Origin: Candidatus Methylomirabilis sp.
Lineage (GTDB): Bacteria > DYJV01
Length of the DNA stretch: 41,503 nucleotides
Assembly: GCA_020722945.1 (NCBI GenBank)
Contig: DYJV01000016.1
Coordinates: 1 to 41,503 of the forward strand
Direction of reading: 5' to 3'
In this document: piece by piece, positions 1 through 41,503 of the stretch
How the letters are laid out: the number at the start of each line of letters is the position of its first letter
Position numbering within the stretch: the first letter of the stretch is position 1
Notes under the pieces: generated by a model
Told to the model about the DNA's origin: nothing
The model's database searches: none
The model's input: the letters and a program-made list of their open reading frames with translations, nothing else
Made by a program: the position numbers and the translations under genes

Positions 1-57
1 GGGGATTCCCCTCTACTCAAGGGGTGGACAGCGAAGCTGGACGGGGTGGTCTTTTTT
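1..57. repeat. Intergenic repeat fragment, left edge
   Basis: GC-rich island in an AT-rich intergenic stretch. Small hairpins are visible: CCCCT (8-12) can pair with AGGGG (20-24), and CAGC (29-32) with GCTG (36-39), followed by a T run. It resembles the short dispersed intergenic repeats common in AT-rich genomes. The element is cut by the window edge, so its length is unknown. Confidence 0.4.
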
Positions 58-90
58 TAGTTTTTATCTTTTTATTGAAGACTAACCTTG

Positions 91-122
91 AGATTTCTCC
101 TCGCTACGCTCGTCGAAATGAC
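91..122. repeat. Short intergenic inverted repeat
   Basis: ATTTC (93-97) and GAAAT (115-119) flank a GC-rich core containing CTACGCTCG. This layout is typical of small non-coding dispersed palindromes. The rest of 123-368 is AT-rich with no convincing gene. Confidence 0.4.
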
Positions 123-368
123 AAAAAATATAGTTTGTCACTATAATTTAAATTTTGAACCTTGAATTTTATCTTTCCCTTCAGACTTCAGCCTGTTCTT
201 CTGGGGTAGTTTTGAAAATGGTTTAAGATTCAGAATTCAAAATTATTATAAAGTAGATTTTTCTGTTCAGTATTCCATAATCCTGCAATTTTTAAGATTG
301 AAATTATTAGATACTTTAGAAAAAATATAATGGGAAAGGGGATATTGGTGAGTATAAAAGAGTAGTAA

Positions 369-393
369 AAAGGGGACTAAAAAAGCCCCCTTT
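369..393 (-). terminator. Rho-independent terminator of rpsU-yqeY
   Basis: A ten-base stem (369-378 with 384-393, one G-U pair, five-base loop) is followed on the minus strand by a T run. It lies just past the yqeY stop codon. Confidence 0.75.
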
Positions 394-396
394 ACT

Positions 397-840
397 CTAT
401 TTAAGAAAAGATTTTACAATTTCGCTAACAACCTTGCCGTCAGCTTTGTTCTCTAATTTGGACATAACAGCTTTCATAACTTTACCCATATCTTTTATGG
501 TAACATTTTCTATTTCGGAAATTGTGCTCTTTACAATGTTATGTATTTCGGCTTCTGAAAGCTGCTCAGGGAGAAATTCCATAAGAATGGAAAGCTCACT
601 CTCCTCTTTTGCTACAAGATCATCTCTTTTGGCAATTTTAAATTGCTCTATTGAGTCTCTCCTCTGCTTTACAAGTCCTGTAATAACTTTCTCAATAAGA
701 GGATCATCAAGAATTAATTTTCTGTTTATCTCTTCATTTCTGACAGCATTTATGATAGATCTGACTGTCTCTAATCTGAGTTTATCTTTACTTTTAAGAG
801 AATCTTTCATCTCTGTTTGTAATCGTTCTTTTAAAGACAT
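397..840 (-). CDS. yqeY: GatB/YqeY domain protein
   Basis: The 147-residue product fits the small stand-alone YqeY family, related to the C-terminal tRNA-contacting domain of GatB, the amidotransferase subunit that makes Gln-tRNA or Asn-tRNA. The stand-alone role is not well defined. It is rich in charged helices throughout and has the family's conserved FLPEQLS-type segment near the middle. ATG codons lie at 840 and 849 and a GTG at 852. I prefer 840 because AGAGGTGA sits eight bases upstream of it; the earlier codons would overlap that ribosome-binding site. It follows rpsU directly, with the RBS inside the rpsU 3' end, so the two are probably translationally coupled. The rpsU-yqeY order is widespread in bacteria, which supports the call. 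Confidence 0.9.
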   Translation of the reverse strand: MSLKERLQTEMKDSLKSKDKLRLETVRSIINAVRNEEINRKLILDDPLIEKVITGLVKQRRDSIEQFKIAKRDDLVAKEESELSILMEFLPEQLSEAEIHNIVKSTISEIENVTIKDMGKVMKAVMSKLENKADGKVVSEIVKSFLK

Positions 841-841
841 T

Positions 842-1051
842 TTAAGCATCACCTCTAACAGCCATTTTTCTCATCTTTTTCATAAGTCTTTTCCTTGCTG
901 CAATAGCCTTTTTCTTTCTTTTTATGCTAGGTTTCTCATAAAATTCTCTTTTTTTAAGTTCAGTAAGGATACCTTCTCTCTCACAAACTTTTTTGAATTT
1001 CTTGATTGCAATTTCAATAGAATCTTTGTCATCTAAGTAAACTCCCGTCAA
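842..1051 (-). CDS. rpsU: 30S ribosomal protein S21
   Basis: The product is a short, very basic protein of 69 residues. It has the S21 pattern of an acidic start, a helix with [12 protein letters not shown], the REFYEKPS segment, and a Lys/Arg-rich C-terminal helix. S21 joins the small subunit late, near the 16S 3' end and the anti-Shine-Dalgarno region. The frame is open to 1075, but I place the start at the TTG of 1049-1051: a G-rich ribosome-binding site (about 1060-1065) lies at the right distance, and the resulting N-terminus ([11 protein letters not shown]) fits the family length. The non-ATG start is an inference. A near-consensus promoter lies 30-60 bases upstream. Confidence 0.9.
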
Positions 1052-1087
1052 TAAATACACCCCCCTTCGAGTCAAAAGTAGAGGATT

Positions 1088-1116
1088 TATATATTTAATA
1101 AATAAAAAAAAGTCAA
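1088..1116 (-). promoter_or_regulatory. Sigma70-type promoter for rpsU-yqeY
   Basis: On the minus strand, TTGACT (1111-1116), a 17-base spacer and TATATA (1088-1093). The predicted transcript starts near 1081, leaving a leader of about 30 bases before the TTG start of rpsU. Confidence 0.6.
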
Positions 1117-1394
1117 TATATTTTAATTGTTTTTTTAAGGATATTAAGAAAATAATAATTTTTTAATGGTCTAATTTTAAAATAAATAAGAGATGTTAGG
1201 TTCTAAAAAGTTTTTTATAGGTCAGCCTATTGAAAATAGGAAAATTATTGAATAGAAATGTTTTTACAAAAATTTGACAAAAAGTTGAGGTAGCTCTCTC
1301 TATAAGTAACTATATTTATTATACTAAAAATTTTTTAGTGGAGGATAAGATTTTAAAACACTTTATTTTAAGATTAAAAAAAATTAAAAAACAC

Positions 1395-1423
1395 TTGACT
1401 ATTATAAAAAAATTTTATAGATT
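1395..1423 (+). promoter_or_regulatory. Possible promoter of the cytochrome/barrel operon
   Basis: TTGACT (1395-1400), 17-base spacer, TAGATT (1418-1423). If used, the leader is about 280 bases and includes the hairpins at 1569-1583 and 1614-1665. In AT-rich DNA such matches are common, so support is modest. Confidence 0.35.
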
Positions 1424-1568
1424 TGTTATTAGTGAATTTTTTAATATGACAATTAATCTATTTTAATACCATTAATTCCTAATAAGGTGAAAGATGTTTA
1501 AATCCACTCACTTTTTTTACATATCTTTAAATATCGACTATATATTCCATAGATGATTCTTCGTCCAC

Positions 1569-1583
1569 CCTCTCGGGGAGAGG
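1569..1583. repeat. GC-rich hairpin in the cytochrome leader region
   Basis: A perfect six-base stem, CCTCTC with GAGAGG, closes a GGG loop and is followed by TCTTTT on the plus strand. It could be a weak terminator, an attenuator, or a fragment of the dispersed intergenic repeats seen at the window edges. Confidence 0.4.
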
Positions 1584-1709
1584 TCTTTTAGATAAAATTC
1601 TCTCTAATTAACAAAGATTTTATCATAAAATATTTGCTATTGAGAGGAGGTGGTTTTAAAATCTTATATTTCTTATTAATTTCTTAAAAAATAAAAAGAA
1701 AGGGAGAAA

Positions 1710-2729
1710 ATGATGAGTAAAAAATTTCTAATTCTATTGGGTTTATTATCCTGTTTCTTATTTTTTATCTTTTCTTGTTCAAAAGATAGTGTCACCCAAT
1801 CAAGAAAAACAATAATGAAAATGCCTGAGCCTGTCGCTGGAGCAACCAAAGTGGGTAATGACTCCTGTAAAGATTGCCATGAGGATTACACAAAAAATTT
1901 CAAAGCTAATGTCCATGGAAGGATAATCCCTGGCGAGACAGCTATTGGCGAAACAGGATGCGAGACCTGCCACGGAGCAGGAAGTGTCCATGCATCAAGT
2001 GAAGATCCATCAAAAATAATTAACCCCAAAAAAATCGACGCAGTTTCATCAAGTTCTGTATGTTTGAGATGTCATACTGGTGATGAGCATCAAGATTGGA
2101 ATGGCTCTGCACACTCATTAAATGATGTTTCATGCACAGATTGCCACAAAGTTCACAACAACAAAAGCAAAGGTTTACTCGTTAAATCTGAGCCTGATCT
2201 ATGTTACTCATGCCACAATGATGTAAAAGCAAAAATGTATTATCCTACTCACCATCCTGTAAAAGAGGGTAAAATGGTTTGCTCTGACTGTCACTCAAAT
2301 CATGGAAGTATGCTCAACAACCTAAAAACAGAAGAGCGATTAAATGATCTCTGTCTAAATTGCCACACCAAATATCAGGGACCATTTACATTTGAGCACT
2401 CACCTGTTGTTGAAGATTGCACAATTTGCCACGATGCACACGGCACAATTGCAAATAATCTTCTCAAAAGAAATGAGCCTTTCTTATGTTTACAGTGCCA
2501 CGATCTACATTTCCATACAGGGATTTCATCTGCCAATACTTATGGGTTACCTTATTTGAATCCTACTACTAATGCTAACAATACATATCAGGTTCTTGAA
2601 GGGAGCAAAAATCCAAGAACTACTCAATTATTTATGGGCACAAAGTGCACAACCTGCCATCCATCTGTTCATGGCTCAGAATTACCATCACTTTCTGTGC
2701 CAGGTCATGGTAGAGCACTAACAAGATAA
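1710..2729 (+). CDS. Decaheme c-type cytochrome, MtrA/DmsE family, lipoprotein-type signal
   Basis: The 339-residue protein carries exactly ten CxxCH heme-attachment motifs, beginning at Cys53, 84, 118, 142, 165, 191, 215, 237, 260 and 313. Many additional His residues can act as distal ligands. The decaheme count, the size and the barrel gene downstream are diagnostic of the MtrA/DmsE/PioA group, which forms a heme wire inside an outer-membrane barrel and passes electrons between periplasm and exterior. The N-terminus (residues 1-22) is hydrophobic and ends in I-F-S-Cys23, a plausible lipobox; well-known MtrA proteins are instead released by signal peptidase I. ATG codons occur at 1710 and 1713 behind an AGGGAG ribosome-binding site. 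The barrel gene starts nine bases after the stop, so the two are co-transcribed. The electron donor and final acceptor are not shown by the sequence. Confidence 0.93.
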   Translation: MMSKKFLILLGLLSCFLFFIFSCSKDSVTQSRKTIMKMPEPVAGATKVGNDSCKDCHEDYTKNFKANVHGRIIPGETAIGETGCETCHGAGSVHASSEDPSKIINPKKIDAVSSSSVCLRCHTGDEHQDWNGSAHSLNDVSCTDCHKVHNNKSKGLLVKSEPDLCYSCHNDVKAKMYYPTHHPVKEGKMVCSDCHSNHGSMLNNLKTEERLNDLCLNCHTKYQGPFTFEHSPVVEDCTICHDAHGTIANNLLKRNEPFLCLQCHDLHFHTGISSANTYGLPYLNPTTNANNTYQVLEGSKNPRTTQLFMGTKCTTCHPSVHGSELPSLSVPGHGRALTR

Positions 2730-2738
2730 GGGGGGATA

Positions 2739-5132
2739 ATGATGAAAAAATTAAAAATAATTATGTTTATCTGTTTTTGTTTGGGATTTACCCTTCCACT
2801 CTTAGCTGCTGATAAAAATATTGATGGGTATGTAGGAGTCGGAGCTTTTTTGCAAGGTGATAGCGATGCATTAGATAGAGCTGCAGAATATTATGAAGAT
2901 GAAAGTTCTCCCTCTTTTAAAGCTTACCTTGATACATATTCTGACTCTTCAGATTTTTACCTAAAAGGGAATTATGAGGGTGAATACACCAACGATTTAG
3001 AAATCAAAGGTAATTTTTTAAGACTAATATCTGTTGATCTCGATTATAATCAACTTTTTCACAGAAAAGATTATGACAGACTTTTTATTGACTATGACAA
3101 AACCAACTTTAGCCCACTAGTAGCTATGGGGAAAATTCCAGCAAGTGCTAAGCCTGATGGACAAGTATGGGGTATAAATAAGTTCATTTCAAATGATACT
3201 GTTACAAGTCCCGGAGGTCAATGGTTTGGATTTGAGCAAGATTCAAGTGCAGTTGACAAAGATTACTATATAAAAAGAAGGGAAGTTGTATCAAAAGCAT
3301 CTCTTGCAATGCCAAACCTTGAAACTCTCAAGCTCAACTTTTCAGGAAGATTTGAAAATAGAGAGGGTTATGAGCACAAAACAGCCATGGTAGGTAAATG
3401 CACAGCTTGCCACGTAAGAGGATTAAGAAAGCATGTAGATGAAACTACAAGGGATTTGACTGCTGGAGTTTCATACGTAGCTGGACCGGTATCTATGAGC
3501 TACTCTCATATGAAGAGAGATTTTTATGTTTCAAACAGCTCAATATCAACATCTTTTGACAACGTTGAAGGGTTAAGAACTACTATGCCTGACAAATATA
3601 TAGCTTTTGCCCCAAGATTAAATTCAGAAACTTACGGGACAACTGCTGAGGTTGCAAAAACTCCAGAATCAACAAAAGATATGGATACCATCAAGCTCAA
3701 AGTAGATCTACCTTCATACACTACTTTTGCAGGTTCTTTTACAACAAGTAATATCAGTAATGATGACACATACTCAAATGAGGATGTAGAGCTTGATCAG
3801 GATGCACTTAATTTGAGACTCACTACTCATTTACTTGACAGAAAACTTTCTCTAAGCACCAAGTTTAGATATGTAGAACTTGATAGAGATTATATATCTG
3901 CAGAGCTTCAAAAAAATGAAGCCTACTACTTTCAGCCAGCTTTCTATAAACCTGTTAATCTGGGTGGTGTAGATTACCTTTTTGATAAAAGCAAAGCATA
4001 CTTCAATACTGTTACAGGGGAACCTATTCATTTTCATGTAGAGGGTGATTCTACTTACAACAGAGAGCAGTATCTCACAGGTTTGGATACTGTATATAGA
4101 TTGAGCAAGAAACTCAAATTTAGATTAGGTTATGAGTATGAAAGCATCGATAGAGATAACTACGATGTTTATTACAATGAGACACAAACAGAGAGGAATA
4201 CTTTTAAAGCAGGTATAGACTTCAAACCTATTACTAATTTTACAGGAAGATTAAACTTCAAATATTCAGATATCAATTCACCTTTTGCACATCCTGATTC
4301 AGGGTGTATCCAGTTGACATCTTCTAAAGATCCTTCTGTTATATACAGTGGTTCAGGAGCTCCTGCAGCTTACCCACTTGTATATGATTTGAGAAATTAC
4401 ACAGGGTCAACTTCTCCATCAGAGATATACGACTACTCTCTCAACCTCTCTTGGCTACCTGTTGAGAAATTATCTTTATCACTCTTTGCTAAATATCTTG
4501 ATACTAAGAATGATGAGGGCAATACCAATTGGGATTATGATGCCTACAATTTAGGATTTGATGGTTCTTTTATGTTTAATGAAAAATTTGTTTTAAGCTT
4601 TGGCTACAGTTACGAAATTGCTAACACAGACTCTAAGTTGAGTGTTGGCATGTATGCTGGCTGAGGCGGCCATGTTTTCTCTGACCAGGTTGGGTCAGCT
4701 TGTGACAAAGTAGACTATGAACAAGAAGCACATGTATTTACCGGAAGTATTGATTTTACACCAATTAAAAGTTTAAAATTAAATCTTACTGCAAATTATA
4801 CTATCGGGACAGCAGATATGGATGATCCAAACTTCTCAACAACAAATCCTTCTGCTTACTTCAGCGGTGATATCTCATCATCTAAAGATTTTTACTTGTT
4901 GTTTATCTCCTCTAATGGGTCAACTCTCGATTATACAGGATTTAGTGATTACTCTAATTTAGATTACAATATCTTTGATGTTACATTCAATCTATCTTAC
5001 AGCATCAATGATAGTTGGACTCTCTTTGGAGTGCTCAACTATACAGATTATCAGGATGATGAAGCTTATGCTTATGGTGATCTTGATGGTAAGTATTATG
5101 CTGCAAATCTTGGAGTTCAATTTAAGTTTTAA
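2739..5132 (+). CDS. MtrB/PioB-family outer-membrane barrel protein with an in-frame TGA, probable selenoprotein
   Basis: Read through the TGA at 4662-4664, this frame gives 797 residues. They comprise a signal peptide (1-23, cleavage near LLA/AD) and a long series of alternating polar/aromatic beta strands. The protein ends in Phe797 (VQFKF), the terminal aromatic expected of outer-membrane barrels. Its size and its position after a decaheme cytochrome match the MtrB/PioB family, the sheath around the cytochrome wire. Stopping at the TGA would leave 641 residues ending GMYAG, an implausible barrel end. After the TGA, 155 sense codons remain open in the same frame and keep the barrel-like pattern, and a SECIS-like hairpin follows. 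I therefore infer selenocysteine at residue 642. Other cysteines of the mature protein are C221 and C224 (in CTACH, a heme-type motif unusual in a barrel), C523 and C655. A nonsense mutation or sequencing error is the main alternative. The ribosome-binding site is GGGGGGATA, just before 2739. Confidence 0.82.
4662..4698 (+). promoter_or_regulatory. Putative bacterial SECIS element with its UGA
   Basis: Sixteen bases after the TGA (4662-4664) comes a perfect six-base stem, CTGACC (4681-4686) with GGTCAG (4693-4698), closing the loop AGGTTG (4687-4692). Bacterial SECIS elements lie inside the reading frame just downstream of UGA and present a short apical stem-loop with a G in the first two loop positions. 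The fdhF loop of E. coli is AGGUCU. The loop begins 22 bases after the UGA, within the usual range. Below the apical stem I can only see weak pairing (4675-4678 with 4707-4710). Confidence 0.75.
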
Positions 5133-5154
5133 CCAAAATCATTCAAATTATTAC

Positions 5155-5185
5155 AAAAAAAGGAAGGGTTAACCTTCCTTTTTTT
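5155..5185 (+). terminator. Terminator of the cytochrome/barrel operon
   Basis: A run of A and GGAAGG (5162-5167) pairs with CCTTCC (5173-5178) followed by seven T, with a five-base loop. It starts 22 bases after the final stop at 5130-5132. Its position past the second stop, not past the TGA at 4662, agrees with one gene ending at 5132. Confidence 0.85.
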
Positions 5186-5525
5186 GTTGATACTTTTCTC
5201 AGCAATAACTCTTTATCTAATCATTCTCCTCGATTTATACCTTTTCTCTAATATATAAACACGGTTGACTCTTATTTACTGCCTGTAACGTGCCTCTACC
5301 TGCGGTAGAGAGACTATTTTTACTATTTGGAGAGATAAAGAAAAAAAAATCAATAATTTTGTAAAGTTAGGTTAATCTCTAATTACAAATTTTGATAAAC
5401 TAAACTGAGATTCATCTTTTTATAGAAGTATCAAACCTATGATAGCAGTAATAAAAATAGAAAATTTTACAAAAAATATTTGAAATTCCTTTATATATTA
5501 CAAAATATTACCTACAAATAACTCC
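5186..5525. other. AT-rich intergenic region with one GC-rich hairpin
   Basis: No gene seen. CTCTACC (5294-5300), loop TGC, GGTAGAG (5304-5310) forms a perfect seven-base hairpin that stands out by composition. It may be a repeat remnant like the one at 1569-1583. Confidence 0.5.
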
Positions 5526-5553
5526 TTGACTTTTTATATTTTTTTTGTAATAA
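5526..5553 (+). promoter_or_regulatory. Promoter of the methylene-THF reductase gene
   Basis: TTGACT (5526-5531), 16-base spacer, TAATAA (5548-5553). It lies about 50 bases before the start codon. No riboswitch-like structure is evident in the short leader. Confidence 0.45.
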
Positions 5554-5600
5554 GTTTACGTTTAAATTTTTTATATTATAAAAATATTGGGGGCTAAATT

Positions 5601-7160
5601 ATGGCAAATAAGAACGCTTTTATGGAAAACCTGCTCGACAAAAATACTTTTCCTGTTACATGGGAGTTGGTTCCCGGCAGAGGAGCATTTGAAAAAGCTC
5701 AAGAAACACTCATAAAATCCGCAGAACAGGCAGCAAAAAGCAGTAAAATACATGCTCTTACAATTACTGACAATCCTGGTGGTAATCCTGCAATCTCTGC
5801 TGAAATGCTTGGAGTAGAAGTAAAAAATCTTGGTATAGACCCGCTTGTCCATTTTACATGCAAGGACAAAAGCAGAAATGAAATGGAAGCTATGCTTTAC
5901 GGTCTTGAAAGAGCTGGTGTATATAATCTTCTCGTTATGACAGGTGATTATCCTGTATCAGGATTTAAAGGTCGTTCACGACCAGTTTTTGATATTGATC
6001 CAATCCATGTGATTCAATTAATAGAAGAGATGAATTCCGGTCTTGAAGTTCCCGGACCCAAAGGAATCTCCAAACAAATTCCTACCAATTTCTTTGCTGG
6101 AGCCGCAGGTTCACCTTTTAAGAGCCTCGAATCAGAACAGATGGTTCAATATTATAAACTCAAGAAGAAGATTGAAGCAGGTGCAAAATTTATAGTTCCA
6201 CAGCTTGGTTACGATGCACGTAAATTCCAAGAAATTCTTTGGTTTGTAAGAAAAGTTCTTAAATCAGATGTTCCTCTTATAGGTAATGTCTATGTTCTTC
6301 CTTACGGACCCGGCAAACTGATGAACCAAAATATGATTCCGGGTTGTGTTGTTACAGAAAAGCTCCTCAAAACTCTTGAAAGTGAAAAAAACGCTGCTGA
6401 CAAAGGTAAAGGTGCAAGATTATTAAGAGCAGCCAAAATGTATGCATACTTCAAAGGTATGGGTTACAGTGGCGTCCATATTGGGGGTCATGGGCTGCCT
6501 ATTGATGATGTTTTGTGGATAATAGACAAAGGTGAAGAGTTAGCTCCAAATTGGCTCAATTATGTCCATGAGTTTGACTTTCCTATGGAAGAGGGTTTCT
6601 ATCTTTTTGAGAAAGATGAGAAAACTGGTCTTAATAAAGATACTTTATCAGAGAAAACTGCTGATGGAGATAGTCCTCTTATGTATAAAATGGCAAGATT
6701 CTTACATGATGTTATGTTTGAAGAGGATGGAATGCTCTTTAAACCTATGAGATGGTTATGCAAAAAACTCGATGGGAAAAAGGGTGGTGATATTTTTAAG
6801 CATATAGAACATCTAATAAAAGTTGCCAATTTTGAATGTATGGACTGTGGAGATTGTGCTCTCATGGATGTAGCTTTCTTATGTCCTATGTCTCAATGTC
6901 CCAAAAATCAGAGAAACGGTGCATGTGGTGGAAGTTACAATGGATGGTGTGAAGTTTACCCCAACAAGAAAAAATGTGTATGGGTCAGAGCTTACGATAG
7001 ACTCAAAGTATACAATGAAGAAGAATCAATCAAAGATAATCTTGTCCCACCACCCAACTGGGATTTCTTCCATACTTCATCATGGATGAACTTCTTCCTT
7101 GGCAGGGATCATGTTGCAAAAAGATTAGGAATCAAACCTCCCAAAAAGGATAACGACTAA
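5601..7160 (+). CDS. metF: Methylenetetrahydrofolate reductase fused to a MetV-type cysteine-rich domain
   Basis: The 519-residue protein has an N-terminal MetF-like TIM barrel (roughly 15-320; FPVTWELVPGRG, TITDNPGG, VMTGDYP and IGGHGLP segments). This domain reduces methylene-THF to methyl-THF using FAD. The C-terminal part (about 400-480) holds eight clustered cysteines, C413, C416, C419, C428, C433, C442, C450 and C459. It fits the zinc- or iron-sulfur-binding MetV domain, which acetogens encode as a separate subunit. Here both are in one chain. It probably supplies methyl groups to methionine synthesis or to a Wood-Ljungdahl-type route; no partner enzyme for either is in the window. A GGGGG ribosome-binding site precedes the ATG, and the gene is monocistronic between its own promoter and terminator. 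Confidence 0.88.
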   Translation: MANKNAFMENLLDKNTFPVTWELVPGRGAFEKAQETLIKSAEQAAKSSKIHALTITDNPGGNPAISAEMLGVEVKNLGIDPLVHFTCKDKSRNEMEAMLYGLERAGVYNLLVMTGDYPVSGFKGRSRPVFDIDPIHVIQLIEEMNSGLEVPGPKGISKQIPTNFFAGAAGSPFKSLESEQMVQYYKLKKKIEAGAKFIVPQLGYDARKFQEILWFVRKVLKSDVPLIGNVYVLPYGPGKLMNQNMIPGCVVTEKLLKTLESEKNAADKGKGARLLRAAKMYAYFKGMGYSGVHIGGHGLPIDDVLWIIDKGEELAPNWLNYVHEFDFPMEEGFYLFEKDEKTGLNKDTLSEKTADGDSPLMYKMARFLHDVMFEEDGMLFKPMRWLCKKLDGKKGGDIFKHIEHLIKVANFECMDCGDCALMDVAFLCPMSQCPKNQRNGACGGSYNGWCEVYPNKKKCVWVRAYDRLKVYNEEESIKDNLVPPPNWDFFHTSSWMNFFLGRDHVAKRLGIKPPKKDND

Positions 7161-7188
7161 TACTTCTATATATTTTAATTTTTCCATA

Positions 7189-7219
7189 ATTAAGGCGAGG
7201 TTTTTTACCTCGCCTTAAT
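7189..7219 (+). terminator. Terminator after the MetF gene
   Basis: Twelve-base perfect stem, 7189-7200 with 7208-7219, loop of seven mainly T bases. The T tract after it is interrupted, so termination may be partial and allow some read-through into the next genes. Confidence 0.65.
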
Positions 7220-7253
7220 ATTTTATCTTAAATTTCAATGGAGGGTCCAAAAA

Positions 7254-7445
7254 ATGGGAATCAAAAAAGAGCTTCTTGACATATTAGCTTGTCCAAAGTG
7301 CAAAGGTGATATATTCCTTACTCAAAATGAAGATGGGCTTGTCTGTAAAAAATGCAGACTTCTCTATGAGATCAGAGAAGATATTCCTGTAATGCTTATA
7401 GATGAAGCAAAAGCATGGGATGAAAGTATCAAGATAAAAGATTAA
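7254..7445 (+). CDS. Trm112-like zinc-ribbon protein (UPF0434/YcaR type)
   Basis: The 63-residue protein has the Trm112 pattern of two cysteine pairs, C13-P-K-C16 and C31-K-K-C34, then a LLYEIREDIPVML segment. Eukaryotic and archaeal Trm112 activates methyltransferases. The short bacterial members are structurally alike but their partners are mostly unknown. The ribosome-binding site GGAGGG lies just before the ATG. The stop overlaps the start of the following acyltransferase by one base (TAATG), so expression of the two is coupled. The same neighbourhood to lipid A genes occurs in other bacteria, which hints at an envelope role, but this is inference. Confidence 0.85.
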   Translation: MGIKKELLDILACPKCKGDIFLTQNEDGLVCKKCRLLYEIREDIPVMLIDEAKAWDESIKIKD

Positions 7446-8323
7446 TGTATATTATATCTTTTATCTTTAAGTTTATATCTTATAGTAGCATATACCCTTT
7501 CTCAAAAAAATTAGCCGAAATTCTATTCATTATTTTCAAGAAGAGAACCAAAATCGCACTTTACAACATCAACAGAATATTCCCTGATATGCCTCAAGAA
7601 AAGAGAGAGGAGATTGTCAAAAACTCTTATGCAAATATTATTGCTAATTTCTTAGAGCTTATCAAAATCCAAAATTTCAGTGTAGAAGAGATTAATAAGG
7701 TAGTCAAATTACACAATATAGATGTTATTGAAAAAGCTCTTTCAAAAGGTAACGGCTGTATAGTTGTTTTTGGACATTTTGGGAACTGGGAATTATCTGT
7801 TACTTTCCCAATATTTCTAAAGGCGAATATGTTGGGGATAGGTAAAATTCAGAAACCTAAATTTTTAAACAACTTTATCTTTAAGCTAAGGACACACTTT
7901 GGGGTAAAGATATTAAACAAGAAAAATTCTACAATATCTATTTACAAAGCTTTAAAAAGAAACAGCATTGTAGGTTTACTTGTTGATCAGCGTTCAAGAG
8001 CCAAAAATTCAACTAAAATAAATTTTTTTGGAGAGGAGATATTTGCGTCAAAAGCACCTGCATACTTCGCACTAAGAAATAATTCACCGATAGTCCTGCT
8101 ATACTCTGAACGGGGTGAAGATGGAGTCCACAACTTTTATTTTGTTGAAGAGCTTGAAATAATTAGAGATTCTGATAATATTGAAGAGCTTATCACTTCA
8201 AATACCCAACTAATTAATGATAAACTTACAGAAATTATTTTGAAAAATCCTAATAATTGGTTTTGGCTTCATTCAAAATTTAAAAAAAGGAAGCAGCTTC
8301 TAAAAGAGTTATCCTCCAATTAG
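7445..8323 (+). CDS. Lipid A biosynthesis lauroyl/acyl transferase family (LpxL/HtrB-like)
   Basis: The 292-residue protein has an N-terminal hydrophobic segment that anchors it to the inner membrane. The acyltransferase catalytic motif His111-x4-Glu116 lies in GHFGNWELS, and further family segments (LVDQRS, FFGEEIFASKAPA) follow. These enzymes add a secondary acyl chain to the lipid A precursor on the cytoplasmic face. The closely related mannoside acyltransferases share the fold, so the exact acceptor is not proven. It is coupled to the upstream Trm112-like gene by a one-base overlap. It converges on htpG with only 23 bases between the stop codons. Confidence 0.87.
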   Translation: MYIISFIFKFISYSSIYPFSKKLAEILFIIFKKRTKIALYNINRIFPDMPQEKREEIVKNSYANIIANFLELIKIQNFSVEEINKVVKLHNIDVIEKALSKGNGCIVVFGHFGNWELSVTFPIFLKANMLGIGKIQKPKFLNNFIFKLRTHFGVKILNKKNSTISIYKALKRNSIVGLLVDQRSRAKNSTKINFFGEEIFASKAPAYFALRNNSPIVLLYSERGEDGVHNFYFVEELEIIRDSDNIEELITSNTQLINDKLTEIILKNPNNWFWLHSKFKKRKQLLKELSSN

Positions 8324-8346
8324 AAACTGCAACCTCTCAAATATCT

Positions 8347-10227
8347 TTATTTTAGATTATCAACCATTATATCTATCACTCTATTTACAAAGTCATTACC
8401 ATTTTCAGGCTTTGATCCTTCAAGTATCAACGCATGCTCAAAGAGTAATTGTGTAAAATCATCAAGTTTCTTGTCAGATTTGTCGTTTTTGTAAAGCTGG
8501 TTTAACTTCTCTATCAATTTATGATTCGGATTTATTTCAAGAGTTCTTTTGATTTCTGGAGTTTTCTGACCCATAGCTTCAAATAACTTTGCCATTTGAG
8601 GATCAATATCGTGCTCCCTTGTAACAAGACAACATGGAGAATTTGTCAATCTTCCTGAAAAACGGACATCTTCAACTTTACCTTGAAGTTTATCTTTCAT
8701 AAAATCTATAAAATCTTTGAAATCTTTCTCTTTCTCTTTATCTTTATTTTTTTCTATATCTATTTCACCTTTTGTAGCAGATTTGAATTTTTTACCTTTA
8801 TACTCCATCATTCCACTCATAATAAAATCATCTATCTCATCTGTAAAGAAGAGAATTTCAAAGTTTTTACCTTTGAATGCTTCAAGGTATGGTGAATTTT
8901 CAAGGTCTTTCCTTTTAGAACCTGAAATATAGTAGATCTCATTCTGATCAGCTTTCATATTTTTTATATAATCATCAAGAGTTGTAAACTTACCCGATTC
9001 TGTCTCTGTTGACTCAAAAAGAAGTATTGATGCAATATCCTCTTTATTTGCAAAATCAATATGGATCCCCTCTTTTAATATCTTTCCAAACTCCAGATAA
9101 AACTCTAAATATTTATCATACTCACTCTTTTTCATATTTTTGAGTGTATCGAGTATTTTGGAGACCAAACTTTTTTTGATCGTCTCAACTTTTTTGTTAC
9201 TCTGCAATATCTCCCTCGATACATTCAGAGGTAGATCTGAACTCTCAACTACTCCTTTTACAAATCTCAAATATGGTGGAAGAAGCTCCTCGCAGTTCTC
9301 CATAATCTGAACTCTTTTTACATAAAGCATAGGTCCAATTTTCTGATGATTATGAAATATTCCAAATGGGACTTTTTTGGGTATAAAAAGTAGTGCTGTG
9401 AACTCTGTAAGCCCTTCAACATTATAATGTATTATTTCAAGCGGGTCATTATAATCGTGTGATATATGTTTGTAAAATTCACAATACTCTGTCTGCTTAA
9501 TCTCATTTTTACTTCTCAGCCATAAAGCTTTCTGAGAATTTAAGGTTTCCTCCTCCTTTATCTTCTCACCCTTAACAACAGTGGACTCCTTTTCAACATC
9601 AATAACAATAGGAAACTCTATAAAATCTGAATATTTTTTTATTAATGTTCTTATCTCCCACTCTTCAAGATAATCAAGTGCATCATCTTTTAGGTGAAGG
9701 ATAACATCTGTCCCTCTTCCACTCTTCTCTGTATCAGTTACAGTATAAAAACCATCAGCTTTAGATTCCCAGATAACAGCACTGCTATCTTTACCTGCTC
9801 TTTTGGTAACAACAGTCACTTTATCAGCAACCATAAATGAAGAGTAAAACCCAACTCCAAACTGCCCTATAAGCTCAGCCTCAGATTCTATATTTTTCTC
9901 TTTTAGATATTTTAAGAACTCTTTTGTGTTTGAATGTGCAATTGTCCCTAAATTTTTAATAACCTCTTCCTTAGACATACCCAAACCATTATCTGAAATT
10001 TTTACAGTTTTTGAATTTTTATCAAGATATATTTTTATCTTGAAATTAGAGTCAGATTCAAGAATATCTTCATTTGACAAAGATTCAAGCCTTAATTTTT
10101 CGATAGCATCAGAAGCATTTGATACAAGTTCTCTCAAAAAAATCTCCTTGTGAGAGTAGAGTGAATGGATCATTAGGTCAAGTATTTGATTTACTTCTGT
10201 TTTAAATTCAAATTTATTTTCGCTCAT
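8347..10227 (-). CDS. htpG: Chaperone protein HtpG (bacterial Hsp90)
   Basis: The 626-residue protein is of normal HtpG length. Its N-terminal GHKL ATPase domain shows Asn37 in the LVSNASDAIEKLR helix, the DNGLGM magnesium-binding loop, and the GQFGVGFYS lid. The middle domain (about 235-490) and the dimerization domain follow. There is no MEEVD tail, as expected for bacteria. It helps fold client proteins in the cytosol. A GGGGGAAG ribosome-binding site lies eight bases before the ATG. I find no CIRCE element or clear sigma32 promoter upstream. A 25-base palindrome sits 70-96 bases upstream and may be an operator or the terminator of the bactofilin gene. Confidence 0.97.
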   Translation of the reverse strand: MSENKFEFKTEVNQILDLMIHSLYSHKEIFLRELVSNASDAIEKLRLESLSNEDILESDSNFKIKIYLDKNSKTVKISDNGLGMSKEEVIKNLGTIAHSNTKEFLKYLKEKNIESEAELIGQFGVGFYSSFMVADKVTVVTKRAGKDSSAVIWESKADGFYTVTDTEKSGRGTDVILHLKDDALDYLEEWEIRTLIKKYSDFIEFPIVIDVEKESTVVKGEKIKEEETLNSQKALWLRSKNEIKQTEYCEFYKHISHDYNDPLEIIHYNVEGLTEFTALLFIPKKVPFGIFHNHQKIGPMLYVKRVQIMENCEELLPPYLRFVKGVVESSDLPLNVSREILQSNKKVETIKKSLVSKILDTLKNMKKSEYDKYLEFYLEFGKILKEGIHIDFANKEDIASILLFESTETESGKFTTLDDYIKNMKADQNEIYYISGSKRKDLENSPYLEAFKGKNFEILFFTDEIDDFIMSGMMEYKGKKFKSATKGEIDIEKNKDKEKEKDFKDFIDFMKDKLQGKVEDVRFSGRLTNSPCCLVTREHDIDPQMAKLFEAMGQKTPEIKRTLEINPNHKLIEKLNQLYKNDKSDKKLDDFTQLLFEHALILEGSKPENGNDFVNRVIDIMVDNLK

Positions 10228-10298
10228 AGAGCTTCCCCCTTTTTAATTTATTTGAATTAATAGTTTTTTAAGGTTAAAATAGAATAAAATAAGCCAAA

Positions 10299-10323
10299 AA
10301 CTTAATACGATCGTAATTAAGTT
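10299..10323. repeat. 25-base near-perfect palindrome between bactofilin gene and htpG
   Basis: Arms AACTTAAT and ATTAAGTT flank ACGATCGT, with one extra base off-centre. On the minus strand a T5 run follows, so it can act as terminator for the bactofilin gene. Its position upstream of htpG also allows an operator role. Confidence 0.5.
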
Positions 10324-10358
10324 CTGACTTATTTAATTTAGGATTAGTTTGAAATAAA

Positions 10359-10772
10359 TCAATTGAATTTTTTTAAAATTTTTGGAGATTCAGCATCAGT
10401 AAAAGCTTCTTCATCTTCAGATTTGGAAATCGAGCCTTTCAACATAGAGCATTCACCATCAAATAGAGCCCCAATCTGAATAAAAAGCTCATTTGTAAAT
10501 ATTTTGCCGATAATTTTACCAGGTGTAAAATTTTCTAATTTGTCACATTTGACAATACCCTCTATTCTACCTTTGTTTATAAGGTTTTTAACCTCTATCT
10601 TACCTCTTATTTCAGATTTCTCTCCAACCATAAGGGTCCCTTCACTTGAATATATCTCCCCTGTAAATTTGCAATCAAGATTAGCTGTCCCTTTGAATAT
10701 AAACTTCCCCTCAAAATTGACATCCTCTGATAAGAAAGCTTTTATCCCCTTATCGTCATCTTTTTTGAACAT
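10359..10772 (-). CDS. Bactofilin family protein
   Basis: The 137-residue protein has a central run of short repeating beta segments with regularly spaced Gly and hydrophobic residues (FEGKFIFKG, GEIYSSEGTLMVG, GKIEVKNLINKG). This is the right-handed beta-helix of bactofilins, flanked by polar tails. Bactofilins polymerize without nucleotide at the membrane and position cell-wall enzymes or shape determinants. It lies 27 bases after the LpoA-like gene with a strong AGGAGG ribosome-binding site, so it probably ends that operon. Co-occurrence with a peptidoglycan-synthase-activator-like gene fits a cell-shape function. The specific role is unknown. Confidence 0.9.
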   Translation of the reverse strand: MFKKDDDKGIKAFLSEDVNFEGKFIFKGTANLDCKFTGEIYSSEGTLMVGEKSEIRGKIEVKNLINKGRIEGIVKCDKLENFTPGKIIGKIFTNELFIQIGALFDGECSMLKGSISKSEDEEAFTDAESPKILKKFN

Positions 10773-10799
10773 TTGAAACCTCCTATATTAGTAAATACA

Positions 10800-12347
10800 T
10801 TAATGTATCCTTACTATCTCATTATTCTCAACTTTAAATTTTTTAAATATTTTATGAGATTCTCCCTTGCTATCAAAATATGTATCACCTGTCAAAAGAA
10901 AAAATTTACTATTTTCAAAAGAGCTCTTTATTTTGACATTGCTGCTCATATCAATTTTGAAAGCAAGATTAATAGTATCATAAAAGAGTGTATTCAAGAA
11001 ATCTGGAACAGCATTAAAATATTTTTTGAGATAATTTTTAAAAGATAAAAAATCGGCATCATTTGATGAATAATCTATCAGATCTATAAAAAAAATATTT
11101 TTTCTAAATCTCGGCTCTAAATTTAGTATATCCTTTGAATTCCATAAATTAGTCCCAAAAATTTTGATATCCTTTAAATCGTAAAAAACTAACTGAGGAA
11201 TAATAAGGAGAGCTTTTTGAAGCTCGTCTGCAATAAGAACAGAATCAAGCTCCCTCTGTTTGATATACCTATTATCTTTTGAGCTTAATTTTTTGAGATT
11301 ACCAAGATCGATAATCTCATTTCTAAAATCAACTTCATTTTCGGAATAACCTATTGATATTTCTGGCTTAAATCCATTTTTCATAGCAATATATGTAAAT
11401 CTATTCCCAAAAGAGTTTTCAGGATAAAGGACTCCTGTATGTTGAGACTCACTCTTTATAAAATCACACAGTTGCGAAACTTGGTCAGGTATATTTAAAA
11501 AATGGTTAAATTTGAGATCGTATTCGATTTCTGAGGATGGATTCATCAAGAGAGTTATGATAGGTTTATTAAATCTCTTAGCACACATTACAATATTTTT
11601 TTCAAGTGAAGATTGGAGAGGACCTATAATAATATCCACCTCTTGACCTTTAAGTATACTTTCAAGTTGGCTGACAGAGTGCTCCTCCCCTAATGCAGTA
11701 TCAACAATAAAAAGATCAAGAGAATCACCCTTATTTCCAAAAAAATTTGAAGCAGTAAGAACTCCCTCCAAAGCTCTATCCCCAATATTTTTAAGATTCC
11801 CTGAGAAAGGGACAACTAATATTACTGATAATTTATTACTAAATCTCTGTAATCTTTCTTCTTTGTGCATAGGGGAAACATTTGAAAAATTATCAACTTT
11901 AATACTATCTCGATTATTTTTAGCTGTGGGGACACTTTTAAAAGAGGTGGGGTATTTATTTCTCATATAATTTAAGGTTTCATCATATATATTGAGTCCC
12001 TTAGCCTCATTGAGCAGAGATTCTATAAAACTATTATCACCCTCTAAAAATTTAAGGTATGACATCTTAGAGACAATATATACAAAATTCTTTGCAAATT
12101 TATCAAAATCAACATTATTATAATCTAATATTGTAACTCCATCTATTATCTTCTCTACATCTGCAAGTATAATTTTTTTCTGATCTGCTGAAGCATCATT
12201 GTATATAAATGAATAGTATCTGAGCTCACAAAATCTGTCAGCATTTGCTCTACATAGCTTTAGAAGAACAGAGTATGGGTTGTCGGCAAATAGAGAGTTT
12301 CCAAGAATAAAAAAAATAATGATTAGTAATATTGACTTTATTTTCAT
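10800..12347 (-). CDS. LpoA/periplasmic-binding-protein-like envelope protein
   Basis: The 515-residue protein has a signal peptide (1-21, ending LFADNP). A helical, TPR-like N-terminal part (about 25-150) follows, then a type I periplasmic binding fold (from about 170; the ILVVPFSGNLKNIGDRALEGV segment, IIGPLQSS, and HTGVLYPENSFG). This two-part build resembles LpoA, the activator of PBP1A in peptidoglycan synthesis. It also resembles ordinary amino-acid ABC receptors, but no ABC genes adjoin it. There is no lipobox cysteine at the signal end, unlike true LpoA lipoproteins. The ATG overlaps the upstream stop by one base. Its neighbour is a bactofilin, so I favour a cell-wall role over transport. 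Confidence 0.7.
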   Translation of the reverse strand: MKIKSILLIIIFFILGNSLFADNPYSVLLKLCRANADRFCELRYYSFIYNDASADQKKIILADVEKIIDGVTILDYNNVDFDKFAKNFVYIVSKMSYLKFLEGDNSFIESLLNEAKGLNIYDETLNYMRNKYPTSFKSVPTAKNNRDSIKVDNFSNVSPMHKEERLQRFSNKLSVILVVPFSGNLKNIGDRALEGVLTASNFFGNKGDSLDLFIVDTALGEEHSVSQLESILKGQEVDIIIGPLQSSLEKNIVMCAKRFNKPIITLLMNPSSEIEYDLKFNHFLNIPDQVSQLCDFIKSESQHTGVLYPENSFGNRFTYIAMKNGFKPEISIGYSENEVDFRNEIIDLGNLKKLSSKDNRYIKQRELDSVLIADELQKALLIIPQLVFYDLKDIKIFGTNLWNSKDILNLEPRFRKNIFFIDLIDYSSNDADFLSFKNYLKKYFNAVPDFLNTLFYDTINLAFKIDMSSNVKIKSSFENSKFFLLTGDTYFDSKGESHKIFKKFKVENNEIVRIH

Positions 12348-12922
12348 TAATAAACTCTTTTTGAAGTTTTAATTATCTCTTCAAGGTATTTCTTTATATC
12401 ACTACTCATTTTCTCAGATTTTATAAAAACAGAGGCTTCATTATTGTATTTGAGGGCACTCTGAGTAATATTGTGAGAACCTAAAAACAGAATATCATTA
12501 TCTATCAAAATAATTTTCTGGTGTGACCTTTGCTCCAAAGAATCAAAATATATCTTTAGGTTGCTATATTTTTTGAGTAGTGTGCTTTGAAATATCTTTT
12601 CTGTAACAACATTGCACGATTTACTATCATCATCAGAATCTTTTTCCAAAATAATAGTTACATTAACACCTTTTTTTACAAGGTTTATAACTTGAGTTAA
12701 TATCTTACAAGGTATAGAGCTATATTTATCAGGATCACAACACCACATAAAAGAGCTGATAACTAAATCTTTTTTTGTATCTTTCAACTTTTTGAAGAGA
12801 TAACTCTCGTAATCTTCATTGAGAAGGAGCTTTAGTTCGGGGTCTTTGCTGAGGAGAGGCGAAGAGAGAAAGAGAGTGAAAAATAATATAGAAAATATAA
12901 AAAAATTGCTATTTATTCTCAT
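12347..12922 (-). CDS. Secreted phospholipase D-fold protein with one HKD motif
   Basis: From the ATG at 12920-12922 the product is 191 residues with a clear signal peptide (MRINSNFFIFSILFF..LLSKD). The frame is open upstream to 13039, but that stretch overlaps the preceding gene and would bury the signal peptide. A single H-x-K-x4-D motif is present (SHQKIILIDNDILFLGSHN). This fits the Nuc-type endonuclease/PLD subgroup, in which two monomers build one active site. The substrate could be nucleic acid or phospholipid; the sequence does not decide. The start lies 14 bases inside the upstream zinc-protein gene without a strong ribosome-binding site, which suggests translational coupling. Several extra cysteines (WCCDPD and two more) could form disulfides outside the cytoplasm. 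Confidence 0.8.
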   Translation of the reverse strand: MRINSNFFIFSILFFTLFLSSPLLSKDPELKLLLNEDYESYLFKKLKDTKKDLVISSFMWCCDPDKYSSIPCKILTQVINLVKKGVNVTIILEKDSDDDSKSCNVVTEKIFQSTLLKKYSNLKIYFDSLEQRSHQKIILIDNDILFLGSHNITQSALKYNNEASVFIKSEKMSSDIKKYLEEIIKTSKRVY

Positions 12923-13145
12923 CAATATATTTTTGGGCACAATCACTGCTACAGAAAACTTTATTATCAATTTTGATAAGTTGAGATTCTGGAACATATA
13001 CATTACATTTATCACAAGGAAACATTTTTTGACCAGCATCTAAGTGGAGATGTTCTTTATTTTGAGAAGATTTTGTAAAGAAAAAATTTTTAAATAATCT
13101 GTATATCAGATACAAGATAAATGAGATAACAATTACTCTAAACAT
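12909..13145 (-). CDS. Small membrane-anchored zinc-ribbon protein (PP0621-like)
   Basis: The 78-residue protein has one N-terminal membrane helix (about 2-18) and a basic linker. A C-terminal four-cysteine module (FPCDKC ... VFCSSDC) resembles TRASH/PP0621-type metal-binding motifs. The conserved MFPCDKCNVYVPESQ pattern is typical of this family, whose function is unknown. It starts inside the last codons of the siroheme decarboxylase-like gene (8-base overlap) and overlaps the next gene, so it belongs to the same operon. Confidence 0.8.
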   Translation of the reverse strand: MFRVIVISFILYLIYRLFKNFFFTKSSQNKEHLHLDAGQKMFPCDKCNVYVPESQLIKIDNKVFCSSDCAQKYIDENK

Positions 13146-13587
13146 TTAGGTCTACTTTTACCTTAAACATTTTTTTAGATGGTAGATTCACTATCTCCTT
13201 AACCCCTGTCCTTTCACTTATTGAATTGAGCGTATCCTCTATAAACTGATCACTTTTACCAATAAAGGTAAACCAGATATTGTAATAATCATTCCTGAGA
13301 TAGTTGTGAGTGACTCCTGGATAGCTGTTTAACTCAGATACAAAAGAACTTATCAAATCATCTCTTACCCTCGCGGCACAAAGAGTGCTTGAATAACCTA
13401 ATTTTTTTGAGTCAAATGTAGCTCCTAATCTTCTTATTATACCTAAATTAGTAAGCTTTAGGACAAGGTCAAACGCATCTGCTTCAGAGATGTTTAGCTT
13501 TGCTCCAATATCTTTGTAGGGTCTTTGGAGTATTGGGAAATCTGTTTGTATGATGTTAAGGAGTGCTTTTTCGATATCAGACAACAT
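13138..13587 (-). CDS. Siroheme decarboxylase-like protein (AhbA/AhbB, NirD/L/G/H family)
   Basis: The 149-residue protein has an Lrp/AsnC-type winged helix (about 1-60) followed by a ferredoxin-like effector domain. The segments IIRRLGATFDSKKLGY and GVTHNYLRNDYYNIWFTF are characteristic of siroheme decarboxylases rather than amino-acid-responsive Lrp regulators. These enzymes convert siroheme to didecarboxysiroheme, on the way to heme b (Ahb route) or heme d1. Ahb and Nir enzymes usually pair two such subunits; only one is seen here. I chose the ATG at 13587 over an in-frame TTG at 13599. It overlaps the upstream small gene by 11 bases. A heme-precursor role would fit the heme-rich cytochromes in this window. 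Confidence 0.8.
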   Translation of the reverse strand: MLSDIEKALLNIIQTDFPILQRPYKDIGAKLNISEADAFDLVLKLTNLGIIRRLGATFDSKKLGYSSTLCAARVRDDLISSFVSELNSYPGVTHNYLRNDYYNIWFTFIGKSDQFIEDTLNSISERTGVKEIVNLPSKKMFKVKVDLNV

Positions 13588-13807
13588 TTTTCTTCTCAAT
13601 GTCTTTAAATCTTAGGTAAAATTCCTCTAAAAGTAAAATTATATTGTAATCAGTATCATTTATTAAAGATAACTCCTTTATGCTAACAAAGAAGCTCTCA
13701 ATATCAACTTCATCAGATTGTAAAAAATCTGATATTTTATCCTTTATTTCTTGATTTTCAAGATTATTTAGAAGAGATTCTAACTCTTTTCTGTTTATGA
13801 TATCCAT
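13577..13807 (-). CDS. Small protein of unknown function
   Basis: The 76-residue acidic, helix-rich protein (MDIINRKELESLLNNLENQ...) has no cysteine, no membrane segment and no motif I recognise. It is the first gene of the minus-strand run that continues with the siroheme decarboxylase-like gene, which it overlaps by 11 bases. The overlap and open frame make it a likely real gene. The ribosome-binding site is weak (AAAAGAT), and a clear promoter cannot be chosen among the AT-rich matches upstream. Confidence 0.6.
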   Translation of the reverse strand: MDIINRKELESLLNNLENQEIKDKISDFLQSDEVDIESFFVSIKELSLINDTDYNIILLLEEFYLRFKDIEKKNVV

Positions 13808-14206
13808 ATCTTTTAATACAATATAATTATATTTATGTCGATAAAAATCTTAACAATTTTATTGGATAAAAATAATTTAATGGGCAAGAATAGTGGGATA
13901 ATTTGCAACTATTTATAAAATTGACTCTTTTTCTATTTAGATTTGAAAATTTTGAAATATTTTAGATAGTTTGAAGGATTAGAATTTAAATTATATGGGA
14001 GTATTATTTAGTTTGTGTCATTTTTATTTTAACCATATTTTTTAGTCAAAATAAAATAATTCATCAATTTACAATCCATCATTCATAATTCAAAATTTTT
14101 ATAAAATAGGTTCTGGTATCCCCATATCTATACTCTTTGCAAATTTGGAGATTAAAATTGTATTGTGAATATCTTTTAAGATTAAAGGATAAAAGTTTAA
14201 GAAAGG
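13808..14206. other. AT-rich intergenic region
   Basis: Nothing coding is seen on either strand. The stretch 14050-14110 contains AATTCA/ATTCAT-type low-complexity sequence resembling other spacers of this window (for example 230-245 and 41485-41503). Confidence 0.6.
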
Positions 14207-14243
14207 GGGACCGACCAAAAATTAAAGAATCTTGATCAGTCCC
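14207..14243 (-). terminator. Terminator of the ABC transporter/CoA ligase operon
   Basis: A 12-base stem (14207-14218 with 14232-14243, three G-U pairs) with a 13-base loop begins a few bases past the stop of the CBS-ACT gene. A short CCCTTTCTT tail follows on the minus strand. Confidence 0.65.
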
Positions 14244-14249
14244 TAAATA

Positions 14250-14915
14250 TTATACAAATCTTGTTTTTTCAAGAAAACTTAAAACATTAAACCCTGTCTC
14301 TTTTAGCATATCAACTACTTTTTTAACATTATCACCGGGGGTAACTCTTACTATTAGATGATTTTTATGTAGATATTGGGGTAATTTCATTACTGAGAGC
14401 ATCCTAACCTCAACACCATTATCAATAAGTATCTGAGTTATTTTAGAAACAGCTTGATTAGTCTGAAAAGTTTCTAACTCAACAGTAAATCTTCCAACTT
14501 CTGAATCAAGACCATTCATCTGAACCATCACATTAAATAGATCATTTGAAGAAACATAGCCAACTAATTTCTTGTCATCTACAACAGGCAATCCACCAAT
14601 TTGGTGTTTATGCATTGTAAAAGCTGCTGCTTCAAACGAGAAATCAGAGGGGATAGTAATGATATTTTTGTGCATTACATCCTTTACAGTCATCTTGGAT
14701 AATAGATAATTAAGCTCATAAATACTAAGTGTAGTAGCTTTGGAGGGGGTTGCTTCTTTTAACCCTTTTCTTGAAACTATCCCTGATAGTTTACCATTGT
14801 CAACTATTGGTAATCTCTTGATATTATTCTCTTTCATGATTTTCAGAGCATCATAGATAGATGTGCTGCTCGGAACAGCAATAATATTTGTTTTCATAAA
14901 ATCTTTTACTCTCAT
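14250..14915 (-). CDS. CBS-CBS-ACT domain protein (AcuB-like)
   Basis: The 221-residue protein has two CBS domains (about 1-60 and 75-135; VKDFMKTNIIAVPSSTS and VKDVMHKNIITIPSDFS repeats) and a C-terminal ACT-like domain (about 140-215). CBS pairs bind adenine nucleotides and ACT domains bind small ligands, so this is probably a regulatory sensor. AcuB of Bacillus, linked to acetoin/acetyl-CoA metabolism, has the same order of domains. It is the last gene of the Liv/CoA-ligase operon, 26 bases after the PaaK-like ligase, with an AGGTGAAGAG ribosome-binding site. A plausible role is adjusting ligase or transporter activity to energy charge; this is inference. Confidence 0.85.
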   Translation of the reverse strand: MRVKDFMKTNIIAVPSSTSIYDALKIMKENNIKRLPIVDNGKLSGIVSRKGLKEATPSKATTLSIYELNYLLSKMTVKDVMHKNIITIPSDFSFEAAAFTMHKHQIGGLPVVDDKKLVGYVSSNDLFNVMVQMNGLDSEVGRFTVELETFQTNQAVSKITQILIDNGVEVRMLSVMKLPQYLHKNHLIVRVTPGDNVKKVVDMLKETGFNVLSFLEKTRFV

Positions 14916-14941
14916 CTCTTCACCTCTTTATAGTTTTGTTA

Positions 14942-16216
14942 TTAATCCCACTTTCTTTTGTCTTCAATCAACTTATCTGTTTCTTGAATATAACCATCTT
15001 CAACAAACTTTACTTCACCCTTTAATTTAAAAATATCTTTCATTGCTGATGAAATTTTATCTTTATAAGTCTCGGTGAGAGGGATATCTTTCTGCATTTC
15101 TGCATAAAAAATGAGATTATCGTAATCATTCTCTCTGGTCACAATAACTTTACCTTTTTGAATATAGTCAAATCTATCAACAATTTCCTTTACTTGACTC
15201 GGGTGGATAAACATTCCCCTAACTTTAGTAACCATATCAACTCTGCCAACTATCTTCTCTATTCTGAAAGATGTTCTTCCACAGCTACAAACCTTATCTG
15301 AATGTATTATCAAATCTCCTGTACCAAGTCTTATAAGGGGGTAAGTTTTGTTGTTAAGTGTGGAAACAACAAGCTCACCCGGCTCACCCGGCAAACAGTT
15401 TTTACCTGTATCAGGATTGATAACTTCAACAAGTCTATTTTCGGAGAAATGTATCCCTGCTTTATAGTTGCACTCATATCCTATCCCACCAATGTCAGCA
15501 GTAGCAAAGAATTGCCTTACCATAATATTGTATGTCTCTTCAAACTCTTTTCTTGTTGTATTGGGGAGCATTTCACCAGCAAGTGCAGCAACCTGAAGAT
15601 TAAAATCTTTGTTCCAGTTGTAACCCATCTGTTCTGCTTTTTTAATAAGCATATGAAGGAAAGAAGGTGTCCCTACATAACCTGAAACTTGAAGATTTTT
15701 CATTGTTTGTATCTGAATTTCAGTATTCCCAACTCCAGTAGGAATCATTGTGCATCCTAAATTTTTAAGAGCTTCATCACAAAAAATTCCAGCAGGTGTA
15801 AGATGATAACTAAAAGTATTCACAACTCTATCACCCTTTTGAAATCCGATATTAGTAAATACCTCCTGCAAATTCCAATAATCAAAAGTTTCACCTTCAG
15901 GATCGTATATTGGACCTGGAGAAACATATATTCTGTTTAGTTTTGCGGAGTTAGCAACCATCCCCCCAAAAGGTGGATTTGACTTATGTATCTCAACAAT
16001 TTGAGATTTCTTTGTTTTAGGGATATTTAAAATATCGTCATAACTCTTTATATCTTTAATATTGAAATCTTTCCCAAAAAGAGTTTTATAATATTCACAA
16101 TTTTTGTAGGCAAAATTCAAATCTTCTAAAAATAACTTAAATTGCTTGTCCATCCTCGATTGAGTTGATTGACATTCAATATCTTTATTATAATATTTGA
16201 TCCTTGTTTCTCCCAT
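14942..16216 (-). CDS. Phenylacetate-CoA ligase-like AMP-forming enzyme (PaaK family)
   Basis: The 424-residue protein is close to the 430-440 of PaaK enzymes. It shows family segments such as YKTLFG near the N-terminus, GYVGTPSFL, RLGTGDL and KVRGMFIHPSQV (C-terminal swivel domain). A zinc-ribbon-like CSCGR is also present. The reaction is adenylation of a carboxylate and transfer to CoA. PaaK acts on phenylacetate, but this subfamily includes enzymes with other aryl or short-chain acids, so the substrate is open. An AGGAGG site precedes the ATG. It is embedded in an ABC transporter operon that also encodes a long acyl-CoA synthetase. The usual phenylacetate degradation genes are absent nearby. 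Confidence 0.82.
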   Translation of the reverse strand: MGETRIKYYNKDIECQSTQSRMDKQFKLFLEDLNFAYKNCEYYKTLFGKDFNIKDIKSYDDILNIPKTKKSQIVEIHKSNPPFGGMVANSAKLNRIYVSPGPIYDPEGETFDYWNLQEVFTNIGFQKGDRVVNTFSYHLTPAGIFCDEALKNLGCTMIPTGVGNTEIQIQTMKNLQVSGYVGTPSFLHMLIKKAEQMGYNWNKDFNLQVAALAGEMLPNTTRKEFEETYNIMVRQFFATADIGGIGYECNYKAGIHFSENRLVEVINPDTGKNCLPGEPGELVVSTLNNKTYPLIRLGTGDLIIHSDKVCSCGRTSFRIEKIVGRVDMVTKVRGMFIHPSQVKEIVDRFDYIQKGKVIVTRENDYDNLIFYAEMQKDIPLTETYKDKISSAMKDIFKLKGEVKFVEDGYIQETDKLIEDKRKWD

Positions 16217-16246
16217 ATCCTCCTCCTATTTACTAACTTTGGTTGC

Positions 16247-17086
16247 TTAAGATAGCCATCTCTTTCTTCTTTTGTAATGCTTTACATTTTTATAACTTTT
16301 TTTATCTCCACCTTCAGAAAAACCGAGATAAAATTCTTTAACATCATCATTGTTTTTTAATATTTCAGCAGGACCATCAAGAACTACCTTCCCACTCTCC
16401 ATAATATAACCATAATCTGCAACAGAAAGAGCAAGATTAGCATTCTGCTCTACAAGTAAAATCGTAGTCCCCTCTTTGTTTATCTGCTTTATAGTTTCAA
16501 ATATCTCCCTTACAAGAAGAGGAGCCAACCCGAGAGATGGCTCATCAAGCATAAGAAGTCGTGGTTTGGCCATTAGAGCCCTCCCAATTGCAAGCATCTG
16601 CTGCTCACCACCACTAAGATACCCAGCTCTCATATTTATTCTTCTCTTTAATGCAGGAAACAATTCGTATACATGCTCCCTATCTGCTTTGATATTAGAG
16701 GATGAATCTTTTCTTATATAACTTCCAGCAGTAAGATTCTCATCAACTGTAAGCTCTTTAAATATTCTTCTACCCTCCATAACTTGGAATATCCCCTGCC
16801 TTACAATCTCTTCTGCATAACTATTCTTTATCTCTTGTTTGTTAAATTCAATTTTACCATCGGTAACTTCACCATCTTCAGATTTGAGTAAACCTGAGAT
16901 TGACTTAAGGGTGGTAGATTTCCCTGCTCCATTGGATCCAAGTAGTGTAACAATTTTACCCTCAGGAACCTGAAGAGACAATCCTTTTAATACTAAGATG
17001 ACTTCATTATAAACAACTTCAATATTGCTTACATCCAATATTATATTTAATCCCTGAAAAAACTTCTCTTTATCAGATTGTGCCAT
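16247..17086 (-). CDS. livF: Branched-chain amino acid-type ABC transporter ATP-binding protein LivF
   Basis: The 279-residue ATPase has Walker A GSNGAGKST, signature LSGGEQQ and Walker B LLMLDEPSLGL, and ends the core with the LivF-type LVEQN switch. It pairs with LivG on the membrane subunits LivH/LivM. It is longer than most LivF proteins because of a basic C-terminal tail (KNVKHYKRRKRW) and an N-terminal extension. The ribosome-binding site is GGAGGAT. It lies 108 bases after the binding-protein gene, separated by a hairpin that probably lowers its expression relative to the receptor. Confidence 0.92.
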   Translation of the reverse strand: MAQSDKEKFFQGLNIILDVSNIEVVYNEVILVLKGLSLQVPEGKIVTLLGSNGAGKSTTLKSISGLLKSEDGEVTDGKIEFNKQEIKNSYAEEIVRQGIFQVMEGRRIFKELTVDENLTAGSYIRKDSSSNIKADREHVYELFPALKRRINMRAGYLSGGEQQMLAIGRALMAKPRLLMLDEPSLGLAPLLVREIFETIKQINKEGTTILLVEQNANLALSVADYGYIMESGKVVLDGPAEILKNNDDVKEFYLGFSEGGDKKSYKNVKHYKRRKRWLS

Positions 17087-17166
17087 AAAAAATATCCTCC
17101 ATAAAATTATTATAAAAAGCTAAAAACTATAAAGAAAGTAATTCTTAACCTTTTACAATAATATAG

Positions 17167-17188
17167 AAGGGGGGACAAAGCCCCCTTT
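17167..17188 (-). terminator. Intra-operon hairpin after the LivK-like gene
   Basis: AAGGGGG pairs with a C5TT run across a loop containing ACAAAG, six bases past the receptor gene stop. The T tract is short, so it more likely acts as an mRNA stabiliser or partial attenuator than as a full stop. Confidence 0.55.
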
Positions 17189-17194
17189 ATTTTG

Positions 17195-18391
17195 TTATCT
17201 TGCAACTTCAATATAATCTGAAACAGGAACAAATGCACCTTTTTGAATTTGATAGATTCTCAAACTGTTTGCACCTTTGTGTGATTTGTCAGTAAAAGTA
17301 ATTTTACCTGTTAACCCACCTGTATCAAGATCTTTAAGAGATTCAAGAGCTTTCTTTATACCCTCTCCTGTATAATCTTTAGCTACTTTGAGAGCTTCTA
17401 CCATTACATACATTGCAGCAAAACCTTGTGTATAGCATACTATTCTATCTTTTATTTCAGGATGATACTTTTCACTTATTTTTCTCATAAGCTGAACACC
17501 TGGAAGAGATGTATCTGTCCAAAGAGCAAAAGGACATGTCCAATAACAACCTTCAGCTGCATCACCAGCAATTGCAGCAAAATTTTTGTTCATAGCCCAG
17601 TTAAGAGCAATAAATTTTGTAGTAAGATTTAGTTTCTTTGCATCTTTTAGGATAGTGGTCATAGCTTTTGTTTCTTGACAAATAGCCCACTCTGCACCAC
17701 TTTTTTGCATATTAAGTAACTGAGATGTAGCTTCAAGAGCATTAAGTGCTACTATCTCCTTGTCAACTACATCAACACCTATAGTTTTTGCATAATCATC
17801 AGCAGCTGCAAACTTCTTACCCTGATACTCTACTGTAAAAAATGGAGATTTTCCAAAACCTGTGTCATTGTAGATAAAGCAAACTTTAGGGTTTCCAGGT
17901 TTTCCACTCTTTGTATGCTGCTCTTTGATAAATTTGAGAGCAACTCTTGCTTGGTCAGCATAAGTTACACCAATTAGGAAGTTGTAAGGTGTAATTGTTG
18001 GGTCTGTCAAATGCTCTGAATATGATGCTGACATATAAGGGATCTTATCTTTTGTTATCATAGGAGATAATGCTTCTGTATCGCCTGTCCCCCAACCTTG
18101 AATAGCAATAGCTTTACCTTGTAAATTTTTGTATGCAGCAACAGCTTGTGGAATTTTGTAAGCATAATCTGTGTCAAGAAGTTTGATTTGCATACCATTT
18201 ACACCACCATTTTCATTAACATACTTTACATAATCTCTTACAGCATCAGCATATGGAGCACCAACAGCACCTGTGGCACCAGTAATGTCAAAAACCCCAC
18301 CAATAACTATCTCTTTTGGTGCAGCAAAGCTAAGTGTTGAAAACACACCAAACAGTAAAACTACTAACAGAAAACTAATACTTTTTCTCAT
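17195..18391 (-). CDS. Branched-chain amino acid-type ABC substrate-binding protein (LivK-like)
   Basis: The 398-residue protein has a signal peptide (1-23, cleavage at SFA/AP). A type I periplasmic binding fold begins EIVIGGVFDITGATGAVG. There is no lipobox. This family takes branched-chain amino acids, but also aromatic acids, urea, amides and short carboxylates, so the ligand cannot be read from sequence. The operon contains two CoA ligases, which argues for a carboxylic acid rather than an amino acid. An AGGAGGAG site gives strong translation, and the downstream hairpin suggests higher expression than the rest. Confidence 0.9.
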   Translation of the reverse strand: MRKSISFLLVVLLFGVFSTLSFAAPKEIVIGGVFDITGATGAVGAPYADAVRDYVKYVNENGGVNGMQIKLLDTDYAYKIPQAVAAYKNLQGKAIAIQGWGTGDTEALSPMITKDKIPYMSASYSEHLTDPTITPYNFLIGVTYADQARVALKFIKEQHTKSGKPGNPKVCFIYNDTGFGKSPFFTVEYQGKKFAAADDYAKTIGVDVVDKEIVALNALEATSQLLNMQKSGAEWAICQETKAMTTILKDAKKLNLTTKFIALNWAMNKNFAAIAGDAAEGCYWTCPFALWTDTSLPGVQLMRKISEKYHPEIKDRIVCYTQGFAAMYVMVEALKVAKDYTGEGIKKALESLKDLDTGGLTGKITFTDKSHKGANSLRIYQIQKGAFVPVSDYIEVAR

Positions 18392-18471
18392 CTTCTCCTC
18401 CTCTTTTTTTTTATTTTAGGGATAACCCCATTTGGAAATAGAACTTATAGGCAGTTATCTTTACTAAAATA

Positions 18472-19524
18472 TTAATATGAAAATGGCCATAATTTCCAAT
18501 ATGCTTTTATCAGATTCCATCTATGTGCCATACCTTTAGGCTCATAAACAAGAAAAAGGATAATTATCAATCCAAATATCCCCTCTCTGATTGCAGCAAA
18601 TGAATTAACAACAGCCGGGTAATTTTCACCTAATATAGAACTTATATATCTTAAAAATTCAGGGAGAATTACCATAAAAACTGTCCCAAAGATTGTCCCA
18701 ATAAGACTTCCAAGACCACCAATAATAATCATTGTAAGATACTCAATAGATACACCAATTGTAAAGTGCTCAGGTGAAATTATAAGAATGTAGTGTGCCC
18801 ACAAACTTCCAGCAATTCCTGCATAGAAAGAACTCATAGCAAAAGCAAGCAATTTGTATTTAAATATATCAACACCTATAATTTCTGCAGCAATGTAATT
18901 GTCCCTAACTGCAACAAAAGCTCTACCAGTTTTAGTCCTTATAATATTTTTAGCAAAAATCATAAGTATAATTGCCATAGTAACTACTAAATAAAAGTAT
19001 TTCTGGTCAGTATCAAAGGCAAACCCACCTATAGATGGAGATGTAACCATCTTACCCAAGACACCATTTGTAACAGCACTCCAGTGAATAATAACATACT
19101 CAATAATAAACTGTGCAGCAAGAGTAGCAATAGCAAGATATAATCCTTTCAACCTGAGAGACGGGAGACCAAAGATCATACCTATAACGGATGTTACTAA
19201 AGCAGCAAGTGGCATAGCTACCCAAAAAGAGAGATGTAAATCATTAGTAAAGTAGGCACACGCATAAGCACCTATACCAACAAAAGCACCATGTCCAAGA
19301 GATATCTGCCCTGCAAAACCTGTAAGAATATTTAGACCAATTGCTCCAATAAGATAAATAGAAACCACATTTGCAACATACAAGATATACTTATTTGCAA
19401 ACATTGGAAATATATAAAGAAGTATCAGAAAAGCAAACAAACAAGACTTATGAAAAACTGTCTGATAAATCTCATAATCTTTTTCGTAAGACTCCTTAAA
19501 ATCGCCACAAACACCATAACTCAT
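18472..19524 (-). CDS. livM: Branched-chain amino acid-type ABC permease LivM
   Basis: The 350-residue protein has about nine hydrophobic segments after a hydrophilic N-terminal stretch of about 28 residues. The LivM signatures GFAGQISLGHGAFVGIGAY and IIGGLGSLIGTIFG are present. It forms the heterodimeric inner-membrane channel with LivH. It lies 31 bases after livH and 80 bases before the receptor gene. Confidence 0.93.
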   Translation of the reverse strand: MSYGVCGDFKESYEKDYEIYQTVFHKSCLFAFLILLYIFPMFANKYILYVANVVSIYLIGAIGLNILTGFAGQISLGHGAFVGIGAYACAYFTNDLHLSFWVAMPLAALVTSVIGMIFGLPSLRLKGLYLAIATLAAQFIIEYVIIHWSAVTNGVLGKMVTSPSIGGFAFDTDQKYFYLVVTMAIILMIFAKNIIRTKTGRAFVAVRDNYIAAEIIGVDIFKYKLLAFAMSSFYAGIAGSLWAHYILIISPEHFTIGVSIEYLTMIIIGGLGSLIGTIFGTVFMVILPEFLRYISSILGENYPAVVNSFAAIREGIFGLIIILFLVYEPKGMAHRWNLIKAYWKLWPFSY

Positions 19525-19555
19525 AATTTATACTTACCCTCCCCTAAAAATTCAA

Positions 19556-20440
19556 TTAAACTTTTTCTATTTGCTCTGTTCCAAATAATCCGTAAGGTTT
19601 TACCATAAGGATAACTATAAGAACAATAAATGGTGCAACCTCTTTTATACCAGGTAGAATAGGATCGAGATATCCCCCACATAAGTTTTCAAGAATACCT
19701 ATAATCAAACCTCCAATAATAGCACCACCAATACTGTCAAGTCCTCCAAGTATAACAACAGGGAAAACTTTTAATCCATAAAATCCAAGAGAGACATTTA
19801 TACCATTGATATTACCTATAAGTATCCCTCCAACAGCAGAAACAACAGCAGCTATACACCAAGCAAGTGCAAAAATCTTTTTGATACTGATACCCATACT
19901 CATTGCTGCCTGTTGGTCATCAGCAGTTGCTCTCATAGCTATACCACTTCTATTGTATTTAAAAAATAGTGTAAAAATTGCAAGAAATATCACTGCAAAT
20001 ATTATACTGTAAAGATAAATTTCAGAAATTGCTATCTTACTTGCAAGTTGTATAGGAGCCTGAGAAAATATAGGTGGAAAAACTTTTGTCTGTGTCCCCC
20101 AAAATATCTGAATAACACCTTTGAGAAGACTTGATAATCCTATTGTGAGCATTATTATAGAGATAATTGGCTCACCAATCATAGGCCTTAAGAAAAATCG
20201 TTCTATCATCAGACCAACAAAACCTGTAACTATCAAAGTGAGCAAAAAGGAAACAACAAAAGGGAGCTTCAAGCCAACAACCATCTGCAAACATAGATAC
20301 GCACCAAGCATAAGAAACTCACCCTGAGCAAAGTTGATAACACTTGTTGATTTGTATATAAGAACAAAACCGAGAGCAACAAGTGCATAAATACTACCAA
20401 TTACTATACCTGTTATTATTAGTTGAATAAAAAATTCCAT
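19556..20440 (-). CDS. livH: Branched-chain amino acid-type ABC permease LivH
   Basis: The 294-residue, highly hydrophobic protein has the LivH pattern (SIYALVALGFVLIYKSTSVINFAQGEF near the start; ILGGLDSIGGAIIGG near the end). It is the partner of LivM in the membrane. AAGGAGAG precedes the ATG. It starts 13 bases after the acyl-CoA synthetase stop, so transporter and ligase are co-expressed. Confidence 0.94.
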   Translation of the reverse strand: MEFFIQLIITGIVIGSIYALVALGFVLIYKSTSVINFAQGEFLMLGAYLCLQMVVGLKLPFVVSFLLTLIVTGFVGLMIERFFLRPMIGEPIISIIMLTIGLSSLLKGVIQIFWGTQTKVFPPIFSQAPIQLASKIAISEIYLYSIIFAVIFLAIFTLFFKYNRSGIAMRATADDQQAAMSMGISIKKIFALAWCIAAVVSAVGGILIGNINGINVSLGFYGLKVFPVVILGGLDSIGGAIIGGLIIGILENLCGGYLDPILPGIKEVAPFIVLIVILMVKPYGLFGTEQIEKV

Positions 20441-20453
20441 AACAAACTCTCCT

Positions 20454-22421
20454 TTATAAATTCCTAACTTTTAATTGGGTTCTAATCGTAGTGGTTTTAC
20501 CATCTTGAAATTTGATAGTATCTTCAATTGGTATCATCTCCTTATTCCCATACATTCCAATAATTACGGGGGAGTATCTCTCCTCAACAAATTTTCTCCT
20601 TACCTTACCTGTCCTTGTGAGCTCATCATCATCAGCATGAAGCTCTTTATAAAGAAGAACAAACTTTTTGAGCTTTGAAGACTCAGGCAGTGTAACATTT
20701 ACCTTGACAACCTCTTTCTCTATAAACTCCTGAACTTTGTCATTAGCTGCAAGATTTGTATAGGTAGTATATTCAATTCTTTGGGTTTCTGCCCATTTCC
20801 CAACTATACCGTAATCTATACATATTATGCCTATAATATAATCTCTTTCGTGACCAACACACACAGCCTCCTTGATATAAGGGCTAAACTTCAACTTATT
20901 TTCAATAAACTGAGGTGAAAATTTGGTGCCATTTTTAAGGGTCATAACATCTTTTACCCTGTCGATAACAACAAGATGACCATTTTCGTTAAAATAACCT
21001 GCATCACCAGAGTGAAGCCAGCCATCTTTAACAGTCTCATTGGTAGCCTCTTCATTCTTATAGTATCCAGCAAAAACACTTGGACTCTTAGATATAATCT
21101 CACCATCATCTGCAATTTTGATATATGTCTGATAAATAGGCTTACCCACAGTATCAAAACCTATATCCCCATCCCTATGAATACAAGATATACCTGAAAT
21201 TTCAGTCTGTCCATATATTTGTTTCAACTCTATACCAAGAGCATGAAAAAATCTGAATGTATCAGGACCAAGAGCAGCACCACCTGTAGTCGCACTTCTC
21301 ATCTTTGAAAAACCTAATCTATCTTTTAATGCTCTAAAAATCATAAAATATGAAAATTTATATTTTAGTTTCTCGGTAAAAGATGGCTGCACTTTGGTAA
21401 ACTTGTAATCTGCCCATCTATAACCTATAGGAAGACATTTGTTGTAAAACCATCTTTTTATAGGTGAAGCGTCAAGTATCTTTACTTGAACAGTAGCAGC
21501 AAGATTCTCCCATACCCTTGGAGGTGAAAACATAAGATTTGGACCTATCTCTCTGATATTTTCATTTGTGGTCTCACCCTCTTCTGGGAAATTAACAGTA
21601 AAATTAAAGAGGAGACCACTTGCAACACACATCATCTGCTCACCAACCCATGCAAGTGGGAGAAATGATACAAATTGGTCAGATTCATATTTTCTGTCAA
21701 CTATTCCAAGATTGTAAGCCATTGTAAGGAGATTTCTATGAGTAAGCATTGCAAGCTTAGGGAAACCAGTAGTCCCAGAGGTGGTGCAAATCTGTGCAAT
21801 ATCAAGAGAATCTGTCTCTTCTATCATCTTCTCAAAATTTATATTTTTCTCCTGTTCATATTTTCTGCCAAACTCTTCAACTTCATCAAAAGGCATCAAT
21901 ATAGGGTCTGTATATTTCCACATACCCTTTGGATCGTGGTAGATGATTTTCTTAACTTTAGGGAAATCATCTTTTATCTCAAGCATTTTATCAACCTGCT
22001 CCTGATCCTCTGCAATTACAAATTTACTATCTGAGTGGTCAATAATATACGCAACCTCTTTTACTATTGAATCTTGATAAATACCTATTCCACAGCCTCT
22101 TAAACATTGAGCAGCAAGCTCACCATACACCCATTCTGGTCTGTTATCACTAATAATAGATATCTTATCACCCTTTTCAAATCCGAGAACTTTTAACCCT
22201 AAAGCAAAATATTTAACATGATTGTAATAGTCGTCCCACGTGTAAGTCTGCCATATTCCAAACTCTTTCTCCCTTAATGCAACTTTATTTTTACCAAATT
22301 TTTTGTATGCTCTTAGAAGCAGCTTAGGGAAGGTCATTTTATCTATATCGATATCTGGAAGATAATCTTTGGGTGGTAATTCCCACTCCTTCTCCCAATC
22401 GATATTTTTTCTGATATCCAT
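20454..22421 (-). CDS. Long-chain-type acyl-CoA synthetase (AMP-forming)
   Basis: The 655-residue protein belongs to the long FadD15/FAA-like class of adenylate-forming ligases. It has P-loop motif TSGTTGFPKLAMLTH, YGQTEISG, and the HSGDAGYFNENGHLVVIDRVKD hinge region. It activates a carboxylic acid, most likely a fatty or aryl-alkyl acid, to its CoA thioester. It lies between livG and livH in the same operon, with short gaps and an AGGAGGAG site. This suggests that the imported substrate is activated on entry. Such Liv plus acyl-CoA synthetase operons recur in anaerobic bacteria, but the substrate is generally not proven. Confidence 0.9.
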   Translation of the reverse strand: MDIRKNIDWEKEWELPPKDYLPDIDIDKMTFPKLLLRAYKKFGKNKVALREKEFGIWQTYTWDDYYNHVKYFALGLKVLGFEKGDKISIISDNRPEWVYGELAAQCLRGCGIGIYQDSIVKEVAYIIDHSDSKFVIAEDQEQVDKMLEIKDDFPKVKKIIYHDPKGMWKYTDPILMPFDEVEEFGRKYEQEKNINFEKMIEETDSLDIAQICTTSGTTGFPKLAMLTHRNLLTMAYNLGIVDRKYESDQFVSFLPLAWVGEQMMCVASGLLFNFTVNFPEEGETTNENIREIGPNLMFSPPRVWENLAATVQVKILDASPIKRWFYNKCLPIGYRWADYKFTKVQPSFTEKLKYKFSYFMIFRALKDRLGFSKMRSATTGGAALGPDTFRFFHALGIELKQIYGQTEISGISCIHRDGDIGFDTVGKPIYQTYIKIADDGEIISKSPSVFAGYYKNEEATNETVKDGWLHSGDAGYFNENGHLVVIDRVKDVMTLKNGTKFSPQFIENKLKFSPYIKEAVCVGHERDYIIGIICIDYGIVGKWAETQRIEYTTYTNLAANDKVQEFIEKEVVKVNVTLPESSKLKKFVLLYKELHADDDELTRTGKVRRKFVEERYSPVIIGMYGNKEMIPIEDTIKFQDGKTTTIRTQLKVRNL

Positions 22422-22453
22422 ATTTTATTTCTCCTCCTTATTAAAAAGTAAGT

Positions 22454-23245
22454 TTATCTGCCCAAAAATACAGTTTCTTCGCCACCAAGATATGCTTCTA
22501 TAACCTGAGGATGTTTTTGAACCTCTTCAGGTGTCCCTTCAGTAATCTTCTCTCCAAAATTAAGAACCATAAGCCTATTTGACAGATCCATTACAACACC
22601 CATATCATGCTCTATCAGAACAACAGTCTTTTTCCACTCGTTGTTTATGTCAATGATAAATCTTGCCATATCTTCTGCTTCTTCAAGATTCATACCTGCC
22701 ATAGGCTCATCAAGAAGAACAATATCTCCACCAAGTGCAAGAGCCCTACCAAGCTCAACTCTTTTCTGAACTCCATAAGGTAGCATCCCTACTGGCTTTT
22801 TTCTATAATTTTCAATTTCCAAGAAATCAATAATATTTTCAGCTACTTTTCTGTGCTCAACTTCTGTATTTCTTGCTTTGCCAAACCAGAAAATATCTGC
22901 TAAAATATTATTTTTGATGTGAACATGCCTGCCAAGCATTATATTTTCCAAAACAGTCATACCTTTAAAGAGCTCTAAGTTTTGGAAAGTCCTTGACATA
23001 CCTTTGTATGCAATCTGATCAGGAGATATCTTAGTGATATCTTCACCTTTAAATAGTATCCTGCCTCGCTGAGGTTTGTAGAAACCTGATATAACATTGA
23101 ACATACTTGATTTACCAGCACCATTGGGACCTATGATAGAAAAAATCTCTCCATCATAAACAGTGAAAGTAATGTCAGTCAGAGCATTCACTCCCCCAAA
23201 GGAAAGATGGACGTTTTCACCTTTTAAAATTTCTTTTTTACTCAT
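22454..23245 (-). CDS. livG: Branched-chain amino acid-type ABC transporter ATP-binding protein LivG
   Basis: The 263-residue ATPase has Walker A GPNGAGKSS, a degenerate signature region (LPYGVQKRVELGRAL) and Walker B IVLLDEPMAGM. These are typical of LivG, in which LSGGQ is often replaced by an LxYGxQ sequence. It is the first gene of the operon, about 110 bases after a near-consensus promoter. The ribosome-binding site is GGAAGGGTG. Confidence 0.93.
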   Translation of the reverse strand: MSKKEILKGENVHLSFGGVNALTDITFTVYDGEIFSIIGPNGAGKSSMFNVISGFYKPQRGRILFKGEDITKISPDQIAYKGMSRTFQNLELFKGMTVLENIMLGRHVHIKNNILADIFWFGKARNTEVEHRKVAENIIDFLEIENYRKKPVGMLPYGVQKRVELGRALALGGDIVLLDEPMAGMNLEEAEDMARFIIDINNEWKKTVVLIEHDMGVVMDLSNRLMVLNFGEKITEGTPEEVQKHPQVIEAYLGGEETVFLGR

Positions 23246-23360
23246 TTTTACACCCTTCCGATAATACTTCTTAATTTATTTGAATATATAAAATATTGTT
23301 TTAAAAATTGCAAGATATAATTTAAATTCTATAACCATAAGAAAGTTAACGTAAGGTGGG

Positions 23361-23389
23361 TATATAAAAAATAATTTATAATATGTCAA
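23361..23389 (-). promoter_or_regulatory. Near-consensus promoter of the Liv/CoA ligase operon
   Basis: On the minus strand, TTGACA (23384-23389), 17-base spacer, TATATA (23361-23366). The transcript would start near 23354. A second weaker match lies further upstream, TTGACA (23520-23525) with TATTTT (23497-23502). Confidence 0.6.
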
Positions 23390-23603
23390 GTGAATTTTAT
23401 CCTTTTTCTATCTTTCTAAAATACTGTTTATTTTTATATATTTGCTGATTACCTTAAAATAATTGGAGAATTTACAATATCTCTTCCAAAACCGATAAAA
23501 TAAAAATATTAACAATATGTGTCAACAAACGTTTTATTATCAATAAAGAGCTTACAATATATTTCATTGGTAACTAAAATGTTAGTTGACAAAACTTTAA
23601 ACA
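23390..23603. other. AT-rich region between divergent livG operon and trmFO
   Basis: No gene seen. TTGACA at 23586-23591 could be the -35 box of trmFO. An inverted repeat with arms TTTAAAC and GTTTAAA around AAT (about 23597-23613) overlaps the region just before the trmFO start, and could bind a regulator. Confidence 0.45.
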
Positions 23604-23621
23604 ATGTTTAAAAGAAATTGG

Positions 23622-24932
23622 ATGAAAACGATAAATATAGTAGGAGCTGGTCTGGCAGGTTCAGAAATAGCTTTACAGTTAGCCAAAAGAGACTTCAAGA
23701 TAAAACTATTTGAAATGCGTCCTGAGGTTACTACTCCCGCCCACCAGAGTGACAAATTTGCAGAATTAGTATGTAGCAACTCCTTTAAATCCACTAATCC
23801 CAATATCCCAGCAGGTATGCTTAAAAATGAATTAAGAGGACTTAAATCTTATCTAATAGAGGCAGCAGATAAATTTTCTATCCCCGGAGGGAATTCCCTT
23901 ACAGTTGATAGAGAGAAATTTTCATCATATATCACAGATATTATAATGAAAAATAAAAATATCAACTTTATAAATAAAGAGTTTACAGAATTATCCACTT
24001 CTGAAACAACAGTGATTGCTTCCGGACCACTTACATCTGAAAAACTCTCAGAAAACATCATAAAAGTCACAGAAAGCAGAAATTTCTACTTTTACGATGC
24101 AATAGCTCCAATAGTTGAAGCATCATCAATAGATATGAGCAATGCTTTCTTGGCAAACCGATACGATACCAAAAATAACGATTATATCAACTGTCCACTT
24201 TCAGAACAGGAGTATCATACATTTGTCAAAGAACTTAAAAGTGCCAAAACTTTTCCCTACAAAGAGTTTGAAAAACCTAAATATTTTGATGGGTGTATGC
24301 CGATAGAGGAGATGGCAGAAAGAGGCAATATGACTCTTGCTTTTGGACCTATGAGGCCAGTGGGACTCGTTGACCCACATGGTAAGCAACATTTTGCAAT
24401 AGTTCAGCTCAGAAGAGAAAATATAGAGGGGACATCATATAATATTGTTGGTTTTCAGACAAAGATGACTTATCCTGAGCAGGATAGAGTTTTAAGATTG
24501 ATCCCTGCCCTAAAAGATGCAAACTTTCTAAGATACGGCTCACTCCATAGAAACAGCTACATAAATGCACCTCACCTTCTCAATCAAGATATGTCACTAA
24601 AAAATATGCCAAACATCTTCATAGCCGGGCAGCTATCTGGGGTAGAGGGGTATATTGAGTCAATAGCACAAGGGTTGCTCGTTGGAGTAATAATTTACAA
24701 TAAATATTTAGATAACTCTTTTCAATATCCTCCGCCATCTACAGCATTAGGTAGTCTTTACAATCATCTTACAGAAGATAAAGGTAAATTTGTCCCATCA
24801 AATATAAATTTTAGTTTATTTAAGTATGGTGAGGAGATATCAAAAATTAGAAATAAGGATAAAAGAAGAGAGGCTGTTGTAAAGCAATCGGAAATATCTT
24901 TTAAAGAATGGTTACAAAATATCAGATGGTAA
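23622..24932 (+). CDS. trmFO: Folate-dependent tRNA (uracil-54-C5)-methyltransferase TrmFO
   Basis: The 436-residue protein is the normal TrmFO length. It has an N-terminal FAD-binding GAGLAGSE motif (8-15), the VCSNSFKS segment with Cys51, FDGCMPIEEMAERG, and a C-terminal FIAGQLSGVEGY segment. TrmFO methylates U54 of the tRNA T-loop using methylene-THF and FADH2, unlike SAM-dependent TrmA. An upstream ATG at 23604 is in frame, but the family starts at the beta strand beginning MKTINIVGAG, so I use 23622. No strong ribosome-binding site precedes either. It heads an operon with the binding lipoprotein and birA. Confidence 0.95.
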   Translation: MKTINIVGAGLAGSEIALQLAKRDFKIKLFEMRPEVTTPAHQSDKFAELVCSNSFKSTNPNIPAGMLKNELRGLKSYLIEAADKFSIPGGNSLTVDREKFSSYITDIIMKNKNINFINKEFTELSTSETTVIASGPLTSEKLSENIIKVTESRNFYFYDAIAPIVEASSIDMSNAFLANRYDTKNNDYINCPLSEQEYHTFVKELKSAKTFPYKEFEKPKYFDGCMPIEEMAERGNMTLAFGPMRPVGLVDPHGKQHFAIVQLRRENIEGTSYNIVGFQTKMTYPEQDRVLRLIPALKDANFLRYGSLHRNSYINAPHLLNQDMSLKNMPNIFIAGQLSGVEGYIESIAQGLLVGVIIYNKYLDNSFQYPPPSTALGSLYNHLTEDKGKFVPSNINFSLFKYGEEISKIRNKDKRREAVVKQSEISFKEWLQNIRW

Positions 24933-24953
24933 AATAATCTTAGGAGTTTTTAT

Positions 24954-26606
24954 ATGAATAAAATCTTGATCCATTCAATTATATCTATGTTATTAATTAT
25001 CTCTATCTTGTCATGTAGTAGCAAAGATGATGCAAAAGATGATAAAACCACTCATAAGAGTGATAACACAACTACATCAAACAATCAAACTCCTACAAAA
25101 GGGGATACATTAATATCAGGATCAATAGGTGATGCAAGCAATCTAATCCCTATACTTGCTTCAGATTCTGCATCACACAATATAGCTTCACTTGTATATA
25201 GCGGACTTCTAAAATATGATAAAAACCTAAATCTTACTCCTAATCTTGCTGATAACTTTTCAGTTTCAGAAGATAACAAAATCATACAGTTTACATTAAA
25301 AAAAGGTGTAAAATGGCAGGATGGAGCTGATTTTACTGCGGATGATGTTATATTTACCTACAAAACTATAATGGATCCAAAAACACCTACTGCATACAGA
25401 GGGGATTATGAGCTTATAGATCATATAGAAAAAGTTAACGATTACGAGATTAAAGTCTATTACACAAAACCTTTTGCCCCTGCACTTACCAGTTGGACAC
25501 TATCTATACTCCCAAAACATCTTCTTGAAAATGTAGATATAACAAAATCACCACTTTCGAAAGCTCCTATTGGGACAGGTCCATTTAAATTTAAGAAATG
25601 GGATACCGCCCAATACATTGAACTTACTTCCAACAGCAGTTACTTTGACGGAGAACCTTACCTTAATGGTTATATTTACAAGATAATACCTGATAGTGCA
25701 ACAATCTTCCTTGAGCTCAAAGCTGGTAAAATTGACGAAATGGGACTTACACCTATACAATATTCAAGACAGAGTGACACTGAGTTTTTTAAAGAGAAGT
25801 TCAAAAAATTCTCATATCCTATATTTAGTTACACATATTTAGGATTCAACCTTACAAACCCTATGTTTAAAGATAAAAGAGTCCGCCAAGCAATAGCTTA
25901 TGCAATTGACAAAAATGAGCTTGTCGAAGGAGTGCTACTTGGATTTGGCTCAGTTGCAACAGGTCCTTACAGGCCAGATATGTGGTATTACAACAAAGAT
26001 GTAAAACAGTATCCATTTAATCCTGAGCTCTCAAAAAGTATGCTTGCTGAATTAGGTTGGAAAGATACCGATAACGATGGAATAGTTGAAAAAGATGGTA
26101 AAAAATTTGAATTTACTATCCTTACAAATCAGGGGAATGCAAGCAGGGCAAATACTGCACAGATAATTCAGAAAAAATTGAGTGCAGTCGGTATAGATGT
26201 TAAAATAAGAGTTCTTGAATGGTCTTCATTTATAAATGAGTTTATTGACAAGAAGAAATTTGAAGCAGTAATTCTTGGCTGGAGCACAGGGATAGACCCT
26301 GATCAGTATGATATATGGCATTCATCAAAGAGCAATATAAAGGAGCTCAATTTCATATCATTCAAAAATAAAGAGGTTGATACCCTACTTGAACAGGGTA
26401 GAGTTACCTTTGACAGAGAGAAGAGAAAAGAGATATATTTTAGGTTTCAGGAGATACTTGCAGAGGAGCAGCCTTACATATTTCTTTATGTTCCCTCTTC
26501 ACTTGTAATTTTAAATAAAAGATTCAGAAATGTTGCCCCTGCACCAGCAGGGATAAACTATAACCTTGAAAAATGGTGGGTCCCTAAAATGGAGCAGAAA
26601 TATTGA
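24954..26606 (+). CDS. Peptide-type ABC substrate-binding lipoprotein (SBP family 5)
   Basis: The 550-residue protein has a lipoprotein signal (1-20, lipobox I-L-S-Cys21) and a polar Asp/Ser/Thr-rich linker (22-55). The family 5 fold of DppA/OppA-type receptors follows (NLTPNLADNFSVSEDNK, FTLKKGVKWQDGADFTADDV, APIGTGPFKFKKW). It probably binds peptides, or possibly nickel or sugars, in the periplasm. No permease or ATPase gene adjoins it, so it must use a transporter encoded elsewhere. The gene starts 21 bases after trmFO (TAGGAG site) and overlaps the birA start by four bases. Confidence 0.9.
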   Translation: MNKILIHSIISMLLIISILSCSSKDDAKDDKTTHKSDNTTTSNNQTPTKGDTLISGSIGDASNLIPILASDSASHNIASLVYSGLLKYDKNLNLTPNLADNFSVSEDNKIIQFTLKKGVKWQDGADFTADDVIFTYKTIMDPKTPTAYRGDYELIDHIEKVNDYEIKVYYTKPFAPALTSWTLSILPKHLLENVDITKSPLSKAPIGTGPFKFKKWDTAQYIELTSNSSYFDGEPYLNGYIYKIIPDSATIFLELKAGKIDEMGLTPIQYSRQSDTEFFKEKFKKFSYPIFSYTYLGFNLTNPMFKDKRVRQAIAYAIDKNELVEGVLLGFGSVATGPYRPDMWYYNKDVKQYPFNPELSKSMLAELGWKDTDNDGIVEKDGKKFEFTILTNQGNASRANTAQIIQKKLSAVGIDVKIRVLEWSSFINEFIDKKKFEAVILGWSTGIDPDQYDIWHSSKSNIKELNFISFKNKEVDTLLEQGRVTFDREKRKEIYFRFQEILAEEQPYIFLYVPSSLVILNKRFRNVAPAPAGINYNLEKWWVPKMEQKY

Positions 26607-27346
26607 TAGATCTTAACCAACTAACCAAAATACCATTTATAAGCAGTATCAAATATTTCGAATCCACTACATCCACAAACAGCATTGCTCTTCAAAATAT
26701 TACGAGTGATGAGTTTACGATATTTATAGCAGAAACTCAGAGTGCTGGTAGAGGTCGCAACAATAGAAAATGGGTATCTCCCCCTTCAAGCAACCTCTAC
26801 TTCTCATTCATATTAAAACCTACTCTTAACCCTTCACTATTCTCACCTATCCCACTACTTGTTGCTGTATCTGTTTTGGAAGTAGTAAAAAGATATATTC
26901 CAAAAAATATCTATGTAAAATGGCCAAATGATATTTGGGTAGAGGATCGCAAAATATCTGGAACATTAATAGAAATTTCTAATAATAGTATTGTAGTAGG
27001 CATCGGAATAAATGTAAATATAAAAGATTTTCCGCAAATTGAGGGGAATCAGCCAACTTCATTTTTTATAGAAACAAACAAGATACACAATAGAACCGAA
27101 ATTCTTAAAGATTTTTTTCATAATTTCCACAAGTGCTACTCAATCTATCTCAAATCAGGGATACTACCTCCTGAATCTATGGCTGTATTGAATAACAACC
27201 TCAAATTCAAAAATCAGGAAGTTGAAGTGATATTTAACGGAAGTAGTAAAAGGGGGAGAGTTGAGGGGATTGGAGCTGATGGAGCTCTTCTCCTTGATAC
27301 TGGAAAAATATTAGCTGGAGATGTGGTTAGTGTAAGGAGTTTCTGA
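26603..27346 (+). CDS. birA: Biotin-[acetyl-CoA-carboxylase] ligase, short form
   Basis: The 247-residue enzyme shows the biotin-binding GRGRNNRKWVSPP segment and the KWPNDIW motif, then a small C-terminal SH3-like domain (RGRVEGIGADGALLLD). It lacks the N-terminal DNA-binding domain of E. coli BirA, so it is a ligase and not a repressor. It attaches biotin to carrier proteins of carboxylases. The start is a TTG that overlaps the stop of the preceding gene (TTGA), with GGAG upstream at good distance. It converges on the regulator gene; the two ends share a 30-base imperfect repeat. Confidence 0.92.
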   Translation: MIDLNQLTKIPFISSIKYFESTTSTNSIALQNITSDEFTIFIAETQSAGRGRNNRKWVSPPSSNLYFSFILKPTLNPSLFSPIPLLVAVSVLEVVKRYIPKNIYVKWPNDIWVEDRKISGTLIEISNNSIVVGIGINVNIKDFPQIEGNQPTSFFIETNKIHNRTEILKDFFHNFHKCYSIYLKSGILPPESMAVLNNNLKFKNQEVEVIFNGSSKRGRVEGIGADGALLLDTGKILAGDVVSVRSF

Positions 27347-27428
27347 TTCTGTCCAATTTACTTTCTCTTTATAACAAAAATTAAACTTACCCGATTATGG
27401 TTAGTGCGGAGACTTTTTGATTCTGTCC
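27325..27428. repeat. Pair of 30-base imperfect direct repeats at convergent gene ends
   Basis: 27325-27354 and 27399-27428 both begin GGTTAGTG and end TTGATTCTGTCC or CTGATTCTGTCC; 24 of 30 positions agree. One copy holds the birA stop codon, the other the ntrC-type regulator stop on the opposite strand. Confidence 0.6.
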
Positions 27429-28765
27429 CTTAATGTTTCCCTTGGAACTCCAAGAAGCCTTGCTGCTTTTGAAATATTGTTCCCTGATTTAATAAGAGCC
27501 TCATTTATAATACTTCTGCTCAACTCTGATTCAATTTTACGAAGAGAGTTACTATTGAGCTTAAATGCTCTATTTTCAAATAGCTCAGATTGAGATTGGA
27601 CAAAATTTTGCCTCATCTCCAAAGGTAAGAATTTGGCTGAAAAGATACTATCATTGTTTACAATAACAACTCTCTCAACAACATTCCTTAACTCTCTCAC
27701 ATTCCCTCTCCATGGATAATTGGTAAGGCATTCTACAGCTTCTTCATCAATATCTACAATATTTTTGTTATACTTTTTATTAAAAAGATCAATAAAATAT
27801 TTTGCAAGTAGTATAATATCCCCCTTACGCTCCCTCAAAGCAGGAATATGTATAGGGAAAACATTTATCCTATAGTAAAGGTCATCTCTGAATTTTCTGC
27901 TTTCAACCATTTTGAGAAGATCTTTATTTGTAGCACAGATTATCCTTACATCTGTATTAATCACTTTAGTGCTACCAATACGTCTGAAAGATTTCTCTTC
28001 AATAAATCTCAGAAGTTTACTTTGCATATTTATATCCATATCACCTATTTCATCAAGAAAAAGCGTCCCTCCATTGGCTTCTTCAAGGTAACCAATTTTC
28101 CTATAAATAGCATTTGTAAATGCACCCCTCTCAAAACCAAAGAATTCACTTTCAAGAAGATTTTCAGGAATAGATGCACAATTAACAGCAATAAAAGGCT
28201 TATCTCTCCTATGACTCAAATTGTGAATAGATTTGGCAACTAACTCCTTACCTACTCCACTCTCACCTGTTATAAGAACAGTGGCATCACCATGCTTTGC
28301 TATACTTTCAATATCTCTCTTAACATTTTTGACAACTTCACTTTGACCTACAAATTCAACTCCAAAGTGATCTTTCTGTAGAAGTTTAACCTCTTTTTTG
28401 AGGGATTCAGTCTCTAATGCAAGTTTTACTATCAGCTTGATAGAAGATTTTTTTAGAGGTTTCTCAACATAATCGTAAGCACCCAATTTTATAGCTTTTA
28501 CAGCATCTTCAATAGACGCATAACCTGTCATAATTATTATAAGAGTATTACTGTCAATTTCTTTGAGGCTTTTCAGAACATCAAGCCCATTTATATCAGG
28601 AAGGTTTATATCAAGTAGAACAAGATCAAATTTGGTTTCGAGAAATTTGTCAATAGCCTCATTTCCGCTACTTGAAGTTTCTATAAAGTAACTATCCTCT
28701 TTAAATATCCTCTTTAAGGTTATCCTTATTAACTCTTCATCATCTACGATCAATATCTTTTTCAA
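27401..28765 (-). CDS. NtrC-family sigma54-dependent response regulator
   Basis: The 454-residue protein has a receiver domain (1-120; acidic pocket D8 D9, phospho-acceptor Asp52), an AAA+ domain and a Fis-type HTH at the C-terminus (NISKAARLLGVPRETLRDRI). The AAA+ domain shows Walker A GESGVGKE (167-174) and Walker B GGTLFLDE (232-239). The sigma54-contact loop reads GAFTNA (214-219) instead of the usual GAFTGA. It would activate sigma54 promoters when phosphorylated, but no histidine kinase gene is beside it, so it is an orphan here. I did not find a convincing -24/-12 promoter in the window. It is transcribed away from the glycosyltransferase gene, 77 bases upstream. Confidence 0.93.
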   Translation of the reverse strand: MKKILIVDDEELIRITLKRIFKEDSYFIETSSSGNEAIDKFLETKFDLVLLDINLPDINGLDVLKSLKEIDSNTLIIIMTGYASIEDAVKAIKLGAYDYVEKPLKKSSIKLIVKLALETESLKKEVKLLQKDHFGVEFVGQSEVVKNVKRDIESIAKHGDATVLITGESGVGKELVAKSIHNLSHRRDKPFIAVNCASIPENLLESEFFGFERGAFTNAIYRKIGYLEEANGGTLFLDEIGDMDINMQSKLLRFIEEKSFRRIGSTKVINTDVRIICATNKDLLKMVESRKFRDDLYYRINVFPIHIPALRERKGDIILLAKYFIDLFNKKYNKNIVDIDEEAVECLTNYPWRGNVRELRNVVERVVIVNNDSIFSAKFLPLEMRQNFVQSQSELFENRAFKLNSNSLRKIESELSRSIINEALIKSGNNISKAARLLGVPRETLRDRIKKSPH

Positions 28766-28842
28766 TTGTTAACCTTTCTGATAATAAATTAGGGTAAATC
28801 TTAAATTTAAGAGAGTTTTATACCAAAGAGAAAAATATTTTA

Positions 28843-30000
28843 TCAATTATCAAGAAGCCACTGCTGGTAATATTGTGCAATTAGAGGGTCTTTATCTCTA
28901 TATTTTTCATGTAATCTCAACATCTCACCCTTTAAACTTAATCTGTCAAGATTAAGAGTGTTGATCTCCTGATTTAATATTTTAACACTATTATCATCAC
29001 CTTTATAAGCAAAGATATCCCTAAGCAATTCAAAATTCTTTATAGTAGGCTCAAAAATAAGAAGTTTTTTTGATATATTAAGAGCATCATCAACTTTATT
29101 TTCTAAAAGATAATCATTTATCAACCTTTTATACCCGTAAAAGAAAAGAGGCTCTCTTGAAATTGTAGCAATAATATCATCCATATCAATATTATCAAAA
29201 GATTTCCTGACTATATAAAATGTTCCATACTCTGTTATTTTAAAATCAAAACCTTCATCGAGAATAGAGAGCTCTGGTGCAAGGGAGTGTCGCCATTTTG
29301 AAGTAATTAATTTGCTGTTGCTGTTCTCCTGTTTATTAAAATTTCTCCTTGTCTTCTCCTCAAAATGATACAAAGATATATCAGAATTAACATAAACACT
29401 CATTCCAACTTCTATAGCTTTAAAACAGAGATCAAGGTCTTCAAATCCATTTACAAAATTCTCATCAAACATCCCAAGTTGATAAAATAAATTTCTGGGG
29501 ATCATCAAACAAGCACCTGTAACCGCTTTTATCCGTCTTAACCCAAGTGCTGCATGGTAATCAGAAGGGAAACCTTTAAAAAGATGTGAAACTTTTAAAT
29601 CAGGGTATATTAAAACACCTGCATGTTGGATGGTATCATCAGGATAAAGAAGTTTCGCACCAACAATCCCAGCATCATACTTTTGGAAAGTATCTAAAAA
29701 ACTTGGGATAATACTACTCGTAAGAATAGTATCATTATTTAAAAAAAGGAGATAATCTCCTGAAGAGATATCTGCCCCTCTATTGCATGTAAATGAAAAA
29801 CCTCTGTTTGTAATATTTCTCTGGTATTTGAAGTCATCAATGGTTGAAAAAAAAGATTGGGTATCATCAGTAGAACAATCATCCGATACTACTATTTCAT
29901 AATCACCAAAATCATCAGAATATTTCTGTATAGAATTGACACAGTCAAGCGTAAGATTAAAATTGTTATAAACAGGTATAATTATTGATACTTTCTTCAC
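28843..30000 (-). CDS. Family 2 glycosyltransferase
   Basis: The 385-residue protein has an N-terminal GT-A domain (1-250): VSIIIPVYNN, the nucleotide-binding SDDCSTDDT, LLFLNNDT in place of the DxD motif, and a GFEDLDLCFKA acceptor-site segment. It probably adds sugars to polysaccharide or lipopolysaccharide, or glycosylates a protein. The C-terminal part (about 280-385) is helical, with a TPR-like look. No membrane segment is present. The start is GTG at 29998-30000 with a weak ribosome-binding site. Neither neighbour identifies the acceptor. Confidence 0.88.
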   Translation of the reverse strand: MKKVSIIIPVYNNFNLTLDCVNSIQKYSDDFGDYEIVVSDDCSTDDTQSFFSTIDDFKYQRNITNRGFSFTCNRGADISSGDYLLFLNNDTILTSSIIPSFLDTFQKYDAGIVGAKLLYPDDTIQHAGVLIYPDLKVSHLFKGFPSDYHAALGLRRIKAVTGACLMIPRNLFYQLGMFDENFVNGFEDLDLCFKAIEVGMSVYVNSDISLYHFEEKTRRNFNKQENSNSKLITSKWRHSLAPELSILDEGFDFKITEYGTFYIVRKSFDNIDMDDIIATISREPLFFYGYKRLINDYLLENKVDDALNISKKLLIFEPTIKNFELLRDIFAYKGDDNSVKILNQEINTLNLDRLSLKGEMLRLHEKYRDKDPLIAQYYQQWLLDN

Positions 30001-30033
30001 TTTCAGAACTCTGAATATTGAATATATTTATTA

Positions 30034-30062
30034 TTGAAAAAAGATTTAAATTTGGTTATAAA
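30034..30062 (+). promoter_or_regulatory. Promoter of the Tll0287-like gene
   Basis: TTGAAA (30034-30039), 17-base spacer, TATAAA (30057-30062). It places the transcript start near 30069, just before a GGAGGA ribosome-binding site. This excludes the in-frame ATG at 30034 as the start codon. Confidence 0.55.
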
Positions 30063-30090
30063 AAGTAAAATAAATATTGGAGGAATCACA

Positions 30091-30663
30091 ATGAAAAAAC
30101 TTATAACCTTTATTTTATCCTCTTTGATTATCTACTCCCATTACCTCTACGCTGAATCTAATGAAGATAGAGTCATACAAATTGGTGAAAAATACAGTAA
30201 AGAGCTGGTTCAATCACTCTCAAAGGAGCTTCAGAGTGCAATCAAAGATGGCGGCATTACAAGTGCATTATCTGTCTGCTCTAAAAAAGCAATTTTAATA
30301 ACATCAAATATTACAAAAGAGAATCCTGATATCACAATAAAGAGGACAACTTTCAAATATAGAAATCCACTTAATGCACCTGACAATAACGATAGTGAAG
30401 CTCTTAATTTTTTACAAAAAAGTAACTCAACAAATTTTTACATAAAAAAAGTAACCGAGAATAATCAAATATATTATCTATACTACAAAAAGCTACATAC
30501 TAAAGGTTTGTGTCTAAAATGTCATGGGACAGAAAGTGAAATAACTAATGAAACTTCATTAGCTATCAAGAAACTTTATCCCAATGACAAAGCCGTAGGT
30601 TACAAAAGTGGAGAGTTAAGAGGGAGCATCAAGGTATCAATCCCCCTGAAATATATTGAGTAA
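30091..30663 (+). CDS. Periplasmic monoheme c-type protein, Tll0287-like (DUF3365)
   Basis: The 190-residue protein has a signal peptide (1-20, cleavage near LYA/ES) and one CxxCH heme site (Cys141, Cys144, His145 in GLCLKCHG). The YRNPLNAPD and GYKSGELRGSIKVSIPL segments match the Tll0287/DUF3365 fold, a PAS-like heme domain found alone or as a sensor input. It could be a redox sensor or a small electron carrier. It is the only plus-strand gene between two minus-strand runs and has its own promoter. Its stop lies six bases from the transketolase stop. Confidence 0.85.
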   Translation: MKKLITFILSSLIIYSHYLYAESNEDRVIQIGEKYSKELVQSLSKELQSAIKDGGITSALSVCSKKAILITSNITKENPDITIKRTTFKYRNPLNAPDNNDSEALNFLQKSNSTNFYIKKVTENNQIYYLYYKKLHTKGLCLKCHGTESEITNETSLAIKKLYPNDKAVGYKSGELRGSIKVSIPLKYIE

Positions 30664-30669
30664 AATATT

Positions 30670-32574
30670 TTAAATATTTAGGTTGTCCTTTACACACTTT
30701 ATTATACCATCTGCATCTATGCCATTTATAGAGTAGAGAGCCGATGTTTTGCCAGAAGTAGTATAACCTCTAACGCCCAACTTTACAAATCTGCATCTTA
30801 TATCATTATCTATCATAGCATTGGCAACTCTTGATCCAAGCCCTGTATTTACATTGTGATCCTCAGCTGTTATTATCAACTTACACTTTGCAGATTCTTT
30901 TAGCATCTGAATATCGATATCAAGGGGTGAAGAGATATTAATGACAGCAACCTCAATACCCTCTTTTTTAAGTAGCTCTGAAGCTTTGATCGCTTCTTCA
31001 ACAATAGGACCCATGGTTATGATAGCAACATCTCTACCATCTCTTATCTTATCAGCTTTACCATAAATAAATTTATAATTTTCATTATAATACTCTTTAC
31101 CTTCTGAATCTAACACAATAGGAGCTTTTGACCTACCCATACCAACAAAAAAATTACCACTTGTGGACAAGATATACTTTACAGCTTTGTCTGTTTGGTT
31201 GGGGTCAGAGGGGATAATAACTTTAAAATTGAAAAGATTACCAATTAACCCAATATAGTCTATACAGTGGTGTGTTTTGCCATCTTCACCAACATTCAAC
31301 CCTATATGTGTGCATATAAGTTTGAGATTAGACATATTTATATCATTAAGTCTCATCTGGTTGTAAACTTCATCAACTCCAAACATTCCAAAATCTGAAA
31401 AAACAGAAATTATAGGTAATGTTGAGATAGCACCTGCTACAACAGCAGTATTATGCTCTTGTATCCCACTCTGAAAGAACTGATCCCCTCTAATCTTTGC
31501 AAAAGCGTCAGTTTTAACAGAACCTGAAAGATCACAGTCAAACACAGCAAAAGTAACATTGCTGTTTGACTCAGCAATATCTTTGAGTGCATTCCCATAA
31601 GCACTCCTATTGTCAAGAGATTTATCTTTGGAGTAAAATCTATTGTTTAATTTTAAAGTAAATTTGGGAGTTACTATCTCTCTATACTTTTTCAAGTGGG
31701 GTTGTGAACGCATTATTTTGTATCTATTAATATCATTTTTGATTCCAAGCTCCTCTAAAGCTTTTGAAAGCTCATCTTCACTTATGGCTTGACCGTGATA
31801 CTTTTCTCGGTTTTCCATAAAAGAAACCCCCTTGCCCATTACTGTATTTGCAATTATTGCAACAGGCTTTGGGGTGGTTACAGCATATTTGAGTGCATCA
31901 AATATCTCTTTAAAATCGTGTCCATTTATATCAATCACATCCCAACCATCAGAGGTGTAATTACCTTTTATATCTTGGGGCATAACATCCTTTATACACC
32001 CACTTATCTGCAACTTGTTGTAGTCTATCAAGGCAGTAAGGTTAGAAAGAGCAAATTTGTTAGCAAATCTCCTCGCCTCAGATATCTGACCCTTCTGCTG
32101 CTCCCCATCACCCATTAAAACAAAAACATTGCTATTTATATTTAATAGCTTTGAACCGAGTGCAAAACCACAACCTGCGGATAAACCTTGCCCAAGATTG
32201 CCGGTTGTCCATTCAACACCGGGAACATCTCTCTCAACATGACCCTCAAAAATAGAGCCTTTTAGTCTGAAATATGCAATTGACTCATCTACATCAAAAA
32301 ACTTAAATCGTCCAAGTCCAGCATACACAGCAGGTGATATATGCCCATTGCTAACAACAACTCTATCTCTACCTATATCGTCAAAATTATCTTTTGATAA
32401 ATTAGCAAATTTATAAAGAGTAAGGAGAATATCTATGGCTGACATAGACCCTCCAGGATGACCGCATCCAGCAAGTGTAGTCATTTTGAGGATATCACCA
32501 CGGCACAACCTACTCATTTCAGTCAATTCATTAAAATCTTGCTCTGTAAACTCAGTAAATAAAGGTGACTTCAT
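30670..32574 (-). CDS. tkt: Transketolase
   Basis: The 634-residue enzyme contains all three transketolase parts: a TPP-binding N-terminal domain (GCGHPGGSMS 37-46; GDGEQQKGQ from 155), a central pyrimidine-binding domain (FDCDLSGSV; QSGIQEHN) and a C-terminal domain. It transfers two-carbon units in the non-oxidative pentose phosphate pathway. DXP synthase is related, but the size and the GDGEQQKGQISEA segment fit transketolase. It follows the LOG gene with only three bases between, at the end of the long minus-strand gene string. Confidence 0.92.
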   Translation of the reverse strand: MKSPLFTEFTEQDFNELTEMSRLCRGDILKMTTLAGCGHPGGSMSAIDILLTLYKFANLSKDNFDDIGRDRVVVSNGHISPAVYAGLGRFKFFDVDESIAYFRLKGSIFEGHVERDVPGVEWTTGNLGQGLSAGCGFALGSKLLNINSNVFVLMGDGEQQKGQISEARRFANKFALSNLTALIDYNKLQISGCIKDVMPQDIKGNYTSDGWDVIDINGHDFKEIFDALKYAVTTPKPVAIIANTVMGKGVSFMENREKYHGQAISEDELSKALEELGIKNDINRYKIMRSQPHLKKYREIVTPKFTLKLNNRFYSKDKSLDNRSAYGNALKDIAESNSNVTFAVFDCDLSGSVKTDAFAKIRGDQFFQSGIQEHNTAVVAGAISTLPIISVFSDFGMFGVDEVYNQMRLNDINMSNLKLICTHIGLNVGEDGKTHHCIDYIGLIGNLFNFKVIIPSDPNQTDKAVKYILSTSGNFFVGMGRSKAPIVLDSEGKEYYNENYKFIYGKADKIRDGRDVAIITMGPIVEEAIKASELLKKEGIEVAVINISSPLDIDIQMLKESAKCKLIITAEDHNVNTGLGSRVANAMIDNDIRCRFVKLGVRGYTTSGKTSALYSINGIDADGIIKCVKDNLNI

Positions 32575-32577
32575 AAA

Positions 32578-33279
32578 TTATAATTTCCTTTCAAGACAAG
32601 TATTTTCTGATATACATTTCTTAACCACATCAAGAACATCGTAAGGATCGTCTATTATTTTAAATATATCAAGATCATCCTTCTTTATATAACCATTATA
32701 GACAAGAGAATCTTCAAACCATTTTAACAAACCCTCCCAATATTCACTACCTATCAGTATAACAGGAAAAGGTCTGATTTTGTTGGTCTGAATAAGGGTA
32801 AGTGCTTCTGCAAGCTCATCTAATGTCCCAAAACCTCCTGGGAAAATTATGAATGACCACGAATATTTGATTAACATAAGTTTCCTGACAAAGAAATATC
32901 TAAAATTCATTTTGAGATTAGTATATGGATTGTGGACCTGCTCCATTGGTAACTCTATATTCAAACCAACAGAGATACCATTATTTTCGAAAGAGCCTCT
33001 ATTGGCTGCTTCCATTATACCTGGTCCACCACCTGTCAAAACAGGAATATTGTTTTCAGCAAATAATTTACCAAGAAATCTTGCTTTGTGATAGTATACA
33101 TCATCCTCTTTCACCCTTGCTGAACCAAAAACAGTAACAGCTTTATCAAGTTTTGAAAGATCATCAAAACCCTCAACAAGCTCCGATATTATTCTGAATA
33201 TACGCCAAGTATCATTAATTTTGATGTTGTCTATAAGATACTGCTCTTCATTTGAAAAAGTAATCTTCTTATCCATCAT
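32578..33279 (-). CDS. LOG-family protein (TIGR00730, nucleotide phosphoribohydrolase-like)
   Basis: The 233-residue Rossmann-fold protein carries the two family motifs GGGPGIMEAANRG and PGGFGTLDELAEALTLIQ. LOG enzymes release the base from nucleoside 5'-monophosphates (cytokinin activation in plants). Bacterial members often act in nucleotide salvage and are frequently misnamed lysine decarboxylases. The start is one of two adjacent ATGs behind AAGGA. Confidence 0.9.
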   Translation of the reverse strand: MMDKKITFSNEEQYLIDNIKINDTWRIFRIISELVEGFDDLSKLDKAVTVFGSARVKEDDVYYHKARFLGKLFAENNIPVLTGGGPGIMEAANRGSFENNGISVGLNIELPMEQVHNPYTNLKMNFRYFFVRKLMLIKYSWSFIIFPGGFGTLDELAEALTLIQTNKIRPFPVILIGSEYWEGLLKWFEDSLVYNGYIKKDDLDIFKIIDDPYDVLDVVKKCISENTCLERKL

Positions 33280-33342
33280 AACAAAAATCCTTTCAAGATA
33301 TCTCCATCAATCTCAATAAATTAAGTAGTTACAAGAACTATT

Positions 33343-33528
33343 TTAATCAAGAGTCTTATCATCTATGTAACCTTTTTTGATACAATCCAATATTTCGTTC
33401 TCTGTGAGATGCGCCTCCAAAATATCTTGAGATATAAATAATTTGTTCTGACTCATCCCATCGAGCTTTTTTTTAAGATCATCCTCAATGTTGTCAATAT
33501 TGATAATTTTATAATTCTTTTCAGACAT
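33343..33528 (-). CDS. Small protein of unknown function
   Basis: The 61-residue acidic protein has a LTENEILDCIKKGYIDD-type C-terminus and no known motif or membrane segment. A GGGTGA ribosome-binding site lies before the ATG. It sits 25 bases after the winged-helix gene and in the same direction, so it is probably translated as part of the gene string. Confidence 0.6.
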   Translation of the reverse strand: MSEKNYKIINIDNIEDDLKKKLDGMSQNKLFISQDILEAHLTENEILDCIKKGYIDDKTLD

Positions 33529-33553
33529 ATATCACCCATTCTGTAAATATTTT

Positions 33554-33733
33554 TTATGGTAGCGAATAGTAACATCTCTTGGGAACTATAATCTTACCTT
33601 CATCTTTTAATTTTTTGAGTAACTTGCTGATATCAGATTTATCAAGAGAAGTCTCCTTTTCGATATCACCCGGTTTTATAGGTTTGGCAAGTTTTTTGAA
33701 GACTTCCAATATTATTTGTTCTTTATCTTCCAT
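33554..33733 (-). CDS. Small winged-helix DNA-binding protein
   Basis: The 59-residue protein is essentially one winged-helix domain: helix EQIILEVFKKL, turn KPGDIEKETSLDKSDISKLLKKL (recognition helix) and wing GKIIVPKRCYYSL. It resembles wHTH domains of archaeal and bacterial regulators but lacks any effector domain. The ATG overlaps the rodZ stop by one base, with GGGGGAG just upstream (a GTG three bases earlier is possible). The target is unknown; autoregulation of this envelope gene string is a guess. Confidence 0.75.
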   Translation of the reverse strand: MEDKEQIILEVFKKLAKPIKPGDIEKETSLDKSDISKLLKKLKDEGKIIVPKRCYYSLP

Positions 33734-34794
33734 CACTCCCCCTTTTTTAAAAAAGATATATCAGATAATTTTACAAAAATTTTTTTAACTTCTCCCGATT
33801 TACCACTAAATTGATACTCTTTATTATCTAAAAAAATTTTAATACCACCTGCATTACCCATATGGATAAAAAAATATTTATCTACATAGTTGTCAAATCT
33901 ATCTCCAGCAGATAGAGTGAGAGACCTTGTAGTTCTATTGTCTATATTGACTCTAATCCATGATTTATCAGTGCAAACAATAGTGAAGGAGTGTCTTTTG
34001 GGAGCAGGTGGAGAGTTGTCAGCTAATAAATCTTTGGATGTAATATTGTCTGATACGTTGTTAAAAGTAATTTTTTCAATGGCACTCTCACTTTTATTGT
34101 CTGTATTGGGTGGAGATGAAGTATTATTTAGAGTTTTATCTCTGCTATCATGGGAGAGCTTGGAAAGTGGTGTCCCAGCAGCATTACTCTCTGATCCTCT
34201 ATTGGTAATCTCTTGGTTGGGGATATTAATCTTTTTTTGCTCTTTATTAGATGTATTGTCAGGAGATTTATTAGATGTAGCATCAGGTTGGACTACTACT
34301 GTATCTTTATGTTCAACAGAGGAATTTTGTTTAATATTGTGAGAGTCATTATCCAAGAGTGCAGTATGAGGTTTGAAAATATTAGATAAATTACTATTTA
34401 AAAAAAAAGATATATCAGCATAGTAACCATTTTTCATTAGGAGAAAAAATCCGACCAAGCATATTATAAAAACTGAACCTATAAGAAATAAAATTAGATG
34501 TTTGCTTTTACTTTTATCAAGATTCAATATAGGCTCATACTTAAACTCAGTATTATTTGCTTCTGTATCACCAAGTTCATCATACAAAGCAACAAGGTTG
34601 CCATCTTGAAGATTGAAGAAAACATTAAGGGATTTTAGATAGCCACGGACATATACTTTGGAAGGGAATTGGTCAAAATTACCATTTTTCAGATTGTAAA
34701 GGAAACTTTTAGGCACTCTGGAAGTTGCCGATATAACTTCTATCGATACCCCTCTTTCTACTAAAAGATTATTAAAATATTCTGATAAATTCAT
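33733..34794 (-). CDS. rodZ: RodZ-like cytoskeleton/cell-shape protein
   Basis: The 353-residue protein has the RodZ layout. An N-terminal Cro-type HTH (about 1-75; GVSIEVISATSRVPKSFLYNLKNG, VYVRGYLKSL) is followed by one transmembrane helix (about 99-119). A long Ser/Thr/Asn/Asp-rich periplasmic linker (about 140-255) leads to a C-terminal beta domain (DUF4115; SWIRVNIDNRTTRS). RodZ links MreB filaments to the elongation machinery. The gene directly abuts the TPR lipoprotein gene (no gap). Confidence 0.9.
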   Translation of the reverse strand: MNLSEYFNNLLVERGVSIEVISATSRVPKSFLYNLKNGNFDQFPSKVYVRGYLKSLNVFFNLQDGNLVALYDELGDTEANNTEFKYEPILNLDKSKSKHLILFLIGSVFIICLVGFFLLMKNGYYADISFFLNSNLSNIFKPHTALLDNDSHNIKQNSSVEHKDTVVVQPDATSNKSPDNTSNKEQKKINIPNQEITNRGSESNAAGTPLSKLSHDSRDKTLNNTSSPPNTDNKSESAIEKITFNNVSDNITSKDLLADNSPPAPKRHSFTIVCTDKSWIRVNIDNRTTRSLTLSAGDRFDNYVDKYFFIHMGNAGGIKIFLDNKEYQFSGKSGEVKKIFVKLSDISFLKKGE

Positions 34795-35466
34795 TTAATT
34801 TCCAAGCCTATTCTGTTTCATAAATAACTTTGCTTTTTCTCCCCAGACATTTCCAGAAAAGTTTCTAATGATATCTCTAAAATATAACTTTGAGGTGTCA
34901 ATTTGACCTTTTTTGAAATAATTAACCCCCAAAAGATAGAAAACAGCAGGTGATTTAGGAACATAATATAGACATTTGTTACAGTATTCTATTGATTTGT
35001 CATAATCATTCATAGAGTTGTATGTCATAGCAATGTTATACAAAGCATCTTCAACAAAGATATAAGATGAGTCTTTAAGGATAAATTCAAACTCCTTTAT
35101 CGCCTCATTGTATCTTTTCTGCTCTGAATATATTACTCCAAGAGTATTATGGGCATCAAATATTTTGTTATCAAGCTCAAGCGATTTTTTAAGATAATTT
35201 TCCGCATCAGATAAATTTCGCTGGCTATAGCTTATAATTCCAAGGAAGTAGTAGCAATTTACCTCATTGTATTTGGAGTTTAAAGATTTAAGAAAAGATC
35301 TTTTTGCTAATTCATAATTAGCCGTTTCGTAGTAGGCTACTGCTTCAGCATAGTATTGCTCACCAAAATTGGTAGATTTGTCAGGCTTTTCAGAAGATTT
35401 TTGAGGCTCTGTAGTAGCACAAGAAACAGTAAAAATCAGAAAAATAAGAAATATTAATTTTCTCAT
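34795..35466 (-). CDS. TPR-repeat lipoprotein
   Basis: From the ATG at 35464-35466 the protein has 223 residues, a short lipoprotein signal ending T-V-S-Cys16, and about four TPR units (residues 40-215; for example ANYELAKRSFLKSL, FDAHNTLGVIYSEQKRYNEAIKEF). A GTG at 35475 would overlap the upstream stop by four bases and is an alternative start. TPR lipoproteins such as PilF/PilW and NlpI assemble envelope complexes. The sequence alone does not say which, and no pilus gene is near. Confidence 0.85.
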   Translation of the reverse strand: MRKLIFLIFLIFTVSCATTEPQKSSEKPDKSTNFGEQYYAEAVAYYETANYELAKRSFLKSLNSKYNEVNCYYFLGIISYSQRNLSDAENYLKKSLELDNKIFDAHNTLGVIYSEQKRYNEAIKEFEFILKDSSYIFVEDALYNIAMTYNSMNDYDKSIEYCNKCLYYVPKSPAVFYLLGVNYFKKGQIDTSKLYFRDIIRNFSGNVWGEKAKLFMKQNRLGN

Positions 35467-35471
35467 AAAAC

Positions 35472-36608
35472 TCACTTAAAAATCGTTAAATTTTTTTTGT
35501 AAGGGAAAATTGCTATGTTCGCTATATTATTATTCTCAAAAAAAGTAAATAGTTTATTTAAAGATTTCTCTTCAAGTGGTTTGTTGCTCCCCCAATCAAA
35601 AACCTGTATTTTAAAAACAACTTTATCTTTATCTATCATTTTATAAGAATCAAGTATCAACTGCTCAACTAAGATGTTAGCCTGACTATCAACTAATCTT
35701 AACTCTTTAGATATCTGCTTTTGGTAAAGCATTACCATAAAATAATCTACTCCTGTATCTTTGATTGTTTGAAGATTGTAAGAAAACCAGCGGGTTGATA
35801 GCTGAGGTTTGTAAAGTGATTCATAATTGATATTCATAAATATCTTTCTGTCGCTTTTAACCATTTTTAAAAGAGACTTTAAGAATTTATTTAGCTGTGA
35901 AGCTTTAAAATCTGTCCACTGTCTCAACATAAAACTATCTTTTACACTTTTTTTATCTGCTGCATCATTGTAAAGCAATTTTTTTACATTTGCTTCTGTA
36001 ATAGATATCCCAGTTTGTGCATAAAAACGCTTAATTGCACTTTTATTAAAATCTTCCTCAATAAATATTTTAAGGTCATCTTGAAGTAGGACACCATCTA
36101 TTCTGTTTTTGAGAAGGTCTTTTAAAATTTTACTCAAAAATATACAGTTCTGATAGCTGAAAAGGGTCAAACCATCAGTTGTTTTAAATTTGTTTGAGGT
36201 GAAATCGTATTTTACAATCTTTTTATCTTCACTTACTCCATAATCAAGGTTTCTTGTTGTAATCCAAGCAATAATTTTAAGATTGTTTTTATGAGATAAA
36301 TTTACAATTTGAGGCAAGATATTGTTAACAACAGGGTAATATTCTGTTTTAAAATAGACTCCAACCCTGTTTTTGATATCTTTATCTTTAATAAATGGAT
36401 AGATTCTATCATTTTTATTGTTAAACACTCTAAAGATAACGGTATCATAACCTCTAACCTTGATTCTCTTTAACTCTCGTTCAAAATCGTTAAGATTGTT
36501 AGAATCAAGATACGATATCTGAACAGCCTTGATAGAGTTGGGTGAGGAGCAAAATAAACTAACTGAAAAAAGATGTAATATCAGAGATATTTTTAAGAGG
36601 GATAACAT
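35472..36608 (-). CDS. PgaB C-terminal-like TIM-barrel glycoside hydrolase
   Basis: The 378-residue protein has a signal peptide (MLSLLKISLILHLFSVSLFCS). Its TIM-barrel segments recall the C-terminal hydrolase domain of PgaB and DUF4015 proteins: RGYDTVIFRVF, NLKIIAWITTRNLDYG, DGVLLQDDL with the double Asp where PgaB has HDD, and YFMVMLYQKQ. No deacetylase domain is attached. It may cut an amino-sugar exopolysaccharide or a wall polymer outside the cytoplasm. I chose the ATG at 36606-36608, inside the end of radA (50-base overlap), because it begins the signal peptide. Confidence 0.72.
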   Translation of the reverse strand: MLSLLKISLILHLFSVSLFCSSPNSIKAVQISYLDSNNLNDFERELKRIKVRGYDTVIFRVFNNKNDRIYPFIKDKDIKNRVGVYFKTEYYPVVNNILPQIVNLSHKNNLKIIAWITTRNLDYGVSEDKKIVKYDFTSNKFKTTDGLTLFSYQNCIFLSKILKDLLKNRIDGVLLQDDLKIFIEEDFNKSAIKRFYAQTGISITEANVKKLLYNDAADKKSVKDSFMLRQWTDFKASQLNKFLKSLLKMVKSDRKIFMNINYESLYKPQLSTRWFSYNLQTIKDTGVDYFMVMLYQKQISKELRLVDSQANILVEQLILDSYKMIDKDKVVFKIQVFDWGSNKPLEEKSLNKLFTFFENNNIANIAIFPYKKNLTIFK

Positions 36609-37893
36609 CAATTTTGTCAAATATATCACCTTTATCAAAAGAATCTGGTGCAATTAACTTTTTAAACCCCATCCTTTCACTCTCTTTAACCCTCGATTTA
36701 GCAAATGATGACCTTCTAATTTCACCGTTTAACCCCACCTCTCCAAAACAAACCATTGAAGAGTCTAATTTTTTATTTAGAAATGAGGAAACTATCGACA
36801 TTATTATAGGGAGATCTATACCGGGATCATCAACTTTTATCCCACCAGGGATATTGATAAAGATATCATTAGAAAAAAGATTCATCCCGATGATCTTCTC
36901 AATCACAGTGATAAGAAGATTTATCCTATTGATATCAACACCTTGGGCATTTCTCCTCGGCATAGAGAATGTTGAATTTGAAACAAGTGCTTGAACCTCT
37001 ACCATAAAGACTCTGCTACCTTCTACCATAGGGAAAGTTACACTCCCTGGGGAATCTGAGAATCTGTTTTGAAGAAAGATATCTGAAGGGTCATTTATCT
37101 CCTTTAACCCATCCAAACGCATCTCAAATATAGCAATCTCATTGACACTCCCGAATCTATTCTTTAAAACCCTTACTATTCTATACATTGTCCTATTTTC
37201 AGACTCAAAATATAGCACTGTATCAACCATATGCTCCAACACTTTGGGCCCTGCAATCGCACCATCTTTTGTAATATGCCCTACAAGAAAGAGAGAGACT
37301 TGATTTGACTTTGCATACTCTATAAGCATTGAAGCACACTCTCGTATCTGTGATATACTCCCAGGAATCGAACCAACAGTATCTGAATAAACAGTCTGTA
37401 TTGAATCAACTACAATGAAACGTGGAGACAATCTTCTGATCTCTGATAGTGCAGAATTAATATTACTCTCTGAGAGTATCAAAAAATTTTTATTTTTTAT
37501 ATTTAGCCTGTCACTCCTTATCTTGACCTGAGAAGGAGATTCTTCAGCAGTAAGGTAGAGCCCTTTGTTTAAATCAGAAGCCAGATTATCTAAAATTTGG
37601 GTAAGTATGGTAGATTTCCCTATACCTGGGCTTCCACCAATAAGGATAACCTGACCCTCAACAATCCCTCCACCAAGAGCTCTATCAAGCTCTATCAGTT
37701 TTGTAGATACCCTTGATATAGATTCATTTCTGATCTCTGTAATAGGGATAGGGGGGGCAGAACGGGATAAAGAAACTTTCTTCCCCTTGAGACTCTCCTT
37801 TTCCTCTACAAAAGAGTTCCAATTGCTACATTCGGGACATTTTCCGAGCCATTTTTTAGATACAAATCCACAAACCTGACACTGATAAACCAT
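36559..37893 (-). CDS. radA: DNA repair protein RadA (Sms)
   Basis: The 444-residue protein has an N-terminal zinc finger (C5, C8, C19, C22), a RecA-like ATPase core with Walker A GSPGIGKST (87-95), and the RadA-specific KNRFG motif (244-248). A C-terminal Lon-protease-like domain follows without a protease active site. It processes recombination intermediates and drives branch migration. All parts are complete. The gene lies 52 bases after the DUF4340-like gene. Confidence 0.96.
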   Translation of the reverse strand: MVYQCQVCGFVSKKWLGKCPECSNWNSFVEEKESLKGKKVSLSRSAPPIPITEIRNESISRVSTKLIELDRALGGGIVEGQVILIGGSPGIGKSTILTQILDNLASDLNKGLYLTAEESPSQVKIRSDRLNIKNKNFLILSESNINSALSEIRRLSPRFIVVDSIQTVYSDTVGSIPGSISQIRECASMLIEYAKSNQVSLFLVGHITKDGAIAGPKVLEHMVDTVLYFESENRTMYRIVRVLKNRFGSVNEIAIFEMRLDGLKEINDPSDIFLQNRFSDSPGSVTFPMVEGSRVFMVEVQALVSNSTFSMPRRNAQGVDINRINLLITVIEKIIGMNLFSNDIFINIPGGIKVDDPGIDLPIIMSIVSSFLNKKLDSSMVCFGEVGLNGEIRRSSFAKSRVKESERMGFKKLIAPDSFDKGDIFDKIDVIPLKNISDITSFFS

Positions 37894-37945
37894 ACTCTCT
37901 TCTTCTGTTAAATTTTATAGCAAATTAAAAAATATTTCAATTTCT

Positions 37946-38560
37946 CTAACTTTTACCTGAACTGCTATTATCAGGAAATTTTGAGCTGTTATCATTAGTT
38001 ATGTTATCATTAGTGATGTTATCATTGGAGGAACTATTTTGGTTAGGTGAAGATATATTATCTTTTAGAGTTTCAAGATAGTAATACCTTTTTCCCCTAT
38101 TGAATTCAAAATTAAGATTTTTGGTAATAATATAAACCTTGCCATCATCAAGCCGAACATAACATCCATTTCCATCAGGAGTGGGCTTACCCACCCATAT
38201 ATTGAAATTATTTGTATCAAAGGTAAGGGTAATCTTGAGTGCTACTCCCTCAGCAAGGTTAAAATTATCATAATCTTTCTGATTTTCAGAGATTATATTA
38301 TTAAAATCAAGCTCTTTTATATAATTGAAGATATACTCTATCTTATGTTTATTGCATATCTCTCGCCCTATTCTCCATTGATTATCGCTCTCTTTTTTAA
38401 TTACAAAATCTTTTATCCCTACTGAATTAAGACTCTCAAAAGTAAAATCTTTAAATTTATAATTGTGGACATTTTCAGGTTTGTTAAATAATTTTGATAA
38501 AATAAACAGAAAGAGAAATAAAATTAACAATACTGAAAATATAATACTCCTTTTAGACAT
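37946..38560 (-). CDS. DUF4340-like membrane-anchored protein with Asn-rich tail
   Basis: The 204-residue protein has one N-terminal membrane helix (about 6-24). An extracytoplasmic domain (about 35-160) carries segments like FTFESLNSVGIKDFVIKK and WRIGREICN that resemble DUF4340, a domain often linked to gliding or ABC-2-type envelope genes. A low-complexity tail of Asn, Asp and Ser includes two and a half copies of N-D-N-I-T from a 15-base tandem repeat. The ATG at 38560 has AGGAGGG ten bases upstream; a TTG at 38569 lies too close to that site. Function unknown. Confidence 0.7.
   Translation of the reverse strand: MSKRSIIFSVLLILFLFLFILSKLFNKPENVHNYKFKDFTFESLNSVGIKDFVIKKESDNQWRIGREICNKHKIEYIFNYIKELDFNNIISENQKDYDNFNLAEGVALKITLTFDTNNFNIWVGKPTPDGNGCYVRLDDGKVYIITKNLNFEFNRGKRYYYLETLKDNISSPNQNSSSNDNITNDNITNDNSSKFPDNSSSGKS
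37988..38026. repeat. 15-base tandem repeat in the DUF4340-like gene
   Basis: Units GTTATCATTAGTTAT (37988-38002) and GTTATCATTAGTGAT (38003-38017), with a partial third unit. In frame they encode Asn-Asp-Asn-Ile-Thr repeats in the C-terminal tail. Confidence 0.85.
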
Positions 38561-38582
38561 CTGTTCCAACCCTCCTAATTTT

Positions 38583-39503
38583 CTAAATATTTAAAAGTTT
38601 CCAAGCTATACCTTCCAACAATCCTGAATCAATAACTGTAATATCTTGACAACCAAAGTGTTCAAGACTCTTTTTAACAATTAAAAGACCCGGAATAATA
38701 ACATCCTCTCTCCCCTTCTCAATATGAAATATCTCCCGCCTACCACTATTTGTCAGAGCTTTCATCTTTTCCAAAAGCTCTTCAACAAAAAATAATGGAA
38801 CAGAATGGTTATTTACAATCTCTGGAAGATACTCCCTAAGCCCAAGATGTATTGCAGCAAGTGTAGTTATGGTGCCTGCTGTCCCAACAAATTTGAGGTT
38901 GTCAATCTCTGAAAGAGTATATTTTGAGAATAGATCATTCACTTTTGCAATATTTACTCCTATCTCCTTTTCAAGAGCATTAATATTGAAAACCGAAGGG
39001 GGATCGCTATTTATAAATTTTTCATAGAGAAATACAACCCCAAATTTTAGACTAATAGAGGATTGAATAACTCTATCCTTTACAAAGGTAAACTCATTAC
39101 TCCCACCACCAATATCGAGGAGTATAAAATTTTTTATACTTTTATCAAGAATACCTAATACTCCGTAAAATGTAAGCTCAGCCTCTTCTTTTCCTTCAAT
39201 TATATCAATTTGGAGACCACTCTCTTTATATACTCTCGATATAAAATCTTCTCCATTTTTAGCTTCTCTGACCACACTTGTTGCAACACCTCTAAATTTA
39301 TCAACATCATACTTTTTAATTACTTGGCTATAATCTTTCAAAACATCAATGACCCTTTTCTGTGCAGTTTCAGTAAGATAATTATCAAAACCTTCACCCA
39401 ATCTTGTAACAACCCTCCTCTTATCAACAACCTGAAAATTTTCTGAATTTACAATAGCAAGTCTTGTTGTATTAGTGCCGATATCTATAGTCGCTACTTT
39501 CAT
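38583..39503 (-). CDS. ppx: Exopolyphosphatase/guanosine pentaphosphatase family protein
   Basis: The 306-residue protein belongs to the short Ppx/GppA class. It has an N-terminal phosphate loop IDIGTNTTRLAI, a second actin-like loop LLDIGGGSNEF, and VGTAGTITTLA. It hydrolyses inorganic polyphosphate and/or pppGpp; the C-terminal HD-like domain of long forms is missing. I use the ATG at 39501-39503 because GGGGAG lies just before it and the ATP-like fold begins there. It overlaps the YibQ-like gene by 32 bases. Confidence 0.9.
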   Translation of the reverse strand: MKVATIDIGTNTTRLAIVNSENFQVVDKRRVVTRLGEGFDNYLTETAQKRVIDVLKDYSQVIKKYDVDKFRGVATSVVREAKNGEDFISRVYKESGLQIDIIEGKEEAELTFYGVLGILDKSIKNFILLDIGGGSNEFTFVKDRVIQSSISLKFGVVFLYEKFINSDPPSVFNINALEKEIGVNIAKVNDLFSKYTLSEIDNLKFVGTAGTITTLAAIHLGLREYLPEIVNNHSVPLFFVEELLEKMKALTNSGRREIFHIEKGREDVIIPGLLIVKKSLEHFGCQDITVIDSGLLEGIAWKLLNI

Positions 39504-40488
39504 TGCTCCCCTTTCTGATATTCGCAATTTCAAGCTCTTTGTAGAGCATTAATCCCTCATTAGGTTTAATTATCTTTACCCTACTTTTTTTACAAAATAA
39601 TTTCAAAGCTTCAACACTCTCTTTATGGGGATGACCTATGGCTATCGCATAACCCTTTTTCAGAGCAATCTGTTCAGCTTTTTTTAAATTATCAAGAATG
39701 TAACTTACACTCTGCTCATTATCAATAAACACATCCCTTACACCAGTAAGGTAATTATGGTCAACCGATACTTTTGCAGCAACACTTTTATTAGAGGTTC
39801 TACTGTCAATAAAAAATATCCTCTTTTTATCAAGATTTCTGAAAAAGAGATTCATCCTCTTGATATCTGAGGTAAGTTTGGATCCTTCATGATTATTGAT
39901 TCCTTGATAAAAAGGGATTGCATCAAGAGCATCCCTCAATATTCTGATAAAATCATCCTCACTGTCAAAAGTAGTCAGATAAAAAGAGTAATCTCTACCC
40001 TGTTTTACCATAGGTTCCATAGGGATATGAAGCATAAGCGAGAGATTATGCTCTTTAGCGTATTGAGATATCTCAACTGAATCTTTTAGATGAGGTATAA
40101 CAGACAGAGTGATACTCTTATCAATCTTCCATATCTCCAAAGCTTTATCAAAGCTGTTACCAATATCATCAATTATAATACTCATTGCAGCTTTAGGTTT
40201 TAAATAAACTCTCTTATCAATTAGAGAGAGGTTGTCATAAGTCAAAATTTCTTTTTGAAGAGAAAGGTTATCACTCTTGGTAATATTGTCATACACCTTA
40301 ACATGAGATTTACTATCCCTCAAAATTGATATATCTGTTTGATTATCAATAAGATGAGAGCTTTGATCTTCTGGAACCCTATAAATTATAAGTATAATGT
40401 TTATAACAGCAATAAGTATAAGTGATAAAGCAAAAATATAGTGGCTGTTCTTTGAAAATACTCTGTTACTCTCTTTCTGATCAATCAT
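39472..40488 (-). CDS. Divergent polysaccharide deacetylase family protein (YibQ-like)
   Basis: The 338-residue protein has one N-terminal membrane helix (about 15-35) and a polar linker. A NodB-fold domain (about 95-325) contains MSIIIDDIGNSFDKA, LSVIPHLK, LMLHIPMEP, INNHEGSKLTSD and IAIGHPHKESVEALK. These match the YibQ/DUF610 group of divergent polysaccharide deacetylases. The acidic pair (Asp-Asp in IIDDIG) and His residues remain, so activity is possible, but the substrate is unknown. In E. coli and others it neighbours envC and ctp; neither is here. It starts the long minus-strand gene string. Confidence 0.85.
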   Translation of the reverse strand: MIDQKESNRVFSKNSHYIFALSLILIAVINIILIIYRVPEDQSSHLIDNQTDISILRDSKSHVKVYDNITKSDNLSLQKEILTYDNLSLIDKRVYLKPKAAMSIIIDDIGNSFDKALEIWKIDKSITLSVIPHLKDSVEISQYAKEHNLSLMLHIPMEPMVKQGRDYSFYLTTFDSEDDFIRILRDALDAIPFYQGINNHEGSKLTSDIKRMNLFFRNLDKKRIFFIDSRTSNKSVAAKVSVDHNYLTGVRDVFIDNEQSVSYILDNLKKAEQIALKKGYAIAIGHPHKESVEALKLFCKKSRVKIIKPNEGLMLYKELEIANIRKGSNESSDYRYRH

Positions 40489-40512
40489 TGATATTGTCTA
40501 CTAACTCTCCCC

Positions 40513-40541
40513 TAATTATCTAATACAATTTGAAAGTTCAA
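40513..40541 (-). promoter_or_regulatory. Possible promoter of the envelope/housekeeping gene string
   Basis: On the minus strand, TTGAAC (40536-40541), 17-base spacer, TAATTA (40513-40518), with only about 20 bases from the implied transcript start to the ATG. The weak -10 and short leader make this tentative. Confidence 0.35.
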
Positions 40542-40956
40542 AATTTAAATTATAACAATACACTATACTCTTGCCATCTCGACAAATATAGTGAAAAAAC
40601 TAAAATAACAGAGTGAAGGTCAAACGAGATATAAAAAATAGTTGTTATTCAAATTATCCATTCACAATTAACTGTTATCATGTATTGCTGTTGAGTTTAA
40701 AAACAATTCAACATCCATCATTTTTCTAAATAACCTCAGGTGTCTTCGCTCTATACTCCTTGAAACTTTGAAGATTGAAATTGTGTAAGTTTTTAACTTT
40801 AACACTTAAGATAAAAAATATCAAGTATCTATAGATTATGAAAAACTACAATGAGATGGGGTGAGAAAAGATGGGTGCAATTAAATATAGGAGAGTTAGG
40901 TGTTGCCAAATTCTGCTCCAAACATCTCCACAAATGAGTGGCAATTAAAAATAAAG
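40542..40956. other. AT-rich intergenic region
   Basis: No coding region is supported. A seven-base inverted repeat (CACTATA 40561-40567, TATAGTG 40587-40593) surrounds a more GC-rich core resembling the dispersed intergenic repeats. The rest has no recognisable structure. Confidence 0.5.
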
Positions 40957-40975
40957 TAGAGTTAAGTTTACTCTA
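40957..40975 (-). terminator. Possible terminator of the ModE-like gene
   Basis: TAGAGT (40957-40962) pairs with ACTCTA (40970-40975) across a seven-base loop, overlapping the stop codon and followed by CTTTATTTTT on the minus strand. The stem is short. Confidence 0.4.
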
Positions 40976-41324
40976 ATATTTTTAAAATATTCTGCTCAAA
41001 CTCCTTTTCAGAGAAATCTTTAACCTTACTCTGAAACTCCTTGTAAGAAAAAATTAATCTTTTCGCATAATCAGTGAGTAGCGATCCCCCATGTTCTGAT
41101 CCGCCACGGCTTTTTTGGAGAAGTTTATGACCAGTGTTCTCCTCAACTATCTTTAATATTTTGTGAGCTTTGCTGTAAGACATATTTAGATTTTTAGAAG
41201 CCTGCTTTATAGAACCGGTTCTCTCAATCTCTTCAAGTATCCACACAATCCCAATACCAAAAAAGCCTCTCTTACTCGCATCACATATGCTTAATTTTAC
41301 TCTTACATTAAATTTGGAGGGCAT
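40968..41324 (-). CDS. ModE-type N-terminal winged-helix regulator (stand-alone)
   Basis: The 118-residue protein consists of the LysR/ModE-like winged helix: FFGIGIVWILEEIERTGSIKQASKNLNMSYSKAHKILKIVEENTG, then RGGSEHGGSLLTDYAKRLI, the hallmark wing of ModE-N. The molybdate-binding Mop/TOBE domains of full ModE (about 260 residues) are missing. Such short forms occur in anaerobes near molybdo-enzyme or molybdate uptake genes and may respond to another signal or act with a partner. Its targets are probably beyond the window. It has its own promoter (41363-41391) and a GGATA ribosome-binding site. Confidence 0.88.
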   Translation of the reverse strand: MPSKFNVRVKLSICDASKRGFFGIGIVWILEEIERTGSIKQASKNLNMSYSKAHKILKIVEENTGHKLLQKSRGGSEHGGSLLTDYAKRLIFSYKEFQSKVKDFSEKEFEQNILKILE

Positions 41325-41362
41325 AATTATATCCTTTTTGATAATTGAGCTATTTTGAAGAA

Positions 41363-41391
41363 GTTATACAAATAAAACATTAAAATTTCAA
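41363..41391 (-). promoter_or_regulatory. Promoter of the ModE-like gene
   Basis: On the minus strand, TTGAAA (41386-41391), 17-base spacer, TATAAC (41363-41368), about 40 bases before the ATG. Confidence 0.5.
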
Positions 41392-41424
41392 GCAATAATT
41401 GAGAAGTGTTAAAGTCCCAATATC

Positions 41425-41503
41425 TGTTATTTCGAACCTGACTTGTCTTGAGTGATAATAAGCATAGGCAGGCGACAAGATTATTAATGTTGAATTGAGA
41501 ATT
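41425..41503. repeat. Intergenic repeat remnant, right edge
   Basis: A GC-richer stretch reading GTTATTTCGAACCTGACTTG (41426-41445) and an inverted repeat CTTGTC (41442-41447) with GACAAG (41474-41479). The pattern is typical of dispersed non-coding repeats; it is cut by the window end. Confidence 0.4.

Follow-up and report, generated by a model that had tools for sequence, protein, structure and literature searches.

Origin of the question: an interrupted barrel gene

Does the single TGA that interrupts an outer-membrane barrel gene of a Candidatus Methylomirabilis sp. mark the end of a broken gene, or is it read as selenocysteine (Sec)? The gene lies in a stretch of 41,503 nucleotides (contig DYJV01000016.1 at its full length, hereafter the window). 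The barrel frame that starts at position 2739 is interrupted by exactly one TGA (codon 642, positions 4662-4664), and standard gene calling ends the ORF there, at 4664. The same frame remains open after the TGA for 155 codons, up to a TAA at 5130-5132, and its translation closes with a typical barrel C-terminus (...VQFKF), followed by a hairpin and a T run resembling a terminator (Table 1). The initial annotation had described these elements (the single TGA, the open extension with its VQFKF end and the terminator), and all were recovered here. The probability that 155 codons would lack a stop by chance is about 1e-5. Moreover, codon usage downstream of the TGA is coding-like in the barrel frame only: its log-odds per codon is +0.19, while the five remaining frames have values between -0.29 and -0.76.

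Table 1. Features of the barrel locus, in window coordinates
Feature	Position	Strand	Basis
Decaheme c-type cytochrome, GSU2203 (OmcK) family, MtrA/DmsE-like, presumed heme wire	1710..2729	+	NF041028, TIGR03508
Outer-membrane barrel of the GSU2204 family, probable selenoprotein of 797 residues with TGA read as Sec	2739..5132	+	NF041027, translation, MtrB fold match
CTACH, a CXXCH (c-heme type) motif within the barrel protein, residues 221-225, in a loop	3399..3413	+	Alignment and model
Long loop carrying the Sec residue, residues 633-657, predicted extracellular	4635..4709	+	Strand-free, low confidence in model
In-frame TGA at codon 642, very probably read as Sec	4662..4664	+	17/17 homologous places spanning the column; NF041027 match stops at residue 641
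Putative SECIS hairpin; family consensus of 8 bp with loop GGU, window copy with a one-base register shift or bulge	4680..4698	+	Covariation, synonymous-recoding test, alignment
Terminator-like hairpin AGGAAGG/CCTTCCT with T run, 3′ of the barrel gene	about 5161..5186	+	Read from sequence

The gene directly upstream of the barrel gene encodes a cytochrome that scores well above the cut-offs of two curated models (428 bits against NF041028, cut-off 325; 257 bits against TIGR03508, cut-off 192). This arrangement is shared by most relatives, as an ORF with ten CXXCH motifs adjoins the barrel in 11 of the 13 homologous loci. In Geobacter, the GSU2203 cytochrome is named OmcK, and transcript levels of GSU2203 and GSU2204 rise in the presence of hematite or magnetite, by about 1.5- to 2.7-fold (PMC4070692). 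The gene anatomy supports a porin-cytochrome conduit, and both family and fold matches (see below) bear out the earlier view that an MtrB-type barrel stands beside a decaheme cytochrome. Further along the same strand, positions 5601-7160 encode a methylenetetrahydrofolate-reductase-like protein with a Cys-rich C-terminal extension, which falls far short of the cut-offs set for the standard MetF models.

The barrel belongs to a catalogued selenoprotein family

The barrel protein matches NF041027 with 384.8 bits, over a cut-off of 350, across profile positions 3-580 of 580. This model is named "GSU2204 family CXXCH-containing (seleno)protein" and is also matched by all ten aligned members of the family. 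Coverage by the curated model is limited to the part of the barrel ahead of the Sec: its match stops at residue 641, the last one before the UGA, and it stops at the equivalent place in each of the four homologs that were scanned separately.

The initial annotation knew of no described selenoprotein among the barrels of electron conduits. This was wrong, since the family is already present in NF041027 and the MtrB/PioB-family barrel is entered as a selenoprotein family in two reviews (PMC9312934; PMC13188914). The main texts of two papers that these reviews cite for selenoprotein families (PMC2398784; PMC5029168) do not name the barrel, and our literature search found no study addressing its Sec. 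The GSU2204 barrel family is thus known as a selenoprotein only from computational cataloguing, and the barrel of the window is a well-supported further member of this catalogued family, not a new type. What is added here is evidence for a SECIS element, for the invariance of the Sec residue and for its position in a loop.

The window protein shares with the GSU2204 family a score above the cut-off, a match that ends at the Sec, a CXXCH motif in the barrel and an adjoining decaheme cytochrome of the GSU2203 family. We noticed no essential difference: the window copy is 21-53% identical to the aligned members, few of the relatives compared being from its own lineage, and its hairpin departs from that of the family by a one-base register shift. 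Selenocysteine is also predicted in ExtKL of Geobacter (NF040886; PMC5877670), which belongs to a cluster for extracellular electron transfer; it is a cytochrome of a separate family, whereas the selenoprotein of the window is the barrel itself. Plasmid and viral collections contained no relatives of the barrel.

The TGA column is invariant among homologs

A profile built from ten homologs was run against two phylum-level groups and against 386 genomes sampled as relatives, nearly all of them belonging to other phyla. These whole-genome searches replaced an earlier scan of contigs with narrow peptide patterns, which had retrieved three loci only. The Sec column is spanned by 17 homologous places in 13 genomes, and each of them has exactly one TGA, in that same column; profile matches without a TGA end short of it. 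Neither Cys nor any other sense codon occupies the Sec column among the homologs found, in a sample that includes no genome identifiable as Geobacter, the namesake of the family. Bacterial selenoproteins usually, though not always, have homologs with Cys in place of Sec. In the alignment of ten proteins, the Sec residue sits in a G-U-G/A motif, and its G-U pair makes up two of the six invariant columns. The CXXCH motif of the barrel, which the initial annotation does not mention, is conserved in each of the eight aligned sequences that extend over residues 221-225.

Some relatives carry more than one such gene. Two UGA barrels are encoded on opposite strands of a single 13-kb contig in the related genome G001 (L061, positions 3-1367 and 9046-11436), and the genome G307 has two barrel copies on separate contigs.

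These data bear directly on the possibility that the TGA is a real stop, a pseudogene mutation or a sequencing error, so that only a truncated barrel of 641 residues would be made. The end assigned by standard gene calling agrees with it, as does the unremarkable fold of the region when the window sequence is considered alone. Against it, all 17 places share the TGA column together with a conserved, coding-like C-terminus, a sequencing error could not recur in 13 genomes, and the hairpin that follows the TGA covaries (see below). This reading is barely credible. The comparison of homologs, which the initial annotation had proposed as a check, came out with UGA at the residue-642 column in every homolog that spans it, along with a covarying hairpin.

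A conserved hairpin follows the UGA

The initial annotation had drawn a stem of six base pairs with loop AGGTTG, 16 nt after the TGA. This structure is present in the window (CTGACC-AGGTTG-GGTCAG at 4681-4698), but its register is not that of the family. An ungapped alignment of 14 sequences extends over 48 nt from the TGA; the base that follows the TGA is always G and the GG of the loop is invariant. In this alignment, the family stem consists of 8 bp (columns 19-26 paired with columns 30-37) closed by a GGU loop, with 86% of cells paired. The 6-bp register with loop AGGTTG pairs only 57% of cells across the family and was rejected as family consensus on this comparison. The drawing made from the window differs from the consensus because the lower stem is shifted by approximately one base in the window copy, as it is in its two relatives from G001.

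Taken alone, the hairpin of the window makes a weak case. The 59 nt from the TGA fold no better than shuffled sequences (z 0.35), and a test against synonymous recodings, drawn with each gene's own codon usage, gave p = 0.014 for the window copy. No Rfam family scored above its gathering score in scans of the window and of positions 4600-4800, which returned chance matches only. The hairpin being unexceptional on its own, the case for Sec rests on comparison. In all 16 sequences submitted to the recoding test, the stability of the hairpin exceeds the mean of the synonymous recodings (individual p from 0.0003 to 0.09), and the pooled Fisher chi-square reaches 157.8 with 32 df, for sequences whose relatedness limits their independence. 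Two-sided changes occur in five of the eight stem pairs. The covariation score is 0.346, versus 0.107 in shuffled alignments, a value reached by none of 500 shuffles, and sliding the pairing partners abolishes the signal. The predicted hairpin is clearly real across the family, and weak when taken singly.

In the fdhF SECIS of Escherichia coli, a hairpin with loop AGGUCU lies just after the UGA and presents AGGU at its tip. The window hairpin likewise comes just after the UGA with an AGGU tip, whereas its loop reads AGGTTG instead of AGGUCU and it is located farther from the UGA.

The genome encodes a complete Sec system

The search for selA, selB, selC and selD that the initial annotation had suggested detected all four in the source genome, each above its curated cut-off (selA 596 bits, selB 351 bits, selD 334 bits and tRNA-Sec 72.8 bits). 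ARAGORN classified the same tRNA as tRNA-SeC with anticodon TCA. The selD gene of this genome (L019) has an in-frame TGA of its own near the start (VRAAGUAGKLAPG). An in-frame TGA in selD is common among selenium-using bacteria, and SelD of the source genome is probably itself a selenoprotein; therefore at least one other gene of this genome seems to use the Sec system.

Two MAGs of one family, G390 and G391 (L067, L068, L071 and L072), encode a UGA barrel with an intact hairpin, yet have no clear tRNA-Sec. Their best matches score 45-48 bits, and ARAGORN assigned the ones examined to Trp, Ser or Leu. The same tRNA search found no clear tRNA-Sec in their relative G389. Incomplete assembly is the simplest reason for the missing tRNA-Sec in the G389-G391 group; the completeness of G390 and G391 is 88-90%.

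Near-cognate tRNA read-through is possible in any bacterium, and the UGA might thus be read as another amino acid, such as Trp, by suppression or by reassignment of the code. The presence of a complete Sec system with tRNA-Sec(TCA), the conservation of the downstream hairpin with its invariant loop GG, the curation of the family as (seleno)protein and the lack of a sense codon at this column in any homolog found all argue against such a reading, which we consider highly improbable. Truncated pseudogene and non-Sec read-through were both rejected on the comparative data.

Sec is very probably inserted at codon 642 of the MtrB-like barrel, as judged from sequence comparison. The proposal of the initial annotation that this barrel carries Sec is supported by the Sec machinery, the UGA column of the homologs, the covarying hairpin and the family match. 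The two genes would form a porin-cytochrome conduit of the GSU2203-GSU2204 type, in which the decaheme cytochrome would be held within an MtrB-like outer-membrane barrel. The UGA at codon 642 of the barrel mRNA would be read as Sec by SelB and Sec-tRNA, directed by the hairpin at 4680-4698, and the full barrel of 797 residues would be made when selenium is available.

The Sec residue lies in a predicted loop of an MtrB-like fold

A search of PDB sequences with the family profile returned no match, and folds were therefore compared instead. The AlphaFold2 model of the barrel, built from four sequences, has a low overall confidence (mean pLDDT 52), with many confident strands. In Foldseek, chain B of 6r2q, the MtrB protein of Shewanella oneidensis, ranks first (E 5.1e-15, TM 0.47/0.57), ahead of the next match (E 6.5e-9) and well ahead of TonB-dependent receptors. 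The VIA-align comparison likewise favours 6r2q_B (Z 19.3 over 516 residues, rmsd 5.2), the next chain reaching Z 17.2 with 425 aligned residues.

The window barrel and MtrB of S. oneidensis thus share the closest fold and the organization of a large barrel adjoining a decaheme cytochrome. They differ in that the window barrel carries Sec in one of its loops, contains a CXXCH motif and does not match the MtrB models TIGR03509 and PF11854, at E values up to 1. Among the ten homologs, low-score matches were obtained to PF11854 in four and to TIGR03509 in three. The barrel therefore appears MtrB-like by its predicted fold and presumed way of working, while its sequence places it in the GSU2204 family.

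In the model, residue 642 falls in an unstructured stretch (633-657) between the strands 617-632 and 658-676, both of which have two-residue turns at their opposite ends. The CXXCH motif (221-225) lies at the junction of the strands 197-217 and 226-248, with short turns on the other side. We tentatively place the Sec residue and the CXXCH motif in long loops on the same side of the barrel. Long loops usually face outward, and this side, with the Sec loop and the CXXCH loop, is therefore probably extracellular.

Possible roles of the selenol

The long loop that holds the Sec residue is probably exposed at the cell surface, with the CXXCH loop on the same side. At this outer mouth of the wire, the selenol could be redox-active or serve as a ligand of a metal or heme. 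A redox or metal role is the likeliest one for the selenol, and we regard it as evenly balanced.

A variant of the preferred explanation, which does not compete with Sec insertion, is that Sec is inserted for a structural or regulatory role without redox or metal function, the UGA serving as a switch by which selenium determines whether the short or the full barrel is made. A truncated barrel would lack the last strands, those after residue 642 in the model, so that selenium supply would gate the conduit, and the chemical role of the selenol is one that we only infer. The invariance of Sec, with neither Cys nor another replacement seen, suggests instead that the residue itself matters, and we find such a switch unlikely. 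Returning to a chemical role, a more specific but still doubtful proposal is that the outer-loop selenol and the heme of the barrel's own CXXCH, on the same face, form a surface redox or metal site that links the decaheme wire to an external acceptor by electron transfer.

If that surface site exists, the barrel would take an active part in the circuit in addition to insulating it, and Cys could not replace Sec there. A Sec residue at the surface would expose a strongly nucleophilic redox residue on the cell. Ordinary annotation cuts the barrel gene at residue 641, and surveys of conduits may in consequence miscount strands or call the barrel broken. GSU2204 of Geobacter offers a tractable test case for Sec in the barrel. 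If the barrel depends on selenium, extracellular electron transfer would be tied to selenium supply.
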